Source: Anaeromyxobacter paludicola (GTDB taxonomy: Bacteria; Myxococcota; Myxococcia; Myxococcales; Anaeromyxobacteraceae). Taken from it: a stretch of DNA of 64,000 bases. The notes below the pieces were generated by a model that worked only from the letters and a program-made list of their open reading frames with translations, did not search any database and was not told where the DNA came from. Within the stretch, counting starts at the first letter, position 1. Each line of letters begins with the position of its first letter. The stretch lies in contig NZ_AP025592.1 of assembly GCF_023169965.1 (NCBI RefSeq), forward strand, positions 1,054,001-1,118,000, read 5' to 3'. A program made the position numbers and the translations under genes. This document shows positions 1 through 64,000 of the stretch, piece after piece.

Positions 1-98
1 AACAGGTAGCTCACCACGCCGGTGTCCACGACCGCGAGGCCGAGGTCGCGCCAGCGGGTGCCGGGGCCGAGGAGGTAGTCGAGGGCTTCGGTGGTCAT
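1..98 (-). CDS. cdaA: Diadenylate cyclase CdaA/DacA, N-terminal fragment (cut by window edge)
   Basis: Only the first 32 codons are present. They read MTTEALDYLLGPG and continue into the hydrophobic stretch LGLAVVDTGVVSYL, which fits the first membrane helix of a CdaA-type c-di-AMP synthase. The catalytic DGA and RHR motifs lie outside the window. It follows folP by 19 bases on the same strand, and the order ftsH-folP-cdaA (then ybbR-glmM) is a known arrangement in Deltaproteobacteria. The call rests mainly on that context. Any short N-terminus with a membrane helix would look similar. Confidence 0.55.
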   Translation of the reverse strand, partial: MTTEALDYLLGPGTRWRDLGLAVVDTGVVSYL

Positions 99-117
99 CG
101 GCAGGCGCGCCCGCAGT

Positions 118-971
118 CTATCGCGCGTCCGGGGATTGGGAAGCGTCGCGGATGGCGGCGGCCACCTGGGCCGCCTGGCGCGCCTCGGCGACGTCGTGGA
201 CCCGCACGAGCTCCGCGCCGGCGAGCACGGCCGCCGCGACCGCGGCCAGGGTCCCCGGGAGGCGGGCCTCCACCGGAGCGCCGGTGACGTGCCCGATGAA
301 GCTCTTGCGGGACGGCCCGACGAGGAGCGCGCAGCCCTCGATGCGGAGCCGGGGCAGCTCGCGCAGCAGCAGGAGGTTGTGCGCGGCCGTCTTCGCGAAG
401 CCGAGGCCGGGGTCGAGGATCACCCGCTCGCGCGGGATCCCGGCCGCGAGCGCGCGGGCGAGGACCGCCTCGAGCTCGGCGCGGACCTCGGTCACCACGT
501 CGCCGTAGACGGCGCGAGACTGCATGTCGGCGGGCGTGCCGCGCATGTGCATGGCCACCACCGGCGCCCCCGCCTCGGCGACGGCGCGCGCCATCGCCGG
601 GTCGGCGAGCCCCTGGATGTCGTTCACGAGGTGGGCGCCGGCCGCGAGGGCGGCCCGGGCCACCTCCGCCTTCCAGGTGTCCACCGAGATCGGGAGCGGG
701 TAGCCCCCGCGCGCGAGCCGCTCCACCACCGGGACCACGCGGTCGATCTCCTCCTGCGCCGAGACCGCCGGCGCGCCCGGCCGGGTGGACTCGCCGCCGA
801 CGTCGAGCAGGTCGGCACCGTCGGCGCGGAGCCGCTCCGCCCACGCGAGCGCCCGCTCGACGCCGGCGTGCCGCCCGCCGTCCGAGAAGGAGTCGGGCGT
901 CACGTTGAGGACGCCCATGACGAAGGGCCCCGGACCGGCGAAGGTCCGGGGCCCGATCGCGACGGGGAGCA

Positions 972-972
<1 letters not shown>
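118..972 (-). CDS. folP: Dihydropteroate synthase
   Basis: About 284 residues, normal for FolP. The enzyme condenses p-aminobenzoate with dihydropterin pyrophosphate in cytosolic folate synthesis. Visible motifs are MGVLNVTPDSFSDGG near residues 19-33 (pterin and pyrophosphate loop 1), DVGGESTRPG near 62-72, NDIQGL, a DPGLGF segment and GPSRKSFIG with the conserved SRK. The chosen GTG start shares one base with the ftsH stop codon. A longer in-frame reading runs back through ftsH but is only antisense-free coincidence of GC-rich frames, so the short start is preferred. Translational coupling to ftsH is likely. Confidence 0.93.
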
Positions 973-2900
<1,928 letters not shown>

Positions 2901-2946
2901 GGCTAAGCACCCCTTCTGGTAGGACGATCGACCGGTCTAACCGGCA

Positions 2947-2972
2947 AGCCCCCGAAGTTATTTTCGAGGGCT
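2947..2972 (-). other. Hairpin in the tilS-ftsH spacer
   Basis: On the minus strand, AGCCCTCGAA and TTCGGGGGCT can pair over 10 base pairs (one G-T) around a 6-base A/T-rich loop. It lies about 47 bases before the ftsH start. No T-run follows, so it is not a convincing intrinsic terminator. It could be an ftsH leader structure or a processing signal. Confidence 0.4.
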
Positions 2973-3056
2973 CCCGGGAACCGCAGCCGGACGCCCCGCC
3001 TGTGGCCGACCTTATAACAGCTTGGCCGCCGCGCCGCAGGGCGGTCGAAAGCGCGA

Positions 3057-4085
3057 TCAGCCCTTCTGGGGGCGTCCCCGGCGGCGACGCGCGAGCGCCT
3101 CCTCCGGCTGCCGCCCGATCCAGAGCCGGTCCCCGCCGAGGCAGGCCTCGCGGTCGCCCGGGAGCGAGATCCGGCCCGGGCCGGCCCGGTCGAAGAGGCC
3201 GAGCACCGCCTCGACGTGGCTGGCCGAGAGGCCCCGGCGCGAGCCGGTGGCGGCCTTCCAGAGCCGGCGCACGGCGCGGCGGCGAACGGCGAGCGGCAGG
3301 ACTCGCACCCGGCGGGCGTCGGCCCAGGCGAGCGCGCCCGCCTCGCGCCGGGCGATCCGCTCGAGCGCCCGGTCGTCGTCCCGCAGCAGATCGGCGGTGC
3401 GGGCCAGCGCCTCCTCGAAGGCCGGGTTGAAGCGGGCGAGCGCTGGCAGGAGCTCGCGCCGGATCCGGTTGCGGGTGTAGCGGGGGCTCTCGTTGCTCGG
3501 GTCCTCCAGCCACGGCAGCCCCTCGTCGCGAAGGAAGGCGCGGACCTCGGCGCGGGAGCGATCGAGGAGGGGCCGCACCAGCAGCCCGCGCTTCGGTGGG
3601 ATCGCGCCGAGCCCCCGCGCCCCGGCGCCGCGCAGGAGCCGGTGCAGCACCGTCTCCGCCTGATCGGTGCGGGTGTGGCCGGTCGCGATCCGCGTCGCGC
3701 CGGCCTCCAGGGCCACCGCCCGCAACGCCGCGTAACGGGCGAGCCGCGCCCGCGACTGCACGTTCCCCCGCGCCACCTCGACCGCGCGCCGGTGGAAGGC
3801 GACGTCGAGGCGGGCGCAGAGCTCGGCGCAGGCGTCGGCCTCGGCGGCGCTCCCGGGCCGCAGCCCGTGATCCACGTGCACCGCGGACAGCCGGGCGAGC
3901 TCGCCCGCCCGCTCGAGCGCGGCCAGGGCGGCGAGGAGCGCGGTCGAGTCCGGCCCGCCGGAGAGCGCCACCAGCACGTGGTCGTCGGGCCCGAAAAGAC
4001 GGCGCTTTTTGACCGTCTCCTTGACCGCGATCACGAATTGATGGACACTTCCCCCCGTCGTCGCTACAGGAGTCACGGAGGTCAT
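3057..4085 (-). CDS. tilS: tRNA(Ile)-lysidine synthetase TilS
   Basis: Forms lysidine at C34 of tRNA-Ile(CAU), converting AUG to AUA decoding. The PP-loop ATP motif is SGGPDS at about 42-47, followed by VDHGLRPGS and the ATGHTRTDQAETVLHRLLRG segment typical of the family (split here: ATGH then TRTDQAET). The N-terminal alpha-hydrolase domain is complete. The C-terminal part is short, so the protein (about 342 residues) belongs to the short TilS type. The start is placed at ATG 4085; an upstream in-frame ATG at 4157 would add 24 low-complexity residues without family support. It precedes ftsH, a widely conserved order. Confidence 0.92.
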   Translation of the reverse strand: MTSVTPVATTGGSVHQFVIAVKETVKKRRLFGPDDHVLVALSGGPDSTALLAALAALERAGELARLSAVHVDHGLRPGSAAEADACAELCARLDVAFHRRAVEVARGNVQSRARLARYAALRAVALEAGATRIATGHTRTDQAETVLHRLLRGAGARGLGAIPPKRGLLVRPLLDRSRAEVRAFLRDEGLPWLEDPSNESPRYTRNRIRRELLPALARFNPAFEEALARTADLLRDDDRALERIARREAGALAWADARRVRVLPLAVRRRAVRRLWKAATGSRRGLSASHVEAVLGLFDRAGPGRISLPGDREACLGGDRLWIGRQPEEALARRRRGRPQKG

Positions 4086-4209
4086 CGTATCACCCGCCGC
4101 GGCCGCCGAGACGCTGCGGGAATGATGAACCGGGGGCCGGGGTTCTGGGGACGACACGCGATCTTGACGTTGGGCCTAGGGGTCCCCCCCCTCCCCCTCT
4201 GGGCCCACG

Positions 4210-4243
4210 GAGAGCCGGCAGCGATGCCGGCTCTCTCTTTTTC
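4210..4243 (+). terminator. Intrinsic terminator with no plus-strand gene upstream
   Basis: A perfect 10-bp stem (GAGAGCCGGC with GCCGGCTCTC) around a 6-base loop is followed directly by TCTTTTTCC on the plus strand. It is oriented to stop rightward transcription, but the only gene to its left, tilS, runs leftward. No T-run exists for the minus strand. It may end a small RNA transcribed divergently from tilS. Confidence 0.75.
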
Positions 4244-4339
4244 CAGGCGCGGGGGCCGAGCCGCGCCGGCCCCCATCCGACCCGCCCCGAACGCGCCGGC
4301 CGCCTTCACGAAACGTGATGTAGGTGGCGCGCGGCAACC

Positions 4340-4368
4340 TTGACCCGCCAAACCCGTTCGGCATACAT
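4340..4368 (+). promoter_or_regulatory. Sigma-70-type promoter for the ribbon-helix-helix gene
   Basis: TTGACC at 4340-4345, a 17-base spacer, and ATACAT at 4363-4368. It lies about 30 bases before the ATG at 4400 and within a locally AT-richer stretch, which stands out in this GC-rich DNA. Confidence 0.65.
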
Positions 4369-4399
4369 AAGGCTGCTACCGAACTACAACGGAGACGCG

Positions 4400-4615
4400 A
4401 TGCCGGGCACCGACAAGCGCAAGCAGTCACTGTACTTCCCCGAGGACATGCTCACCGAGATCCAGAACGAGGCCAACCGGCAGGACCGGTCCCTCTCCTG
4501 GATCGTGCAGCAGGCCTGGAAGATCGCCCGCACCGAGATCACCCGCTTCCCCTCGGTGAACGACGTGCTCTCCGGCGTCGCCCGCGAGGACGAGCGCGAG
4601 GAGAAGGGTCAGTAG
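4400..4615 (+). CDS. Small ribbon-helix-helix family protein (TIGR04563-like)
   Basis: A 71-residue protein. The core KQSLYFPEDM, EIQNEANRQ and SLSWIVQQAWKIAR follows the beta-strand/helix/helix pattern of Arc/MetJ ribbon-helix-helix DNA-binding proteins. The sequence closely resembles a small family I associate with Myxococcales (TIGR04563); this is from memory. A GGAG ribosome site at 4391 and a good promoter support the ATG at 4400 over an upstream ORF extension. No toxin gene follows it, so it is probably a stand-alone DNA-binding regulator rather than an antitoxin. Targets are unknown. Confidence 0.8.
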   Translation: MPGTDKRKQSLYFPEDMLTEIQNEANRQDRSLSWIVQQAWKIARTEITRFPSVNDVLSGVAREDEREEKGQ

Positions 4616-4634
4616 TTTCAAGCGTTCCCCTTTT

Positions 4635-4663
4635 TTGACTCGAGCGGTATCGGGCGATAACGT
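4635..4663 (+). promoter_or_regulatory. Candidate sigma-70 promoter of the TPR protein gene
   Basis: TTGACT at 4635-4640, a 17-base spacer and TAACGT at 4658-4663, about 37 bases before the ATG at 4700. The T-run just before the -35 box interrupts otherwise GC-rich DNA. Confidence 0.5.
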
Positions 4664-4699
4664 CCGACCGCCTCGGGACGAAGAGGAAGAGGGGACGCC

Positions 4700-6139
4700 A
4701 TGGCCACGCCTATCTCCGGATCATCCTTCGAGCCGGTCGCTCCAGAGCCGGTGACGGAGGGTGATCCGGGTTGGGCGTCGGTCGAGCCCGGACCGGGCAG
4801 GTCCGAGGCCGCTCCCCTCCCCGCCGACGACGGCGACCTCGAGCCCGGTGACGGTTCTCCGGCGGAGGGCGCCTCCGCCCGGCGCAGGCGCCCGGGCTGG
4901 TACCGGGCCGCGGCCCTCGCCGCCCTCGTGCTCGTCGCCACCGCCGGCGCCCTCGCCTGGCGCGCCCACCACCGCGCGCAGATCCTGGCGCAGGGGCTCG
5001 CGAAGGCGCGCGCCCTCGTCCTCCTCGACACCTACGGCGGGTACCGCGGCGCCGCCGACCTGCTCGACCCGCTGGCGCGGATGGATCCGGTCGAGGCGGG
5101 CTCGCTCCGCGCCCTCGCGCTCTCGATGCTGGCGCTCGACTACCGCGACGCGCCGGCCGAGGGGACGGCGCGCCGCCTCCTCGTCGAGCCCGAGCGCGCC
5201 GCCACCGTCCCCGAGAGCGCCCACCTCGCCCAGGCCGCCCTGGCGCTGCGCGCCCGGGAGGCCGGCACGGCCACGAGCCACCTCGGCCGGGTCCCCGCCG
5301 GCCCGCTCGCCGGCACGCTGCGGGCCCGCGTGGCGCTGCTCGCCGGCGCGCCCGCCGCGCTCAAGGAGGCGCTCGAGCCCGCGGCGACCGATCCCTCGCG
5401 CTACCCGGCGGCCCTGGCGCTCCAGGGAGACCAGCTCCGGCGCGAGCGGAGCTGGGAGGCCGCGCGCGCCGCCTACGCCTCGGCGCTCGAGCGCTCCCCC
5501 ACCCACCCGCGCGCCGCCTTCGGGCTGGCCAAGCTGGCGCTCGGCGGCCATGCCGCTCCGGGCGAGGCCATGGCCGCGCTGCAGCGGCTCGTGGACGATC
5601 GCGCCGGCACCGGCGCGAGCGAGCGGGGGCGCGCCGCGCTCCACCTCGCCGCGCTGCAGTCCCGCGCCGGCGACCGGACCGCCGCGTACCACACGCTCGA
5701 CGCGGCCGACCTCGAGCCGGCCGCCCGCACGTGGGCGGAGAAGGCCGCCGGCCAGGAGGAGCTCGAGCGCACCGCGTACCGGGTCGTCGAGGGCGCGCCC
5801 CCGTCGCTCCAGAGCGCGAGCGACGACGACGTCTACGAGCCGCCCCCGCCCGCCCCGCCGCCGGCCCCCAAGGCCGAGCCGCGCAAGGCGCCCGCCAAGG
5901 CGGCTCCGGTCGCGCACCGCCCGGCCAAGGCGAAGGTGAAGGCCAAGCCCGCCAACAGGAAGGCCCTGCCCGCCAAGGCCGGCAAGGCGGGGCCGAAGAA
6001 GGACGCGAAGGCGAAGCGGGGCAAGCTCACCCACGCCCAGGCGCAGAAGCCGGCGACGCGCAAGGTGGCGAAGAAGGGTCAGTCGGCGCGCGCCGACGCG
6101 CACCGCGCCCGGCCGGTGACGGTGGCGCGGTCGGAGTAG
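4700..6139 (+). CDS. Membrane-anchored TPR-like protein with histone-H1-like basic tail
   Basis: 479 residues, no named family recognised. Order: an acidic Pro/Gly-rich cytoplasmic segment (1-64), an RRRRPGW stop followed by one membrane helix (about 68-88), an Ala-rich helical region with TPR-like repeats (about 95-370, including a PTHPRAAFGLAKLAL unit), then a Pro-rich hinge PPPPAPPPAP and a Lys/Ala/Pro-rich tail to the end that resembles histone H1 or AlgP-type tails. ATG 4700 has a GAGGGGA ribosome site. With N-in/C-out topology the basic tail would be periplasmic, which is odd for a DNA-binding tail. Function is unknown. Confidence 0.8.
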   Translation: MATPISGSSFEPVAPEPVTEGDPGWASVEPGPGRSEAAPLPADDGDLEPGDGSPAEGASARRRRPGWYRAAALAALVLVATAGALAWRAHHRAQILAQGLAKARALVLLDTYGGYRGAADLLDPLARMDPVEAGSLRALALSMLALDYRDAPAEGTARRLLVEPERAATVPESAHLAQAALALRAREAGTATSHLGRVPAGPLAGTLRARVALLAGAPAALKEALEPAATDPSRYPAALALQGDQLRRERSWEAARAAYASALERSPTHPRAAFGLAKLALGGHAAPGEAMAALQRLVDDRAGTGASERGRAALHLAALQSRAGDRTAAYHTLDAADLEPAARTWAEKAAGQEELERTAYRVVEGAPPSLQSASDDDVYEPPPPAPPPAPKAEPRKAPAKAAPVAHRPAKAKVKAKPANRKALPAKAGKAGPKKDAKAKRGKLTHAQAQKPATRKVAKKGQSARADAHRARPVTVARSE

Positions 6140-6143
6140 CGAC

Positions 6144-6275
6144 GGCGCCGGACGCGACGAGGCCCGGCTCCTATTCGGAACCGGGCGGCGCCGGACGTGA
6201 CGAGGCCCGGCTCCCCGATCGGAACCGGGCGGCGCCGGACGCGACGAGGCCCGGCTCCTGATCGGAACCGGGCCT
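6144..6275. repeat. Three tandem 43-44 bp hairpin repeats between convergent genes
   Basis: Near-identical units begin with GGCGCCGGAC at 6144, 6187 and 6231. Each unit contains GCCCGGCTCC and GGAACCGGGC arms around a short loop, so each can fold into a 10-bp hairpin with one mismatch. The array fills the gap between the TPR gene (plus) and cspA (minus). It probably stops transcription from both sides, though T-runs are absent. Confidence 0.85.
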
Positions 6276-6299
6276 CGACCGATCGAGCGGCGCCGTCGG

Positions 6300-6503
6300 C
6301 TAGATGGCGCGCACGTTCGCGGCCTGGAGTCCCTTCGGGCCGCGCTTCACCTCGAACTCGACCTTCTGGCCTTCCGCGAGGCTGCGGAACCCCTCCGCCT
6401 CGATCGCGGTGTGATGGCAGAAGACGTCCTCGCCCCCGCCGTCCTGGGTGATGAACCCGAAGCCCTTCGCGTCGTTGAACCACTTCACAACACCAGTCGC
6501 CAT
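6300..6503 (-). CDS. cspA: Cold-shock domain protein (CspA family)
   Basis: A 67-residue single cold-shock domain that binds single-stranded RNA/DNA. It starts [18 protein letters not shown] (RNP1 KGFGFI) and has DVFCHH in place of the usual VFVH RNP2 core. The rest, [16 protein letters not shown] and AANVRAI, is standard. The ATG at 6503 is preceded by a purine-rich GAAGAGAAG. A hairpin lies in the leader (6526-6545). It converges with the TPR gene and diverges from amtB. Confidence 0.95.
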
Positions 6504-6525
6504 GCTCTTCTCTTCTTTCCACTTC

Positions 6526-6545
6526 GGACGGCAGAAAGGCCGTCC
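6526..6545 (-). other. Hairpin in the cspA 5' leader
   Basis: GGACGGC and GCCGTCC form a perfect 7-bp stem with a 6-base loop, ending 22 bases before the cspA start codon. Cold-shock mRNAs often have structured leaders, so a temperature-responsive role is possible but unproven. Confidence 0.45.
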
Positions 6546-6722
6546 GGTCCCGGCCTCGAGAGGGCGGACCCTCCAACGATAATCGGCGGCTCTCGCGCGC
6601 GTCGAGGTCAGGCGGGCGCCCGCCCGGTCCCAGGCGGGCCGCCGCCCCTGCCCGCAGGACGGGCACGGAATTGCTCGCGCCGGAGGCAGCCGCGCGCCGC
6701 GAACGGGCAAGTGCCCGAGAAC

Positions 6723-6738
6723 TGGTGCCCGAGTTGCG
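6723..6738 (+). promoter_or_regulatory. Sigma-54 promoter of amtB
   Basis: TGGTGCCCGAGTTGCG matches TGGCACG-N4-TTGCW with the invariant GG (6724-6725) and GC (6736-6737) separated by exactly 10 bases. It lies about 46 bases before the GTG start of amtB. It implies activation by an NtrC-type enhancer-binding protein under nitrogen limitation. Confidence 0.75.
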
Positions 6739-6783
6739 GGCACGCTCGGTGCAGAGGCAGCCGCCGCACTCCATGGAGGCAAC

Positions 6784-8163
6784 GTGAACAAGATCGCCAC
6801 CTTCGCGCTCGGGCTCGCTCTGCCGGCCCTCGCGCTCGCCACCCCGCCGGGTCAGGTCGACTCGGGAGACACCGCCCTCGTCCTGGTCAGCGCCGGGCTC
6901 GTGCTCCTCATGACCCCCGGCCTCGCGTTCTTCTACGGCGGGCTCGTCCGCGCCAAGAACGTGGTCCACACCATGATCCTGTCGCTCGTCTGCATGGCGG
7001 TGGTGGGCGTGCTCTGGATGGCGCTGAGCTACAGCCTCTCGTTCTCGCCCGGCTACGGCCCGCTCGACCGCTTCGTGGGCGGCCTCTCCTGGCTCGGGCT
7101 GCGGGGCGTCGGCGGCGAGGTGGCGAAGGATCTCGCGCCCACCGTGCCCCACGCCGCCTTCATGCTCTTCCAGGCGATGTTCGCGGTGATCACCCCCGCC
7201 CTCATCTCCGGGGCGCTCGTCGAGCGCGTCCGGGTGAAGGCGTTCGTCCTCTTCGTCGCCATCTGGTCGGTGGTGGTCTACACGCCGGTGGCGCACTGGG
7301 TCTGGGCGCCGGGCGGGTGGCTGCGCCAGCTCGGCGTGCTCGACTTCGCCGGCGGGACGGTGGTGCACATCAACGCCGCCGTCGCGGCGCTGGTCGGCGC
7401 CATGGTCGTCGGCCGCCGCCGCGGCCTGCGCCAGCCCACGGTGCTGCCGCACAACGTCCCCTTCGCTATCCTCGGCGCCGGGCTGCTCTGGTTCGGCTGG
7501 CTCGGGTTCAACGGCGGCAGCGCCCTCGGCGCGAACGGCCTCGCCGCGTACGCCTTCTCCAACACCTTCTTCGCCCCCGCCGCCGCCGCGGCCGCCTGGG
7601 GCCTCGCCGAGCTCTTCCTGTTCCACGGCAAGATGTCGGGCGTCGGGCTCGCGTCGGGCGCCGTGGCCGGCATGGTCGCGATCACCCCGGCCGCGGGCTA
7701 CGTCACGCCCTTCGCGGCCACCCTCATCGGCGCCATCGCGGCCCTGGCCTCGCTCACCGCCGTCCGCTACCGCCCGCGGCTCGGCCTCGACGACTCCCTC
7801 GACGTCTTCGCGGTGCACGGCGTGGCCGCCACCCTCGGCGCGCTGCTCACCGGGATCTTCGCCACCAAGGGCGTGAACCCGGACGCGGCGGACGGCAGCC
7901 TGCGCCTCCTCGGGCTCCAGGCCCTCGGCGTCGGGGTCACGATGATCTGGTCCGGCGCGCTCTCCTACGGGATCTTCAAGCTCGTCGGCGCCGTCACCCC
8001 GCTCCGCGCGGACGATCAGGACGAGTGGAGCGGCATGGACATGTCGGAGTCGGGCGAGCGGGCCTACATCTCGAGCGACCTCGACTCGGGCTCCTCGGAC
8101 CACCACCACCACGCCGCGGCGGCGAGCCCCGCCCGCGCCGAGCTCCACGCGGCCGCGAAGTAG
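6784..8163 (+). CDS. amtB: Ammonium transporter AmtB
   Basis: 459 residues: a cleavable-looking N-terminus, then about 11 membrane helices of the Amt/Rh fold, forming a trimeric inner-membrane ammonium channel. Recognisable segments are [16 protein letters not shown], the GGTVVHINA helix carrying the first pore histidine, [13 protein letters not shown], and [17 protein letters not shown] with the second pore histidine. The cytoplasmic tail from about 410 is unusually long, acidic and ends with an HHHH run and Ala-rich stretch. The GTG start has GGAGG at 6775. A sigma-54 promoter precedes it. No glnK is adjacent, unlike the common glnK-amtB pair. Confidence 0.96.
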
Positions 8164-8204
8164 CCTGCCCGCCGGGGCGGCAGCCGTTGCCGCCCCGGCA
8201 GGCA
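8164..8204 (+). terminator. Long hairpin after amtB
   Basis: Starting at the amtB stop codon, GCCTGCC-CG-CCGGGGCGGCA pairs with TGCCGCCCCGG-CA-GGC around GCCGT, a stem of about 17 bp. No T-run follows. It separates amtB from the downstream sigma-54 promoter and probably halts or processes the amtB transcript. Confidence 0.55.
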
Positions 8205-8255
8205 GCGCCCCCGCGACGACGCGGAAAATCGCCGCCCAGACGCACTTCGGGCGGC

Positions 8256-8271
8256 AGGCACGCAGGCTGCA
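8256..8271 (+). promoter_or_regulatory. Sigma-54 promoter of the outer-membrane protein gene
   Basis: AGGCACGCAGGCTGCA fits TGGCACG-N4-TTGCA at all but the first T and one T of the -12 box. GG (8257-8258) and GC (8269-8270) are exactly 10 bases apart. It lies about 50 bases before the ATG at 8321. Confidence 0.78.
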
Positions 8272-8320
8272 AAGGCACTCCGGCGAGCCCGCTTCATTCC
8301 CTCGACTGGAGACCCCCCCG

Positions 8321-9130
8321 ATGAAGATGTCCCGACTTCTCGCCGCCGCCGCGCTCCTCCTCTCCGCGACCGCGGCCCGCGCGACCTCCTCCACCACGTT
8401 CTGGACGCCGGCGACCACCTACGTCCAGCCGTACCTCGTGCCCCACCTCACCTACGACACCTACGTGTCCGAGCGGAGCGCCTTCCAGAACGACTACGGG
8501 CTCACGGTCGGCGTGCTGCCGTTCGAGAAGCTGCAGGCGGAGGTGGGCATCGACAGCTTCATGCCGGGTCTCGCCTCCACCAACCTCTACCTGAACGCCA
8601 AGCTCGGCGTGCCCGAGGGCGCCTTCGGCGAGTGGAGCCCGGGGCTCTCCGGCGGCATCTACGGCGTCGGCTTCAAGTCGGACGTGAGCGACTTCGACAT
8701 CCTGCACGCCGAGCTCGGGAAGACCTTCCCGATGATCGGCGCGCTCACGGTGGGCGGCTACTACGGGCTCAACGACAAGCTCCTCGTGAGCTCCTCGGGC
8801 GACGTCCAGCGGGCCGGGTTCATGGCCGGCTGGACCAGCCCCGACGTGGTCCTGAACCTCACCGGCCTCAACAAGATCAACTTCACCGCCGACGTCCAGA
8901 CCGGCAAGAACGCCTTCGGCGCGGTCGGCGGCGGCATCGGCCTCTACTTCACGCCGGCCATCGACATCCTCACCGGCCCGGTCTTCTTCTTCGACTCGAA
9001 CGCCACGACGATGCTGCCGGGGCCCGGGATCCGCGGCACCGGCCGCCCCGACTGGCTCTGGACGGTGCAGCTCGACGTGGACCTCGACTGGCACAAGCTC
9101 GTGCCGGCGGCCGCCGCGCCCAAGGCCTGA
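8321..9130 (+). CDS. Outer-membrane beta-barrel protein, nitrogen-regulated
   Basis: 269 residues with a Sec signal peptide (cleavage after ATAARA, near 22) and then alternating hydrophobic/polar strands rich in Tyr, Gly and aromatic girdles (GGIYGVGF, TVGGYYGL, GGIGLYFTPAIDIL) ending in VQLDVDLDW near the C-terminus. This is the pattern of an outer-membrane barrel, but I do not recognise a named family. GGAG at 8308 supports the start. Its own sigma-54 promoter and its place after amtB suggest it works in nitrogen acquisition, perhaps as a channel for ammonium or another nitrogen compound. Confidence 0.8.
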   Translation: MKMSRLLAAAALLLSATAARATSSTTFWTPATTYVQPYLVPHLTYDTYVSERSAFQNDYGLTVGVLPFEKLQAEVGIDSFMPGLASTNLYLNAKLGVPEGAFGEWSPGLSGGIYGVGFKSDVSDFDILHAELGKTFPMIGALTVGGYYGLNDKLLVSSSGDVQRAGFMAGWTSPDVVLNLTGLNKINFTADVQTGKNAFGAVGGGIGLYFTPAIDILTGPVFFFDSNATTMLPGPGIRGTGRPDWLWTVQLDVDLDWHKLVPAAAAPKA

Positions 9131-9174
9131 GCTTCGGAACCCGCCGCCGGGTACGGGTGCACCTGGCGCGGACT

Positions 9175-9205
9175 GGGCGGCTCCTCCGGGAGCCGCCCTT
9201 TATTT
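9175..9205 (+). terminator. Intrinsic terminator after the beta-barrel gene
   Basis: GGGCGGCTCC and GGAGCCGCCC form a perfect 10-bp stem with a TCCG loop, followed by TTTATTTA on the plus strand, about 45 bases after the stop codon. Confidence 0.9.
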
Positions 9206-9207
9206 AT

Positions 9208-9400
9208 GGGGGGCATGCTGCCCCCCTCCGCCGGCGAAGCCGTCGGAGCCTCCCCCTCCGCTCGGCGGGTCCCTTGCGCTGCGCTTCGCGCAGCTCGCCC
9301 GCCCGGGAGGAGCTCCGCTCCTCCCCCCGCTGCGCGGGGGCCCCCCACCACGCGCGGCAGGCTCCGGCCTTCCGCTCGAGCGGAGCGCTCGAGGCGCGGC
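9208..9400. repeat. Cluster of short GC-rich palindromes
   Basis: The spacer holds a chain of different perfect or near-perfect inverted repeats: GCGCTGCGCTTCGCGCAGC, GGAGGAGCTCCGCTCCTCC, CCCCGCTGCGCGGGG and CTCGAGCGGAGCGCTCGAG among them. Several share a CGCT or similar turn between the arms. There is no coding signal and no T-run. It resembles a composite REP/BIME-like intergenic element rather than a simple terminator. Confidence 0.6.
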
Positions 9401-9889
9401 TCAGCCGGCGAGCTGGGTCAGCAGCGCGTCGAACATGAACAGCTCGAGCCGCTCCAGCTCCGCGGCCCCGAGGCCGACGAAGGCGAAGCAGACCCGCGCG
9501 TTGCCGGGCTGGACCTTGACGTCCACCACCCGGGCGCGGCCGGCGACGGGGTCGGCGCCCGGGATCCGGAGCGAGAACTTGAGATCCTCGTCGGACGGCG
9601 GCGGCTTCGCGAGCAGCGCGCCGAAGCCGCCCACGGAGAGGTCGAGGGTCATGGCGCGCTCCGAGCCCACCGACCAGTCGAGGTCCACCTGCAGCGCCCG
9701 CGCGATGCGGAGCGCCTGCCGCGGGGTCTGTCCCACGACCGTGGAGAGCCGCTGGGCCGCGATCACCGCGCGCGCGAGCTCGTCGCGGCCGGACAGGTAG
9801 ACCGCCCGCTCCCGCTCCGTGAGATGCTGCTTGCGCGCCTTGTCGTGCAGCTGCCTGAACGCCGCCAGCCACTCCGCGAGGCTGCTCAT
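9401..9889 (-). CDS. PilZ domain protein
   Basis: 162 residues: a helical N-terminus (about 1-55), then a PilZ-type beta-barrel. TPRQALRIARALQVDL supplies the basic segment and TLDLSVGGFGALL gives the (D/N)xSxxG motif, both expected for c-di-GMP binding. The segment GRARVVDVKV and CFAFVGLG continue the barrel, and the C-terminal helix ELERLELFMFDALL is typical of PilZ proteins. It is a single-domain effector, so output is probably through protein contact. It stands alone between the palindrome spacer and HU. Confidence 0.82.
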   Translation of the reverse strand: MSSLAEWLAAFRQLHDKARKQHLTERERAVYLSGRDELARAVIAAQRLSTVVGQTPRQALRIARALQVDLDWSVGSERAMTLDLSVGGFGALLAKPPPSDEDLKFSLRIPGADPVAGRARVVDVKVQPGNARVCFAFVGLGAAELERLELFMFDALLTQLAG

Positions 9890-9945
9890 CGCCGCCCTCC
9901 TTGCCGATCGGGGCCGATGATAGCGCGAAACGGGGGCGCGCCGCC

Positions 9946-10218
9946 CTAGAGGACCTTCTTCAGCTCCGGCGCCGGCTTGAAGCCCACCGTCTTCGTGGGC
10001 GCGATCTGGATCGCCTCGCCGGTCTTGGGGTTGCGGCCGACGCGCCCGGCGCGCTTCTTCACCGTGAAGGTCCCGAAGCCCGGCACGGCGAAGCGCCGGT
10101 CCTTGCGGATGGCGCGCGAGAGCTGATCGAAGACCGCGTCCACCACGTCCGCCACCTGGCGCTTCGACAGCTCGCCGCGGGCGGACTGCACCTTCTCGAT
10201 GAGCTCTGCCTTGGTCAC
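9946..10218 (-). CDS. hup: DNA-binding protein HU family
   Basis: 90 residues. It starts (GTG) VTKAELIEKVQ, has FGTFTVKKRAGRVGRNPKTG (the DNA-binding beta-arm) and ends FKPAPELKKVL, the complete HU/IHF fold. It bends and compacts DNA. The upstream frame stays open, but the GTG is the only start that fits the family N-terminus. It lies 55 bases after kce; a small hairpin in the gap suggests separate expression from the lysine operon. Confidence 0.93.
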   Translation of the reverse strand: MTKAELIEKVQSARGELSKRQVADVVDAVFDQLSRAIRKDRRFAVPGFGTFTVKKRAGRVGRNPKTGEAIQIAPTKTVGFKPAPELKKVL

Positions 10219-10273
10219 GCCGCGTCCCCCGTCACGAGATGTGAAGGGACGGTAGCTCCCCGGAAGGGGACCG

Positions 10274-11098
10274 TCAAGCGGTGGCGATGCCGAGGATCCG
10301 GCGGGCCTCGGCGGGCGACGCGGGGTGGCGATCGGCGCGGCGGGCGGCCGCCACGGCCAGCTCCACCAGCTCGTGGGAGCCACGCGCCAGCACTCCCTTC
10401 GCGACGAACAGGTTGTCCTCGAGCCCCACCCGCGCGTGCCCGCCGAGTCGCAGCGCGAGCTCGGCGAGCGGCAGCTGGTGGCGCCCCACGCCGGCGGCCG
10501 ACCAGTGGACCTGCTCCGGCAGCCCCTCCAGCAGGAACCGCAGGTTCCGCTCGCTCGCGGAGAGGCCGCCCGGCACGCCGAGCACGAACTGCACGTGGTA
10601 CGGGGCCGCGAGGTGCCCCTGCGCGAGCAGCCACCGCAGCGTATCGAGCATCCCCGCGTCGTAGACCTCGCACTCCGGGACGAGCCCGCGGGCCCGCAGG
10701 GCGCTCGCCACACGGACGATGTCCGGGCGCGCGTTCACGAAGACCTCGTCGCCGAAGTTCATGGTGCCGAGGTTGAGCGTACCCATCTCGGCGCCGAGGA
10801 CGAGCGACCCGAGCCGCTCGTCGATCGACATCCCCACCGCGCCGCCGGTGGAGCACTGGAGCACCGCATCGCAGCCGGCGGCCCGGATCCGCTCCACGAT
10901 CTCGGTGAAGTGGGCGGCCTCCTGCGAGGGGCGGCCGTCGGGCCAGCGCGCGTGCAGGTGGATGCAGGCCGCCCCGGCCCGCCAGGCGTCCACCGCGGCC
11001 CGGGCGATCTCCTCCGGCAGGTAGGGCACGGCCGGGTTCTGGGCGCGGGTGACCTCCGCCCCGACCACCGCGGCGGTGAGGATGGCGGGGGTGGTCAC
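10274..11098 (-). CDS. kce: 3-keto-5-aminohexanoate cleavage enzyme (BKACE family)
   Basis: 274 residues of the DUF849/BKACE TIM-barrel fold. In lysine fermentation Kce converts 3-keto-5-aminohexanoate plus acetyl-CoA to 3-aminobutyryl-CoA plus acetoacetate. CIHLHAR carries zinc-binding histidines, and [40 protein letters not shown] and GLEDNLFV are hallmark segments. The GTG start overlaps the kal stop by four bases. BKACE enzymes vary in substrate, but the neighbours kal, kamE and kamD point to the lysine pathway. It is the last gene of the operon. Confidence 0.9.
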
Positions 11099-11523
11099 GC
11101 CGGCCCCCTCCCCTGGGCGCCGGCCGCGCCGGGCCCGAGCCGCTGCCTCTCCTTCGGCGTCACGCAGGTGCCCGAGGCCCGGCAGACCACCACCGGCTCG
11201 GCGAGCACCTCGGCGGCGCTGTCGGAGAGGTCGCGCCGGGGCGCGAGGACCTTCCGCGCCACGAACCGCATGCGGCGGGAGGTCCGCCCGACCTCGACCA
11301 CCTCGCCCTCGACCTCGAGGTAGTCCCCGGCGTGCACCGGCGCGAGGAACTCCACCGCGTCGTAGGCCCGGAACAGCCCCTCGTCGCCGTCGAGCCGGAC
11401 GAGGAGCTCGGTGGCGACGTCGCCGAAGAGCGCCAGCAGCCGCGCCCCGTCCACGAGATCGCCGCCGTAGTGGGCGTCGGCCTGCGAGAGCCGGAGCCGG
11501 AGGCTCGCCTTGGGCAGGGTCAT
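11095..11523 (-). CDS. kal: 3-aminobutyryl-CoA ammonia-lyase
   Basis: 142 residues, hotdog-fold size. Kal removes ammonia from 3-aminobutyryl-CoA to give crotonyl-CoA. The segments [24 protein letters not shown] and [17 protein letters not shown] (read in parts: [11 protein letters not shown] and [11 protein letters not shown]) resemble hotdog thioesterase-like lyases. The ATG overlaps the kamE stop (ATGA) and its stop overlaps the kce start. The assignment is from fold plus operon context; a generic hotdog thioesterase is the main alternative. Confidence 0.85.
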
Positions 11524-12278
11524 CCGCGCAGCTCCCTCCCCTCGCGCCGCAGCACGGCGGCGGCGAGGAAGTTGGCGACGTCCGAGGGCTTCGTGCCCGG
11601 CCCGAAGCCGGCGTCGTAGCCGAGCTCGAGCGCCAGCCGGTGATCGATCCGCGGGCCGCCCAGGAGCGCGACGACGCGGCGCCGGACCCCGAGCCGCTCC
11701 AGCTCCTCGATGAAGGCGCGGGCGTTGTCCTTGTGCACGTCGCGCTGGGTGACCACCTGCGAGACCAGCACGGCGTCGGCGCGGGTCTCCTGGCAGAGCC
11801 GCGCCAGGCGCCCGTTCTCCACCTGGGCCCCCAGGTTGCGGGCGTCGAACGCCGGGTAGCGCTCGAGGCCGTAGTCCCCGGCGAAGCCCTTCATGTTCAT
11901 GATGGCGTCGATGCCGACGGCGTGGGCGTCGGAGCCGGTGCAGGCGCCGAGCACCACGATCCGGCGGCCGAGCTCGGCGGCCACGACCGCGTTCAGCTCG
12001 TCGAAGGAGCGCTTGCGGACCACCACCTCGGGCACGTGGAGCCCGTCCCAGTCCACCGCGGCGGCGGTGCGGCCGTAGACCACGAAGAAGGTGTACTCCT
12101 CGGCGGCGCGCTCCATGGCGGCCACGTGGACGCCCTCGAGCCCCATCTGGCGGGCGAGCTGGACCGCCGCCTCCCGGGCGCGCTCGCTCGCCGGCACCGG
12201 CAGCACGAACGAGAGCTGCACCACGCCGTCGTCGCGGCGGTCGCCGTAGGGACGGAGCGCGCGCCCCCCGGCGCTCAC
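11520..12278 (-). CDS. kamE: Lysine 5,6-aminomutase, beta subunit (B12-binding)
   Basis: 252 residues. With KamD it moves the terminal amino group of D-lysine or beta-lysine using adenosylcobalamin and PLP. The Rossmann-like cobalamin domain contains TQRDVHKDN (Asp-x-His motif for cobalt ligation), [15 protein letters not shown] and [10 protein letters not shown]. The strongly conserved [17 protein letters not shown] carries the lysine expected to bind PLP. GTG 12278 overlaps the lipoprotein stop by four bases. The earlier open frame, which continues to 12536, is a shadow of the lipoprotein gene. Confidence 0.93.
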
Positions 12279-12784
12279 GAGCCGCCTCCCACCCGGGCGG
12301 TGGTGAGGAGCAGCTTCTGGGCCCGGAGCACGTCCGCGCCGAGCGGGGACTGCCCGGTGAGGAAGAGCCGGTACTGGTGCGGGCCGGCGCAGACGGCCCA
12401 GGCCCAGCCGTGCCACTGCCCCGCGTCGGCCTCCTGCAGGAGCGCGCGCCGTCCGGCGAAGGTGGTGGGGTGCCGGCGCATGTTCTGGAGCCCGCCGCTG
12501 CCCCGGGCGAGCGCCGCCTCGGCGTCGGCGAGGCACTCCTTCTCGCTGCCGAACGTGCGCTCCACCTGCTGGACGTCGAGCTTGGCCCGCTCGTCGGGCC
12601 GGAGCAGCGTGAAGCGCCGCGCCTCGCCCTGCGCCCTCCAGTCGGCGGGCGCCTCGAAGCTGAGCGCGCCCACGCCGTAGGTGAGCATCCCCTGATCCCG
12701 GCTCGGGGCGCCCGAGGGCGGGCCCCGGCGTCCGGCGCAGGAGGCCAGGACGACCGCGGCGGTGACGGCGGCGAGCCTCCTCAT
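12275..12784 (-). CDS. Lipoprotein coupled between kamD and kamE
   Basis: 169 residues. A signal peptide ends in VVLASC (lipobox, Cys about 16), then a Gly/Pro-rich linker, and a domain with [35 protein letters not shown] and [16 protein letters not shown]. The PADW start and layout resemble proteins that associate with membranes, but I recognise no named family. It overlaps both neighbours by four bases (ATGA after kamD, GTGA before kamE), so it is an integral operon member. A periplasmic-facing lipoprotein between two cytosolic mutase subunits is unexpected. Confidence 0.82.
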
Positions 12785-14355
12785 GCGGCGCCCTCCAGGA
12801 TCTCGAGGAACGGGTTGAAGTAGTCGTCGTCGCGCGGCACCACGCCCTCGAGCCCCTTGCCGCCGTCCTCGGCGCGGGCCACGTCGCCGAAGCGGGCCTT
12901 CCCGATGGCCTGGAAGAGCCCCTCGTCCGCGACCTCCTCGAGGAGCCCGAGCGCCTTGCCGAGCGTCTCCGCCGCCCGCCGCTCCACCGCGCCGCCCGGC
13001 CTGAGCTGCAGCTCGCCGCCGAGCGAGCGCCAGGCCCGGTAGACGTAGTCGGCGGTCTTGAGCGCCACGTAGCGGTCCATGAGGAAGGGGTTGTGCATCG
13101 CCTCGGTCATCATCCCGAGGAGCTGGATGTGCTGGCCGGTGAGCCAGGAGACCACGTCGGCCATGGTGTCGTAGGCGTGGCTGAAGAAGATGTCGCCCTG
13201 CTTGTGCTTGGTGGGCGGCATGTACTTGATGGGCGCGTCCGGGAAGAGGGTGCGCACGAGCAGGGCCTGGGCGAGCTCGCGCGCCACGGTGTCCTCGCGG
13301 GCGGGGTCGATCTCGAAGCTGTGGCCGAGCCCGATGAGCGCGTCGGGCAGCCCGGCGCGGTGCGCGAAGCTCTCGTTCACGAAGTGGCTCGCGACCACGG
13401 TGTGGGCGGCCTCGTCGGCGTCGGCGGTGGTGATGTAGTTGTCCTCGCCGGTGTTGATGAGGATCCCGGCGAAGGCGCAGATGCGGCGCGAGAAGTGCTG
13501 ATCGCAGAGCGTCCGCTTCATGTTGATGTCGCGGAACAGGATCCCGTACATGGCGTCGTTGAGCAGCATGTCGAGCCGCTCCCACGCCGCCGCGATGGCG
13601 ATCTCGCTCATGCAGAGGCCGGACGAGTAGTTGGTGAGGTGCACGTACCGGCCGAGCTTGCGCGACTCGGCGTCGAGCGCCTCGCGCATGATCCGGAAGT
13701 TCTCCTGGGTGGCGTAGGTGCCGCCGTAGCCCTCGGTGGTGGCGCCGTGCGGCACGTAGTCGAGGAGCGACTGCGCCGTGGAGCGGATCACCGCGATCAC
13801 GTCCGCCCCGGCCTGCGCCGCCGCCCGCCCCTGCTCCACGTCGTCGTGGATGTTGCCCGAGGCGACGATGAGGTACTTGTGCGGGAGCGGCCCCGCGCCC
13901 AGCTCCGCCTTGAGCGCGTCGCGCCGCTCCACCCGGGCGCGCAGCTCGGCGGCGGCGGCGCGCGCCTCCCGGCGCATCTCGGCCCGGAGCGCCTCGTCCT
14001 CCTCCGCCGGGAGCGGCGGCGGGTCGCGCGGCAGGGCCGCGATCCGCTCGGCCACCTGCAGCGGGTCGCGCGCGCCCTGGCGCATGGCCCAGCCGAGCCA
14101 CCAGGCCGCGCCCCGGCCCACCAGCCCTCGCGCGTGCAGCTCGTCCACGATCAGGTTGACGAAGGGGACGCCGCGCGAGCCGGCGCCGTGGAACCCGAAC
14201 AGCCGCAGCACCGCGCGCTCGATGGAGACGGTGGTGTGCCGCTCCACGAAGCCGATCACCGGCGCGGTGATCCGGTCGGCCAGCTCCCGGCAGCGCGCCA
14301 CCGCCGCGGCGTCGAGCCGCAGGTCCGGCACCGTCCTGCCATCGGCCAGGCGCAT
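12781..14355 (-). CDS. kamD: Lysine 5,6-aminomutase, alpha subunit
   Basis: 524 residues, full length for KamD (TIM-barrel partner of KamE). Strong family segments are KYLIVASGNIHDDVEQG, HGATTEGYGGTYATQENF, LTNYSSGLCMSEIA, MYGILFRDINMKRTL, DQHFSRRICAFAGI and PTKHKQGDIFFSHAYD. First gene of a five-gene minus-strand operon in which every junction overlaps by four bases. It starts 40 bases after mtaB with a promoter-like sequence between them. The pathway genes kamA and kdd are not in the window. Confidence 0.95.
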   Translation of the reverse strand: MRLADGRTVPDLRLDAAAVARCRELADRITAPVIGFVERHTTVSIERAVLRLFGFHGAGSRGVPFVNLIVDELHARGLVGRGAAWWLGWAMRQGARDPLQVAERIAALPRDPPPLPAEEDEALRAEMRREARAAAAELRARVERRDALKAELGAGPLPHKYLIVASGNIHDDVEQGRAAAQAGADVIAVIRSTAQSLLDYVPHGATTEGYGGTYATQENFRIMREALDAESRKLGRYVHLTNYSSGLCMSEIAIAAAWERLDMLLNDAMYGILFRDINMKRTLCDQHFSRRICAFAGILINTGEDNYITTADADEAAHTVVASHFVNESFAHRAGLPDALIGLGHSFEIDPAREDTVARELAQALLVRTLFPDAPIKYMPPTKHKQGDIFFSHAYDTMADVVSWLTGQHIQLLGMMTEAMHNPFLMDRYVALKTADYVYRAWRSLGGELQLRPGGAVERRAAETLGKALGLLEEVADEGLFQAIGKARFGDVARAEDGGKGLEGVVPRDDDYFNPFLEILEGAA

Positions 14356-14361
14356 GGCCGA

Positions 14362-14390
14362 GTCTTAGGCCCGTGCCCCGCCGGTGGCAA
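14362..14390 (-). promoter_or_regulatory. Candidate promoter of the lysine operon
   Basis: On the minus strand, TTGCCA (14390-14385), a 17-base spacer and TAAGAC (14367-14362). Only six bases separate the -10 box from the kamD ATG, so a transcript from it would be leaderless or nearly so. Confidence 0.4.
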
Positions 14391-14395
14391 CTTGC

Positions 14396-15676
14396 CTAGG
14401 GGGTATCCCTGGCCCGTCCGAGGCACCGCCGGCCGTCGCTCCCGGTGACGACCACCTGCGCCAGCGCGCCGCGCGCCTCGCCGCCGGCGGGCCAGCGGAC
14501 CGTCACGCCGCTCCGCGCGGTCCCCACGCAGAAGCCCCCCTCGACCCGCTCGACCACCACCTCGAGCTGGCGGCCCCGCTGCGCCGCGAGGTAGGCCTGG
14601 CGCCGCCGCCGCGAGAGGTCGAGCAACTCGGCCGCGCGCTCCCGGGCGACCGGCCCCGGCACCGCGCCGGGCAGGTCCGCCGCCGGCGTGCCCTCCCGCG
14701 GCGACCAGGTGAAGACGTGCAGGTAGGTGAGCGGGGAGGCCTCGACGAGCCGGATCGTGGCGCGGTGATCCTCCTCGGTCTCCCCCGGGAACCCGGCCAT
14801 CACGTCCGCGCCGAGGTTCCCGCCAGGGAGCGCGCGCGCCGCCTCCTCGAGGACGCGCAGGTAGCCGGCGGCGCGGTAGGGGCGCCGCATGGCGGCCAGG
14901 ATCCGATCCGAGCCGCTCTGGAGCGGGAGGTGGAGCTGCGGGCAGAGCCGCTCGGCGGCCGGCCCTCGGAAGAGCGCCAGCGGCGCCTCGAGCGGCTCGA
15001 TCGAGGAGAGCCGGAGCCGGTGCGCGAGCCCGTCCGCCGCCGCGCGCGCGACCAGCGCCTCGAGCGTGCGGCGCGGCGAGAGGTCGCGGCCGTAGTGGCC
15101 GAGGTGGATCCCGGCCAGCACCACCTCGCGCGCCCCGCGGCCGAGCGCGGCGAGCCGCGCCAGGGCCTCCTCGAACGCGAGCGAGCGCGACGGGCCGCGC
15201 GCCCGGGGCAGGATGCAGTAGGCGCAGGCGGCGTCGCAGCCGTCCTGGACCTTGAGCACCGCCCGCGTGTGCCGCGCCGGGAACGGCGGCGCCTCGGCCG
15301 GCGCGGCGTCCCGCCCGAGGAGCCGCGCCACCGCGGCCGCGACGCTGCCGCCGGTGCGCGCGCCCACCACCGCGGCCACCCCCGGCAGCGCGCGGCAGGC
15401 CTCCGGCGCGACCTCGGCGTAGCACCCGGCCACCACGATGCGGGCGCCCGGGTGTACCCGCGCCGCCAGCCGCACCGCCTTGCGCGCCGCCTGGTCGGCG
15501 CCGTTCGTGACCGTGCAGGTCTGGATCAGCACCAGGTCCGCCGGCTCGCCGGGCGCCGCCAGCGCGCAGGCGCCGTCGAGCGCCGCCGCGGCCGCGTCGA
15601 GGTCGCCGCGGCTCACCCGGCACCCGAGCGACACCAGCGCCAGGCGCGGCCGCTCAGCGGGCGATGCGGCCGCCAC
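14396..15676 (-). CDS. mtaB: tRNA t6A37 methylthiotransferase MtaB-like
   Basis: 426 residues of the MiaB-type radical-SAM methylthiotransferase family, modifying t6A37 to ms2t6A. The N-terminal domain has its three cluster cysteines in SLGCRVS, IQTCTV and AGCYAE. The radical SAM site is CDAACAYC (CxxxCxxC), followed by [21 protein letters not shown] and FPGETEEDH are also typical, and a TRAM domain ends the protein. The shape of the N-terminus favours MtaB over MiaB or RimO. The GTG start overlaps the mnmA end by 23 bases. Confidence 0.88.
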
Positions 15677-16709
15677 CCAGCACCTCGTCGCCGGCGTAGA
15701 ACACCGCCGCCTGGCCCGGGGCGACGCCGCGCACCGGGCGCGAGAGCGTCACCTCGGCCCGCGCGCCGCAGAGCGGCCGGACCGTGCCCGCCACCCCCTC
15801 GTGCCGGTGGCGCACCCGCACCCGCGCCTCGACCGGCCCGGGCGGCGGCGCCCCCGCGACCCAGCGGACGTCGGTCGCGGTGAGCTCGGCGCGGGAGGCC
15901 TCGTCGGCCGTCCCCACCACCACCCTGCCCCGCTCCGGCTCGAGCCGCACCACGTACCGGGGCGCGGGCCCGGTCACCCCCAGGCCGCGGCGCTGGCCCA
16001 CGGTGAACCGGTGCACGCCGCCGTGGCGCGCCAGCACCTCGCCCGAGGTGGAGACGAGCTCGCCCTCGCGCACCCGGCCCGGCGCGCGCAGCTCCACGAA
16101 GCGGGCCGCGTCCCCGTCGGTGACGAAGCAGATCTCCTGCGACTCGGCCTTGGCGGCGTTCGCGAGCCCGGCGGCGGCGGCGGCGGCCCGCACCTCCGGC
16201 TTGCGCAGCCCGCCCACCGGGAAGAGCACGTGGGCGAGCTCGTCCTGCCCGAGCCGGTAGAGGAAGTAGGTCTGGTCCTTGGCGTCGTCCGCGGCGGTGA
16301 GGAGCGCGTAGCGCCCGCCCCGCCGCTCCACCCGGGCGTAGTGGCCGGTGGCGAGCTTGCCGCCGAGGGCCCGGGCCCGCTTCAGGAGCCAGTCGAACTT
16401 CACCTCGCTGTTGCAGGGGATGCAGGGGTTCGGCGTGAGGCCGTCGAGGTAGTCCTCGACGAAGCGGTCCACGACGCTCCGCCCGAAGTGCTCCTCGAGG
16501 TCGGCCACGTAGAACGGGATCCCGAGGCGCCGCGCGGCCCGCCGCGCGTCCTCGAGGTCGTCCGGGCCGCAGCAGGAGCGCCCCCGCGCCCGGTCGGAGT
16601 AGTCGAAGACCCGCATGGTGACGCCGAGCACCTCGTGCCCCTCGGCCTGGAGGAGCGCGGCGGCGGCGGCGGAGTCCACCCCGCCCGACATGGCGACGAG
16701 CACGCGCAT
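15654..16709 (-). CDS. mnmA: tRNA-specific 2-thiouridylase MnmA
   Basis: 351 residues. It adenylates and thiolates U34 of tRNA Lys, Glu and Gln. The PP-loop [12 protein letters not shown] is at residues 6-17. [13 protein letters not shown] carries the first catalytic Cys, and [12 protein letters not shown] carries the second. [17 protein letters not shown] and [11 protein letters not shown] are family signatures. The ATG at 16709 gives the usual [10 protein letters not shown] start; the long upstream open frame belongs to other genes. It heads a coupled pair with mtaB, both tRNA-modifying. Confidence 0.97.
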
Positions 16710-16765
16710 CGGAGGTGCGGAATCTAGCCCAAGGACGCGCCGCGGTGGAACCCGGGCCCGGGCCC

Positions 16766-18007
16766 TCAGCCGGAGACCTGGGCCGGCGGCTGGGGCCGGG
16801 CCTCGACGGGGCGAGCCGGGATCTCGAGCACGATCTTGGTGCCGGTGAAGTGGCGCGGCGTACCGGCCGGCTGCGTGCGGGGCGGGCTCTCGAGCACGAT
16901 CTGGCCGCCGTGCGCCTCGGCGATCCGCCGCGCCACCGGCAGCCCCAGCCCCGAGCCGGGCGCGCGGGCGTCGCCCTTGCGCGAGGCGTGGAAGAACGGC
17001 TCGAAGACGTTCACCGCGTCGGCGCCGCGGATCCCGGGCCCCTGGTCGTAGATCGAGAAGCGGAGCCGGTCGCCGGCCCGCGCCACCTCCACCAGCACCT
17101 CGCCCCCGTGCGGCGAGAACTTCACCGCGTTCGAGACCACGTTGGCGAGCGCCTGGCGGAGCTTGCGGGCGTCGGCCTGCACCGGCCCGCCGCCGCCCCG
17201 GGTGACCGTGACGTGGAGGCGGGCCTCCTTGATGGCGGCGCGCTGCTCCGCCACCACGTCCTCGGCGAGCTGATCCGGGTCCACCACGGCGTGGAGGATG
17301 GCCGCCTGCCCCGCCTGCAGGCTCGCGAAGTCGGACAGGTTGTCCACGATCCGGGTGAGCCGCCCCACCGCGGCGAGGACGCTGTCGAGGATCTTCCGCT
17401 GCTGGTCGGAGAGCGGCCCGAGCTTGCCGGACTGCAGGATCCGGAGGTACCCGGCGAGCGGCGTCAGCGGCGTCGAGAGCTCGTGCGAGAGGTTGTGGAT
17501 GAAGGCGCTGCGGAGCCGGTCCGAGCGGTCGAGCCGGGCCGCCGCGTCGCTCGCCCCGGCCACCGCCTGCTCCAGCTTGGCCGCGAGCCCGGCCGAGAAG
17601 GTCCTGAGGTTCTCGCGCTCCCCGCGCTCGTCGAGGAGCTCCCGCTTGCCGGCGAGGAAGGCCCGGACCTCGGAGACGAAGCGGTCCCGCGCGATCGGCT
17701 GCTCGATGAACCCGTCGCAGCCGGCGGCGATGGCCACGTCGTGCTCGGCGGGCCCCGTGCCCACCGCCACGAAGGGGACCCGCGCCAGCGAGCGCTCCTG
17801 CTTGAGCCGCGAGGCGAGCTCCGGCCCCTCGATGTCCGGCAGGTGCACGTCCGCCAGCACGAGGTCGGGGGGCAGCGTGAGGGCCCGCTCGATGCCGGCG
17901 AGCCCGGTCGGGCTCTCGTCCACCGCGAAGCCGCTCTCCTCGAGCAGCTCCCGCACGGTGGCGCGCAGGCCGGGATCGCCTTCGATGCAGAGCACCCGCG
18001 GAGACAT
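16766..18007 (-). CDS. Hybrid protein: receiver domain plus histidine kinase
   Basis: 413 residues from ATG 18007. An N-terminal receiver (about 1-120) has the acceptor Asp in VLADVHLPD, but the acidic pair is E-G-D and the conserved Lys before Pro is Gln (FIEQPI). A linker helix leads to the HisKA domain with [13 protein letters not shown] (phospho-His) and an ATPase domain with [14 protein letters not shown] (N box), YDQGPGIRG (G1), [11 protein letters not shown] (G2). No membrane helices, so it is cytosolic. No cognate regulator is adjacent. The receiver may sense by binding a partner rather than normal phosphorylation. Confidence 0.88.
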
Positions 18008-18034
18008 GGTCGAGCCTCGACGCAAGTATATGCG

Positions 18035-19441
18035 TCAGGCGTCGCCGGTTCGCCGCGCCTCCCACCAGGCCGCGAGCTCTGCGGCAAGACGGGTCCGGGT
18101 GTTGCGCTTCGGGTCCTCCAGCACGTGGTCCAGCAGGTGCCGGACCGCCTGGCCGATCTCGCGCCCGGGCGGGATGCCGAGCTCCTTCATGATCGACGCC
18201 CCGTCCAGGGCGAGCTCTCCGGCGCTGAGCGGCGGCTTCGCCGCGAGCACCCTGGCGAGCCGCCGGCGGTAGCTCGACAGGAGCCCGGCCGCGGCGTGGG
18301 CGCGCGAGGAGCTGCGGGCGTCGGCGCGCCAGAGCTCGGCGAGAGCCTCCGCCTGCTCGACCCCGATCCGGGAGAGCAGGCGTCGCAGCGCCGGGTCCGA
18401 GCCGGCCGCCTCGGCCGCGCCGGGAGGGCCGAGCTCGAGGCAGCGCTGCTCCGCGACGAGCTGCGCCACCGCCTCCGCGAGCCGCTTCGCGAAGCGGAGC
18501 CGGGCGAGGCAGCCGCGCACCCGCTCCGGCTCGACCACGTGCAGGAGCGCGGCGAGCCGGAGGGCCAGCTCCGGCGGCGCCTCCGCCGCGGCCGCGAAGG
18601 CGTGCGCGCGCAGGTCCGGCTCGAGCTCCACCAGCTCCGGCAGCACCACCTCGAGCAGCCCGGTCCCGGCGAGCACCTCGAGCCCGCCGGCGACGTGCGG
18701 CGCCACCGCCAGCCGGGAGAGCTCCTGGCAGACCCGCTCGGCCGAGACCTTGCGGACCACCTCGAGGGCGCCCGGGACGGCGTCGCGGGTCTCCGGGTCG
18801 AGCGCGTAGCCGAGCTGCGCCGCGAAGCGCGCCGCCCGCAGCGGCCGCAGCCCGTCCTCTCCGAAGCGGGTCCCCGGATCGCCCACCGCGCGGATGAGCC
18901 GGTCCCGCATGTCGGCCCGGCCGCCGAACGGGTCGCGGAACTCTCGCCCCACCGGGTCGAAGGCGAGGGCGTTCATGGTGAAGTCGCGCCGCTCGAGGTC
19001 GCCCTCCAGGTCCTCGTGGAAGGTGACCGAGGACGGCCGCCGGCCGTCGCGGTACTCGCCCTCGCCGCGGAAGGTGGTGACCTCCACGTGCTCCCCCCCG
19101 AGCACCACGGTCACGGTGCCGTGCTCGACGCCGGTCGGGATCACCTTGGGGAAGAGCCGCATCACCTCCGCCGGCCGGGCCGGCGTGGCCACGTCGAAGT
19201 CCGCGGTGGCGCGGCGGCGGCCGAGGAGCAGGTCGCGGACGGCGCCGCCCACGAGCCAGGAGCGGTGGCCCGCCGAGTCGAGCCGGCGCAGCACGTCGAG
19301 CACCGGGAGCGGCAGGTGCGCCCGCGCGAGCTCGCGGGGGAGGCCGGCCTCGAGGGCGGAGGGGCCGCCGCGGCGAGCGCCCGGCTCGCCGCGCCCGGTC
19401 GCGGCGGGAGGCGAGGCGGGGCGAGGGCGGCCCTTCTCCAT
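18035..19441 (-). CDS. cca: CCA tRNA nucleotidyltransferase / poly(A) polymerase family
   Basis: 468 residues of class II nucleotidyltransferase. [13 protein letters not shown] and TADFDVAT hold the catalytic GG and DxD motifs. [12 protein letters not shown] and [25 protein letters not shown] are the following conserved blocks. It adds or repairs the tRNA 3' CCA; the neighbouring tRNA-Arg in this window lacks an encoded CCA, so this activity is needed. About 40 residues of Arg/Pro-rich N-terminal extension precede the domain, so the true start may be later. PAP activity cannot be excluded by sequence alone. Confidence 0.9.
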
Positions 19442-19447
19442 GGGGCC

Positions 19448-19753
19448 CTAGTGGACGACCTTCTTCTCCTCGGCCTGGCCGAGGAGGCGGAAGTAGAGCC
19501 GGATGAGCGCCTCGCGCGCGGAGGGGCGCAGCCCCTCGACGGCCAGCCGCGCGCGCGGGAGCGGGTCGCTCGCGATGGCGAGCAGCGCGCTGCCCACCTC
19601 GTCGGCCTCGTCGGCCGAGACGGCGCGGTCCTCGTCGGCGACGGAGAAGGCCTCCCGGATCGCGTCCACCTCGAAGAGCGGGTGGTGCCCCGAGAGCCCT
19701 CCCCTGAGCAGCGCCGAGAGCCTCCCCGGCGCCAGCGCGAGCTTTTCTTCCAC
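19448..19753 (-). CDS. Small conserved-looking protein of unknown function
   Basis: 101 residues, GTG start. The composition is helical and soluble with no signal peptide or cysteine: [33 protein letters not shown], read in parts, suggests a long helical bundle, and it ends [10 protein letters not shown]. It sits six bases upstream of cca on the same strand, so co-transcription is likely. I recognise no family. GC3 bias and frame are consistent with a real gene. Confidence 0.6.
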
Positions 19754-19854
19754 GGCCCCCCCGTCGCGATGAGATGGCGCCGGCGCGGATCCGCCCCGAC
19801 GCGGCGGCGCAGCCTACCACAGCGGCAGGCCGCGCCAAGGGCCGAGTGACGCGC

Positions 19855-20190
19855 TCAGGCGCGCAGCTGGCGCAGGTCGTCCAGGAGGCGCGGCGCCCTG
19901 CTCCAGCTCCACGAGAGCAGGGACAGGAAGATGAGCGTGAACGCCACGGCGGCGTCGTGCAGGTGCACGAGCAGGCCGTCGTGCGGGAGCATCATCGGGC
20001 AGAGGTAGAGCCAGATGCCCGCGTAGAGGATGGCGTAGTGGGCGCGAGGCCAGCGGAACGAGAGCGCCGCCGACGCGGCGGTCACGAGCGCGACGATCAC
20101 CGCGTTGGCGGCGTTCGCCGGGACGTGTGGCAAGAGCCAGGCCGACGCGAAGAGCCAGAGCGACACCGCCAGGGACACGACCGAGATCAC
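19855..20190 (-). CDS. Small integral membrane protein, SPW-repeat-like
   Basis: 111 residues with four predicted membrane helices (about 3-20, 27-44, 50-68, 78-95). The helix-turn pattern [25 protein letters not shown] resembles SPW-repeat proteins when read in segments, and [13 protein letters not shown] looks like the second repeat. A basic cytoplasmic tail [11 protein letters not shown] ends it. Function is unknown. It stands alone on the minus strand, diverging from the Trp-rich protein gene. Confidence 0.65.
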
Positions 20191-20451
20191 GGCTCACCTC
20201 CCGAGGATCGGAGGGACGCCGAACGGGCCCCTCCGGGCGCCTCTCCACAGCGTGCGACCACGATGGTAGGCCTCCGGGAGAAGGTGGCGCCGGGGCCGTT
20301 GGGGACACCCGTCCGCCGGACCACGCCCGCGACCGCCGGGGCCTCGGCTCGCCCGGCGGGGCGCGGACGCAGATGGGCGTAACCCGGCGGGCCGCCGCGG
20401 GTTCATATAGGTTCAGGAGAGCCGGCACCCAGGCCGGCCGGAGCGTCTTCC

Positions 20452-21105
20452 ATGAGCGCCTTCACCGTCCGACACGCGTTTGCCCTGCTCGCCGCCCTCG
20501 CGCTCGCCCCCTCGGCGCGCGCCCAGGGGACCAGCCCTGGTCCCGGAGACGAGCCCGCCCCTCCGCCCGCCGAGCCCCGGGCCCAGGAGCAGGCCCCGGC
20601 GCCGCAGGACGCGCCGGCGCCGCAGGTCCGCCCCCCGGCGTCACGCCAGCAGCCCGCCTCCCCGCCCGATCGCCAGGACCGCGCCGCTGAGAACGGCACG
20701 CCGCCGGGCCAGTGGACCTACACGCGCCAGTACGGCTGGGTGTGGCTCCCCTACGCCGACGAGTACACCTGGGTCCCTCCCGACGGCGAGGGCTCTCCCT
20801 ACTCGTACGTCTACTACCCCTCGGTCGGCTGGACCTGGGTGATGGCGCCCTGGGTCTGGGGCATCGGCCCCTGGCCGTACTTCGTCTACGGCCCGGTGCA
20901 CTACGGCTGGTACGGCCGCGGCTGGTGGCGGGACCCGGGCCGCTGGCACTACCGGCCGGCCCCGCCGCACGCCATCGCGGCCGCGCGCCCCTGGGGCCCT
21001 TACCGCGGCGGCGTGTACCGGGGCTTCTCGCGGCCGGCGCCCTCGCGGGCCTTCGTGGGCCCGCGAGCCGGAGCCGGCGGGTGGCACGGGCGAGGGCACC
21101 GGTAG
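20452..21105 (+). CDS. Secreted Trp/Tyr/Gly-rich protein
   Basis: 217 residues. A signal peptide ends at PSARAQ (near 25), followed by a disordered Pro/Gln/Ala linker (26-85) and a domain dense in aromatic residues: YGWVWLPYADEYTWVPP, PSVGWTWVMAPWVWGIGPWPYF and VHYGWYGRGWW. Such W-x-W/GxW repeats occur in DUF6600-like envelope proteins of Myxococcales; that link is tentative. The tail is Arg/Gly-rich (RAGAGGWHGRGHR). Likely envelope-associated and structural. Confidence 0.75.
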   Translation: MSAFTVRHAFALLAALALAPSARAQGTSPGPGDEPAPPPAEPRAQEQAPAPQDAPAPQVRPPASRQQPASPPDRQDRAAENGTPPGQWTYTRQYGWVWLPYADEYTWVPPDGEGSPYSYVYYPSVGWTWVMAPWVWGIGPWPYFVYGPVHYGWYGRGWWRDPGRWHYRPAPPHAIAAARPWGPYRGGVYRGFSRPAPSRAFVGPRAGAGGWHGRGHR

Positions 21106-21165
21106 CGGGCGCCGCGCCGGAGCACCTGCCCTCGGCGCGTCACCGGCTCCGGCAGGCGCGAGGGA

Positions 21166-24100
21166 TCAGGGATCGACGCCGCTCTCGTAGTCGTAGAAGA
21201 CGTTGCCGCCGCTGTAGTACTGCTGGTGGTTGTAGCCGCAGGCGCTGACGCCGTCGCTCCCCTGCTTCGTGTAGCAGAGGTAGGAGGCCGAGGTCCCGCC
21301 GCGCTGGAAGCCGACCAGGCCCTCGCCGTTCATGAGCCGCTTGCCCGAGTAGCTGCCGGCCCGCTGCGAGCCGCCCGCGAAGTTGGTGCCGTGCCCGTGG
21401 CCCAGGTTGGAGCCGTGGATGGAGCCGACGCGGCCGCCGCCGTGGCAGATCATGCAGGCGATGCCGCGCTCGGTCTGGGCGACCACGTAGTTGATCTGCC
21501 CGCCGTAGTGGAGACCGGTGGCCGGCGGATGCATGGCGCGCGACCAGGTGTACTTCGCCGGCGACTGGTACAGGGTGTCGCCGTACACCTCGAAGCGGTG
21601 GCAGTTCAGGCAGAAGTTGGTGCGGTAGGGCGAGCTGCCGCTCCCCGGGGGGTCGACGGCGACGTTGCTCACCGTCTGGAACTGCCCCGCGGTGGTGCTC
21701 GTGACCGCGCCCGACGTCGAGTAGACGGGGTAGGTCTTGCCCTTGTAGTTGCGGAGCAGCCAGCGCTGGCCGGAGCCGTGCGGGCCGTAGGCGTCGGTCG
21801 CGCCCGCCGGGGCGGCGACGTCGTCGCTGGCGTGGCAGTCGGTGCACTTGAGCGTGCTCCAGGGCCCCCAGGGCGGCACGAAGGTCGCCCCGAGCCCGGG
21901 GGTGAGCGCGAACGCCTGGCCGGAGCCGGCCCGGGCCGCCGCGCTCCGGTCGAGCACGAGGTGCGTCGCGTCCTGGATCGCGGCCACCTGGTACCACCCG
22001 GCCGCGCCCTGGGCCGGCGCGGCGCTGCCGACGAAGAGGAACCAGCCCGGGAGCGTGGTCGCGGGCCAGATGCTGCCGCTGAGCGTCACCACGCCCCTGC
22101 CGGACGCGTTGTCGGCGACGCTCACGGTCACGCCGGTGCTCGAGACGAAGCGGGGCCAGTTGGGGTTGTAGACCGAGCCGGCGACGTCGCTCGAGACGAG
22201 CGGCTGGTTGCGTCCGGGGGCGAAGACGGCGTGGTGGGCCAGGTTGTTCGGGTTGAACTCGTTCGCCACGTCGCTCTCGCGCAGGCAGCCGGCCGGGGAC
22301 GCCTGGACCAGCGGCGACATGGCGGCGCCGTTGCCGAGGAGCGAGGTGCACCCGCCGGCGCTGGCGAGGCTGAAGTCGTTGAAGACCATCGACGAGAACG
22401 GGCCGGAGTTGGCGCCGGAGAAGGCCGCGATGGACCCCCGCCGGTTGTTCGACCAGGGCGCCGCGCTCGGGTCGGTGCCGTAGGCATAGCTCGAGTGGCA
22501 CTTCAGGCACACGCCGGCCGAGGTGCTCGGGGTCGCGGTCCGCGTGAGCGTCACCGGGTTGTAGACGGGCTGCGAGGCGGGGCTCTGGGCGCCGTCCTGG
22601 CCCCGGAACGTCGCGTCGCCGTTCACGATCGGCTGCCCGTCGGTGCCCCACCCGTCCCAGTAGTCCGGGGGCGGGGGCTGCGCCGGGAACGCCGGCTCCA
22701 CGCCCCAGGCCCCCTTGAGCGCGCCGCCGGGGTCGGTCGCCCCGAAGGCGCCGTTCGAGATCACCACGTACTTGCTGCCGGCGGCCGGGGCGGGGTCGCT
22801 GCCGCCGAACTTGACGGTCAGGGTGGTGGCGGTGTTGGCGAAGACGGTGCTCGTCGAGCCCGCCCCGGTCCCGGAGACGATCTTCACCGTCCAGCCGACG
22901 CGCCCGTTGACCGGCCAGGCGGCGGAGGAGTCGGTGAGGACGTCGAGGGCGGCCGACTCGACGCCGCCCGAAGCCTGCGCGGTGCCCGCCACGAAGCCGG
23001 TCACCGTCGCGGCGCCGCCGCCGGTGCGCCCGGCGCGGTGCGGATCGTGGCAGTCGGCGCACTCCACGTGACGGTTGGCGCCCGAGAGCGAGCCGTCGGC
23101 GGCGGCGGCCCCCTCGACCCCGGGCTTGTGCGCCGCCGGGTTCGCGCCGATCTCGTGCCTGGTCCGGTACCCGGTCGGCGGCGTGTAGTAGGTGGTCAAG
23201 GTGCCGGCCGGGAAGTCGTCCGGCCAGTACTGCGCCGAGCCGAGCGCGAACAGGCTCGTGCTCGGCGGCGTCATCGCGGTCGCGGCGTACAGGTCGCTCG
23301 CCGACATCGCCTTCGCCGGCCAGCCGTCGAGCGCCTCGCCCGCGTTCCGGTGGCACGAGTAGCAGAGCGTGGACGAGTCCATCCAGTCGGCCCCGTGCAG
23401 GCCGAACCTGGCCTCGGGATCGGTCGAGTACCGCTTGCCGAGCCGGTCCACGTGGCACTTGGCGCAGTTGGCCTGGAACTGGTTCTGGCCGACGTCCTTG
23501 AAGGGCTCCGCGGCGGCGTAGTTGTGGGCCGCGGAGGAGAACGCGGAGGCGTCGATGACGAGCGTCTGCGTCGAGCCGCTCGAGTCCACGTACGACTTCG
23601 TGAGCGCGCCCTTGTGGCAGGAGACGCACAGCCCGCCGGTCGCGGCGATGAAGTCGGTGTTGGTGAAGTTCACGTTCGGCAGCGCCGGCACGAGCGCGAT
23701 GTCGGTGCGGAGGTTCATGCCGCGCCCGCCGGCCGCGTTCAGCGAGGGCAGGAAGAGGTCGTGATCGACGTGGCACATGAGGCAGCGCCGGTTCACGTCG
23801 ACCTGCGACCCGCTCGGCGGCGAGGTCGGGTAGCTGGTCACGCCGCTGCCCGCGCTCGTGCCCGACCAGGAGGACGCCATGAGGTGGTGGTGCGCCGTGG
23901 TCGTCTGCATCGGCGACAGGACGGCGTTGTGGCAGAGGACGCAGTCGCGGCCGCCGGCGGGATCGGCCGAGAACCCGGTCGAGTGCCTGTGGCAGTCGGT
24001 GCAGCGCTGCGTCGGCCCCGGGCTCGCCGAGTAGTGGGCGTCGAGGTTTCCGTCGGCGCGCCAGCGCGGCAGGCCGGTGGACTGATCCTGGGTCCGGGTG

Positions 24101-27100
24101 TGGCACACCTGGCACGGGCCGGTGCGATCCGCGTTCACGTACGACGGCTTCCCGCCGCACGCCGGGTCGGCGGAGTCGCCGCAGGTGGCCTGGAACGAGA
24201 CCGCCCGCGTCGGCTGGTAGCCGTTCACCGGCGGTGGCGTGATCTGCCCGGCCACCAGGTAGACGTTGGTGGTGCCGTGGGGCGCGTGGCAGTCGCGGCA
24301 GTGCGTGCTCCAGGCCCCGTACTGGCTCTGGGTCGTCTCGCTCGAGTGGGTGGGGACGTTGTGGCAGTCGGTGCAGAGCTGCGACGAGTTCTCGCGCCCG
24401 AGCAGCATGCCGTCGCCCGCGCCCTGCCGCAGGATGGTGAGGGTGACCGGGGTGGAGAGCGTGGTCTGGGTGCCGTTGCTGGCCTTGGCCACGAGGGTGT
24501 ACGCGCCCGACTGGAGCGGCAGGACCGTCTCGTAGACGCCGGCGGTGGGGCTCCCGGCCGGCGTGGCCGGGTACTTGGAGCTCAGGGTGAGCGCCGTCGC
24601 GTGGGCCCAGGCGTCGGAGGTGATGGTCACCGGGCTGCTCGGGGCCAGGGCCGCGAGCCCGGCGGGATGGTAGACCCGCACCTGCACGCGGATCCCGGTC
24701 CGGGCCGGGCTCAGCGTCCCGCTGCGCGGGTTCAGGATCTCCACCATGGGCGAGCCGAGGGCCGGGTTCCCGGAGCTCGGACCCGCGACGATGGTGAACA
24801 CGTTCCCGACCACGCCGGTGCCGCCGCTCGAGGCCGGCGCGTCCGGGGCGAGGCTGGACGGCTGCAGGGAGGCCTGGAAGGTGTCGCCCGGGGTGGCGCC
24901 CCGCGGGACCGACATGAGCAGCGCCAGGGTCACCGGGCTGCCGGCGCGGACGGCGTAGGCGAGGCTCGAGAAGTGATAGCCGCTGCCGGAGGCCGCGGCG
25001 TTCCCCACCACGTTCCCCGTCGCGTCCTCGACGAGCTGGAAGCGGAGGCCGTCGAGCAGGCTGGCGTAGCCGAGGTTGGCCAGGTCGAGCGACTCCAGCG
25101 TCACCGCGCCGCTGCTCGCCGTCAGGCTGAAGCGGGCCACCTTGACCCCGGCGGTGCCGGCGGCCACCGTCCCGCCGGTCGGCTCCGGGAGGGCCGGCGC
25201 GAGGGCCAGGGACGCGCAGACCGGCGCGAAGACCGCGCTGCTCACCACCGGCGGGACCGTGCCGTCGGGATCGGTGAAGGTGGCCTGGTAGTAGTAGGCC
25301 TGCGACGCCGACAGGGTCGTGTCCAGGCAGGTGCGCGCGCCGAGGCCTCCGACGGGCGACGGGCAGCCCGCGATGGCCGTCCACGGCCCGGTGGGCGAGA
25401 GGCCGCGCTGGAACAGCGTGGCGCTGTTGTCGTTGGTGTCCCCGCCGAAGGTGGCCGTCACCGTGGCCTGGCTGCAGCTGGTCACGTCCGCGCTCACGGA
25501 GGCGCTCGCCACCGCGAGCAGCGCCGGCTGGGGGATCACCGGGCCGGTGGGGTTCGCGACCGAGTAGTTGAAGCACGAGTCGGCCCCGAAGACGGCGTAG
25601 TAGTAGCGCGTGCCGTCGATCAGGGAGGTGTCGGTGAAGGTCGTGCCCGGGCCGCTGTAGACCACCAGGCTCGAGTCGATGAAGGCGCCGGCCGGGTAGA
25701 GCTGCCCGTCCACCGGCGCGCCGACGATGGGCACCGTGTCCCGGACGATCACCACCGAGGTGTGGCTCGGGCCCGGGGTCCAGTTGAGCGTCACCTGGCC
25801 GTCCTGCCGCACCACCCTCCCCTGCACCTGCCCGTTCACGGTGGTGCCCCAGGTCGGCGCGGCCGGCGTGAGGTCGTCGATCACCACCGTCGCCCCGCCG
25901 CGATCGCTCACGCTGAGGTTGGTGTAGCCGCCGTTCACGGCCGTCACCGTCCCGGTGAGCGCGAAGGCGGCGCCGGGCGCGGCCGGCATGGCCGCCTTGG
26001 TCTTCGGCGTGATGCGGACCCGGTACTGGACGGCGCTGCCCGTGACCGTGAGCGGCTGGGCCAGCGGGACGGTGAGGACGTCGGTGGTCGGGTAGTCCAC
26101 CGAGCCGAGCGCGTTCCCCGCGTCGTCCGTGACCTCCACCCTGGCGAGGTACCGCCAGGCGCCGGGCGCGAAGGTCACGGTGACGCCGGTGACGCCGTTC
26201 GAGCCGGCGCTGTTCTGGAGCGTGAACGCGTCGAGGGACGTGGCCCCGCCGAGCGGCGCCGCGCAGAGCGGCGCCCCCGCGGGCCAGTCGGGCGGGTTCG
26301 CGCCGTCGCCGAGGTTGGTCCTGACCGGCGCCCGGTCGTAGGAGAAGCTGAAGCCGCGGTAGTCCGAGGCCGGCGAGGCGTTCAGGGACGCCCCGCCGTC
26401 GGCGTCGGTCCAGCTGAACGAGGTCCCCCCGCTCCAGTTGAGCCGCTTCGCCCACAGGTTCCGGTTGGCGTCGGAGAAGGCGAGCATGAGGGTGTCGGGC
26501 GAGCCCGGGTCGGGCGCCACCTCGAGCCAGCTCTTGCTCGCCGGGGCCGTCCCACCCCCGGACCAGTACTGCGACCGCGAGAAGGCGCCGCCGTCCACGG
26601 AGTAGGCGTAGGTGACGCTGGAGTCGTCCCAGCCGTCCCAGATCACCACCGCCGCGCTCGAGCCCGAGCGCGTCAGCCAGCCCGCCCCCAGGATCTTCTG
26701 CGCCGGGTCGATGTTGCCGTTGTTCCACTTCTGGGCGGCTCGCCCCGCCGTCTGCGCGATGGCGCTGCCGTCCCAGAGCACCACGTTGATCTGGGAGCCG
26801 GAGGGGTAGCTCCCCTGGTAGACGTCGGTCGCGGCCACCACCCGGTTGCTGATCGGATCGGCGGCCGCCACCACGTGGGCGCCCGGGGCGCCGCCGTTGA
26901 CGGTCTGCGAGCCGGCGCTGGCGAGGGCCACCGGCGACTGCCAGCCCGCGCTCCGGTCGTAGTAGCGGTACTTGTTGGAGATGCTGGTCAGGCCGGCGTC
27001 GACCTCGGTCCAGAAGAGGATGAAGTTGCCCGTCAGGCTCTCGTAGGCCCCCGAGACGTCGTCGCTGTCGCCGGGCTGGCAGGCCCCGTACTGCAGGCCG

Positions 27101-30100
27101 GTGTGCGCCGCGGCCGGCTCGCCGGACCACGTGCTCCCGTTCCAGAACACCGTGGTCAGGTTCCCGGTCGGATAGTTGTTGTAGCCCGTCAGCGTGGTGT
27201 CCGAGACCGTGAGCGCCAGCTCGTCGGTCCCGGGGCGGGGCGTGAGCTTCACCAGGGCCACGTCGTTCACGAGGCGCGACAGCCGCAGCAGCCGCTCGTC
27301 GGTCCAGCTCGTGCCGTTCCAGATCCGGTAGCCGACCACCGGCCCCTGGCCGTCGCCCTTGGCGTACACCACCACGGCGCTGCCCGAGGACAGGTAGGCG
27401 ATGTCGTAGCGGCGGGTGACGAGCGGCGTGCCCGAGTTGTAGGGGTAGTTGCACGCGTTGTAGGCGACGTTGGTGACGTACTTCCTCGTGGTCTGCAGGT
27501 AGTAGGTCCAGTCGTCCACCCAGCTCGTCCCGTTCCAGCGCTGGACGTACAGCGACGAGCCGAGCATGGCGCCCACCAGGTGCTCGTTGCGGGTCGGGGC
27601 GGCCCGATCCACGAGCTTGGTGAGGCCGGTCCCCAGCGTCCGGGTGGCGGCCGCGCCGCCGAAGGCGTTCGCGATCCCGTCGTACGCCTTGCCCTGGATC
27701 GCCGCGCCGCCCACGTCGTAGGAGAGGTGCCCGGAGGACGGGGCGTAGGCCGTGACCGCCTGGCCGGCGCGGTACGGGCCCGCCTGCAGGCCCGCCGACC
27801 AGCCGCCGCACGCGCTGCCGGCGAACAGCTTGTAGTAGTAGGCCACGCCGGGGCTGACGGAGGCGTCGGTGAACGTGCTGCCCGCGCCGGCGTAGACGAT
27901 CGTGCTCGCGCCGAGCGCGCCCGGCGCGGCGTAGGTCTGGCCGGTCGCGGGGGCGTCGAGCACCGGCGCGGCGCTCCGCAGCACCAGCACCGAGGTGGCG
28001 TCGGCGGGCCGGCTCCAGGCGAGCGAGACGCTGGAGCTCGTCGGCGTCACCTTGGTCCAGCTCGCGTCCGGGGTGGTCTGCTCGAGGTACAGCGCGGCGC
28101 TCGCGCCGTCCTGGATCGACGCGTAGGGGCTCAGGCTGACGATCCCCGTGACGACGCCGCTCACGGCGAAGGTGGGCAGGTTCAGCGAGGCCCTGGGCGT
28201 GACCCGGATCCGGTACTGCGTCGCGGTGGCGGTCACGTTGATGGCCGTGGCGAGCGGCACCGTGACCACGTCGGAGCCGGGGGTCGCGACCGAGCCGTAG
28301 ACGGTGCCGCCGTCGTCGCTCGTGACCTCGACGAGGGCGAGGTACGGCGCCGAGCCCGCCACGAAGGTCACGGTGACGGTCGAGAGCACGTCGCCCATGT
28401 CGCTGCGCAGGGTGAAGGCGTCGAGCGGCGTGGCGGCGGGGCTGGCGGAGGCGAGGCAGGCCGGCGCGCCGGAGGTCACGCCGGGCGGGTTCGTCCCGTC
28501 GCCGACGTAGACGGTCCAGGCGGCGGTGGGGACCGCGCGGTCGTAGGAGAAGCCGAAGCCGAGGGTCGAGGTGCTGGCGGCGGCGTTGAGGGAGCTCCCG
28601 CCGTCCGCGTCGCTCCAGGCGAAGCTCGTGCCCCCCTTGTAGGCGAGCCGCTTCGCCCAGACCTTGCCGGCGCTGTCCTGGAAGGTCAGCATCAGGTTGG
28701 TGGCGGCGAGCGGGTCCGACTCCGCCTGCATCCAGGTCTTCGAGCCGGGGACCGCCCCTCCGAACGAGCCGAGCTGCGGCGCGGAGAAGCTGCCGTCGAG
28801 CGACCAGGCGTAGGTGATCCCGCCGGTCTGCGCCGTGTCCCACATGACCATGGCGGCGCTCGAGCCGGCCGCGGACACCCAGCCCACCGCGAGCGGCTTC
28901 GTGCCCGCGGCCACCGGCGACGCGTTGGCGGAGGAGACGGCGGCGCTCGGCCCGAAGGCCGCGCCGCTCCAGACGATGGGGTGGATGGCCTGGCCGGCGT
29001 TGGTGGCGGCCACGATCTGGTTCGAGAGCGGGTTCCCGGCGGCCACGACCTGGAGCGGCCCCGAGCCGAAGGCGCCCCAGAGCGTCTTCGCGCCCCAGGC
29101 GGCGGTCTCGCAGGCGTAGGCGGTGCAGCCGGGAGCCTGGCGCAGGTGGCGCTGGGAGTAGAGCGTGGACGAGGTGCCCGACCCCTCGGCGAAGAAGGCG
29201 ATGAAGTTGCCGGTCTTGCCCTCCCAGGCGCCGTCGAAGGCGTCGGAGTCGCCGAGCGCCGCGGCCCGGTAGACCGAGGTGCTCTGCACCACCTCCGCGT
29301 CCCACTGGGTCCCATCCCAGAACCGCGTGACGAGCTTGCCGTTGCCGTCCACCACCATGAGCGCGAGCTCGTTCGTGCCCGGACGCGGGACGAGCTTCAT
29401 CATCACCGGCGTGCCGGTGAAGGCGCCCGAGGTGTAGGTCGCCCAGTAGCCGCTCTTGGCCACCGGGTCCCAGGACTCGTACTTCACCGAGCCGGCGCCG
29501 TTCGGCGCCACCACCATGGCGGTCCCCGACGCCGTGAACCCCACGTCGTAGTTGCGCACCGCGCTCGTGGCGGTGGTGCCGGCCACGACCACGCTTGGCC
29601 AGCTGGTGTCGAGCCCCTGGTAGAAGGTGAGGCCCGAGGTGCCGCCCTCCCGGCCGAGCAGATACTGGGAGTAGACCGGCGAGGACCGCAGCAGCAGGTA
29701 CCCGGCGCCGTCGGTGGTGGAGCCGGTGGGCTCGACCGAGGCGCCGAAGGCGTTCGCCGCGCCGTCGTAGGCGCGCGTGGGCACGAGGTTGTTGCTGTTC
29801 ACGAAGAGCCGGCCGCTCGAGGCCGGCATCGCGGTCATGGGGCTCGTCTGGAGCGGTCCGACCGAGACGCCCGGGGAGTAGCCGTTGCAGAGCCCCTTGT
29901 TGAAGAGCTTGTAGTAGTAGGGCCCGCTCCCGACGGTCGTGTCGGCGAGCGAGGTGCCGGCGCCCGCGTACACCACCGCGCTCTGGCCGATGGTCGCGCC
30001 CGCCGCGTAGGTCTGGCCGTCCACCGGCGCGTCGGCGACGGGGGCGCTGCTCCGCAGCACCAGGGCCGAGCTGACGATGGTCCCGGACCAGGTGAGGCCG

Positions 30101-31008
30101 ATCTGCGCGCTGGTGACGTTCGTCCTTCCCCAGGCGAGGTCGGCCGGCTTCGCGTCCACGGCGATGGGCCCGGCCTGCGCGCCGCTGTTCGAGTAGTTCC
30201 CGCAGAGGTCCCGGGTGAAGATCTTGTAGTAGTAGCCCTGGCCCGCGACGACCGAGGCGTCCACGAAGCTCTTGGCCGTGCCGGCGTACACCACGGTGCT
30301 CGAGCCGATGGTCTGCCCCGCGGCGTACGTCGTGCCCGCGGCGGGGTAGTCGCCGATGCTGTACGACGCCCGGCGCAGGACCACCACCGAGGCCGCGTCC
30401 GAGCCGGTGGACCAACTGAGCGAGACCTGCGACGGAACGTAGCAGCCCGGGCTGCTCCACGCGGGCACCGCCGGCATCGCCTGGGCGTAGATGGTGGCGC
30501 TGGTGGCGTTGCTGAAGGACTTGGTCGGGCTGGCGGACGAGACCAGCGTGGAGACCGTCCCGCCCACCCCCGGCCCGGCGACCTGGTAGTTCGCGGGGGA
30601 CGTGGAGTACATCGGGAAGCTCGACTTCGGCGTGATCTTGAGGTGGTAGCGCTGCGCGACGTTGGTGACCTGGATCGGCGTGGAGAAGGAGATCGAGGTG
30701 ATGGACGTCGAGGTGCCGAGCACCGTGCCGCTGTCGTCCGCGACCGACACCTGGCCGATGTAGCTCGAGGCGCTCGCGGGAAAGCTGAAGCCGAGGGAGC
30801 TGACGGAGATGCCCGACGCGCTGTCGGACAGCAGCGAGAAGTAGTCCGCGTCCACCGTGGCCGAGCCGGCGCACATCGGCGCGGTGAGCGGCATCGCCGG
30901 CGGCGGCGAGCCGGTGCCGTCCGAGACCCAGATGCTGTTCGCGAGCGCCGCGATCGGCCAGCTCAGCGCCACCGCCAGCAGGACCGCGATCCCCTTCACC
31001 CTTCCCAT
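21166..31008 (-). CDS. Giant 14-haem cytochrome c with three repeated beta-rich modules
   Basis: 3280 residues. ATG 31008 begins a signal peptide (MGRVKGIAVLLAVALSWPIAALA). Residues about 25-2200 hold three related modules. Each starts with a DGTxxPP beta-sandwich (nt about 30950, 28510, 26300), followed by fibronectin-III-like domains with TYAAG...STVVYAG...YYYKLF...CGNYS patterns. In the first two, a propeller-like segment follows (YDGAANAFG, NELAL, FWDGTQW). The last 1070 residues carry 14 CxxCH haem sites (first near nt 24370, last near 21450): CTDCH, CRDCH, CQVCH, CTDCH, CVLCH, CLMCH, CVSCH, CAKCH, CYSCH, CADCH, CLKCH, CTDCH, CLNCH, CMICH. No membrane anchor is seen. A role in extracellular electron transfer or surface binding is inferred. 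Confidence 0.93.
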   Translation of the reverse strand: MGRVKGIAVLLAVALSWPIAALANSIWVSDGTGSPPPAMPLTAPMCAGSATVDADYFSLLSDSASGISVSSLGFSFPASASSYIGQVSVADDSGTVLGTSTSITSISFSTPIQVTNVAQRYHLKITPKSSFPMYSTSPANYQVAGPGVGGTVSTLVSSASPTKSFSNATSATIYAQAMPAVPAWSSPGCYVPSQVSLSWSTGSDAASVVVLRRASYSIGDYPAAGTTYAAGQTIGSSTVVYAGTAKSFVDASVVAGQGYYYKIFTRDLCGNYSNSGAQAGPIAVDAKPADLAWGRTNVTSAQIGLTWSGTIVSSALVLRSSAPVADAPVDGQTYAAGATIGQSAVVYAGAGTSLADTTVGSGPYYYKLFNKGLCNGYSPGVSVGPLQTSPMTAMPASSGRLFVNSNNLVPTRAYDGAANAFGASVEPTGSTTDGAGYLLLRSSPVYSQYLLGREGGTSGLTFYQGLDTSWPSVVVAGTTATSAVRNYDVGFTASGTAMVVAPNGAGSVKYESWDPVAKSGYWATYTSGAFTGTPVMMKLVPRPGTNELALMVVDGNGKLVTRFWDGTQWDAEVVQSTSVYRAAALGDSDAFDGAWEGKTGNFIAFFAEGSGTSSTLYSQRHLRQAPGCTAYACETAAWGAKTLWGAFGSGPLQVVAAGNPLSNQIVAATNAGQAIHPIVWSGAAFGPSAAVSSANASPVAAGTKPLAVGWVSAAGSSAAMVMWDTAQTGGITYAWSLDGSFSAPQLGSFGGAVPGSKTWMQAESDPLAATNLMLTFQDSAGKVWAKRLAYKGGTSFAWSDADGGSSLNAAASTSTLGFGFSYDRAVPTAAWTVYVGDGTNPPGVTSGAPACLASASPAATPLDAFTLRSDMGDVLSTVTVTFVAGSAPYLALVEVTSDDGGTVYGSVATPGSDVVTVPLATAINVTATATQYRIRVTPRASLNLPTFAVSGVVTGIVSLSPYASIQDGASAALYLEQTTPDASWTKVTPTSSSVSLAWSRPADATSVLVLRSAAPVLDAPATGQTYAAPGALGASTIVYAGAGSTFTDASVSPGVAYYYKLFAGSACGGWSAGLQAGPYRAGQAVTAYAPSSGHLSYDVGGAAIQGKAYDGIANAFGGAAATRTLGTGLTKLVDRAAPTRNEHLVGAMLGSSLYVQRWNGTSWVDDWTYYLQTTRKYVTNVAYNACNYPYNSGTPLVTRRYDIAYLSSGSAVVVYAKGDGQGPVVGYRIWNGTSWTDERLLRLSRLVNDVALVKLTPRPGTDELALTVSDTTLTGYNNYPTGNLTTVFWNGSTWSGEPAAAHTGLQYGACQPGDSDDVSGAYESLTGNFILFWTEVDAGLTSISNKYRYYDRSAGWQSPVALASAGSQTVNGGAPGAHVVAAADPISNRVVAATDVYQGSYPSGSQINVVLWDGSAIAQTAGRAAQKWNNGNIDPAQKILGAGWLTRSGSSAAVVIWDGWDDSSVTYAYSVDGGAFSRSQYWSGGGTAPASKSWLEVAPDPGSPDTLMLAFSDANRNLWAKRLNWSGGTSFSWTDADGGASLNASPASDYRGFSFSYDRAPVRTNLGDGANPPDWPAGAPLCAAPLGGATSLDAFTLQNSAGSNGVTGVTVTFAPGAWRYLARVEVTDDAGNALGSVDYPTTDVLTVPLAQPLTVTGSAVQYRVRITPKTKAAMPAAPGAAFALTGTVTAVNGGYTNLSVSDRGGATVVIDDLTPAAPTWGTTVNGQVQGRVVRQDGQVTLNWTPGPSHTSVVIVRDTVPIVGAPVDGQLYPAGAFIDSSLVVYSGPGTTFTDTSLIDGTRYYYAVFGADSCFNYSVANPTGPVIPQPALLAVASASVSADVTSCSQATVTATFGGDTNDNSATLFQRGLSPTGPWTAIAGCPSPVGGLGARTCLDTTLSASQAYYYQATFTDPDGTVPPVVSSAVFAPVCASLALAPALPEPTGGTVAAGTAGVKVARFSLTASSGAVTLESLDLANLGYASLLDGLRFQLVEDATGNVVGNAAASGSGYHFSSLAYAVRAGSPVTLALLMSVPRGATPGDTFQASLQPSSLAPDAPASSGGTGVVGNVFTIVAGPSSGNPALGSPMVEILNPRSGTLSPARTGIRVQVRVYHPAGLAALAPSSPVTITSDAWAHATALTLSSKYPATPAGSPTAGVYETVLPLQSGAYTLVAKASNGTQTTLSTPVTLTILRQGAGDGMLLGRENSSQLCTDCHNVPTHSSETTQSQYGAWSTHCRDCHAPHGTTNVYLVAGQITPPPVNGYQPTRAVSFQATCGDSADPACGGKPSYVNADRTGPCQVCHTRTQDQSTGLPRWRADGNLDAHYSASPGPTQRCTDCHRHSTGFSADPAGGRDCVLCHNAVLSPMQTTTAHHHLMASSWSGTSAGSGVTSYPTSPPSGSQVDVNRRCLMCHVDHDLFLPSLNAAGGRGMNLRTDIALVPALPNVNFTNTDFIAATGGLCVSCHKGALTKSYVDSSGSTQTLVIDASAFSSAAHNYAAAEPFKDVGQNQFQANCAKCHVDRLGKRYSTDPEARFGLHGADWMDSSTLCYSCHRNAGEALDGWPAKAMSASDLYAATAMTPPSTSLFALGSAQYWPDDFPAGTLTTYYTPPTGYRTRHEIGANPAAHKPGVEGAAAADGSLSGANRHVECADCHDPHRAGRTGGGAATVTGFVAGTAQASGGVESAALDVLTDSSAAWPVNGRVGWTVKIVSGTGAGSTSTVFANTATTLTVKFGGSDPAPAAGSKYVVISNGAFGATDPGGALKGAWGVEPAFPAQPPPPDYWDGWGTDGQPIVNGDATFRGQDGAQSPASQPVYNPVTLTRTATPSTSAGVCLKCHSSYAYGTDPSAAPWSNNRRGSIAAFSGANSGPFSSMVFNDFSLASAGGCTSLLGNGAAMSPLVQASPAGCLRESDVANEFNPNNLAHHAVFAPGRNQPLVSSDVAGSVYNPNWPRFVSSTGVTVSVADNASGRGVVTLSGSIWPATTLPGWFLFVGSAAPAQGAAGWYQVAAIQDATHLVLDRSAAARAGSGQAFALTPGLGATFVPPWGPWSTLKCTDCHASDDVAAPAGATDAYGPHGSGQRWLLRNYKGKTYPVYSTSGAVTSTTAGQFQTVSNVAVDPPGSGSSPYRTNFCLNCHRFEVYGDTLYQSPAKYTWSRAMHPPATGLHYGGQINYVVAQTERGIACMICHGGGRVGSIHGSNLGHGHGTNFAGGSQRAGSYSGKRLMNGEGLVGFQRGGTSASYLCYTKQGSDGVSACGYNHQQYYSGGNVFYDYESGVDP

Positions 31009-31140
31009 GCGCGCCCCCCCGACTCGTACCGTCCGGGCAGATATTTGCACAAACGGGGCCACCCATGCGGGGGATTCGTTGACGCTTGGTCACGGCGGCG
31101 CTGACCACCCGTGAACCCGGCCGGCCCTGCGGCGGCCGCG

Positions 31141-32121
31141 CTACGGCGCCGGCTGCCAGACGCGCACCCAGTCCACGTCCATGTGGGTGGTGCTGGCGGC
31201 GCGCGTGCCGTAGCCGCCCGCCGGGACGTAGCCGGCCCAGGTCCCGTCCTCGACCTCGCAGGTGAGCTGCAGGAACTCGCTCCGGTTCGAGATCCCCTGG
31301 GCGAAGGACCAGACCTGCGCGCCGTCCACGTAGAACGCGTAGCCCGCCGGCGTCCAGAGGACGGCGTAGGTGTGCCACTCGCCCTGCACCGGCGCGCCGT
31401 CCGGGAGGGTGGTGACGTTCGAGAAGTCCTTGCGGTCGGCGCCGTAGCCGTCCCAGTGCAGCGCCTGCTGGACCATGTCGCGCAGCGCGTCCCAGCCCTT
31501 GGTGTCGGTGACCCGGTGCTCGACGACGTCGATCTCCGCCCCGGCGGTCCCGGGGTCGCCCACCGGATTGCCCACCGTGGACGCGAACATCCAGAAGGCG
31601 CACCACTCGCCCGGCGCGTCCTGGAAGCGGATGCGGGCCTCGTAGTAGCCGTAGGTGGACTCGAACGCGTGCTCGGTGGAGAGGAAGCCGGTGTAGTTCT
31701 GGCCGTTCTCCGTGTACGTGGTCAGCGTGAGGAGGCCGTTCGCGACGCTCACCGCGTCCGGGGTCGCCGCCGCGTCGCGCCGCGGGAAGCTCTGGGCGGT
31801 CCACTTCGTGGGGTCGAGCCCCGAGCCGTCGAACTCGTCGTGCCAGACGAGGTGGTAGCCGGGGACCGGCGAGGGCCAGGAGAGCGCCGGATCGGCCGGC
31901 GTGGCGCTGCCGCCCTGCGCGGTGCCGGTGGCGCCGCCGGCGCTCCCCTCCCCGGCGCCCCCGCCCGGCGCCGCGGGCGCGCCGCCGCCGCCGCCGGTGC
32001 CGGAGCCGGCGCCCGGATCGGCCGTGGTCGTCGGCGTCGGAGCAGCCGCCCCGCCGCAGGCCAGGGCGAGGAGGAGCGCGGCGGGAGAGAGCGGACGAAG
32101 GAGCGGACGGAGCGGGTGCAT
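31141..32121 (-). CDS. GH16 family glycoside hydrolase lipoprotein
   Basis: 326 residues. The lipobox LALAC places Cys at about 22, then a Gly/Ala/Thr-rich linker to about 80, then a beta-jelly-roll GH16 domain. The catalytic E-x-D-x-x-E motif is AEIDVVE (Glu196 nucleophile, Asp198, Glu201 acid/base). WHDEFDGSGLDPTKW at the domain start and MDVDWVRVWQ at the end are family hallmarks. The substrate is probably a beta-1,3-glucan such as laminarin. It faces the same way as the giant cytochrome, 132 bases upstream of it, without an obvious functional link. Confidence 0.9.
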   Translation of the reverse strand: MHPLRPLLRPLSPAALLLALACGGAAAPTPTTTADPGAGSGTGGGGGAPAAPGGGAGEGSAGGATGTAQGGSATPADPALSWPSPVPGYHLVWHDEFDGSGLDPTKWTAQSFPRRDAAATPDAVSVANGLLTLTTYTENGQNYTGFLSTEHAFESTYGYYEARIRFQDAPGEWCAFWMFASTVGNPVGDPGTAGAEIDVVEHRVTDTKGWDALRDMVQQALHWDGYGADRKDFSNVTTLPDGAPVQGEWHTYAVLWTPAGYAFYVDGAQVWSFAQGISNRSEFLQLTCEVEDGTWAGYVPAGGYGTRAASTTHMDVDWVRVWQPAP

Positions 32122-32206
32122 GCACCCGGACGAACGGCTCCGGGGGAGGCGGGATTCCCGCGCCTTGCCGCCCGGCCGCGGCCGAATGGACGACTGCCCG
32201 GCGGGC

Positions 32207-32563
32207 TCAGGCGGGCGGGAGCACCCCGTGCACGCTCTCGAAGAGCGCGGTCAGGTCGAAGGGCTTCGCGAGCAGGGTGACGGCGCCGAGGCAGTCCGCC
32301 TGCCGCGGCGGCGCCGCCGAGACCACGATGACGGGGATGCCGGCGAGCGACGGATCGCTCTCCTGCGCCTCGCGGAACTCCCAGCCGTTCATCCGGGGCA
32401 TCATCAGGTCGAGCAGGATGAGGTCGGGATGCATCGCGAGGGCCGCCGTCAGCCCCTCGCAGCCGTCCCGCGCCGTGGAGACCTGGTACCCCTCGAACTG
32501 GAGCACCTCGGCCAGGCTCTCGCGGATCGCCTCGTCGTCGTCGATGACCAGCACCCGGGCCAC
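32207..32563 (-). CDS. Single-domain response regulator (CheY-like)
   Basis: 118 residues, one receiver domain and no output domain. The acidic pair is VIDDDE, the phospho-acceptor Asp is in LILLDLMMPRMNG, the switch Ser in VIVVSAA and the Lys in LLAKPF, so it is complete. Output must be through protein contact. No kinase is adjacent. A Cys in place of a usual residue (RQADCLGAV) is the only oddity. Confidence 0.9.
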   Translation of the reverse strand: MARVLVIDDDEAIRESLAEVLQFEGYQVSTARDGCEGLTAALAMHPDLILLDLMMPRMNGWEFREAQESDPSLAGIPVIVVSAAPPRQADCLGAVTLLAKPFDLTALFESVHGVLPPA

Positions 32564-32727
32564 GAGCGCTGTCTAGCGGGGGAGGATCGGGGCGCCACCG
32601 AAAAACCGCGGACCCCTCGGAGGGCTCCTGACCGCTCCATCCGCACCTGGATCGCGGAGCGGGGTCGGGCCGACCGTCGCCGGCCGCCGCTCCGACCCCG
32701 TCATGACGGAGTGCTAGAGTCCGCGAG

Positions 32728-33144
32728 ATGCCGCAGCTCCTCGTCAACGTGGACGTGGACGATCTCGACAATGCCGTGCGCTTCTACACGAGCGCGCTGG
32801 GGCTCTCCGTCGGAAGGCGGTTCGGCGGCGCGGGGGTCGAGCTCGTCGGGGCGGAAGCGCCGATCTACCTGCTCGTCGCCGCGCCCGGCACGATGCCCTT
32901 CCCTGGCGCCGCTGCCACGCGCGACTACGGCCGGCACTGGACGCCGGTGCACCTCGATTTCGCGGTGGGCGACATCGAGGCTGCCGTGGCGCGGGCCGTG
33001 GCGGCCGGCGCGCGCGTGGAGCTCCCCATCGAGCAGCGCACGTTCGGCAAGATGGCGGTGCTGGCGGATCCCTTCGGCCACGGGTTCTGCCTGTTGCAGT
33101 TCGAGGGGCGCGGCTACGACGAGATCGCGACGGGCGTTGGCTAG
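32728..33144 (+). CDS. VOC (glyoxalase/bleomycin-resistance) family protein
   Basis: 138 residues with two beta-alpha-beta-beta-beta units. VNVDVDDLDNAVRFYTSALGL is the standard VOC start, VHLDFAVGDIEAAVARAVAAGA the second unit, and ADPFGHGFCLLQFE the metal-site end. Candidate metal ligands are His in the second unit and Glu near the end. These proteins bind or modify small molecules; the substrate is not predictable. A single-gene unit bordering the decayed mobile region. Confidence 0.88.
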   Translation: MPQLLVNVDVDDLDNAVRFYTSALGLSVGRRFGGAGVELVGAEAPIYLLVAAPGTMPFPGAAATRDYGRHWTPVHLDFAVGDIEAAVARAVAAGARVELPIEQRTFGKMAVLADPFGHGFCLLQFEGRGYDEIATGVG

Positions 33145-33404
33145 CAGGACCTGCGCAGGCTGCTGGTCCGCGGCACCCCGCCCCCTCGCCGTTGGGCCGT
33201 AGCCAAGTTGAGGGGCCGTGCTTTCCGCCTGGGAGTCACCCGCCCCTGGGCCCGTCGCGCCGTTCCTTCCGCGGCTTCGGGGGGCTCGGCTCTAGACCGG
33301 TCAAGTCCCGATCGCTGTGCGACACGGCCGCACAGTGAAGCCCCTCGGCTCTCGACGATCTATGCCTCGACCCCAGTCACGTTCGCCCGTCTCGTAATCC
33401 GCAT

Positions 33405-33605
33405 TCAATTCGGATTACTACGCAGTATCCGGACTCCCTCAAAGGCGAAGGTTGCACCGCCAACCAAGTAGCCCAGCAAGTCCACTCCGCCTATCCAGGA
33501 CTCTGGCCAATTGACGGCCATGGGCAGAATGAGCAGCAACCCCCGAACTTCGCAACATGCTCCCAATACAATATAGCCGATAGCATGGAAGGTTCGACCG
33601 CGCAC
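33405..33605 (-). CDS. Small low-GC membrane protein, probably foreign
   Basis: 66 residues from GTG 33605, which has an AGAGGTGA ribosome site five bases upstream. Two hydrophobic segments (about 8-29 and 38-57) predict two membrane helices, with a basic C-terminus RILRSNPN. Codon use is clearly less GC-biased than in flanking genes, consistent with transfer as part of the element remnant. No family is recognised. Confidence 0.5.
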   Translation of the reverse strand: MRGRTFHAIGYIVLGACCEVRGLLLILPMAVNWPESWIGGVDLLGYLVGGATFAFEGVRILRSNPN

Positions 33606-33683
33606 GATTCACCTCTTGGTCTGGTCGCCCACGAACAAAGCACTTGCGCTTACTTGCCTTCTTGAGTGGTGCACTCGCGTCAC

Positions 33684-33978
33684 TCACGCCGCCATGGCAT
33701 CCCCGCTGTGGTGCGAGGTCAGCAAGTCCATATCGAGGTATCGACGGTCAGTCCAGATCGCGGTGACCTGGAGGGCGACGGCGGTGACGAGCCGGAGCGC
33801 GCTGGCCCAGTCGGGGGAAGGCCCCCACCGCCCGCGTCCCGCGCCTGATCTCGCCGTGGAGCCGCTCGAGCCGTTCGTCGAGCGGATGCGGTGCCAGTGC
33901 TCCTGCGGGAAGGCGTAGAACTGCGTCGCGGCGACGAAGCCGTCGTCCAGGCACTTCATCGCTTCGGGCAACTGTTTG
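33684..33978 (-). pseudogene. IS256-family transposase, C-terminal fragment with two frameshifts
   Basis: Reading leftward, the fragment runs KQLPEAMKCLDDGFVAATQF, then FPQEHWHRIRSTNG, LERLHGEIRRGTRAVGAFP and ALRLVTAVALQVTAIW..RRYLDMDLL, the C-terminal pattern of Mutator/IS256 transposases. The three parts lie in two frames: a one-base loss near 33868-33873 (after STNG) and a one-base gain in a C-run near 33813-33817 restore each other. The N-terminal two thirds, including the catalytic Asp residues, are missing. The fragment abuts the integrase fragment at about 33977. Confidence 0.8.
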
Positions 33979-34212
33979 CCACAAGCTGCGGCACACGTTC
34001 TGCTCGCGACTCGCGATGGCGGACGTCCCGATGCTGACCATCCAGGCCCTCGCCGGGCACGAGTCCATCGAGACGAGACGACCCAGCGCTACATGCACCT
34101 CTCGCAAGCGGCGCCGCTGGACGCCATCCGGCGCCTCGACGCGCGCTCGCGGGGAGACCTGGGGGAGACGGAGGGGGAGGCGACCGGAAACGTGAGGGAA
34201 GTCAGCAGGTAA
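33977..34212 (+). pseudogene. Tyrosine recombinase (integrase), C-terminal fragment with frameshift
   Basis: The reading CHKLRHTFCSRLAMADVPML then TIQALAGHESIET contains the RxxH box (KLRHTF) and GH box (LAGHES). The frame then breaks; the continuation TTQRYMHLSQAAPLDAIRRLD, with the catalytic Tyr, lies in another frame. The break coincides with a tandem GAGACGAGAC, i.e. a 5-base duplication. The N-terminal part with the first catalytic Arg is lost at the IS256 junction. The stop codon ends six bases from the tRNA-Arg 3' end. Confidence 0.82.
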
Positions 34213-34217
34213 ACTAG

Positions 34218-34291
34218 TGGCCCCGGCGGGACTCGAACCCACGGCCTACGGTTTAGGAAACCGCCGCTCTGTCCAGCTGAGCTACGGGGCC
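34218..34291 (-). tRNA. tRNA-Arg (anticodon CCU)
   Basis: The minus strand reads GGCCCCGTAGCTCAGCTGGA and folds into a full cloverleaf: acceptor GGCCCCG/CGGGGCC, D-arm GCTC..GAGC, anticodon arm GCGGT-TTCCTAA-ACCGT giving CCT (Arg, AGG codons), and T-arm GTGGG-TTCGAGT-CCCGC. The discriminator is A and the 3' CCA is not encoded. It is flanked by an integrase remnant at its 3' end, so it served as an integration site. Confidence 0.97.
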
Positions 34292-34389
34292 GGCCACCTG
34301 CGCTGACGCGCGCGGCAGGGCCGTATACCACAGCGCCTCGCCGCCGGCAGCCCGAGAAGCGGCGGCCCCTCCCGGCGCGCCCGGGGGCC

Positions 34390-34959
34390 TCACCAGGAGA
34401 TGGTGTAGACGAACCGCTCCCGGTCCGGCCGCCAGTCGGCCTCGGTGCGGGCCTCGACGCCGCACTGGCGCGGCAGCGCCGCCATGGCGCCGAGGAGCGG
34501 CAGCAGCGTGGTCTCGCAGCGGAGCAGCGCCGGGACGGGCTGGTGCACCAGCCGCACGAAGTCGTCTCCCCGCGCCTCCACCACGAGCCCGCCGCAGTCC
34601 TGGTAGAGCAGCGGCCAGGACTGGACGGCGTACGAGAGGAGCACGCCGGGCTCGCGCCGCTCGAACCAGAGCGCCGCCTCGTAGAAGGCCCGGAACAGGG
34701 GCGCGCGCAGGAGCCGGCGCAGCACCCCCGCCCCCCAGCGCTCGAGTCCGTCGCGGCCGAGCGCGGCCTCGGCCGCCACGCAGATCGCGACGAGGTCCTC
34801 CGCGGGGAGCCAGGCGAGCCGGTGGGAGCGCTGCACGCGCCAGCGCACCGGATCGGGCACGAACGGGGCGCCGGGGCCCGACGCCGCCGCCGACTCGAGC
34901 AGCTCCGCGAGCAGGAGCTGGAGGTGGGCGGCGCGGACCTGCGGAGTGGGCTGGCTCAT
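34390..34959 (-). CDS. Uncharacterised Myxococcales-type protein (possibly DUF2378-like)
   Basis: 189 residues, cytosolic, no signal peptide. Helical N-terminus, then SYAVQSWPLLYQDCGGLVV and DDFVRLVHQPVPALLRCETT, ending RERFVYTISW. The length and the C-terminal FxYxISW-type ending remind me of the Myxococcales paralogue family DUF2378/TIGR02265, but the match is from memory and weak. It is monocistronic, just past the tRNA. Function is unknown. Confidence 0.65.
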   Translation of the reverse strand: MSQPTPQVRAAHLQLLLAELLESAAASGPGAPFVPDPVRWRVQRSHRLAWLPAEDLVAICVAAEAALGRDGLERWGAGVLRRLLRAPLFRAFYEAALWFERREPGVLLSYAVQSWPLLYQDCGGLVVEARGDDFVRLVHQPVPALLRCETTLLPLLGAMAALPRQCGVEARTEADWRPDRERFVYTISW

Positions 34960-35045
34960 GGGGGGCGCGAAGGGCGGCGCAGCCTACTACGAGCCGCGGT
35001 CGCGACTCCAGGGAGGGGCCCCCTCGCCCCGCGTCCCGAGCGGCC

Positions 35046-36029
35046 TCAGGTCCAGGGCTGCCGGGAGCGCTCCGCCCAGTAGGCCTCCGGGCCTTCCCGG
35101 AGAGCCCCCAGGCGCTCGGTCGCCGCCTCATCGAGCGAGAGCCGGAGCGCCGCCAGGTTGGAGCGGAGCTGCCCCACCGTCGCCGCGCCGAGGAGCACCA
35201 CGTCGGCCCAGGGTTGCGCCAGGACGGCCGCGAGCGCCACGGCGTCGGCGCCGGCGCCCGTCCGCGCCGCCACCTCGGCCAGCGGGCCACCCTGCCCGGC
35301 CGCCCCGCGCGGCGTGAGCCGGCCGTTCGCGAGCGGCTCCTTCACGATCACCGTCCGGCCGGCCGCGTGCGCCCGGGCGAGCGCGTCGCCGCAGGAGCGG
35401 TCGAGCAGGTTCCAGGTGGCCTGCACCGCCGCGAAGAGCGGGGCGCCGCCCCGGACCACCTCGAGCGCGCGCAGCACCACCTCGGCCTGGCGCGCCCCGC
35501 TCACGGTGAGCCCCACCCGCACCCCCCGGTCGCGCAAGCGGGCGAGATCGTCGAGCAGCGCGCCGTCGCCGAGCGCCGGGCTCTCCGGCGTGACCGAGTG
35601 CACCTGGTAGAGCGACAGCCAGGGGCCGAGGAGCGCCTCGCTCTCCTCGAGCTGCTCGGCGAAGGCCGCCCGCGAGTGGTCCTTCACCTCGTGCCGCTCG
35701 GCCTCGAGCCGCCACGCGCCCACGTACCGGTAGCCCCACTTCGAGCCGACGGCGAGGTCGCCCGGCCCGAGCCCCCTCCCCTCCAGCCACGCGCGGAGGA
35801 ACGCCTCGCCGCGCCCGTAGGAGCGGGCGGTGTCGAAGTAGCGGACCCCCGCCTCGAAGGCCTCGTCGAGGACCTGGTGCGCGTGCCGCTCCATCGCCTC
35901 CGGCGAGCGCCCCTCCGGGAAGTCCTCGCCGTGGCCGAGGGTCTGGTACGCGGGGCGGCCGATGGCCGCCATCCCCATGCCGAGCCGCGTGATCGAAGGG
36001 CCACCGGCCCCGAGCCGCCTCGCCTCCAT
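35046..36029 (-). CDS. Aldo/keto reductase
   Basis: 327 residues with the (beta/alpha)8 AKR pattern. The tetrad is visible: Asp and Tyr in YFDTARSYGRGE, Lys in VGSKWGY, His in SLYQVHSVT. It is an NADPH-dependent oxidoreductase of unknown substrate; the GHGEDFPEGRSPEAM loop after strand 2 is not standard. The ATG overlaps nothing but lies only two bases after the SenB-like gene on the same strand, so the two are almost certainly co-transcribed. Confidence 0.88.
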   Translation of the reverse strand: MEARRLGAGGPSITRLGMGMAAIGRPAYQTLGHGEDFPEGRSPEAMERHAHQVLDEAFEAGVRYFDTARSYGRGEAFLRAWLEGRGLGPGDLAVGSKWGYRYVGAWRLEAERHEVKDHSRAAFAEQLEESEALLGPWLSLYQVHSVTPESPALGDGALLDDLARLRDRGVRVGLTVSGARQAEVVLRALEVVRGGAPLFAAVQATWNLLDRSCGDALARAHAAGRTVIVKEPLANGRLTPRGAAGQGGPLAEVAARTGAGADAVALAAVLAQPWADVVLLGAATVGQLRSNLAALRLSLDEAATERLGALREGPEAYWAERSRQPWT

Positions 36030-36031
36030 CC

Positions 36032-37018
36032 TCACTCCTCCTCGCCCGCCGAGGGGCGCGCGCGTTCGGGCCCGCCGAGCTCCTCGAGCAGCGCTCGCCA
36101 GCGGGCGCGCTCGTCCGCCGGCGCGACCAGCGGGGCCAGCGCCTCGACCCGCGCCCTCAGCTCCTCGAGGAAGGCCGGCTCGCGCTCGGCGCGGTCGAGG
36201 AGCGCGGCCAGCGCCGCGGCATCGCCCACCGGGAAGTAGCCCGGGTAGTCCTCGCCGAGCAGTCCCAGCGAGCCTTCGATCCGGGTGGAGAGCACCGGCA
36301 CGCGGTTCGCGATCGCCTCGGTCACCACGTTGGCGCCGCCCTCCAGGCGCGAGGTCACGAGGAGGAGCCGGCTCCCGGCGAGCGTCCGGAGCGCCTCCCG
36401 CCGCGGGCGGTCTCCGAGCCACCGGTAGCGCGGCTCGGCCGCGGCGGCCTCGGCCGCGCGCGCGGCGTCGGCGGGGTCGAGCGCGGCGCCGAGGTGCACG
36501 AGCGAGACGCGCGACGACGCCGGCAGGCGGGACACCGCCCGCGCGGCGAGGAGCGGGTCCTTCACCTCCCGGAGGTGCGCCAGCAGGCAGACCCGGAACG
36601 CTCCCTCGGGCGGGGCGAGCGGCGCCACCGGGCGCGCCGACTGGTAGATGACCCGGACCTTGCCGCGCACCTCCTCCGGCAGCGCGCGCTCGGCGCGGGG
36701 CTGGAGCACCACCAGGCGAGACGCCAGCGCGAGCGAGCTCCGCGCCTCCGCGGAGGCGGGCAGGTCCTGGTAGAGGTCGGTCCCGGTGAGCGCGACCACC
36801 AGCGGCGCGCCGGACCGGGCCGCGCGGAAGGCGGCCGCGGCACCGTGGCTGCGCCGGGCGTGGAGGGCCACGAGCAGGTCGCAGGGCTCGCCCGCGTAAG
36901 CCGTGCCGAGCCGGACGCGGTGGCCGAGCGCGCGCAGGTGGCCGGCCCAGCGCAGGGCCGTGACCCGGTTCCCCTTGCGCGTGCCCTTCCCGGCGGGAGT
37001 GACGATGAGGATGTCCAA
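36032..37018 (-). CDS. senB: SenB-like selenosugar synthase (TIGR04348 glycosyltransferase)
   Basis: 328 residues, GT-B glycosyltransferase fold. The N-terminus DILIVTPAGKGTRKGNRVTA, then CDLLVALHARRS, VALTGTDLYQDL, LVVLQPRAE and KVRVIYQSA match what I remember of SenB, which joins selenophosphate and UDP-sugar to a selenosugar in selenoneine synthesis. SRLEGGANVVTEAI is the C-terminal sugar-nucleotide motif. The start is TTG 37018 with a weak ribosome site; it is the only start fitting the family. senA and senC (SelD-like) are not nearby, so the product may differ. It is followed by an aldo/keto reductase. Confidence 0.82.
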   Translation of the reverse strand: MDILIVTPAGKGTRKGNRVTALRWAGHLRALGHRVRLGTAYAGEPCDLLVALHARRSHGAAAAFRAARSGAPLVVALTGTDLYQDLPASAEARSSLALASRLVVLQPRAERALPEEVRGKVRVIYQSARPVAPLAPPEGAFRVCLLAHLREVKDPLLAARAVSRLPASSRVSLVHLGAALDPADAARAAEAAAAEPRYRWLGDRPRREALRTLAGSRLLLVTSRLEGGANVVTEAIANRVPVLSTRIEGSLGLLGEDYPGYFPVGDAAALAALLDRAEREPAFLEELRARVEALAPLVAPADERARWRALLEELGGPERARPSAGEEE

Positions 37019-37123
37019 GGGGGAGAGGGTCTACCTTCGCCCCCGGGCGGGGGCAAGGGCGCGCTCGCGCGCAACGCCCCATGTGGCTCGGGTGCCGTGG
37101 GCTGGAGAGGCCCTTAAGCGTTA

Positions 37124-37137
37124 TTGATGCGTATCAA
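37124..37137. promoter_or_regulatory. Perfect FNR-type operator
   Basis: TTGATGCGTATCAA is an exact TTGAT-N4-ATCAA palindrome, the consensus for FNR/Anr/Dnr-type CRP-family regulators. It sits between the divergent SenB-like gene and the proline-rich repeat gene, 107 bases from the first and across the ATG of the second. Which gene it controls is unresolved. Confidence 0.6.
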
Positions 37138-37522
37138 TCCACGCGACGGTTCGGGCAGAGGTCGTCTGGCGGTGCTCTCGACGTTGGCGGCGGGGACGCT
37201 CGCGGCCACCGCGTGGTCCACCCTGGCGGCGGCGCGCGCGCAGGCGGTGCAGGTGGCGCCGGCGGCGGTGCTGGCGCTCTCGCCCGGCGGCACGGGCGAG
37301 CCGGGCGCGTGCCCCTCGCTGCCGCCGGGTCACCCGCCCATCGGCAGCCTCCTGCCGCCCGGTCACCCGCCGATCGGCGGCGCCCCGGAGGACGAGCCGA
37401 CCGCCCTTCCGCCGGGCCACCCGCCGATCGGCCCCCGCGGCTCGACGCCGCACGCGCTGCCGCCCGCCGGCGGCGATCGCGGCCGCGCGCTCTTCGAGGA
37501 GCCGGCGCTCCGCGACATCTGA
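37127..37522 (+). CDS. Exported proline-rich protein with LPPGHPPIG repeats
   Basis: 131 residues from ATG 37127. A basic N-terminus and hydrophobic stretch (about 15-40) look like a signal peptide or anchor ending in ARAQA. The mature part has one Cys (GACPSLPPGHPPIG) and three copies of LPPGHPPIG, spaced 15 and 22 residues apart. The His in each repeat could bind metal or haem, but this is speculation. The ATG lies inside an FNR-type box, so a later GTG at 37172 (AGAGG upstream) is an alternative start, though it shortens the signal peptide. Unknown family. Confidence 0.6.
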   Translation: MRINPRDGSGRGRLAVLSTLAAGTLAATAWSTLAAARAQAVQVAPAAVLALSPGGTGEPGACPSLPPGHPPIGSLLPPGHPPIGGAPEDEPTALPPGHPPIGPRGSTPHALPPAGGDRGRALFEEPALRDI

Positions 37523-37530
37523 CGGCCCCG

Positions 37531-37779
37531 CTACATCACGCCCCACTGCCGGACGAACTCCAGGAAGACCTGGTACTCGCCGTCGGCGTAGCCGCGCGCC
37601 CGGAGGAGGTCCTTCGCGTCGGCCGCGCCGAGGTCGGCCGACTCGGCGACCAGGCGCCGGCGCTCCCGCCGGAGGCGGAAGCCGGCCGACCCGAGCGCCG
37701 CCGCGAGCCCCTCCACCCGCGCCGCGCGGCCGGGGCTCCCGTCGAGCGCCGCGGTGATCCGGACGAGGTGGTCCACCAT
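37531..37779 (-). CDS. Small protein coupled to the YeiH-type exporter
   Basis: 82 residues, soluble, basic in the middle (RLRRERRRLVAES) and ending EYQVFLEFVRQWGVM. Its ATG shares one base with the exporter stop (TGATG), so it is translated with it. The N-terminal half MVDHLVRITAALDGSPGRAARVEGL could form a ferredoxin-like regulatory fold, but I see no motif that fixes this. No family recognised. Confidence 0.6.
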   Translation of the reverse strand: MVDHLVRITAALDGSPGRAARVEGLAAALGSAGFRLRRERRRLVAESADLGAADAKDLLRARGYADGEYQVFLEFVRQWGVM

Positions 37780-39182
37780 CACTTCACCCCGAGCCAGTAG
37801 CTCGCGAAGACCGAGTTCGAGAGCCAGTAGCCGAGGGGCACGTTCACGGCGACGCCCACGGCGAACGCGGCGAGCGGCCGCCACCCGAACGACTTCAGCT
37901 CCCGGAACCGGGTGGTGAGGCCGATGCTGAGGAAGGTGAAGGTGAAGGCCCAGCCGCGGAGCGACTTGAGCGGCCCGATCGCCTCCTTGGCGTACTGCGC
38001 GCCCACCTTCGGCGCGAGCAGCGCGAGGGTCACCGTGACCGCGAGGGAGGCGGCCAGGAACCCGAGCACGAACTTGGGGAAGCGGCGCCAGACCTCGCCC
38101 ACCGCCACCCGCTCGCGCTCGCCGCCCGGGGTGGCGCGGCGCTCCCAGCGGGTGATGGAGAGGAACGCCACCACCACCGCCCAGACGCCCACGAACATGT
38201 CGCGGCCCACCACCTTCATGAGCGTGAAGGTCTTGATGGCCCGCTCGTCGCCCACGGCCGAGGCGGCGGCGAACCCGGCGGCGTCGGCGAACTCCGAGGT
38301 GCCGATCCAGGCGCCGGTCGGCCCCGCGGCCATGCCGAGGTGGCGCGCCCAGGCCGGCAGGGCGAAGATCATCGCCACCGCCCACACGATCACCATCGAG
38401 ATGGCCACCGAGACGTGCTCCTTCTCGGCGCGGCAGGCGCCGCCGATGGCGATGGCGCCCGACACCCCGCAGATCGAGCCGCCCGCCCCGAGGCAGGCGC
38501 CGAGGCGGGGATCGAGGCCGAAGAGGCGCGTGGCGGCGAGGTGGATGGTGACGAAGGTGACGAGGGAGACGATGGAGGCCTGCGCGATGGCGAGCGGCCC
38601 GGCCTGCAGGATCACCGTGAACGGCAGGGTCGCGCCCATGAGCACGATGCCGGTCTTCACGTAGAACTCGGTCCGCAGCGCGGCGTGGAGGAAGCGCGGC
38701 AGCGGCGCCAGGTTCCCGATGAGGAGCCCCACCAGCAGCGCCAGGAGCGGCGTCTCGAGCTGCAGGCCCTTGAGGGTGGCGTTCGAGCCGAGCACCGTCA
38801 CCACGAGCGCGAGCAGGAAGAGCACCGCGAAGCCGGCGGCGAAGGCGCGGACCGGCCAGCCCATCACCCGCCCGGCGACGGCGAAGGTGGCGAGGAAGAG
38901 CGCGAAGAGCGAGACGAGCCCGCGCGGATCCGCGAGGAGCCCGGCGAGCACCTTGCCCGGCGCGCCCGACCAGCCGGGGACCGAGACCGCCGCGAGGCCG
39001 AAGAAGCGGGAGCCGGCGAAGAAGGTGAGCGTGGCCGCGAGGACCAGGCCGAGCGCGATGGCCATGGCCCAGGTGTCCTCGCGGGCGAGCAAGGGGAGGC
39101 CGTTGGGGGGCACCGCGCGGCGGCGCGCCTGGGGGGCTTCGCGCGGGGCGGTCGTGGCGGGGAGGGCGGCTTCGATCGACAT
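37779..39182 (-). CDS. YeiH-type putative sulfate exporter (UPF0324)
   Basis: 467 residues with about 11 membrane helices after a 40-residue Arg/Pro-rich cytoplasmic N-terminus. LLALLVGLLIGN, KTGIVLMGATLPF, the signature GAGGSICGVSGAIAI and ISMVIVWAVAMIFALP identify the Cons_hypoth698/YeiH family. Relatives have been linked to sulfate or sulfonate export, but the substrate is not firmly known. The gene follows the Mec/MoeZ sulfur-transfer pair on the same strand across an 82-base gap with an operator-like palindrome. Confidence 0.9.
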   Translation of the reverse strand: MSIEAALPATTAPREAPQARRRAVPPNGLPLLAREDTWAMAIALGLVLAATLTFFAGSRFFGLAAVSVPGWSGAPGKVLAGLLADPRGLVSLFALFLATFAVAGRVMGWPVRAFAAGFAVLFLLALVVTVLGSNATLKGLQLETPLLALLVGLLIGNLAPLPRFLHAALRTEFYVKTGIVLMGATLPFTVILQAGPLAIAQASIVSLVTFVTIHLAATRLFGLDPRLGACLGAGGSICGVSGAIAIGGACRAEKEHVSVAISMVIVWAVAMIFALPAWARHLGMAAGPTGAWIGTSEFADAAGFAAASAVGDERAIKTFTLMKVVGRDMFVGVWAVVVAFLSITRWERRATPGGERERVAVGEVWRRFPKFVLGFLAASLAVTVTLALLAPKVGAQYAKEAIGPLKSLRGWAFTFTFLSIGLTTRFRELKSFGWRPLAAFAVGVAVNVPLGYWLSNSVFASYWLGVK

Positions 39183-39235
39183 GGGCGGACTCCGGAGCGG
39201 CGAGGTGCTGACGCCCGGAATCCTAGATACTGGAC

Positions 39236-39247
39236 GACCGTCCGGTC
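39236..39247. promoter_or_regulatory. TetR-type operator-like inverted repeat
   Basis: GACCG-TC-CGGTC, 53 bases before the exporter ATG. GACCG/CGGTC arms are common in TetR-family operators. The DNA around it is AT-richer (ATTTTTATCC), as expected for a promoter. No TetR gene is adjacent. Confidence 0.4.
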
Positions 39248-39264
39248 AAGCGGACAACAGATTT

Positions 39265-39717
39265 TTATCCGCTATACCGGATGGAGCCCTCCGCGAAGCC
39301 CCCCTCCACCGGGACGAAGCGCCGGATCTCGACCACCCGGCCGGCGCGCAGGCCGAGGACGAGCTGCTCCGCGCCGGGGATGGCCTCGACGCCGTCCGGG
39401 GCCGCCCCCTCGCGATCCCGGGCCGAGAGGACCGCCGGCGCGTCCACGTGGGAGTGCCAGACCGCCACCACCTGCCCGCCGCCAGCGCGCAACCGCTTCG
39501 CGAGCCGGAGGTGCGCCAGCGGATCGATCGTGAAGGCGTCGGGCTCGGGTGAGACGTTCGGCAGCGGCACGGCGGCGAGCGGGCCACCCTCCCCCTCTCG
39601 AACCACGAAGCCGCACCGCTCCCGGTCCGGGGTCTCCTCGCAGAGCCGCGCCAGCTCGGCGAGGAGCGGCGCCGGGTACGCGCCCGCCGCCGGGGGGAGC
39701 TCGCGCCGGGGCGCCAC
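39265..39717 (-). CDS. JAMM/Mec-type metalloprotease
   Basis: 150 residues, MPN/JAMM fold. The zinc motif is H-S-H-x7-S-x2-D (WHSHVDAPAVLSARD, His88, His90, Ser98, Asp101) with the catalytic Glu33 in DRERCGFVV. In Actinobacteria, Mec cleaves cysteine from the C-terminus of the sulfur carrier CysO. Here it starts three bases after the MoeZ-like gene, so a similar carrier-dependent cysteine or thio-transfer pathway is likely. No carrier or CysM gene is in the window. Confidence 0.88.
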   Translation of the reverse strand: MAPRRELPPAAGAYPAPLLAELARLCEETPDRERCGFVVREGEGGPLAAVPLPNVSPEPDAFTIDPLAHLRLAKRLRAGGGQVVAVWHSHVDAPAVLSARDREGAAPDGVEAIPGAEQLVLGLRAGRVVEIRRFVPVEGGFAEGSIRYSG

Positions 39718-39720
39718 GCG

Positions 39721-40878
39721 CTAGTACCGGGGCAGCGAGGGATCGACCTCGTCCGCCCAGCGCAGGATGCCGCCCGCGAGGCTCGCCACCCGCGCGAAGC
39801 CGGCGGCCTGGAGCTGGCGCACCGCCCGCGCGCTCCGCACGCCGCTGCGGCAGTACACGACCGTCTCCCGCTCCGGATCCAGCCCGGCGAGCTCCTCCGC
39901 CAGCCGCGACAGCGGCGCGAGCCTCGCCCCCTCGATCCGGCAGAGCTCCCACTCGCGCGCCTCCCGGACGTCGAGCAGCACGGGCGCGTCGCCCCGGCGG
40001 CGGCGCGCGTCGAGCTCGCGCGGCGCGATCTCCGGCACCGGCCCCGCCGGCTCGCCCCGGGTCCCGCAGAACTGCTCGTAGTCCACGAGCGCCCGGAGCT
40101 CGCGGGTGCCGCAGGCCGGGCAGCGCGGGTCGGGCCGCAGCTTCACGGCGCGGAACTGCATCCCGAGCGCGTCCACCAGCAGGAGCCGCCCGACCAGCCC
40201 CGGCAGGCCGAGCACGAGCTTCACCGCCTCGGTCGCCTGGATCACCCCGACCAGCCCCGGCAGCACCCCGAGCACCCCGCCCTCGGCGCAGGACGGCACG
40301 GCCCCGGGCGGCGGCGGCTCGGGGTAGAGGCAGCGGTAGCACGGCCCGCCCGCGGCGCAGAGGACGGTGGCCTGCCCCTCGAAGCGGTAGACCGAGCCGT
40401 AGACGTTCGGCTTGCCGAGGAGGACGCAGGCGTCGTTGACGAGATAGCGGGTGGCGAAGTTGTCGGTGCCGTCCACCACGAGGTCGTACCGGCCGAGGAG
40501 GTCGAGCGCGTTCTCGGAGGTGAGGCGGGCCTCGTGCAGCTCCAGGCGGACGTGCGGGTTCACGTCGGAGAGCCGGTCGCGCGCGGACTGGGCCTTGGGG
40601 CGGCCGATGTCGCGGGTGCCGTGGAGCACCTGGCGCTGGAGGTTGGTGACGTCCACCGCGTCGAACTCGACGAGGCCGAGCGTGCCCACGCCGGCGGCGG
40701 CGAGGTAGAGGCCGATGGGCGACCCGAGCCCGCCCGCGCCGACCATCAGCACCCGCGCCGCCTTGAGCCGGCGCTGCCCCTCGAGCCCCACCTCGGGGAG
40801 CGTGAGGTGGCGGCTGTAGCGGAGGCGCTCCTCCGGCGTGAGCGGCGGCAGCTGGGAGGGGTCGAGGCCGATCGGCAT
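39721..40878 (-). CDS. moeZ: MoeB/ThiF-type adenylyltransferase with rhodanese domain (MoeZ-like)
   Basis: 385 residues from ATG 40878. The E1-like domain has the nucleotide loop VGAGGLGSP, NLQRQVLHGT, DGTDNFATRY and two zinc CxxC pairs (CYRC, CPAC). A rhodanese domain (about 285-385) has the active loop CRSGVRSA. MoeZ adenylates and then thiolates the C-terminal Gly-Gly of small sulfur carriers such as MoaD, ThiS or CysO. It is coupled to the Mec-type protease. An upstream ATG at 41004 would add 42 unconserved residues and is not used here. Confidence 0.92.
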   Translation of the reverse strand: MPIGLDPSQLPPLTPEERLRYSRHLTLPEVGLEGQRRLKAARVLMVGAGGLGSPIGLYLAAAGVGTLGLVEFDAVDVTNLQRQVLHGTRDIGRPKAQSARDRLSDVNPHVRLELHEARLTSENALDLLGRYDLVVDGTDNFATRYLVNDACVLLGKPNVYGSVYRFEGQATVLCAAGGPCYRCLYPEPPPPGAVPSCAEGGVLGVLPGLVGVIQATEAVKLVLGLPGLVGRLLLVDALGMQFRAVKLRPDPRCPACGTRELRALVDYEQFCGTRGEPAGPVPEIAPRELDARRRRGDAPVLLDVREAREWELCRIEGARLAPLSRLAEELAGLDPERETVVYCRSGVRSARAVRQLQAAGFARVASLAGGILRWADEVDPSLPRY

Positions 40879-41068
40879 GAGGTTCGTCTTGTAAGCGGAG
40901 CGCCGCCTGCCGGGCCAGCCCATCTCGCCCCGGTGGGGTGCGCGGCGGGTGGGTCGGCGAGGCTCCTGGCGCGGCGTGGACCGATCTCTTACCCCGGCAA
41001 CCACGCGAGATCACGCGCTCTCGTGCTGGCCTGTGCCATGCAACAACGACACGCGACAAGGGGAACGC

Positions 41069-41383
41069 ATGCGGACACTGCGTTGGATGGTTCCGTGGTT
41101 GGCGCTCCTGGCCGCGACGGCCTGCGGCGAGACGTCGTCTCAGCTCCCGAGCGAGGCGCAGGTCCTCTCGGACGCGCGCGCCGAGTGGGGGGGGCGCGTC
41201 GGCATCACCGGCATGAGCCTCGAGTGGATCCGGGCGGACCCCGCGGACGACGCGGTCGCCTACGCCCGGCTCAAGCTCGAGGGGCCCGGGGTCCACGATC
41301 TCGCGCGCTTGCACGTCACCTACGCCCGGACCCTCGAAGGGTGGCGCGCCTCCCGCCTGCGCATCCGCGAGCTGCGCGACTGA
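41069..41383 (+). CDS. Small lipoprotein
   Basis: 104 residues from ATG 41069 with AAGGGGA upstream. A hydrophobic signal LRWMVPWLALLAATAC gives a somewhat loose lipobox (ATAC, Cys about 19). The mature part SLEWIRADPADDAVAYARLKLEGPG and LHVTYARTLEGWRASRLRI (in segments) is beta-rich. No family recognised. The upstream open frame belongs to the promoter region. Confidence 0.7.
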   Translation: MRTLRWMVPWLALLAATACGETSSQLPSEAQVLSDARAEWGGRVGITGMSLEWIRADPADDAVAYARLKLEGPGVHDLARLHVTYARTLEGWRASRLRIRELRD

Positions 41384-41496
41384 GGTTTCGAGCGCCCGGG
41401 CGCCCCATCGCGCCGCCGCCGGGCAGGCGATCGCGCGGTACCGTGACAAACCCGTGACACGACGCGTGCGAGACTCCGCCGCGCCGCGCACACACC

Positions 41497-43287
41497 ATGA
41501 TCCCTCGCCTGCCCATCTCCCGCTTCGCCGCTCGCACCGTCCCCGCCCTGCTCGCCCACACATCCGCCCGGGTCCCTGGGCGGACGTTCATGCGCTTCCT
41601 CGATCCCGCCACCCCGGGCGCGCCGCCGCGGGAGCTGACCTTCGAGGGCTTCCGCGCGCAGGTCTGCCGCGCCGCCGCCTGGCTCGGGGCGCGGGGCGTC
41701 CGCGCGGGCGACCGGGTCCTGCTCCTCGCCGAGAACGCGCCCGAGTGGCAGGCGGTCGCCGTGGCCACGCAGCTCCTCCGCGCCGAGCCGGCCGCGCTCT
41801 TCGCCAGCCTGGGCGCGCCCCAGGCCGAGGAGATCGCCCGCCGGGTCCGGCCGCGGATCGTCTACGTCTCGGGCGAGGCGCAGTGGTCGAAGCTCGCCCC
41901 GGCGGCGGCCGACCTCGCGGCGGCCGGGCTCACCGCGGTGCTCGCGCAGGCGCCGCTCCCCCCGGCCTCCGTCCCCGCCGGCGTGGCGCTCGCGGCGGTG
42001 CCGGAGGCGCTCGCGCCGGGGGCCCCGGCCCTCTCCCTCGCCGAGTTCGAGGCGCGGGCCGCGGCCGTCGGCCAGGAGGACCCGTTCCTCCTCCTCTTCA
42101 CGAGCGGCACCACCGGGCGGCAGAAGGGCGTGCGGCTCCCGCAGCGCACCATCTGCCACGCCATCGACGGCGGCGCGGCCGCGGTCGGCGTGGGCGAGGA
42201 CGACCTCGGCCTGCACCTCCTCCCCTTCGGCCACGTCGCCGGGCACGACCAGTGGATGCTCGCCCTCGGCCAGGGGCACGGGCTCGTCATGATCGCCCGC
42301 CGCGAGGACCTGCCGCGCGCGCTGACCTTCGGCCCGACCTACCTCTTCTCGGTCCCGCTCGTGTACGAGCGCGTCCGCCAGCAGGTGCTCGAGAACCTCG
42401 CCCGGCAGCCGGCGCCGCTGCGTCGCCTGCTCACGGCCGCGATCGAGGCCGCGGCCCGGCGGGCGGTGGACGGCACGCGGACCCTCCGCGATCGCGCCCT
42501 CGCCGGCCTGGCCCGCCGCCTCGTCGGCCGCAAGCTCCGGGCCGCGCTCGGCGGCCGGGTGCGGGGCCTCTTCTCCGGCGGCGCGCCCGCCTCCGAGGCG
42601 CTGTTCCGGTTCTACGAGGGGCTCGGGCTCCCCTTCGTCGAGCTCTACGGGATGAGCGAGACGGCCGGCCTCATCTCCTCGAACCTGTTCCACGGCCGGC
42701 GCGCGCCCAAGGAGGCGGGGCTCGTCACGCCCGACCACGAGATCCGCTTCTCCGAGGACGGCGAGATGCTGGTCCGCGGGCCGCTCCTCTTCTCGGGTTA
42801 CCTCGATCCGGCCGACGGCGAGGGCTGCTACACCGACGACGGGTTCTTCCGGACCGGCGACCGCGCGCGGCTCGGCGACGACGGGCTGCTCCGCGTGGAG
42901 GGGCGCAAGAAGCACCTCCTCGTGCTCTCCACCGGCAAGAAGATCGCGCCCGAGCCGGTGGAGACCGCCATCGCCTCCGCCCAGCCGTTCCAGGGGGCCG
43001 TGCTGCTCGGCGAGGGTCGCCCCTTCGTCGCGGCGGCGGTCTTCGTGGCGAAGGAGGAGCTCGCCCGGCTGGCGGAGCTCGGCAAGAACGCCGCGGAGGA
43101 GCTGCTCCCGCGCGCCCGCGAGGCGCTCGAGGCCTTCTCCGAGTACGAGAAGCCGAAGCGGCTGCTCGTCATCCCGGGCGCGCCGGCCGATCACCCGTCC
43201 CTCGTGACCCCTACCCTGAAGGTCCGGCGCGAGGCGCTCCTATCCCTCCTGGGATCCGAGGTGGCAGCCCTCTACGGGCCGACGTAG
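41497..43287 (+). CDS. Long-chain acyl-CoA synthetase (AMP-binding)
   Basis: 596 residues of the ANL superfamily. The phosphate loop is FTSGTTGRQKGVRLP (A3), YGMSETAGL is A5, FRTGDRARLGDDGLLRVEGRKK covers A7-A8 and STGKKIAPEPVE holds the A10 catalytic Lys. Length and layout match FadD15-type long-chain synthetases, activating fatty acids for lipid synthesis or beta-oxidation. Closest in style to AMP-dependent synthetases with the GFKY-less A8 motif. Monocistronic. Confidence 0.92.
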   Translation: MIPRLPISRFAARTVPALLAHTSARVPGRTFMRFLDPATPGAPPRELTFEGFRAQVCRAAAWLGARGVRAGDRVLLLAENAPEWQAVAVATQLLRAEPAALFASLGAPQAEEIARRVRPRIVYVSGEAQWSKLAPAAADLAAAGLTAVLAQAPLPPASVPAGVALAAVPEALAPGAPALSLAEFEARAAAVGQEDPFLLLFTSGTTGRQKGVRLPQRTICHAIDGGAAAVGVGEDDLGLHLLPFGHVAGHDQWMLALGQGHGLVMIARREDLPRALTFGPTYLFSVPLVYERVRQQVLENLARQPAPLRRLLTAAIEAAARRAVDGTRTLRDRALAGLARRLVGRKLRAALGGRVRGLFSGGAPASEALFRFYEGLGLPFVELYGMSETAGLISSNLFHGRRAPKEAGLVTPDHEIRFSEDGEMLVRGPLLFSGYLDPADGEGCYTDDGFFRTGDRARLGDDGLLRVEGRKKHLLVLSTGKKIAPEPVETAIASAQPFQGAVLLGEGRPFVAAAVFVAKEELARLAELGKNAAEELLPRAREALEAFSEYEKPKRLLVIPGAPADHPSLVTPTLKVRREALLSLLGSEVAALYGPT

Positions 43288-43368
43288 CGGGGGTCGCGGC
43301 GCCCGCCCGACGCGGTTAGCACACCTCCTTCCACGAGGCGCCCGCGGGCGCCCAGAGGAGGAGCTCCC

Positions 43369-43914
43369 ATGGAGACCGGCCTGGAGTCGGTGGAGCGGGT
43401 CGATTTCGGCGCCCTGTCCCTGCAGGATGCGCTCGATCTCGCCATTCTGATGGAGGAGGAGGCGCGCGGCCGGTACGAGCTGTTCGCCCGCACGGTGGGC
43501 GGGCGGTACGCCGGCGACGCCTCCGAGATGTGCCGCATGATGGCCGGCAACGAGGCCAAGCACGGCGCCCAGCTGGCCGAGCGGCGGCAGGCGCTGTTCG
43601 GCGCCGCGCCGGCCCGGCTCTCGCCCGATCAGCTCGACGACGTGGAGGCGCCCGACCTGGGCCGGCCGCGGGTCTTCATGTCGGCCCGCCAGCTCATGCG
43701 GGTGGCGCTCGACTCCGAGCGCAAGGCGGAGGCGTTCTTCCGGTCGGCGCTCCCGCACGTCCGGGACCCCGGCGTGCGGGAGCTCTTCCTCGAGCTCGCG
43801 GCCGAGGAGAAGCGGCACCAGGTGCTCGTGGAGAGCTGGATCGAGCGGCTGCCGCGTGGCCCCGACCTCGAGGACGAGGACGCCGACGAGCCGGGCACCG
43901 ACCCGGGCAACTGA
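43369..43914 (+). CDS. Ferritin-like diiron protein (rubrerythrin-type, no rubredoxin domain)
   Basis: 181 residues forming a four-helix bundle. Iron-ligand candidates are Glu in LMEEEARGRYELF, Glu/His in MAGNEAKHG, Glu in DSERKAEAFFRSA and the ExxxxH of LAAEEKRHQ. This is the erythrin-like pattern involved in peroxide detoxification or iron handling. The acidic tail DLEDEDADEPGTD is not part of the fold. RBS GGAGG at 43359. It precedes a REC-EAL gene by 17 bases, suggesting co-expression. Confidence 0.87.
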   Translation: METGLESVERVDFGALSLQDALDLAILMEEEARGRYELFARTVGGRYAGDASEMCRMMAGNEAKHGAQLAERRQALFGAAPARLSPDQLDDVEAPDLGRPRVFMSARQLMRVALDSERKAEAFFRSALPHVRDPGVRELFLELAAEEKRHQVLVESWIERLPRGPDLEDEDADEPGTDPGN

Positions 43915-43931
43915 CGCGCCAGAGGTGACGA

Positions 43932-45083
43932 GTGGGAAGAGTGCTGCTGGTGGACGACGACCCGCTGGTGCTGCGAGGCTACCGGCGCATCCTCGAGCAG
44001 GCGGGCCACACCGTCGAGACGAGCCTCGACGGCGCGCAGGCGCTCGCCCTCGCCGCGCGCCGGCCGTTCGACGTCGCCCTCACCGACATCGCCATGCCCC
44101 ACATGGACGGGGTCGAGCTCCTGCGGCGGCTGCGGGCCCTGCAGCCCGACCTGCCGGTGCTGCTCGTCACCGCCACGCCGAAGCTCGAGAGCGCCATCCA
44201 GGCGGTGGACTACGGCGCGCAGCGCTACCTCCAGAAGCCGGTGGACCGGCGGCTGCTCCTCGAGAGCGTGGACAAGGCCATCGGGCTGCACCGGGTGGCG
44301 CGGCTCAAGCGCGAGGCGCTCGGCGCGCTGTCGGACGACCCGGCCTGGAAGCTCGACCGCGACGCGCTCGAGCGGGCCTTCGAGGCGGCCCTCGCGACCG
44401 CCTGGATCGCCTTCCAGCCCATCGTCCGCTGGAGCGACCGGCGCATCTTCGCCTACGAGGCGCTGGTGCGGAGCCTGCGGGGCCCGCTCGAGCTCCCGCC
44501 CGAGATCATCGCGGCGGCGGAGCGGCTCGGGCGGCTGCACGACCTCGGGCGGCTGGTGCGGGGCCTCGTGGCGCGCGCCGCGCCGCACTGCCCGCCGGAC
44601 GCGCTGCTGTTCGTGAACCTCCACGCCTTCGACCTCGACGACCCGGCGCTGTACGACCCGGCCGCGCCGCTCTCGCGCGTGGCGGACCGGGTGGTCCTCG
44701 AGGTCACCGAGCGCCACTCGCTCGAGGGCATCGCCGACGTGCAGCGGCACATGGCCGACCTGCGCCGGCTCGGCTTCCGCATCGCCGTGGACGACCTCGG
44801 CGCCGGCTACGCCGGCCTCGCCAGCTTCGGCATGCTCGAGCCGGAGGTCATCAAGATCGACATGTCGCTCACGCGGGGGGCCGACTCGGCCGAGAAGCAG
44901 CGCCTGCTCATCCGCGCCATCGCCAACCTGGGCCGGAACCTCGACGCGCTGGTGGTGGCCGAGGGGGTGGAGACGCAGGCCGAGCGGGACGCCCTGGTGG
45001 CCCAGGGCTGCGATCTCCTCCAGGGCTACTTCTTCGCCCGGCCCGCGGACGGCTTCTCGGACGCGCGGGCGGACAGCCTCTGA
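43932..45083 (+). CDS. Response regulator with EAL c-di-GMP phosphodiesterase domain
   Basis: 383 residues, GTG start. An N-terminal receiver has DDD at 8-10, the acceptor Asp in DVALTDIAMPHMDG and Lys in YLQKPVD. The EAL domain has YEALVR, the metal Asn in LFVNLHAFDL, Glu in LEVTERH, the DD pair in VDDLGAGYAG, Lys in VIKIDMS, EGVET and QGYFFARP. All catalytic residues are present, so it should hydrolyse c-di-GMP under control of an unseen kinase. Just downstream of the ferritin-like gene. Confidence 0.94.
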   Translation: MGRVLLVDDDPLVLRGYRRILEQAGHTVETSLDGAQALALAARRPFDVALTDIAMPHMDGVELLRRLRALQPDLPVLLVTATPKLESAIQAVDYGAQRYLQKPVDRRLLLESVDKAIGLHRVARLKREALGALSDDPAWKLDRDALERAFEAALATAWIAFQPIVRWSDRRIFAYEALVRSLRGPLELPPEIIAAAERLGRLHDLGRLVRGLVARAAPHCPPDALLFVNLHAFDLDDPALYDPAAPLSRVADRVVLEVTERHSLEGIADVQRHMADLRRLGFRIAVDDLGAGYAGLASFGMLEPEVIKIDMSLTRGADSAEKQRLLIRAIANLGRNLDALVVAEGVETQAERDALVAQGCDLLQGYFFARPADGFSDARADSL

Positions 45084-45098
45084 TCCCCGGCCGCCCGG

Positions 45099-45527
45099 CT
45101 ACCCGCCCCGCCCGCCGCGGATGTAGGTGTTGAGCTGCTCGATGAGCCAGCGGTTGTCCTCGAGCATGAGGTTCACCACGTCGAGCATCGAGATGACGCC
45201 GACGACCTCGCTGCCCTGCTTCACCAGCAGGTGGCGCGTGAAGTGCGTGCGCATGAGGTGGGCGCAGTCGCGCTCGGTCGCCGTGGGCGGCACGGTCGGG
45301 ATCTCGGGGCGCATGATGTCCGCGAGCTTCCGCTCGGCGGTGACGTCCTTCGCCATGATCGCGTAGACGAGGTCGCGCTCGGTGACGATGCCGACGAGCT
45401 TGCCGTTGCGCTTCACGCCGACGGAGCCGATGTGCTTCTGCTCCATCAGCCGGGCGGCCTCATTGCAGCTGGTGTGCTCGTCGAGCGCGACCACGTCGCG
45501 GACCACGAGCTTTTCGATGGTGGGCAT
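45099..45527 (-). CDS. CBS-domain pair protein
   Basis: 142 residues, two CBS motifs (about 5-60 and 70-125), forming one Bateman module that binds adenine nucleotides or similar. MEQKHIGSVGVKRNGKLVGI and VTERDLV mark the first; HLMRTHFTRHLLV and EVVGVISMLDVVNLML the second. No catalytic partner domain is attached. It converges with the REC-EAL gene; a minus-strand TATGAT (45557-45552) may be its -10 box. Confidence 0.92.
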   Translation of the reverse strand: MPTIEKLVVRDVVALDEHTSCNEAARLMEQKHIGSVGVKRNGKLVGIVTERDLVYAIMAKDVTAERKLADIMRPEIPTVPPTATERDCAHLMRTHFTRHLLVKQGSEVVGVISMLDVVNLMLEDNRWLIEQLNTYIRGGRGG

Positions 45528-45596
45528 GTGCGTGGGGTTCCTCCGGGGCGCATCATACTTAACGTTCGCTCCCTTGGAGTGTCGATCCGGGAGTCG

Positions 45597-45625
45597 TTGA
45601 CACCCCGGCCCGGCCGGGCTTAGTT
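45597..45625 (+). promoter_or_regulatory. Candidate promoter of the RND efflux operon
   Basis: A perfect TTGACA at 45597-45602, a 17-base GC-only spacer and TTAGTT at 45620-45625. It lies about 50 bases before the TolC-type ATG. Confidence 0.5.
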
Positions 45626-45673
45626 CGCCACGCCCCAGAACGCCTGCCTGACCGCTCCGGGAGAGCCCCCCAG

Positions 45674-46996
45674 ATGAACCCCATCCTCGTCGCCCTGCTC
45701 CTCGCGGCGCCGGCGACCGGACCCGCCGCGCCGCTGCCCGCCCCGCACGTCCTGACCCTCGAGGACGCGCTCAAGAGCGCCCGCGAGCACCAGCCGCAGC
45801 TCCAGCAGGCCCGGGCCCAGTCCGCCGCCGCCGCCGCGCGCGCCGACGAGGCCCGCGCCCCGCTCCTCCCGCAGGTGAGCGGCAGCGGCTCGTACCAGCG
45901 CACCACCGAGAACTTCGCGGCCACCCCCGGCTCGACGCCGGCGGTCACCGCGCGCCCGAGCTCGAGCTGGAACACCGTCAACTACTGGCGGCTCTCCGCC
46001 ACGGCCTCGCAGCTGATCTGGGACTTCGACCAGACCTCCGGCAGGTGGCGCGCCTCGCAGGCGACCGCCGCGGCGCAGCGCGAGACGGAGCGCGCCACCT
46101 ATCTCTCCACCCTGCTCACGGCCCGGAGCGCCTTCTTCGCGGCCCGCGCGGCCAAGGACCAGCTCGGCGTGGCGCGCGAGACGGTCGCGAACCAGGACGT
46201 GCACCTCAAGCAGATCGAGGGCTTCGTCGCCGCCGGCACCCGCCCCGCCATCGACCTCGCGCAGGCGCGCACCGACCGGGCCAACGCGGAGGTGCAGCTC
46301 ATCGGCGCGGAGAACGGGTACGCCACCGCCCGGGTCCAGCTCAACCAGGCCATGGGGCTCGAGGGCCCGGCGGACTTCGACGTGGCGGACGAGCCGGCCC
46401 CGGTGGTGGAGGGCGAGGACCAGCCGCTCGACCCGCTGCTCGACGAGGCGCTGCGCAACCGGCCGGAGATGGCGGCGCTCGACCAGCAGCTCAAGGCGCA
46501 GCAGCTCACGCTCGGCGCGGTGAAGGGCGGCTACTTCCCGTCCCTCGGCGTCGCGACCGGCGTCACCGACGCCGGCTCGTCGCTCGACGCCCTGGTCTGG
46601 AACTGGAGCGCCACCGCCACGCTCACCTGGAACTTCTTCCAGGGCGGGCTGACGCGGGCGCAGGAGCGGGAGGCGAGCGCGACGCTGGTCGCCCTCGAGG
46701 CGCAGTCCGCGACGGAGCGCCAGCAGGTGCGGGTGGAGGTGGACCAGGCGCGGCTCGCGGTGCGGGCGGCGCGCGCCTCCGTGGGCGCCGCGAGCGAGGC
46801 GGTCGCCAACGCCCGCGAGCGGCTCCGCCTCGCCGAGGGGCGGTACCGGACCGGCGTGGGGAACGCCATCGAGCTCTCCGACGCCCAGCTGGCGCTCACG
46901 CAGGCCGGGTTCCAGCGCGTGCAGGCCGACTACAACCTCGCCACCTCGCGCAGCCAGCTCCTCCGGGCGCTCGGCCGCGAGAAGGCCCTGGAGTGA
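45674..46996 (+). CDS. TolC-family outer-membrane efflux channel
   Basis: 440 residues. A short signal peptide (1-18) and two OEP repeats with long coiled-coil helices: LEDALKSAREHQPQLQQARA starts the first and LDEALRNRPEMAALDQQLKA the second. ATASQLIWDFDQT and ATLTWNFFQGG are the beta-strand segments that build the barrel. It forms the trimeric exit duct for the RND pump encoded next. First gene of a four-gene operon; the adaptor follows within three bases. Confidence 0.92.
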   Translation: MNPILVALLLAAPATGPAAPLPAPHVLTLEDALKSAREHQPQLQQARAQSAAAAARADEARAPLLPQVSGSGSYQRTTENFAATPGSTPAVTARPSSSWNTVNYWRLSATASQLIWDFDQTSGRWRASQATAAAQRETERATYLSTLLTARSAFFAARAAKDQLGVARETVANQDVHLKQIEGFVAAGTRPAIDLAQARTDRANAEVQLIGAENGYATARVQLNQAMGLEGPADFDVADEPAPVVEGEDQPLDPLLDEALRNRPEMAALDQQLKAQQLTLGAVKGGYFPSLGVATGVTDAGSSLDALVWNWSATATLTWNFFQGGLTRAQEREASATLVALEAQSATERQQVRVEVDQARLAVRAARASVGAASEAVANARERLRLAEGRYRTGVGNAIELSDAQLALTQAGFQRVQADYNLATSRSQLLRALGREKALE

Positions 46997-46998
46997 GG

Positions 46999-48321
46999 AT
47001 GCGAAAGCGGAGCGGGATCTGGCTGGTGGTGGCGGTGGTGGCGCTCGGGGCGGTGCTGCTCGCCGTCCGCGGGCGGAGCGGCGGCGGGAAGTCGGCGGCG
47101 CCCCCGGGCGGCGATCCGCGCTCGCGCCCTGTGCCGGTGACGGTCGCGACCGCCGCGCAGCACGACGTGCCGGTCTGGCTCGAGGGGCTCGGCTCGGTGG
47201 TCGCCACCAAGACGGTGAGCGTGCGCGCCCAGGTGGACGGGCGGCTCGAGCAGGTGCTGTTCCAGGAGGGGCAGCCGGTGCGCCGCGGGCAGGTGCTGGC
47301 GCAGATCGACCCCCGCCCGTTCCGCATCCAGCTCGCCCAGGCCGAGGGCGCGCTCGCCCGCGACGAGGCCCAGCTCAAGAACGCCCGCGTCAACGCCGAT
47401 CGCTACCGGACCCTGGCCGACCAGAAGCTCATCGCGCCGCAGCAGTTCACCGACCAGGACGCCCTGGCGCGGCAGCTCGAGGGCGCGGTGGTGATGGACC
47501 GCGCCGCGATCGACAGCGCCCGGCTCAACCTCGAGTACGCCCGGATCACCTCGCCCATCGACGGCGTCACCGGCGTGCGGCTGGTGGATCCGGGGAACCT
47601 GGTGCACGCCTCCGACCAGACCGGCCTGGTCCTCGTCACCCAGCTCGACCCCATCGCCGTGATCTTCACCCTCCCCCAGGACGACTTCTCCCGGGTCTCG
47701 CGGGAGCTGGCGCGCGGCCCGCTGCCGGTGGAGGCCTGGAGCCGGGACGGGGCCACGCTGCTCGGCCGGGGGGAGCTCGCGCTCATCGACAACCAGATCA
47801 ACCAGACCACCGGGACGCTCCGGCTCAAGGCGGTGCTGCCCAACCCCGGGCGGCAGCTCTGGCCCAACCAGTTCGTCAAGGCGAGGCTCCTCCTCACCAC
47901 CCTCGAGCGGGTCCTCACCGCGCCCACGCCGGCCGTCCAGCGCGGGCCGTCGGGCGCCTTCGTCTACGTGGTCGGCGAGGGCGACACCGTGACCCCGCGC
48001 GCCGTCGAGGTCTCCTCGGTGCAGGGCGACCAGGCGATCATCGCGAAGGGGCTCGCCCCGGGCGAGCGCGTGGTGACGGAGGGCCAGAACCAGCTGCGGC
48101 CCGGGGCCAAGGTCGCCGTCCGCGAGCCCGGCGGGGCGGGCGGCGGGGCGGGTCAGGCGCGCGCGGGCCAGGGCCGGCCCGGCGGCGCCAGGGGAGCCAA
48201 CGGCGGCAACGGGGCCAGCGGGGCCGATGGCGGCAGCGGGGCGGCCGGCGCTGCCGGCGCTGCCGGCGCGGCGGGGGCCGGCGGGGCCGCCGAGGCGCGC
48301 GGGGGCGCGGGCGTGAGATGA
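46999..48321 (+). CDS. mdtA: RND efflux periplasmic adaptor with collagen-like tail
   Basis: 440 residues. One N-terminal membrane helix, then biotinyl-lipoyl and hairpin domains (VRAQVDGRLEQVLFQEGQPV, AQIDPRPFRIQLAQAEGALA in the typical MdtA pattern) and LEYARITSPIDGVTGVRLVDPG. From about residue 380 it ends in Gly-X-Y repeats (GAR GAN GGN GAS GAD GGS GAA ...), unlike usual adaptors. ATG 46999 has GGAG four bases before; GTG 46993 is an alternative. The stop overlaps the first pump gene (ATGA). Confidence 0.92.
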   Translation: MRKRSGIWLVVAVVALGAVLLAVRGRSGGGKSAAPPGGDPRSRPVPVTVATAAQHDVPVWLEGLGSVVATKTVSVRAQVDGRLEQVLFQEGQPVRRGQVLAQIDPRPFRIQLAQAEGALARDEAQLKNARVNADRYRTLADQKLIAPQQFTDQDALARQLEGAVVMDRAAIDSARLNLEYARITSPIDGVTGVRLVDPGNLVHASDQTGLVLVTQLDPIAVIFTLPQDDFSRVSRELARGPLPVEAWSRDGATLLGRGELALIDNQINQTTGTLRLKAVLPNPGRQLWPNQFVKARLLLTTLERVLTAPTPAVQRGPSGAFVYVVGEGDTVTPRAVEVSSVQGDQAIIAKGLAPGERVVTEGQNQLRPGAKVAVREPGGAGGGAGQARAGQGRPGGARGANGGNGASGADGGSGAAGAAGAAGAAGAGGAAEARGGAGVR

Positions 48322-51300
48322 GCGTCTCCGAGCCGTTCATCCGCCGCCCGGTCGCGACGGCGCTGCTCACGGTGGGCCTGCTCCTGGCCGGCCTCATCGG
48401 CTACCGGCAGCTCCCGGTCTCGGCGCTGCCGCAGGTGGACTACCCGACCATCGTGGTCTCCACGGCCCTGCCGGGCGCGAGCGCCGACACCATGGCCTCG
48501 GCGGTGACCACCCCGCTCGAGCGCCAGTTCGGCCAGATGCCGGGGCTGGCGCAGATGACCTCGGTCTCGAGCTTCGGCAACTCCAGCATCACGCTCCAGT
48601 TCACCCTGGAGCGGAACATCGACGCCGCCGAGCAGGACGTACAGGCGGCCATCAACGCGGCCTCGAGCCTGCTCCCGCGCAACCTCCCGAACCCGCCCAC
48701 CTACTCCAAGAGCAACCCGGCCGACACCCCGGTGCTGACGCTGAGCGTGAGCTCCGACGCGCTCCCGCTCGATCAGGTGGACGACTACGCCGACTCGATC
48801 CTGGCGCAGAAGATCTCGCAGGTCTCGGGGGTGGGGCTCGTCACCATCAACGGCGGCCAGAAGCCCGCCGTCCGCGTGCAGGTGGACCCGGCCGCCCTCG
48901 CCGGCGCCGGGCTCACGCTCGAGGACGTGCGCTCGGCCCTGGTCGCCTCGAACGTGAACCAGGCCAAGGGCAACCTCGACGGCCCGCGGCAGGACTTCGC
49001 CCTCTCCACCAACGACCAGCTCTACAAGGCCGAGGGCTTCCGCCCGCTCGTCATCGCCTACCGCAACGGCGCCCCCATCCGCCTCGACGAGATCGCCGAC
49101 GCGGTGAACGGCGTCGAGAACGACCAGCTCGCCGGGTGGCACGACGGCAAGCGCGCGGTGATCCTGAACGTCCAGCGGCAGCCGGGCGCCAACGTGATCG
49201 AGGTGGCGGAGCGGGTGAAGGCGCTCCTGCCGCGCCTCTCCTCCGCCCTCCCCTCCGGGCTCGACGTGAAGGTGGTCGCCGACCGGACCGAGACGGTGCG
49301 GGCCTCGGTGGAGGACGTGCAGTTCACGCTGATGCTGAGCGTGCTGCTCGTGGTGGCCGTCATCTACGTCTTCCTGCGCAGCTGGCGCGCCACCCTCATC
49401 CCCGGCGTGGCGGTGCCGCTCTCGCTCATCGGCACCTTCGGGGTGATGTACCTGTGCGGCTACAGCCTCAACAACCTGTCGCTCATGGCGCTCACCATCT
49501 CGACCGGCTTCGTCGTGGACGACGCGATCGTGATGATCGAGAACATCGCGCGCTACGTCGAGGAGGGCGAGCCGCCGTTCGAGGCGGCGCTCAAGGGGGC
49601 CAAGCAGATCGGCTTCACCATCGTCTCCCTCACCATCTCGCTCGTGGCGGTGCTCATCCCGCTGCTCTTCATGGGCGGCATCATCGGGCGGCTCTTCCGC
49701 GAGTTCGCGGTGACCCTCAGCATCGCCATCGGCGTGTCGGCGGTCCTGTCGCTCACGCTCACCGCCATGATGTGCGCCTTCCTGCTGCGCCCGCACGAGG
49801 AGCAGGGGGCGCTGGCGCGCGCCTTCGAGCGCGGCTTCCAGCGCACCCTCGACTTCTACCAGCGCACCCTGGGGTGGGTCCTCGACCACCAGCGGCTCAC
49901 CCTCGCCGCGACCATCGGGACCCTCGCGCTCACCGCCCTGCTCGCGGTGGTGGTGCCGAAGGGCTTCTTCCCGCAGCAGGACACCGGCCTCGTCATGGGC
50001 GTGTCCGAGGCGGCCCCCGGCACCTCCTTCGCGTCCATGATGGACCTGCAGCAGGCGCTCGCGGACGTGGTTCGCCAGGACCCGGACGTCGCCGCCGTGG
50101 CCTCCTTCATCGGGGCCGACGGGACCAACCCGACCGTCAACACCGGGCGGCTCTCCATCACCCTCAAGCCGCGCGGCCAGCGCACGGCCAGCGCCGAGGA
50201 GATCATCGCCCGGCTCCGGCCCAAGGCCGCCGAGGTCTCGGGGGTCCAGCTCTTCCTCCAGCCGGTGCAGGACCTCCAGATCGAGACGCGGGTCTCGCGC
50301 ACCCAGTACCAGTACACCCTCGAGGACCCGGACTTCGGCGAGCTCGAGGCGCTCGCGCCCAAGGTGCTCGCCCGGCTCCAGGCCCTCCCCGAGCTCCGCG
50401 ACGTCGCCAGCGACCAGGCGTCGGGCGGCAAGCAGGTGCGGCTGGTCATCGATCGCGACAGCGCCGCCCGGCTGGGCGTCACCCCGCAGGCCGTGGACGA
50501 CGCGCTCTACGACGCCTTCGGGCAGCGGCAGGTCTCGACCATCTTCACCCAGCTCAACCAGTACCGGGTGATCCTGGAGGTGAAGCAGCCGTTCCAGGAG
50601 AGCCCGGCGGCGCTGCGCCAGCTCTACGTCCGCTCCAGCGCCGGGGACGCCATCCCGCTCTCCACCTTCGCGCACTTCGACGTGGGCACGGCGCCGCTCG
50701 CCATCAGCCACCAGGGGCAGTTCCCCTCGGTCACCATCTCCTTCAACCTCGCCCCCGGCGTCGCCCTCGGCGACGCGGTGAACGCCGTCCACGCCGCCGA
50801 GGCGGAGCTCGGCTACCCGCCGGCCCTCCGGGCCGAGTTCGTCGGCTCGGCGCAGGCCTTCAAGGAGTCCCTCGCGAGCGAGCCGCTCCTCATCCTGGCG
50901 GCGGTGCTGGCGGTCTACATCGTCCTCGGCGTGCTCTACGAGAGCTACATCCACCCGGTGACGATCCTCTCCACCCTGCCCTCGGCCGGCGTCGGCGCCC
51001 TGCTGGCGCTGCTGCTCTGCCGGACCGAGTTCAGCATCATCGCCCTCATCGGGATCATCCTCCTCATCGGCATCGTGAAGAAGAACGCCATCATGATGAT
51101 CGACTTCGCCCTCGAGGCGGAGCGCGACCAGCACCTCTCGCCGCGCGAGTCGATCTACCAGGCCTGCCTGCTGCGCTTCCGGCCCATCATGATGACCACC
51201 ATGGCGGCGCTCCTCGGCGGCCTGCCCCTCGCGCTCGGGAGCGGCACCGGCTCGGAGCTGCGCCGGCCGCTCGGCATCACCATCGTCGGCGGGCTGCTCA

Positions 51301-51428
51301 TCTCCCAGCTCCTCACCCTCTACACCACGCCGGTCATCTACCTGTACATGGAGCGGCTCGGGCGCGCCCTCCGTCGCGGCCGGGCCCCGGAGGCCCCGCC
51401 CACGCCCGCCGCCGGCGACGCTCCATGA
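48318..51428 (+). CDS. mdtB: RND efflux transporter subunit, MdtB-like
   Basis: 1036 residues with 12 membrane helices and two large periplasmic loops, standard RND length. SEPFIRRPVATALL is the MdtB/C-type N-terminus. TM4 holds the proton-relay pair in STGFVVDDAIVM. FMGGIIGRLFREFAVTLS and ILLIGIVKKNAIMMIDFALE are signature blocks. Its ATG overlaps the adaptor stop, and its stop overlaps the next pump gene. Two different pump subunits in tandem point to an MdtB2C-type heterotrimer. Substrates are likely bile-salt-like or hydrophobic drugs, by analogy. Confidence 0.95.
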   Translation: MSVSEPFIRRPVATALLTVGLLLAGLIGYRQLPVSALPQVDYPTIVVSTALPGASADTMASAVTTPLERQFGQMPGLAQMTSVSSFGNSSITLQFTLERNIDAAEQDVQAAINAASSLLPRNLPNPPTYSKSNPADTPVLTLSVSSDALPLDQVDDYADSILAQKISQVSGVGLVTINGGQKPAVRVQVDPAALAGAGLTLEDVRSALVASNVNQAKGNLDGPRQDFALSTNDQLYKAEGFRPLVIAYRNGAPIRLDEIADAVNGVENDQLAGWHDGKRAVILNVQRQPGANVIEVAERVKALLPRLSSALPSGLDVKVVADRTETVRASVEDVQFTLMLSVLLVVAVIYVFLRSWRATLIPGVAVPLSLIGTFGVMYLCGYSLNNLSLMALTISTGFVVDDAIVMIENIARYVEEGEPPFEAALKGAKQIGFTIVSLTISLVAVLIPLLFMGGIIGRLFREFAVTLSIAIGVSAVLSLTLTAMMCAFLLRPHEEQGALARAFERGFQRTLDFYQRTLGWVLDHQRLTLAATIGTLALTALLAVVVPKGFFPQQDTGLVMGVSEAAPGTSFASMMDLQQALADVVRQDPDVAAVASFIGADGTNPTVNTGRLSITLKPRGQRTASAEEIIARLRPKAAEVSGVQLFLQPVQDLQIETRVSRTQYQYTLEDPDFGELEALAPKVLARLQALPELRDVASDQASGGKQVRLVIDRDSAARLGVTPQAVDDALYDAFGQRQVSTIFTQLNQYRVILEVKQPFQESPAALRQLYVRSSAGDAIPLSTFAHFDVGTAPLAISHQGQFPSVTISFNLAPGVALGDAVNAVHAAEAELGYPPALRAEFVGSAQAFKESLASEPLLILAAVLAVYIVLGVLYESYIHPVTILSTLPSAGVGALLALLLCRTEFSIIALIGIILLIGIVKKNAIMMIDFALEAERDQHLSPRESIYQACLLRFRPIMMTTMAALLGGLPLALGSGTGSELRRPLGITIVGGLLISQLLTLYTTPVIYLYMERLGRALRRGRAPEAPPTPAAGDAP

Positions 51429-54400
51429 GCATCTCCGAGCCGTTCATCCGCCGGCCCATCGGCACCTCGCTGCTCGCGGCGGCGCTCCTCCTCGTCGGCG
51501 CCGCCGCCTACACGCAGCTCCCGGTCGCCCCGCTGCCGCGGGTGGACTTCCCCACCATCAACGTCTCCGCCGGCCTGCCGGGCGCGAGCCCCGAGACCAT
51601 GGCCTCGGCGGTGGCCACCCCGCTGGAGCGCCGCTTCGGCCGCATCGCCGGGCTCACCGAGATCACCAGCGTCTCGTCCCTCGGCCAGACCAGCCTCACC
51701 CTGCAGTTCGACCTCGACCGCGACGTGGACGCGGCCGCCCGCGACGTGCAGGCGGCCATCAACGCCGCCGCCGGCGACCTCCCGGCGGGCCTGCCGACCC
51801 GGCCCAACTACCGCAAGGTGAACCCGGCCGACGCGCCCATCCTCATCCTCTCGGTCAGCTCCGAGACGCTGCCGCTGAGCCGGGTCTACGACGCCGCCAA
51901 CACCGTGCTGGCGCAGAAGATCTCGCAGGTCCCCGGCGTCGGCCAGGTGTTCGTGGGCGGCGGCCAGCAGCCCGCGGTCCGGGTGCAGGTCGATCCCGGC
52001 GCGCTCGCCGGCGCCGGCCTGGGGCTCGAGGACGTGCGCCAGGCGCTCGCCACCGGCACCATCGACCAGCCGAAGGGCTCCCTCTCCGGCCCGACGCAGG
52101 ATCAGCCCATCGCCGCGAACGACCAGCTCGGCGACGCCGCGACCTTCCGCCCGCTGGTGCTCGGGTACCAGAACGGCGCCGCGCTCCGGCTCGGCGACGT
52201 GGCGGACGTGGTGGACTCGGTCGAGAACGAGCGGGTCGCCGGCTGGATCGACTCGCGCCGCTCGGTGGTGATGATCGTCCGGCGGCAGCCCGGCGCCAAC
52301 ATCGTCGAGGTCATCGAGAGCGTGAAGCGGCTCCTGCCGCAGCTCACCCGCTCGATCTCGCCGGCCATCCACGTGAGCGTGGCGATGGACCGGAGCCAGA
52401 CCATCCGCGCCTCCCTCAAGGACGTGGAGTTCTCGCTCGCGCTCTCGGTGGTGCTGGTGGTGCTGGTGGTCTTCGCGTTCCTCCGGAGCGGCTGGGCCAC
52501 GCTCATCCCCAGCGTCGCCGTGCCCCTCTCGCTGGTCGGCACCTTCGCCGGCATGTACCTCTGCGGCTACAGCCTCGACAACCTCTCGCTCATGGCGCTC
52601 ACCATCTCCACCGGGTTCGTGGTGGACGACGCCATCGTGGTCACCGAGAACGTGGCACGCTTCGTGGAGCAGGGGCGCCCGCCCATGGAGGCGGCGCTCG
52701 AGGGGGCCCGCCAGATCGGGTTCACCATCGTCTCGATCACCCTCTCGCTCCTGGCGGTCTTCATCCCCATCCTGCTCATGGGCGGCATCGTCGGGCGGCT
52801 CTTCCGCGAGTTCGCGGTGACGCTCAGCATGGCCATCGGCTTCTCGGCGCTGGTCTCGCTCACCCTCACCCCGATGATGGCGTCCCGCCTGCTGCGGCCG
52901 GAGTCGGGGCGGGCCCACGGCCGCCTCTGGCAGGCCTCGGAGTCCTTCTTCTCGGCGCTGCTGCGCGGCTACGACCGCGGCCTCGGCTGGGTCCTCGACC
53001 ACGAGCCGCTCATGCTCCTCGCCACCGCCGGGGCCGTGGCGCTCACCGTCTTCCTCTACGTGGTGGTGCCGAAGGGGCTCTTCCCGCAGCAGGACACGGG
53101 GCAGCTCATGGGCGTGACCGAGGCGCCCCAGGACATCTCCTTCCCGGCCATGAAGGCGCGGCAGGAGGCGGTGAACGAGGTGGTGAAGGCGCACCCGGCG
53201 GTGGACCACACCACCTCGTTCATCGGCGGCGGCGGCGGCGTGAACACCGGCAACATCTTCATCGCGCTCAAGCCGCTCGATCGGCGCAAGCAGACGGCCG
53301 ACGAGGTCATCAACGAGCTCCGGCCGAAGCTGGCGCGGGTGCCCGGCATCACCCTCTTCCTCCAGTCGGTCCAGGACGTGCGGGTCGGCGGCCGCGGCTC
53401 GCGCACCCAGTACCAGTACACGCTGCAGGACGCGAACCTCGACGAGCTGAACGAGTGGGCGCCGCGCGTCCTCGAGAAGCTCAAGACCCTGCCGCAGCTC
53501 CGGGACGTCGCCACCGACCAGCAGACCCAGGCGCGCCAGATCGTCATCGAGATCGACCGCGACACCGCCGCCCGGCTCGGGATCGCGCCGCAGCAGGTGG
53601 ACGACGCCCTGTACGACGGCTTCGGGCAGCGGCAGGTCGCGACCCGCTTCACCCAGCGGAACCAGTACCGCGTCATCCTCGAGGTGAAGCCTCGGTTCCA
53701 GCAGGCGCCGGCCGACCTGGCGCGCGTCTGGGTCCGCTCCACCACCGGCGCGCAGGTGCCGCTCTCGGCGATCGCGCGCTGGCGCGAGGCGCCCACCTCG
53801 CTCTCCGTGAACCACCAGGGGCAGTTCCCGGCGGTGACCCTCTCCTTCAACCTCGCCCCCGACGTCTCGCTCTCGCAGGCGCTCGAGGCGGTCCGGAAGG
53901 CGGAGTCGCAGATCGGCCTGCCGGCGAGCGTGAACGCCTCGTTCCAGGGCACCGCGCAGGCCTTCGTGCAGTCGCTCGCGAGCGAGCCGTGGCTCATCCT
54001 GGCCGCCCTGATCGCCATCTACATCGTGCTCGGCGTGCTCTACGAGAGCCTCGTCCACCCGCTCACGATCATCTCCACCCTGCCCTCGGCCGGCGTGGGC
54101 GCGCTGCTCGCGCTCATGGCGGTCCGCACCGAGTTCAGCATCATCGGGCTCATCGGCATCATCCTGCTCATGGGCATCGTGAAGAAGAACGCCATCATGA
54201 TGATCGACTTCGCCATCGAGGCGGAGCGCGACGAGGGGCTCTCGACGCGCGAGGCGATCCACAAGGCCTGCCTGCTCCGCTTCCGGCCCATCATGATGAC
54301 CACCCTGGCGGCGCTCCTCGGCGGGCTGCCGCTGGCGCTCGGGACCGGCGTGGGGGCGGAGCTGCGGCGGCCGCTCGGCATCACCATCGTGGGCGGGCTC

Positions 54401-54529
54401 CTCTTCTCGCAGCTCCTCACCCTGTTCACCACGCCGGTCATCTACGTGGCGCTCGATCGCTTCACCCGGCGCCGCCGGCGGGCCGACGCGCTCGCCGAGC
54501 CGCGGCCGGCGGAGCCCCGGCCGGCGTAG
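51425..54529 (+). CDS. mdtC: RND efflux transporter subunit, MdtC-like
   Basis: 1034 residues, same fold as the preceding gene and clearly a paralogue (SEPFIRRPIGTSLL start; STGFVVDDAIVVTEN in TM4; LLMGIVKKNAIMMIDFAIE). It probably arose by duplication, but has diverged throughout the periplasmic loops. In MdtBC-type pumps both subunits are needed, one chiefly for transport and one for proton flow. The ATG overlaps the previous stop by four bases. Last gene of the operon; the C-terminus is Arg/Pro/Ala-rich. Confidence 0.95.
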   Translation: MSISEPFIRRPIGTSLLAAALLLVGAAAYTQLPVAPLPRVDFPTINVSAGLPGASPETMASAVATPLERRFGRIAGLTEITSVSSLGQTSLTLQFDLDRDVDAAARDVQAAINAAAGDLPAGLPTRPNYRKVNPADAPILILSVSSETLPLSRVYDAANTVLAQKISQVPGVGQVFVGGGQQPAVRVQVDPGALAGAGLGLEDVRQALATGTIDQPKGSLSGPTQDQPIAANDQLGDAATFRPLVLGYQNGAALRLGDVADVVDSVENERVAGWIDSRRSVVMIVRRQPGANIVEVIESVKRLLPQLTRSISPAIHVSVAMDRSQTIRASLKDVEFSLALSVVLVVLVVFAFLRSGWATLIPSVAVPLSLVGTFAGMYLCGYSLDNLSLMALTISTGFVVDDAIVVTENVARFVEQGRPPMEAALEGARQIGFTIVSITLSLLAVFIPILLMGGIVGRLFREFAVTLSMAIGFSALVSLTLTPMMASRLLRPESGRAHGRLWQASESFFSALLRGYDRGLGWVLDHEPLMLLATAGAVALTVFLYVVVPKGLFPQQDTGQLMGVTEAPQDISFPAMKARQEAVNEVVKAHPAVDHTTSFIGGGGGVNTGNIFIALKPLDRRKQTADEVINELRPKLARVPGITLFLQSVQDVRVGGRGSRTQYQYTLQDANLDELNEWAPRVLEKLKTLPQLRDVATDQQTQARQIVIEIDRDTAARLGIAPQQVDDALYDGFGQRQVATRFTQRNQYRVILEVKPRFQQAPADLARVWVRSTTGAQVPLSAIARWREAPTSLSVNHQGQFPAVTLSFNLAPDVSLSQALEAVRKAESQIGLPASVNASFQGTAQAFVQSLASEPWLILAALIAIYIVLGVLYESLVHPLTIISTLPSAGVGALLALMAVRTEFSIIGLIGIILLMGIVKKNAIMMIDFAIEAERDEGLSTREAIHKACLLRFRPIMMTTLAALLGGLPLALGTGVGAELRRPLGITIVGGLLFSQLLTLFTTPVIYVALDRFTRRRRRADALAEPRPAEPRPA

Positions 54530-54607
54530 CGGACCCGCGGCCCGGCTCGGCCACGCGCGGACCGGCGGGGCGGTGCGCCGCGCGGGCCGGCCGGTTACGT
54601 CGCCCGG

Positions 54608-55663
54608 ATGCCTCGGCTCCACCCGCGCGCCCTCTCGGCCGCCCTGGCCCTCCTCGCCGCGGCCTGCGGCGGCTCCTCCTCGCCCCCGGCGGAGCACGCC
54701 ACCGCGCTGCCCCGGAACGTGTGGACCTGGGTGGACGTGCCCGGCACCGCCTGCCACGACGGCTCGCCGACCGGGATGGCCGTGAACCCCGGCGACGGCC
54801 CGGACGTCCTCCTGTTCCTGAACGGGGGCGGCGCCTGCTGGGACGCGCTCACCTGCCTCGTGCTCAAGACCGCCTCGCTCGGTCCGTACGGCCGGGCGCA
54901 GTTCGAGGCGCAGGTGGGACAGGCGGCCCGGTCGATCCTCGACCGGAGCCAGCCGGAGAGCCCCTTCCGGCAGGCCACGCTGGTGTTCGTGCCCTACTGC
55001 ACGGGCGACGTCCACGCCGGGGACCGGGTGGCGGCCTACACCCTCGCGGGCGCCACCACCACCTTCCACCACGCCGGGCACGCCAACGTCCTCGCCGACC
55101 TCGCCGCGCTGGGGCGGGAGCTCCCCGCCCCGGCCAAGGTGACGCTCGCCGGGGCCTCGGCCGGCGGCTTCGGGACCTGGTTCAACCTCGACGCGGTCCA
55201 CGCGGCCTGGCCGGGCGCCGAGGTGAACCTCCTCGACGACTCCGGCCCGCCGGTGGAGGCCCAGGATCTCGACCCGGCCCTCCGCGACGCCTGGCGCGCC
55301 GCCTGGGGGCTCGACGCCCTCACCGACCCGCTCTGCCCCGCCTGCCGCGCCGACCCCTCGGCGATGGTGAACGTCCTCGCCCAGAAGTACCCGCTCGACC
55401 GGCTGGCGCTGCTCTCGTCGGAGCAGGACGCCGTCATCTCGGCCTACCTGCGGAAGACGCCGGCCGACTTCCAGGCGGCGCTGCTCCGCTACACCGCGGA
55501 CGTCTTCGACGAGCTCCCGGGCGCGCGGCACTTCCTCGTGCCCGGGGCGACCCACACCATGGTCGGCGACCCGGCCAGCTTCACCGCCGGCGGCCAGGAC
55601 CTCTGGAGCTGGCTTTCGGCGTTCGACGCCGGCGGCTCCGCCTGGATCTCGCGCGGCCCCTAG
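54608..55663 (+). CDS. Pectin acetylesterase/Notum-type serine hydrolase lipoprotein
   Basis: 351 residues. Lipobox LLAAAC (Cys about 20). The alpha/beta-hydrolase has oxyanion-region FLNGGGACWD, PYCTGDVHAGDR, nucleophile elbow GASAGGFG (Ser), Asp in SSEQDAVIS and His in PGATHTMVG, the pectin-acetylesterase/Notum arrangement. Probably removes acetyl or acyl esters from sugars or lipids at the cell surface. Its stop codon overlaps the stop of the convergent leuA by three bases in a CTAG. Confidence 0.88.
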   Translation: MPRLHPRALSAALALLAAACGGSSSPPAEHATALPRNVWTWVDVPGTACHDGSPTGMAVNPGDGPDVLLFLNGGGACWDALTCLVLKTASLGPYGRAQFEAQVGQAARSILDRSQPESPFRQATLVFVPYCTGDVHAGDRVAAYTLAGATTTFHHAGHANVLADLAALGRELPAPAKVTLAGASAGGFGTWFNLDAVHAAWPGAEVNLLDDSGPPVEAQDLDPALRDAWRAAWGLDALTDPLCPACRADPSAMVNVLAQKYPLDRLALLSSEQDAVISAYLRKTPADFQAALLRYTADVFDELPGARHFLVPGATHTMVGDPASFTAGGQDLWSWLSAFDAGGSAWISRGP

Positions 55664-57027
55664 GCGGCCCGGGTCGGGGGCGCGCCGGGCGCCCGCCCCT
55701 CGTCGGAGGCCGCGCCGGGCCGCGTCCCCTGGTAGAGCGCCAGGATCTCCTCCGGCGCGAGGGCGCTGCCGCGCTCCTCGGTCCGGCGCTGCACCACCGC
55801 GGCGAAGGCCTGCAGCTCCTCGCGCCCGAGCCGCAGCCCGCCGTGCTCCTCGAGCACCCAGCCCACGCCGCCCTTCCCGGACTGGCTGTTCACCCGGATC
55901 ACCGCCTCGTAGCTCCGCCCCACGTCGGCCGGGTCGATGGGCAGGTACGGCACCTCCCAGCGCGCGCCGCCCGCCCGCCGCAGCGCCGCGAAGCCCTTCT
56001 TGATCGCGTCCTGGTGCGAGCCGGAGAAGGCCGTGTAGACGAGCCGCCCGGCGTAGGGGTGGCGGGGGTGGACCGGGATCCGGGTGGCGCGCTCGGCGGC
56101 CGCCACCAGCGCGTCGAGGTCGCGCAGGTCGAGCCCGGGATCGATCCCCTGGCTGAAGAGGTTCATCGCCAGGGTGACGAGGTCCACGTTGCCGGTGCGC
56201 TCCCCGTTCCCGAAGAGCGTCCCCTCGACCCGGTCGGCCCCGGCGAGCAGCGCCAGCTCCGCCGCCGCCACGGCGGTGCCCCGGTCGTTGTGGGGGTGGA
56301 TCGAGAGCGCGTACCGCTCGCGCCCGGGGCAGTGGCGCAGGAACCACTCCACCTGGTCGGCGTGGACGTTCGGGGTGGACATCTCCACGGTGGCGGGGAG
56401 GTTCAGGATCACCTTCCGCTCCGGCGTCGCGCCCCAGGCGTCCATCACCGCGGCACAGATCTCGACGGCGAAGTCGAGCTCGGTGCCGGTGAAGCTCTCC
56501 GGCGTGTACTCGAGCGTCACCTCGGTCTCGGGCATCCCGGCGGCGAGCTCGCGCGCCAGCCGGGTGGCCTCCACCGCGATGGCCAGCACCCCGGCGCGGT
56601 CCTTGCCGAAGACCACCCGGCGCTGGAGCTCGGAGGTGGAGTTGTACAGGTGGACCACCGCCCGTCGCGCGCCCCGGATCGCCTCGAAGGTGCGCCGGAC
56701 GAGCGGCTCGCGGGCCTGCGTGAGCACCTGGATGGTGACGTGCTCCGGGATGCGCCGCTCCTCGATCAGCTCCCGGACGAAGTCGAGCTCCGGCCGCGAC
56801 GCCGCCGGGAAGCCCACCTCGATCTCCTGGAAGCCGGCTGCGACCAGCGTCTCGAAGAGGGCCCGCTTCCGGTCCGGCCCCATCGGATCGACGAGCGCCT
56901 GGTTCCCGTCGCGAAGGTCCACCGAGCACCAGCGCGGCGCGCGGGCGAGCACCTCGGACGGCCAGCGCCGGTCGGGCAGGTGGACGGGGGGAAACGGACG
57001 GTACTTGCGGACGGGCATCCTCGACAT
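55660..57027 (-). CDS. leuA: 2-isopropylmalate synthase, type 2, without C-terminal regulatory domain
   Basis: 455 residues; yeast/E. coli type-2 enzymes of this class are about 550-600. It condenses acetyl-CoA with 2-ketoisovalerate, the first committed step to leucine. VDLRDGNQALVDPMGPDRK, FGKDRAGVLAIAVEATRL, NLPATVEMSTPNVHADQ, IHPHNDRGTAVAAAEL and GTLFGNGERTGNVDLVT form the complete catalytic barrel, and YLPIDPADVGRSYEAVIRVNS continues the linker. The sequence then stops at ALYQGTRP plus a short tail, so the LeuA dimer/allosteric domain is absent. AAGGAG precedes ATG 57027. Feedback control by leucine should be lost or different. Confidence 0.93.
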   Translation of the reverse strand: MSRMPVRKYRPFPPVHLPDRRWPSEVLARAPRWCSVDLRDGNQALVDPMGPDRKRALFETLVAAGFQEIEVGFPAASRPELDFVRELIEERRIPEHVTIQVLTQAREPLVRRTFEAIRGARRAVVHLYNSTSELQRRVVFGKDRAGVLAIAVEATRLARELAAGMPETEVTLEYTPESFTGTELDFAVEICAAVMDAWGATPERKVILNLPATVEMSTPNVHADQVEWFLRHCPGRERYALSIHPHNDRGTAVAAAELALLAGADRVEGTLFGNGERTGNVDLVTLAMNLFSQGIDPGLDLRDLDALVAAAERATRIPVHPRHPYAGRLVYTAFSGSHQDAIKKGFAALRRAGGARWEVPYLPIDPADVGRSYEAVIRVNSQSGKGGVGWVLEEHGGLRLGREELQAFAAVVQRRTEERGSALAPEEILALYQGTRPGAASDEGRAPGAPPTRAA

Positions 57028-57088
57028 GAACGGCTCCTTCGGGCTCCGTGGGGGGCCGGGGAGGCGTTCCGTCGAGCAGGTCGCGGGT

Positions 57089-57117
57089 CCTCTTCCGGCC
57101 GGGTTCGGCGGAAGAGG
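57089..57117 (-). other. Leader hairpin between leader ORF and leuA
   Basis: CCTCTTCCG pairs perfectly with CGGAAGAGG (9 bp) around an 11-base loop containing CCGAACCCGGC. It lies between the leader ORF stop and the leuA ribosome site. No T-run follows, so it is not a plain intrinsic terminator; it could act in Rho-dependent or translation-coupled control. Confidence 0.5.
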
Positions 57118-57128
57118 TCGCGCGGCGG

Positions 57129-57191
57129 TCAGGCCAGGGCGAGCTCTCCCGCCTGGCTAAGAAGTCGACCGTGACCGCTGCGCGCTGACAT
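57129..57191 (-). CDS. Putative leucine leader peptide before leuA
   Basis: A 20-codon ORF, MSARSGHGRLLSQAGELALA, lies 100 bases upstream of leuA. Four of 20 residues are Leu and two are adjacent CTT-CTT codons, which are rare in this genome where CTC/CTG dominate. AAGG lies about nine bases upstream and a TTGACC (57229-57224) could be the -35 box. With the following hairpin this fits an attenuator-type leader that senses leucyl-tRNA supply. Expression is not proven. Confidence 0.45.
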   Translation of the reverse strand: MSARSGHGRLLSQAGELALA

Positions 57192-57296
57192 CGACGACGA
57201 CCTTAGCCGCCCGCTCGCCTGCCGGTCAAGCCTGGGCCCGCAGGGGGGTGGCCTCACCTTGGGGCGCGACCGGGCGAGCGAGCCGATTAACTGTCG

Positions 57297-58052
57297 GTGG
57301 TGCCCGGCGACGCCATCCTCGAGACCCGCGAGCTGACGAAGGACTTCGGCGGCTTCCTGGCGGTGAAGGGCGTCTCGCTCACCGTCCGGCGCGGGGCGAT
57401 CCACGCCCTCATCGGCCCGAACGGCGCCGGCAAGACCACCGTGTTCAACCTCCTCACGCGGTTCGTGAGCCCGACCTCCGGGACCATCCACTTCGAGGGG
57501 CGCGACATCACCCGCGAGCGGCCGGCGCAGGTGGCGCGCCAGGGCCTGGTCCGCTCCTTCCAGATCTCGGCCGTCTTCCCGAGCCTCTCCGCGCTCGAGA
57601 ACGTGCGGGTGGCGCTGCAGCGGGCCCGCGGCGGCACCTTCCGGTTCTGGCGCTCGGAGCGGGCGCTCGCGGAGCTCGACGACCGGGCGCGGGCGCTCCT
57701 CGCCGAGGTGGGGCTGGAGCAGAAGGCGGCGGTGCCCGCGGTGGAGCTCCCGTACGGGCAGAAGCGGGCCCTCGAGCTCGCCACCACGCTGGCCCTCGAG
57801 CCGGCGCTGCTGCTCCTCGACGAGCCGACGCAGGGGATGGGGCACGAGGACGTGGGGCGGGTGGCGGAGCTCATCCGCCGGGCGGCGCAGCGGCGCACCG
57901 TGCTCATGGTCGAGCACAACCTCCCGGTGGTGGCCGGACTCTGCGACGTCATCACGGTGCTGCAGCGGGGCGCGGTGCTGGCCGAGGGCAGCTACGCCGA
58001 GGTGTCGCGGGACCCCCGCGTGCTCGAGGCCTACATCGGAGCGCCGGCGTGA
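57297..58052 (+). CDS. livG: ABC transporter ATPase, LivG type
   Basis: About 250 residues. GPNGAGKTT is Walker A, VFNLLTRFVSPTSGTIHFEG follows the LivG pattern, LPYGQKRALELA is the signature, LLLLDEPTQGMG is Walker B and VEHNLPVV carries the switch His. It powers import of branched-chain amino acids or similar substrates. Two GTG codons in tandem (57297, 57300) are both possible starts; no clear ribosome site is seen. The stop overlaps livF (GTGA). First gene of livGFJHM. Confidence 0.9.
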   Translation: MVPGDAILETRELTKDFGGFLAVKGVSLTVRRGAIHALIGPNGAGKTTVFNLLTRFVSPTSGTIHFEGRDITRERPAQVARQGLVRSFQISAVFPSLSALENVRVALQRARGGTFRFWRSERALAELDDRARALLAEVGLEQKAAVPAVELPYGQKRALELATTLALEPALLLLDEPTQGMGHEDVGRVAELIRRAAQRRTVLMVEHNLPVVAGLCDVITVLQRGAVLAEGSYAEVSRDPRVLEAYIGAPA

Positions 58053-58765
58053 GCGGGGCCGCGCCGCGGGAGATGCTCCGGGTCACCGGGCTGCACGCCT
58101 TCTACGGGGAGTCGCACATCCTGCATGGCGTGGACCTGGTGGTCGGCGAGGGGGAGCTCGTGACGCTCCTCGGCCGGAACGGCTCCGGCCGCACCACCAC
58201 GCTCAAGGCGATCCTGGGCCTCACCGGGCGGCGGACCGGCTCGGTGGTGGTGCGCGGGCGCGAGACGGTGGGGCTGCCGCCGCACCGGATCGCCCACCTG
58301 GGCGTCGGCTGGTGCCCGGAGGAGCGCGGCATCTTCGGGTCGCTCAGCGCCGAGGAGAACCTGCTGCTCCCCCCGGCGGTGGGGAGCGGCGGCATGACCG
58401 TCGCCGAGATCTACGAGATGTTCCCGAACCTGCTGGAGCGGCGCCGGAGCCCCGGCGGGCGGCTCTCGGGCGGCGAGCAGCAGATGCTGGCGCTCGCCCG
58501 GATCCTGCGCACCGGCGCCCGCCTCCTGCTCCTCGACGAGATCACCGAGGGGCTCGCGCCGGTCATCGTCCAGGTGCTCGGCAAGGCGGTGGCGAGCCTC
58601 AAGGCCCGCGGCTTCACGGTGGTGCTGGTGGAGCAGAACTTCCGCTTCGCCGCCCCCCTCGCCGACCGCCACTACCTGCTCGAGCGCGGCCGCGTGGTCG
58701 GCCAGGTCCCGGCCGCCGAGCTCGCCGCGCGCGAGCCCGAGCTGCAAGGCTTCCTCGGCGTCTGA
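58049..58765 (+). CDS. livF: ABC transporter ATPase, LivF type, with Arg in Walker A
   Basis: 238 residues. LLGRNGSGRTTTL is the Walker A loop, in which the usual Lys is Arg48 (CGC). The rest is normal: LSGGEQQMLALARIL signature, RLLLLDEITEGLAP Walker B, VEQNFRFA switch. Some LivF-like proteins are known to carry Arg here, so the pair with LivG may have one degenerate ATP site. GTG 58049 overlaps the livG stop. A substrate-binding protein gene follows 23 bases later. Confidence 0.9.
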   Translation: MSGAAPREMLRVTGLHAFYGESHILHGVDLVVGEGELVTLLGRNGSGRTTTLKAILGLTGRRTGSVVVRGRETVGLPPHRIAHLGVGWCPEERGIFGSLSAEENLLLPPAVGSGGMTVAEIYEMFPNLLERRRSPGGRLSGGEQQMLALARILRTGARLLLLDEITEGLAPVIVQVLGKAVASLKARGFTVVLVEQNFRFAAPLADRHYLLERGRVVGQVPAAELAAREPELQGFLGV

Positions 58766-58788
58766 CGCCGCCCCCCAAGGAGAACCGC

Positions 58789-59991
58789 ATGGTCCGAACG
58801 CTCGCCGCAGCCCTCTCGCTGGCCCTCCTCCCCCTCGCCGCCGCCGCCGCCGGGATCTCCGACGGCGTGGTGAAGATCGGCGTCCTCACCGACATGACCG
58901 GCGCCTACTCCGATCTCGCCGGCCCGGGCTCGGTCGCCGCCGCCCAGATGGCCGCCGAGGACTTCGGCGGCAAGGTGGCCGGCAAGCCGATCGTGATCGT
59001 CTCCGCCGACCACCAGAACAAGGCCGACGTGGCCTCCAACGTGGCCCGGCGCTGGTTCGACCAGGAGCAGGTGGACGCGGTGGCCGATCTCGTCTCCTCC
59101 TCCACCGCCCTCGCGGTCATGCCGGTCGCCGCCTCCAAGAAGCGCATCACCCTCCTCTCCGGGCCGGGCTCCGACCCCATCACCGGCGACAAGTGCACGC
59201 CCTACAACGTCCACTACACCTACGACACCTACGCCCTCGCCCACGGGACCGGCAGCGCGGTGGTGGCCGAGGGCGGCAAGAGCTGGTTCTTCATCACCGC
59301 CGACTACGTCTTCGGCCGCACCCTCGAGGAGGACACCGCGAGCGTGGTGAAGGCGGCCGGGGGCAAGGTGCTCGGCGCGGTGCGCGCCCCCTTCCCCACC
59401 GCCGACTTCTCCTCCTACCTCCTGCAGGCGCAGTCGTCGGGGGCGCAGATCGTGGGGCTCGCGAACGCCGGCGCCGACACCGTCAACTCGATCAAGCAGG
59501 CCCACGAGTTCGGCCTCACGCCCAAGCAGAGCCTGGCCGGGCTGCTGGTGTTCCTCTCCGACATCCACAGCCTCGGGCTCGAGGCGGCGCAGGGGCTCTA
59601 CCTCACCACCGCCTTCTACTGGGACCGCGACGACGAGAGCCGCAAGTGGGCGCAGCGCTTCTTCCAGCGCACCAAGAGGATGCCGACCATGGTCCACGCC
59701 GGCGTCTACTCCGAGGTGACCCATTACCTGAAGGCGATCCAGGCGGCCGGCACCGACGACGCCGACGCGGTGATGAGGAAGATGAAGGACGCGCCGGTGA
59801 ACGACTTCTTCGCGAGGAACGGCCGCATCGGGCCGGACGGGCTCCACCGGCACGACATGTACCTGGCCCGCGTGAAGGCGCCCAAGGACTCGAAGAAGCC
59901 CTGGGACTACTACCAGATCCTCGAGACCATCCCCGCGGACAAGGCCTTCCCGCCGCTCTCCGCCTCGAAGTGCCCGCTCGCCAAGAAGTAG
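58789..59991 (+). CDS. livJ: ABC transporter periplasmic substrate-binding protein (Peripla_BP_6)
   Basis: 400 residues. Signal peptide with cleavage after AAAAAG (about 21-22), then VKIGVLTDMTGAYSDLAGPG, the standard LivJ/LivK start, and FGGKVAGKPIVIVSADHQNKAD. Ligand lobes are linked through the usual hinge, with LVSSSTALAVMPVA in the first lobe. AAGGAG precedes ATG 58789. It lies inside the operon between ATPases and permeases rather than at its start. Ligand could be an aliphatic amide or urea-like compound as well as branched-chain amino acids. Confidence 0.92.
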   Translation: MVRTLAAALSLALLPLAAAAAGISDGVVKIGVLTDMTGAYSDLAGPGSVAAAQMAAEDFGGKVAGKPIVIVSADHQNKADVASNVARRWFDQEQVDAVADLVSSSTALAVMPVAASKKRITLLSGPGSDPITGDKCTPYNVHYTYDTYALAHGTGSAVVAEGGKSWFFITADYVFGRTLEEDTASVVKAAGGKVLGAVRAPFPTADFSSYLLQAQSSGAQIVGLANAGADTVNSIKQAHEFGLTPKQSLAGLLVFLSDIHSLGLEAAQGLYLTTAFYWDRDDESRKWAQRFFQRTKRMPTMVHAGVYSEVTHYLKAIQAAGTDDADAVMRKMKDAPVNDFFARNGRIGPDGLHRHDMYLARVKAPKDSKKPWDYYQILETIPADKAFPPLSASKCPLAKK

Positions 59992-59997
59992 CCCGCC

Positions 59998-60864
59998 GTG
60001 ACCCAGGCCCTCTTCGGCCAGCTCCTCGTCGGCCTCATCAACGGCTCCTTCTACGCGCTCCTGTCGCTCGGGCTGGCGATCATCTTCGGGCTGCTCGACG
60101 TGGTGAACTTCGCCCACGGCGCGCAGTACATGCTGGGCGCCTACCTCGCGTGGATGGGGCTCACCTGGCTCGGGGTCGGGTACTGGGTCGCGCTCCTCGC
60201 CGCGCCGGCGGCGGTGGGGCTCCTCGGGATGGCGGTGGAGCGGCTCCTGCTCCGCCGCCTGCGCGGCCTCGACAACCTCTACGGCCTGCTCCTCACCTTC
60301 GGCCTCGCCCTGGTGGTGGAGGGGCTCTTCCGCCAGGCCTTCGGCATCTCCGGCAACGCCTACCCGGTGCCGCCGCAGCTCGCCGGGGCGCGGAACCTCG
60401 GCTTCATGGTGCTGCCCGTCTACCGCGCCTGGGTGGTGGTGGCCTCGCTCGCGGTCTGCCTGGGGAGCTGGCTCGTCATCGAGAAGACCCGGCTCGGCGC
60501 CTACCTGCGCGCCGGCACCGAGAACCCGGCCCTGCTCCAGGCCTTCGGGGTGAACGTGCCGCTCATGTTCACGGTGACCTACGGCTTCGGCGCCGCGCTC
60601 GCCGCCTTCGCCGGGGTGATGGCCGCGCCGGTCTACCAGGTCACCCCGCTCATGGGCTCGCAGGTCATCATCGTGGTCTTCGCGGTGGTGGTCATCGGCG
60701 GCATGGGCTCGATCCTCGGCGCCATCGTGACCGGCCTCGGCCTGGGGCTGCTGGAGGGCCTCGCCAAGTTCCTCTGGCCAGAGGTCTCCGGCACGGTGGT
60801 CTTCGTGGCGATGGCGCTGGTGCTCCTCCTCCGCCCGGCCGGGCTCTTCGGGAGGCAGCGGTGA
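59998..60864 (+). CDS. livH: ABC transporter permease, LivH type
   Basis: 288 residues with about eight membrane helices. FGQLLVGLINGSFYALLSLG and VVNFAHGAQYMLGAYLAWM are the LivH hallmarks, ERLLLRRLRGLDNLYGLLLT and TRLGAYLRAGTENPALLQAFGVN the cytoplasmic coupling loop. GTG start without an obvious ribosome site, six bases after the binding-protein gene. The stop overlaps livM by four bases. Forms the membrane channel with LivM. Confidence 0.93.
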   Translation: MTQALFGQLLVGLINGSFYALLSLGLAIIFGLLDVVNFAHGAQYMLGAYLAWMGLTWLGVGYWVALLAAPAAVGLLGMAVERLLLRRLRGLDNLYGLLLTFGLALVVEGLFRQAFGISGNAYPVPPQLAGARNLGFMVLPVYRAWVVVASLAVCLGSWLVIEKTRLGAYLRAGTENPALLQAFGVNVPLMFTVTYGFGAALAAFAGVMAAPVYQVTPLMGSQVIIVVFAVVVIGGMGSILGAIVTGLGLGLLEGLAKFLWPEVSGTVVFVAMALVLLLRPAGLFGRQR

Positions 60865-61790
60865 GCGGCCGCGCCAGGGTCTGGCTCGGCTACGGGCTCC
60901 TCGTGGCCGTCGGCCTCGCCGCGCCCTTCGTGGTCTACCCGGTCTTCGCCATGAACGTGCTCTGCCTCGCCCTCTTCGCGAGCGCGTTCAACCTGCTCCT
61001 CGGCTACGCCGGGCTGCTCTCGTTCGGCCACGCCGCCTTCCTCGGCGCGGCCGCCTACGCCGCCGGCTACGTCACCCGGGAGTGGGGGCTGCCCACCGAG
61101 GCGGGGCTGCTCGCCGGCGTGGCGGTGGCGGCGGCGCTGGGGCTGGTCTTCGGGGCGCTCGCCATCCGGCGCTCCGGCATCTACTTCGCGATGATCACGC
61201 TCGGCTTCGCGCAGCTCGTCTACTTCCTGGCGGTGCAGCTCCCCTGGACCGGCGGCGAGGACGGCTTCCAGGGCATCCCGCGCGGCAAGCTGCTCGGGGT
61301 CCTCGACCTCGACCGCCCGCTCGCCATGTACTACTTCGTCTGGGCGGTGTTCCTGCTGGCGTTCTGGCTCATCCAGCGCACCATCGCCTCGCCGTTCGGC
61401 CACGTGCTCCGCGCCATCCGCGAGAACGAGCCCCGGGCGCTCTCCCTCGGCTACGAGGTGGACCGGTACAAGCTCACCGCCTTCGTGCTCTCGGCCGCCC
61501 TCTCCGGCCTCGCCGGCGCGCTGCGCGCCCTCGTGAACCAGTTCGCCGCCCTCCCCGACCTCTACTGGCACACCTCCGGCGCGGTGGTGCTCATGACGCT
61601 GCTCGGGGGCATGGGGACCGTGACCGGGCCGTCGGTGGGGGCGCTCCTCGTCGGGGCGCTCGAGAACTACCTTGCGAGCCTGGGGTCGTGGGTCACGGTG
61701 ATCACCGGCGCGGTCTTCGTCCTCTGCGTCCTCTCGTTCCGGCGCGGCATCGTCGGCGAGGTGCGGGCGCTCGTGAAGCGATCGTTCTGA
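60861..61790 (+). CDS. livM: ABC transporter permease, LivM type
   Basis: 309 residues. LLLGYAGLLSFGHAAFLGAA is the LivM signature, RRSGIYFAMITLGFAQLVYF and FGHVLRAIRENEPRALSLGY the coupling segment. GTG 60861 overlaps the livH stop (GTGA). The permease ends in a short basic tail VRALVKRSF. Twelve bases later the dehydrogenase gene begins, so it is probably in the same transcript. Confidence 0.93.
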   Translation: MSGRARVWLGYGLLVAVGLAAPFVVYPVFAMNVLCLALFASAFNLLLGYAGLLSFGHAAFLGAAAYAAGYVTREWGLPTEAGLLAGVAVAAALGLVFGALAIRRSGIYFAMITLGFAQLVYFLAVQLPWTGGEDGFQGIPRGKLLGVLDLDRPLAMYYFVWAVFLLAFWLIQRTIASPFGHVLRAIRENEPRALSLGYEVDRYKLTAFVLSAALSGLAGALRALVNQFAALPDLYWHTSGAVVLMTLLGGMGTVTGPSVGALLVGALENYLASLGSWVTVITGAVFVLCVLSFRRGIVGEVRALVKRSF

Positions 61791-61802
61791 AGGAGGCGGC
61801 GC

Positions 61803-62579
61803 ATGGCGGGACAGCTCGACGGTCGGACGGCGTTCGTGACCGGCGGGGCGAGCGGCATCGGGCTCTCGATCGCCCGGGCCTTCGCCCGGGAGGGGGCCCG
61901 GGTGGCGATCGCCGATCTACAGGGCACGGCGGCCGAGGCGGCCGCGGCGGGGCTGGGCGGCGGCGCGCTCGGGCTGCGCTGCGACGTGACCCGCGAGGAC
62001 GAGGTGAACGCCGCGGTGGACCAGGCCGTCGCCACCTTCGGGCGGCTCGACGTCCTCGTGAACAACGCCGGGCTGCAGTTCGTCTCCCCGCTCGAGGAGT
62101 TCCCGGCCGACAAGTTCGAGCTCCTCCTCCGCGTCATGGTGGTGGGGCCCTTCCTCGCCACCAAGCGCGCCTTCCCGCAGATGAAGCGGCAGCGGCACGG
62201 GCGCGTCCTCAACATGGCCTCGGTGAACGGGCTCATCGGCTTCGCCGGCAAGGCCGCCTACAACAGCGCCAAGCACGGGCTCGTCGGGCTGACCCGGGTG
62301 ACCGCGCTCGAGGGGGCGCCGCACGGGATCACCGCCAACGCCCTCTGCCCGGGGTACGTGGACACGCCGCTCGTGCGCAACCAGCTCGCGGACCTGGCGC
62401 GCACCCGGGGCGTCCCGCTCGAGAAGGTGCTCGAGGAGGTCATCTACCCGCTCGTGCCGCAGCGCCGGCTGCTCGACGTGGAGGAGGTCGCGCGCTACGC
62501 CCTGTTCCTGGCCGCGGACGGCTCCGGCGGGATCACCGGGCAGCCGGTGGTGATCGACGGCGGGTACACCGCGCAGTAG
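61803..62579 (+). CDS. bdhA: D-3-hydroxybutyrate dehydrogenase (SDR)
   Basis: 258 residues. TGGASGIG is the nucleotide-binding loop, NNAG the stabilising motif, and catalytic Ser, Tyr and Lys lie in NMASVNG and YNSAKHG. The region PLVRNQLADLARTRGVPLEKV with ..IYPLVPQRRLLDVEEVA is characteristic of 3-hydroxybutyrate dehydrogenases. It interconverts 3-hydroxybutyrate and acetoacetate with NAD. GGAGG precedes ATG 61803. Its link to the ABC importer is physical; a shared pathway (ketone body or acetoacetate metabolism) is inferred, and kce in this window also yields acetoacetate. Confidence 0.9.
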   Translation: MAGQLDGRTAFVTGGASGIGLSIARAFAREGARVAIADLQGTAAEAAAAGLGGGALGLRCDVTREDEVNAAVDQAVATFGRLDVLVNNAGLQFVSPLEEFPADKFELLLRVMVVGPFLATKRAFPQMKRQRHGRVLNMASVNGLIGFAGKAAYNSAKHGLVGLTRVTALEGAPHGITANALCPGYVDTPLVRNQLADLARTRGVPLEKVLEEVIYPLVPQRRLLDVEEVARYALFLAADGSGGITGQPVVIDGGYTAQ

Positions 62580-62656
62580 CCGGCCACCCGCCCGGGGGGC
62601 TCGCGCCGGCGCGTGCGAGGTGGGATGCTCGTCGCGCTCGAGCAGGGAGGTGGAGC

Positions 62657-63178
62657 TTGGCCTGGGCCTGGCCGCGGATCCTCCTCGGAGTCGCCCTCGG
62701 CGGCGCGCTCCTCCTCGAGCCCGGCGCGGCGCGCGGCGCGGACGGCGGCCCGGCGCCGCTCTACCAGGCGGAGCCCCCGCCCTTCACGCCCGGCATCTTC
62801 CCCTGCACCCAGTGCCACCAGGGCCCGGGCGATCCCACGCGGCGCCGGCTCGGCTTCCACGACGACGTCCAGGACCGCTTCGACCACGACGCCGAGCACC
62901 GCTGGTGCCTCGACTGCCACGACAACGCCGACCGGGACGTGCTCCACCTCTCCTCGGGCGAGCGCGTGCCCTTCACCGCCTCCTACCGGCTCTGCGGCCA
63001 GTGCCACGGGGACAAGTTCCGCGACTGGCGGGTGGGCGTCCACGGCAAGCGCACCGGGCAGTGGAACGGCGCCAAGACCTACTACCTCTGCGTCAACTGC
63101 CACGACCCGCACTCGCCGCGCTTCAAGCCGCTCCGCCCCGATCCCCGGCCGCAGCGGCCCGAGGAGATGGGGCCGTGA
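62657..63178 (+). CDS. Tetrahaem cytochrome c
   Basis: 173 residues from TTG 62657, which has GGGAGGTGGAGC upstream. A signal peptide (ILLGVALGGALLL) is followed by four CxxCH sites: CTQCH, CLDCH, CGQCH and CVNCH, with distal His candidates in between (FHDDVQDRFDHDAEH, GVHGKRTGQW). The spacing resembles small c3/NapC-type periplasmic subunits of CISM respiratory complexes. The stop overlaps the FeS subunit GTG start, so they are co-translated, periplasmic or membrane-associated partners. Confidence 0.9.
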   Translation: MAWAWPRILLGVALGGALLLEPGAARGADGGPAPLYQAEPPPFTPGIFPCTQCHQGPGDPTRRRLGFHDDVQDRFDHDAEHRWCLDCHDNADRDVLHLSSGERVPFTASYRLCGQCHGDKFRDWRVGVHGKRTGQWNGAKTYYLCVNCHDPHSPRFKPLRPDPRPQRPEEMGP

Positions 63179-64000
63179 GCGCGGGCGGGCCGGGCGGAGG
63201 CGGGCTCTCGCGCCGCCAGTTCCTCGGGCGCGGGCTCGCGGTGGTGGCCGCCGCCGCGGCCTCCGGCTGCCGCGTCGAGGAGCTCATCGGGCGGAGCTTC
63301 CGCGAGCTCTCCCGGGACGACGTGGCGCGGGTGCTGGCGCGGGCCGCGCGCCGGCAGTCGGCGCGGTTCGGGCGGCCGGTCACGGTGGACGGGGCGGGGC
63401 CGCTCCCGGGCGTGGACTTCGGCTACGGCCTCGACCTCTCGCGCTGCATCGGCTGCCGCCGCTGCGTCACCGCCTGCGTGAAGGAGAACAACCCGTCCCG
63501 GCGGCGCCCCCAGATCCAGTGGATCAAGGTGCTCGAGCTCGACAAGGCCCGCGGCGTGGACCTGGCGCACGCCGACGCCTACTACGAGGCGGACGCGGTG
63601 CCCCGCCCCGGCCACTTCTACATGCCGGTGCAGTGCCAGCAGTGCCGCAAGCCGCCGTGCGTGAAGGTCTGCCCGGTGGGCGCCACCTGGAAGGAGCCCG
63701 ACGGCATCGTGGTGGTGGACTACGACTGGTGCATCGGCTGCCGCTGCTGCATGTCGGCCTGCCCGTACGGCGCCCGCCACTTCAACTGGGCCGAGCCGGA
63801 CCTGCCGGCCGACGAGCTCAACCCCTCCACCCACTACCTCGGGAACCGCCCGCGCCCCAAGGGCGTGGTGGAGAAGTGCACCTTCTGCATCCAGCGGGTG
63901 CGCCACGGCCGCTACCCGGCCTGCGTCGAGGCCTGCCCGGTGGGCGCCCGCAAGTTCGGGAACCTCCTCGACCCGGAGAGCGAGATCCGCCAGGTGATGG
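63175..64000 (+). CDS. Tat-exported ferredoxin-like subunit with four [4Fe-4S] clusters (runs off window)
   Basis: At least 275 residues. The N-terminus LSRRQFLGRGLAVVAAAAAS is a twin-arginine signal ending near a possible lipid Cys. Cysteine groups are CIGCRRCVTAC, CQQCRKPPCVKVCP, CIGCRCCMSACP and CTFC..ACVEACP, as in NrfC/DmsB/HybA-type subunits. With the tetrahaem cytochrome before it, a NrfD-type quinone-binding membrane subunit is expected next, outside the window. The electron path would be quinol to FeS to haems, direction unknown. The 3' end is missing. Confidence 0.9.
   Translation, partial: MSAGGPGGGGLSRRQFLGRGLAVVAAAAASGCRVEELIGRSFRELSRDDVARVLARAARRQSARFGRPVTVDGAGPLPGVDFGYGLDLSRCIGCRRCVTACVKENNPSRRRPQIQWIKVLELDKARGVDLAHADAYYEADAVPRPGHFYMPVQCQQCRKPPCVKVCPVGATWKEPDGIVVVDYDWCIGCRCCMSACPYGARHFNWAEPDLPADELNPSTHYLGNRPRPKGVVEKCTFCIQRVRHGRYPACVEACPVGARKFGNLLDPESEIRQVM

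What the first reader, a model, noticed from the sequence alone, without database searches (positions are those of the whole stretch)
21166..31008. 3280-residue cytochrome: three repeated beta-rich modules fused to a 14-haem domain
Reading the protein shows a DGTxxPP beta-sandwich plus fibronectin-like block repeated three times (starting near nt 30950, 28510 and 26300), two copies also carrying a propeller-like segment, then 14 CxxCH sites confined to the last third. Giant multihaem proteins occur in metal reducers, but this architecture, with a repeated surface-type head on a haem tail, looks like a long reach for binding minerals or partner cells. The exact domain combination may be undescribed.
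Basis: partly seen in the sequence, partly recalled or inferred. Interest (0 to 1): 0.82.

Follow-up and report, generated by a model that had tools for sequence, protein, structure and literature searches.

The report
Giant 14-haem cytochrome with adhesin-like head
A soil bacterium related to the metal-reducing genus Anaeromyxobacter encodes one huge secreted protein that joins a 2,000-residue, probably sticky, repeated head to a 14-haem electron-carrying tail; it is one of eight such proteins in this genome that share the tail but carry differently assembled heads, so it looks like a modular way of holding on to whatever the cell exchanges electrons with.

Summary
Window 21166-31008 (-) is one intact 3280-residue ORF with a Sec-type signal peptide. 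Three related blocks (D1-FN-FN-propeller, D1-FN-propeller, D1-FN-X-Y-Ig) precede a tail with 14 CxxCH sites. The two long blocks are 38% identical (E 2e-93), and the 'propeller-like' segments are predicted beta-propellers. There is no frameshift join.

The protein is not isolated. Its Ig + 14-haem tail defines a family: seven full-length members and one partial in this genome, one full-length member each in Anaeromyxobacter terrae and A. oryzisoli, and relatives in other phyla. All nine aligned full tails keep 14 haem sites (seven use one CxxxCH) and 13 invariant non-motif histidines, enough for nearly complete bis-His ligation. Heads vary freely; repeats cluster within each protein, so heads grew by internal duplication. 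Relatives often lie in a cassette with a PKD/NHL surface protein, a pentahaem cytochrome and ResB/CcsA haem-attachment genes; the window gene lacks this cassette. The propeller was found in only one other of 195 Myxococcota genomes.

Best reading: an outer-surface cytochrome whose adhesive head docks a mineral, matrix or cell while the tail passes electrons. Ligand, location and electron transfer are inferred. New variant of a known kind.

The parts
21166..31008 (-). Giant cytochrome gene, 3280 aa, one intact ORF
30937..31008 (-). Sec-type signal peptide (MGRVKGIAVLLAVALSWPIAALA); no lipobox Cys near the cleavage site
   Evidence: read from the translation
30454..30927 (-). Block A: D1 beta domain (28-185)
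   Evidence: profile search
29833..30420 (-). Block A: two FN-like domains (197-288, 305-392)
28522..29853 (-). Block A: beta-propeller P1 (386-829)
28054..28509 (-). Block B: D1 (834-985)
27754..28023 (-). Block B: FN-like domain (996-1085)
26317..27771 (-). Block B: beta-propeller P2 (1080-1564), 40% identical to P1
25846..26316 (-). Block C: D1 (1565-1721)
25519..25788 (-). Block C: FN-like domain (1741-1830)
24799..25473 (-). Beta domains X (1846-1938) and Y (1939-2070), shared with paralogues
24427..24750 (-). Ig-like domain (2087-2194) that always precedes the haem tail; weak profile match to a solved bacterial Ig domain (E 0.001)
21169..24423 (-). 14-haem tail (2196-3280); CxxCH at 2212, 2237, 2299, 2336, 2356, 2409, 2461, 2515, 2549, 2650, 2834, 3055, 3133, 3185

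Best explanation
It is an exported, outer-surface multihaem cytochrome built as a contact-making electron-transfer protein. The C-terminal Ig + 14-haem module is the conserved electron relay (predicted bis-His haems). The N-terminal ~2,060 residues are a duplicated beta-domain stalk carrying two propellers that binds an extracellular target (polysaccharide matrix, mineral coating or another cell) and holds the haem module against it. Electrons would pass from periplasmic cytochromes to the tail and on to the bound acceptor, or the reverse. Shown from sequence: signal peptide, module repeats, propeller fold prediction, 14 haem sites with a matching set of conserved histidines, family membership, head shuffling. 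Inferred: outer-surface location, adhesion, direction of electron flow, redox activity.
For: Signal peptide and 14 CxxCH. All nine full tails keep 14 haem sites and 13 invariant plus 2 near-invariant non-motif His. PF22113 MtrC/MtrF domain match above cut-off (48.1 vs 30 bits). Haem spacing of about 75 aa per haem is far looser than the 22-25 aa per haem of wire-like cytochromes. P model: propeller, Z 19-20 against solved propellers including PLL/PHL lectins. The only other Myxococcota protein found with P is a surface protein of repeated beta domains with no CxxCH in the part held. Tail constant and heads variable within one genome; repeats cluster within proteins. An FN3-bearing multihaem cytochrome gene is expressed in Fe(III)-reducing soil (PMC6199725) and FN3-bearing OetF is proposed to bind matrix or partner (PMC10553843).
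Against: No anchor, porin or electron-transfer partner is encoded beside the gene. The haem-tail model failed (mean pLDDT 34), so there is no geometric evidence that the 14 haems form one chain. The propeller match cannot tell lectins from WD40 scaffolds. No expression or protein data.
Confidence: 0.55

Rival explanations
1. Self-anchoring: the head binds the cell's own exopolysaccharide or envelope and the haem tail faces outward or forms part of a conductive biofilm matrix.
For: Propeller resembles carbohydrate-binding lectins; no lipid anchor in the protein; FN3/Ig/PKD-type domains are common matrix binders; the cassette partner of relatives is a PKD/NHL/TSP3 surface protein.
Against: Does not by itself explain why head architecture differs between paralogues in one cell.
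Confidence: 0.25
2. Redox-assisted polysaccharide processing: the propellers are catalytic or substrate-binding and the haem tail feeds electrons to an oxidative enzyme.
For: A GH16 glucanase gene lies just upstream on the same strand (window 31141-32121); polysaccharide lyases and GH BT3686 are among the propeller matches.
Against: No catalytic residues were identified; paralogues lack the GH16 neighbour; the propeller is absent from most family members.
Confidence: 0.07
3. Electron store (capacitor): many haems buffer electrons and the head is only a spacer.
For: Proposed for the 40-haem cytochrome of A. dehalogenans (PMC2330069).
Against: 14 haems in 3280 residues is a poor store; relatives with 40-52 haems exist; heads are elaborate.
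Confidence: 0.08
4. Artefact: two genes joined by a sequencing error, or a decayed gene.
For: Exceptional length; the usual cassette partners are missing.
Against: Uniform GC3 of 98-100%; paralogues in the same and other genomes carry the same head-to-tail fusion in single ORFs; all 14 haem sites intact.
Confidence: 0.02

Closest known systems
ANME MHC-A/B/C giant cytochromes (PMC9012536)
   Same: Very large multihaem cytochromes fused to non-haem surface domains in one polypeptide; proposed to interact with partners or the cell surface
   Different: Those carry S-layer, M6-like or pectin-lyase domains, 20-86 haems and often C-terminal membrane helices; none of these domains was found here
OetF, an FN3-bearing cytochrome of syntrophic sulfate reducers (PMC10553843), and the 24-haem, 2x FN3 protein of Geoalkalibacter (PMC12016550)
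   Same: Fibronectin-type domains fused to a multihaem cytochrome, adhesion proposed
   Different: No repeated D1/propeller blocks reported; the Geoalkalibacter protein is only 1,208 aa; homology of the haem part was not tested
MtrC/OmcA/UndA outer-membrane cytochromes
   Same: Beta domains plus haem domains; PF22113 match; similar looseness of haem packing (from general knowledge of their sizes)
   Different: 10-11 haems, lipoproteins in mtr operons; here 14 haems, no lipobox, no porin neighbour, and no MtrB/PioB porin found in the genome
Dedicated ResB-ResC/HemX pairs beside Geobacter cytochromes (PMC2700814)
   Same: Same idea as the cassette around relatives of this protein: a private haem-attachment pair per cytochrome cluster
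   Different: Here linked to giant modular cytochromes and a PKD/NHL protein in three phyla; absent at the window locus
PLL/PHL and AAL propeller lectins
   Same: Predicted propeller fold of P1 (Z 18-19 over ~310 residues)
   Different: About 10% identity, and WD40 propellers score the same; sugar binding not tested

Membership tests
Ig + 14-haem tail family (defined here) | Ig-like domain, then a GDGxLLxRxNSxQLCxDCH start and 14 haem sites with conserved extra His | tested here: met
Ig + 14-haem tail family (defined here) | Cassette with pentahaem, PKD/NHL protein, ResB and CcsA (frequent, not strictly required) | tested here: not met
   Present in whole or part around L026, L028, L030, L031, L056, L065, L057 and L067 but absent in the window; also absent around paralogues L027, L029 and L032
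MtrC/OmcA outer-membrane decahaem cytochromes | MtrC/MtrF domain II/IV profile | tested here: met
   PF22113 48.1 bits vs cut-off 30
MtrC/OmcA outer-membrane decahaem cytochromes | Ten or eleven haems, lipobox, mtr operon with an MtrB-type porin | tested here: not met
   14 haems, Sec signal without Cys; no porin neighbour; no PF11854 match in the genome
OmcS/OmcE/OmcZ nanowire cytochromes | Sequence homology to solved nanowire cytochromes | tested here: inconclusive
   Profile search of PDB sequences gave none; the tail could not be modelled
ANME MHC-A/B/C | S-layer, M6-like or pectin-lyase domain | tested here: not met
   No such Pfam match at E up to 1
FN3-bearing cytochrome OetF | Homology of the haem domain to OetF | not tested
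   OetF sequence not at hand
Beta-propeller lectins (PLL/AAL type) | Propeller fold | tested here: met
   (model confidence moderate; first 100 residues of P1 poorly modelled)
Beta-propeller lectins (PLL/AAL type) | Conserved sugar-binding sites and carbohydrate binding | not tested
   No residue-level comparison was made; needs binding assays

The most novel reading that the evidence does not exclude
A family of 'electron-transfer adhesins' with interchangeable heads: one conserved 14-haem tail per protein, heads built by internal duplication and module exchange so that one cell displays a repertoire (eight here) of surface cytochromes that each dock a different mineral, matrix or partner, with several members served by their own haem-attachment genes.
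Probability: 0.33. Interest if true: 0.78.

Novelty: new variant of a known kind. Interest (0 to 1): 0.57.

Why it matters
How Anaeromyxobacter cells make the final contact with insoluble acceptors is unresolved: their known porin-cytochrome clusters lack the outer-surface cytochrome (PMC4245776). This family supplies strong candidates for that role in some members of the family, although the profile found no full-length tail in several other sampled genomes, including two single-contig 5.0-Mb ones. If the heads define targets, attachment and electron transfer are joined in one exchangeable polypeptide, which can be tested by expressing single head blocks.

Tried and rejected
Frameshift or fusion artefact: rejected on GC3 uniformity and homologous fusions. 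Riboswitch control (GEMM, as at some Geobacter genes): none in the window or paralogue loci. Direct genome-contig scan with the head: nothing. PDB sequence search with the head: nothing useful; with the tail: only an Ig domain at E 0.001. VIA-align lists essentially only propellers for P; D1 and FN were barely tested in that search. AF2 of the tail: unusable, so no fold search was made with it. MtrB/PioB porin in 24 family genomes: none. MtrA/DmsE-like profile: many sub-threshold multihaem hits, uninformative. Literature search for a multihaem cytochrome with beta-propeller and lectin: no paper.

Full report
**Observation.** The ORF at window 21166-31008 (-) encodes 3280 residues without interruption. 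It begins with a Sec-type signal peptide and has no lipobox. Fourteen CxxCH motifs lie at residues 2212-3185. GC at third codon positions is 98-100% in every 300-codon slice, so it is one gene in one frame. Self-comparison gives block A against block B 37.8% identity over 587 residues (E=2e-93), and A and B against C E=2e-26 to 1e-39. The long + strand ORF 21226-31104 is the usual antisense shadow of a very GC-rich gene.

**Anatomy.** Profiles built from the repeats give: signal; D1-FN-FN-P; D1-FN-P; D1-FN-X-Y-Ig; 14-haem tail. Pfam matches only the haem part (PF22113 MtrC/MtrF II/IV, 48.1 bits against cut-off 30; Cytochrome_C7). It recognises no head domain, even scanned singly. AlphaFold2 of P1-D1-FN gave mean pLDDT 68: D1 and FN mostly 80-96, P mostly 60-80 with its first 100 residues poor. 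Foldseek and VIA-align place P among beta-propellers (Z about 19-20, 310-320 residues, rmsd 4.0-4.5). PLL/PHL lectins and WD40 proteins are tied, so the fold is supported but not a sugar-binding role. The tail could not be modelled (mean pLDDT 34).

**Family.** The genome is one 4.59-Mb contig in the family of Anaeromyxobacter: relatives found by the search for related loci include A. terrae, A. oryzisoli and A. oryzae. With a profile of nine tails the genome has seven full-length members, counting the window gene, and one partial member (C1:4442173, 10 haems). Several other family genomes have no full-length tail, among them two single-contig 5.0-Mb genomes, G003 and G019. Beyond the family, a similar full tail occurs in a Victivallales MAG and more distant ones in Acidobacteriota MAGs. 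Relatives in the same family extend the start of the tail to 18-52 haems.

**Tail chemistry.** Seven of the nine tails appear to have 13 CxxCH, but each carries a CxxxCH (C-[VL]-x-M-C-H) at the sixth site. The haem-site number is therefore 14 in all nine. Thirteen histidines outside the motifs are invariant and two more are kept in eight of nine. This is what full, or nearly full, bis-His ligation of 14 haems would need; it is an inference from conservation. Haems are about 75 residues apart on average, unlike wire-type cytochromes at 22-25 residues per haem (PMC7399161).

**Heads vary.** Paralogues in the same genome carry D1-FN x2-Y-Ig, D1-FN-X-Y-Ig, three D1-FN pairs, four X domains, or P-D1-FN-X-P-D1-FN-X-Y-Ig before the tail. 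Two paralogues that are 62% identical over 1,881 alignment columns differ by two extra D1-FN pairs at the N-terminus of one of them. In a D1 tree the copies of one protein mostly group together (the three of this protein at 92/86 support). The two propellers are 40% identical to each other against 28-34% to those of the paralogue. Tails, by contrast, interleave among species. The heads therefore grew largely by internal duplication on an older tail. The propeller profile matched only this genome and one other among 195 Myxococcota genomes (E up to 1e-5, at most eight candidates scored per genome). There it sits in a surface protein of repeated beta domains with no CxxCH in the part held, which fits an adhesive module moved onto a cytochrome.

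**Surroundings.** Many relatives lie in a cassette: PKD/NHL/TSP3 protein of about 1,000 residues, pentahaem cytochrome, giant, ResB (PF05140), CcsA (PF01578), a small lipoprotein, and often a radical-SAM/B12 gene. Similar orders occur in the Victivallales and Acidobacteriota loci. Five of seven ResB loci in this genome stand beside such giants. ResB-ResC pairs dedicated to nearby cytochromes were proposed for Geobacter (PMC2700814). The window gene is an orphan: no ResB, CcsA or pentahaem gene is near it. It lies 132 bases downstream of a GH16 gene on the same strand and is convergent with a short hypothetical gene. No sigma-70-like promoter, convincing terminator or Rfam element was found around it.

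**Mechanism.** Shown: export signal, 14 haem sites with matching conserved histidines, repeated beta-domain head with predicted propellers, constant tail and variable heads. Inferred: outer-surface placement; adhesion through D1/FN/P blocks; electron transfer through the tail to or from the bound partner. Rivals are self-anchoring in the cell's own matrix, redox-assisted polysaccharide processing, and electron storage.

**Compared with what is known.** Giant cytochromes fused to surface domains (ANME MHC-A/B/C, PMC9012536) and FN3-bearing cytochromes (OetF, PMC10553843; Geoalkalibacter, PMC12016550) are known. An FN3 multihaem cytochrome gene is expressed in Fe(III)-reducing soil (PMC6199725). 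Anaeromyxobacter is known for 68 cytochrome genes including a 40-haem one (PMC2330069), and its pcc clusters lack the outer-membrane cytochrome (PMC4245776). I found no description of this head architecture or of the tail-defined family, but the paper library is incomplete. I therefore rate it a new variant of a known kind.

**Limits.** No expression or biochemical data. The genome search holds one genome per species. Gene calls were made with a GC-frame heuristic rather than a standard gene finder.

Noticed in passing
L026:3229-17572; L028; L030; L031; L056; L057; L065; L067: Cassette around relatives: PKD/NHL/TSP3 protein, pentahaem cytochrome, giant, ResB, CcsA, small lipoprotein, radical-SAM/B12 gene, with similar orders in Myxococcota, Victivallales and Acidobacteriota (not every locus holds every gene). 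The role of the radical-SAM/B12 gene is unexplained.
   Followed up: partly
tail family, sixth haem site (e.g. L027, L029, L033): Conserved atypical haem motif CxxxCH (C[VL]xMCH) in seven of nine full tails where this protein and L026 have CxxCH; counting CxxCH alone misses one haem.
   Followed up: yes
L037, L038, L039, L042 and L045: Relatives extend to 40-52 haems in one ORF (L042: 3872 aa, 52 CxxCH). L045, a giant without these head domains, has 70 CxxCH in a frame that runs off the fetched stretch.
   Followed up: no
L043, L044, L040: Head-less versions: Ig + 14 CxxCH in stretches of about 900-1,200 aa, possibly the minimal form of the family.
   Followed up: partly
window 62657-63999: Tetrahaem cytochrome followed by a 4Fe-4S protein with a twin-arginine-like N-terminus, start of a respiratory operon that runs out of the window.
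   Followed up: no
window 31141-32121 (-): GH16 glucanase gene just upstream of the giant on the same strand; possible shared carbohydrate theme.
   Followed up: partly
L033:2789-2852: Guanidine-III riboswitch in the A. terrae locus, not next to the giant.
   Followed up: no
window 14295-14388 (-): ARAGORN tRNA-like hit with a four-base anticodon, not supported by Rfam; probably spurious.
   Followed up: no
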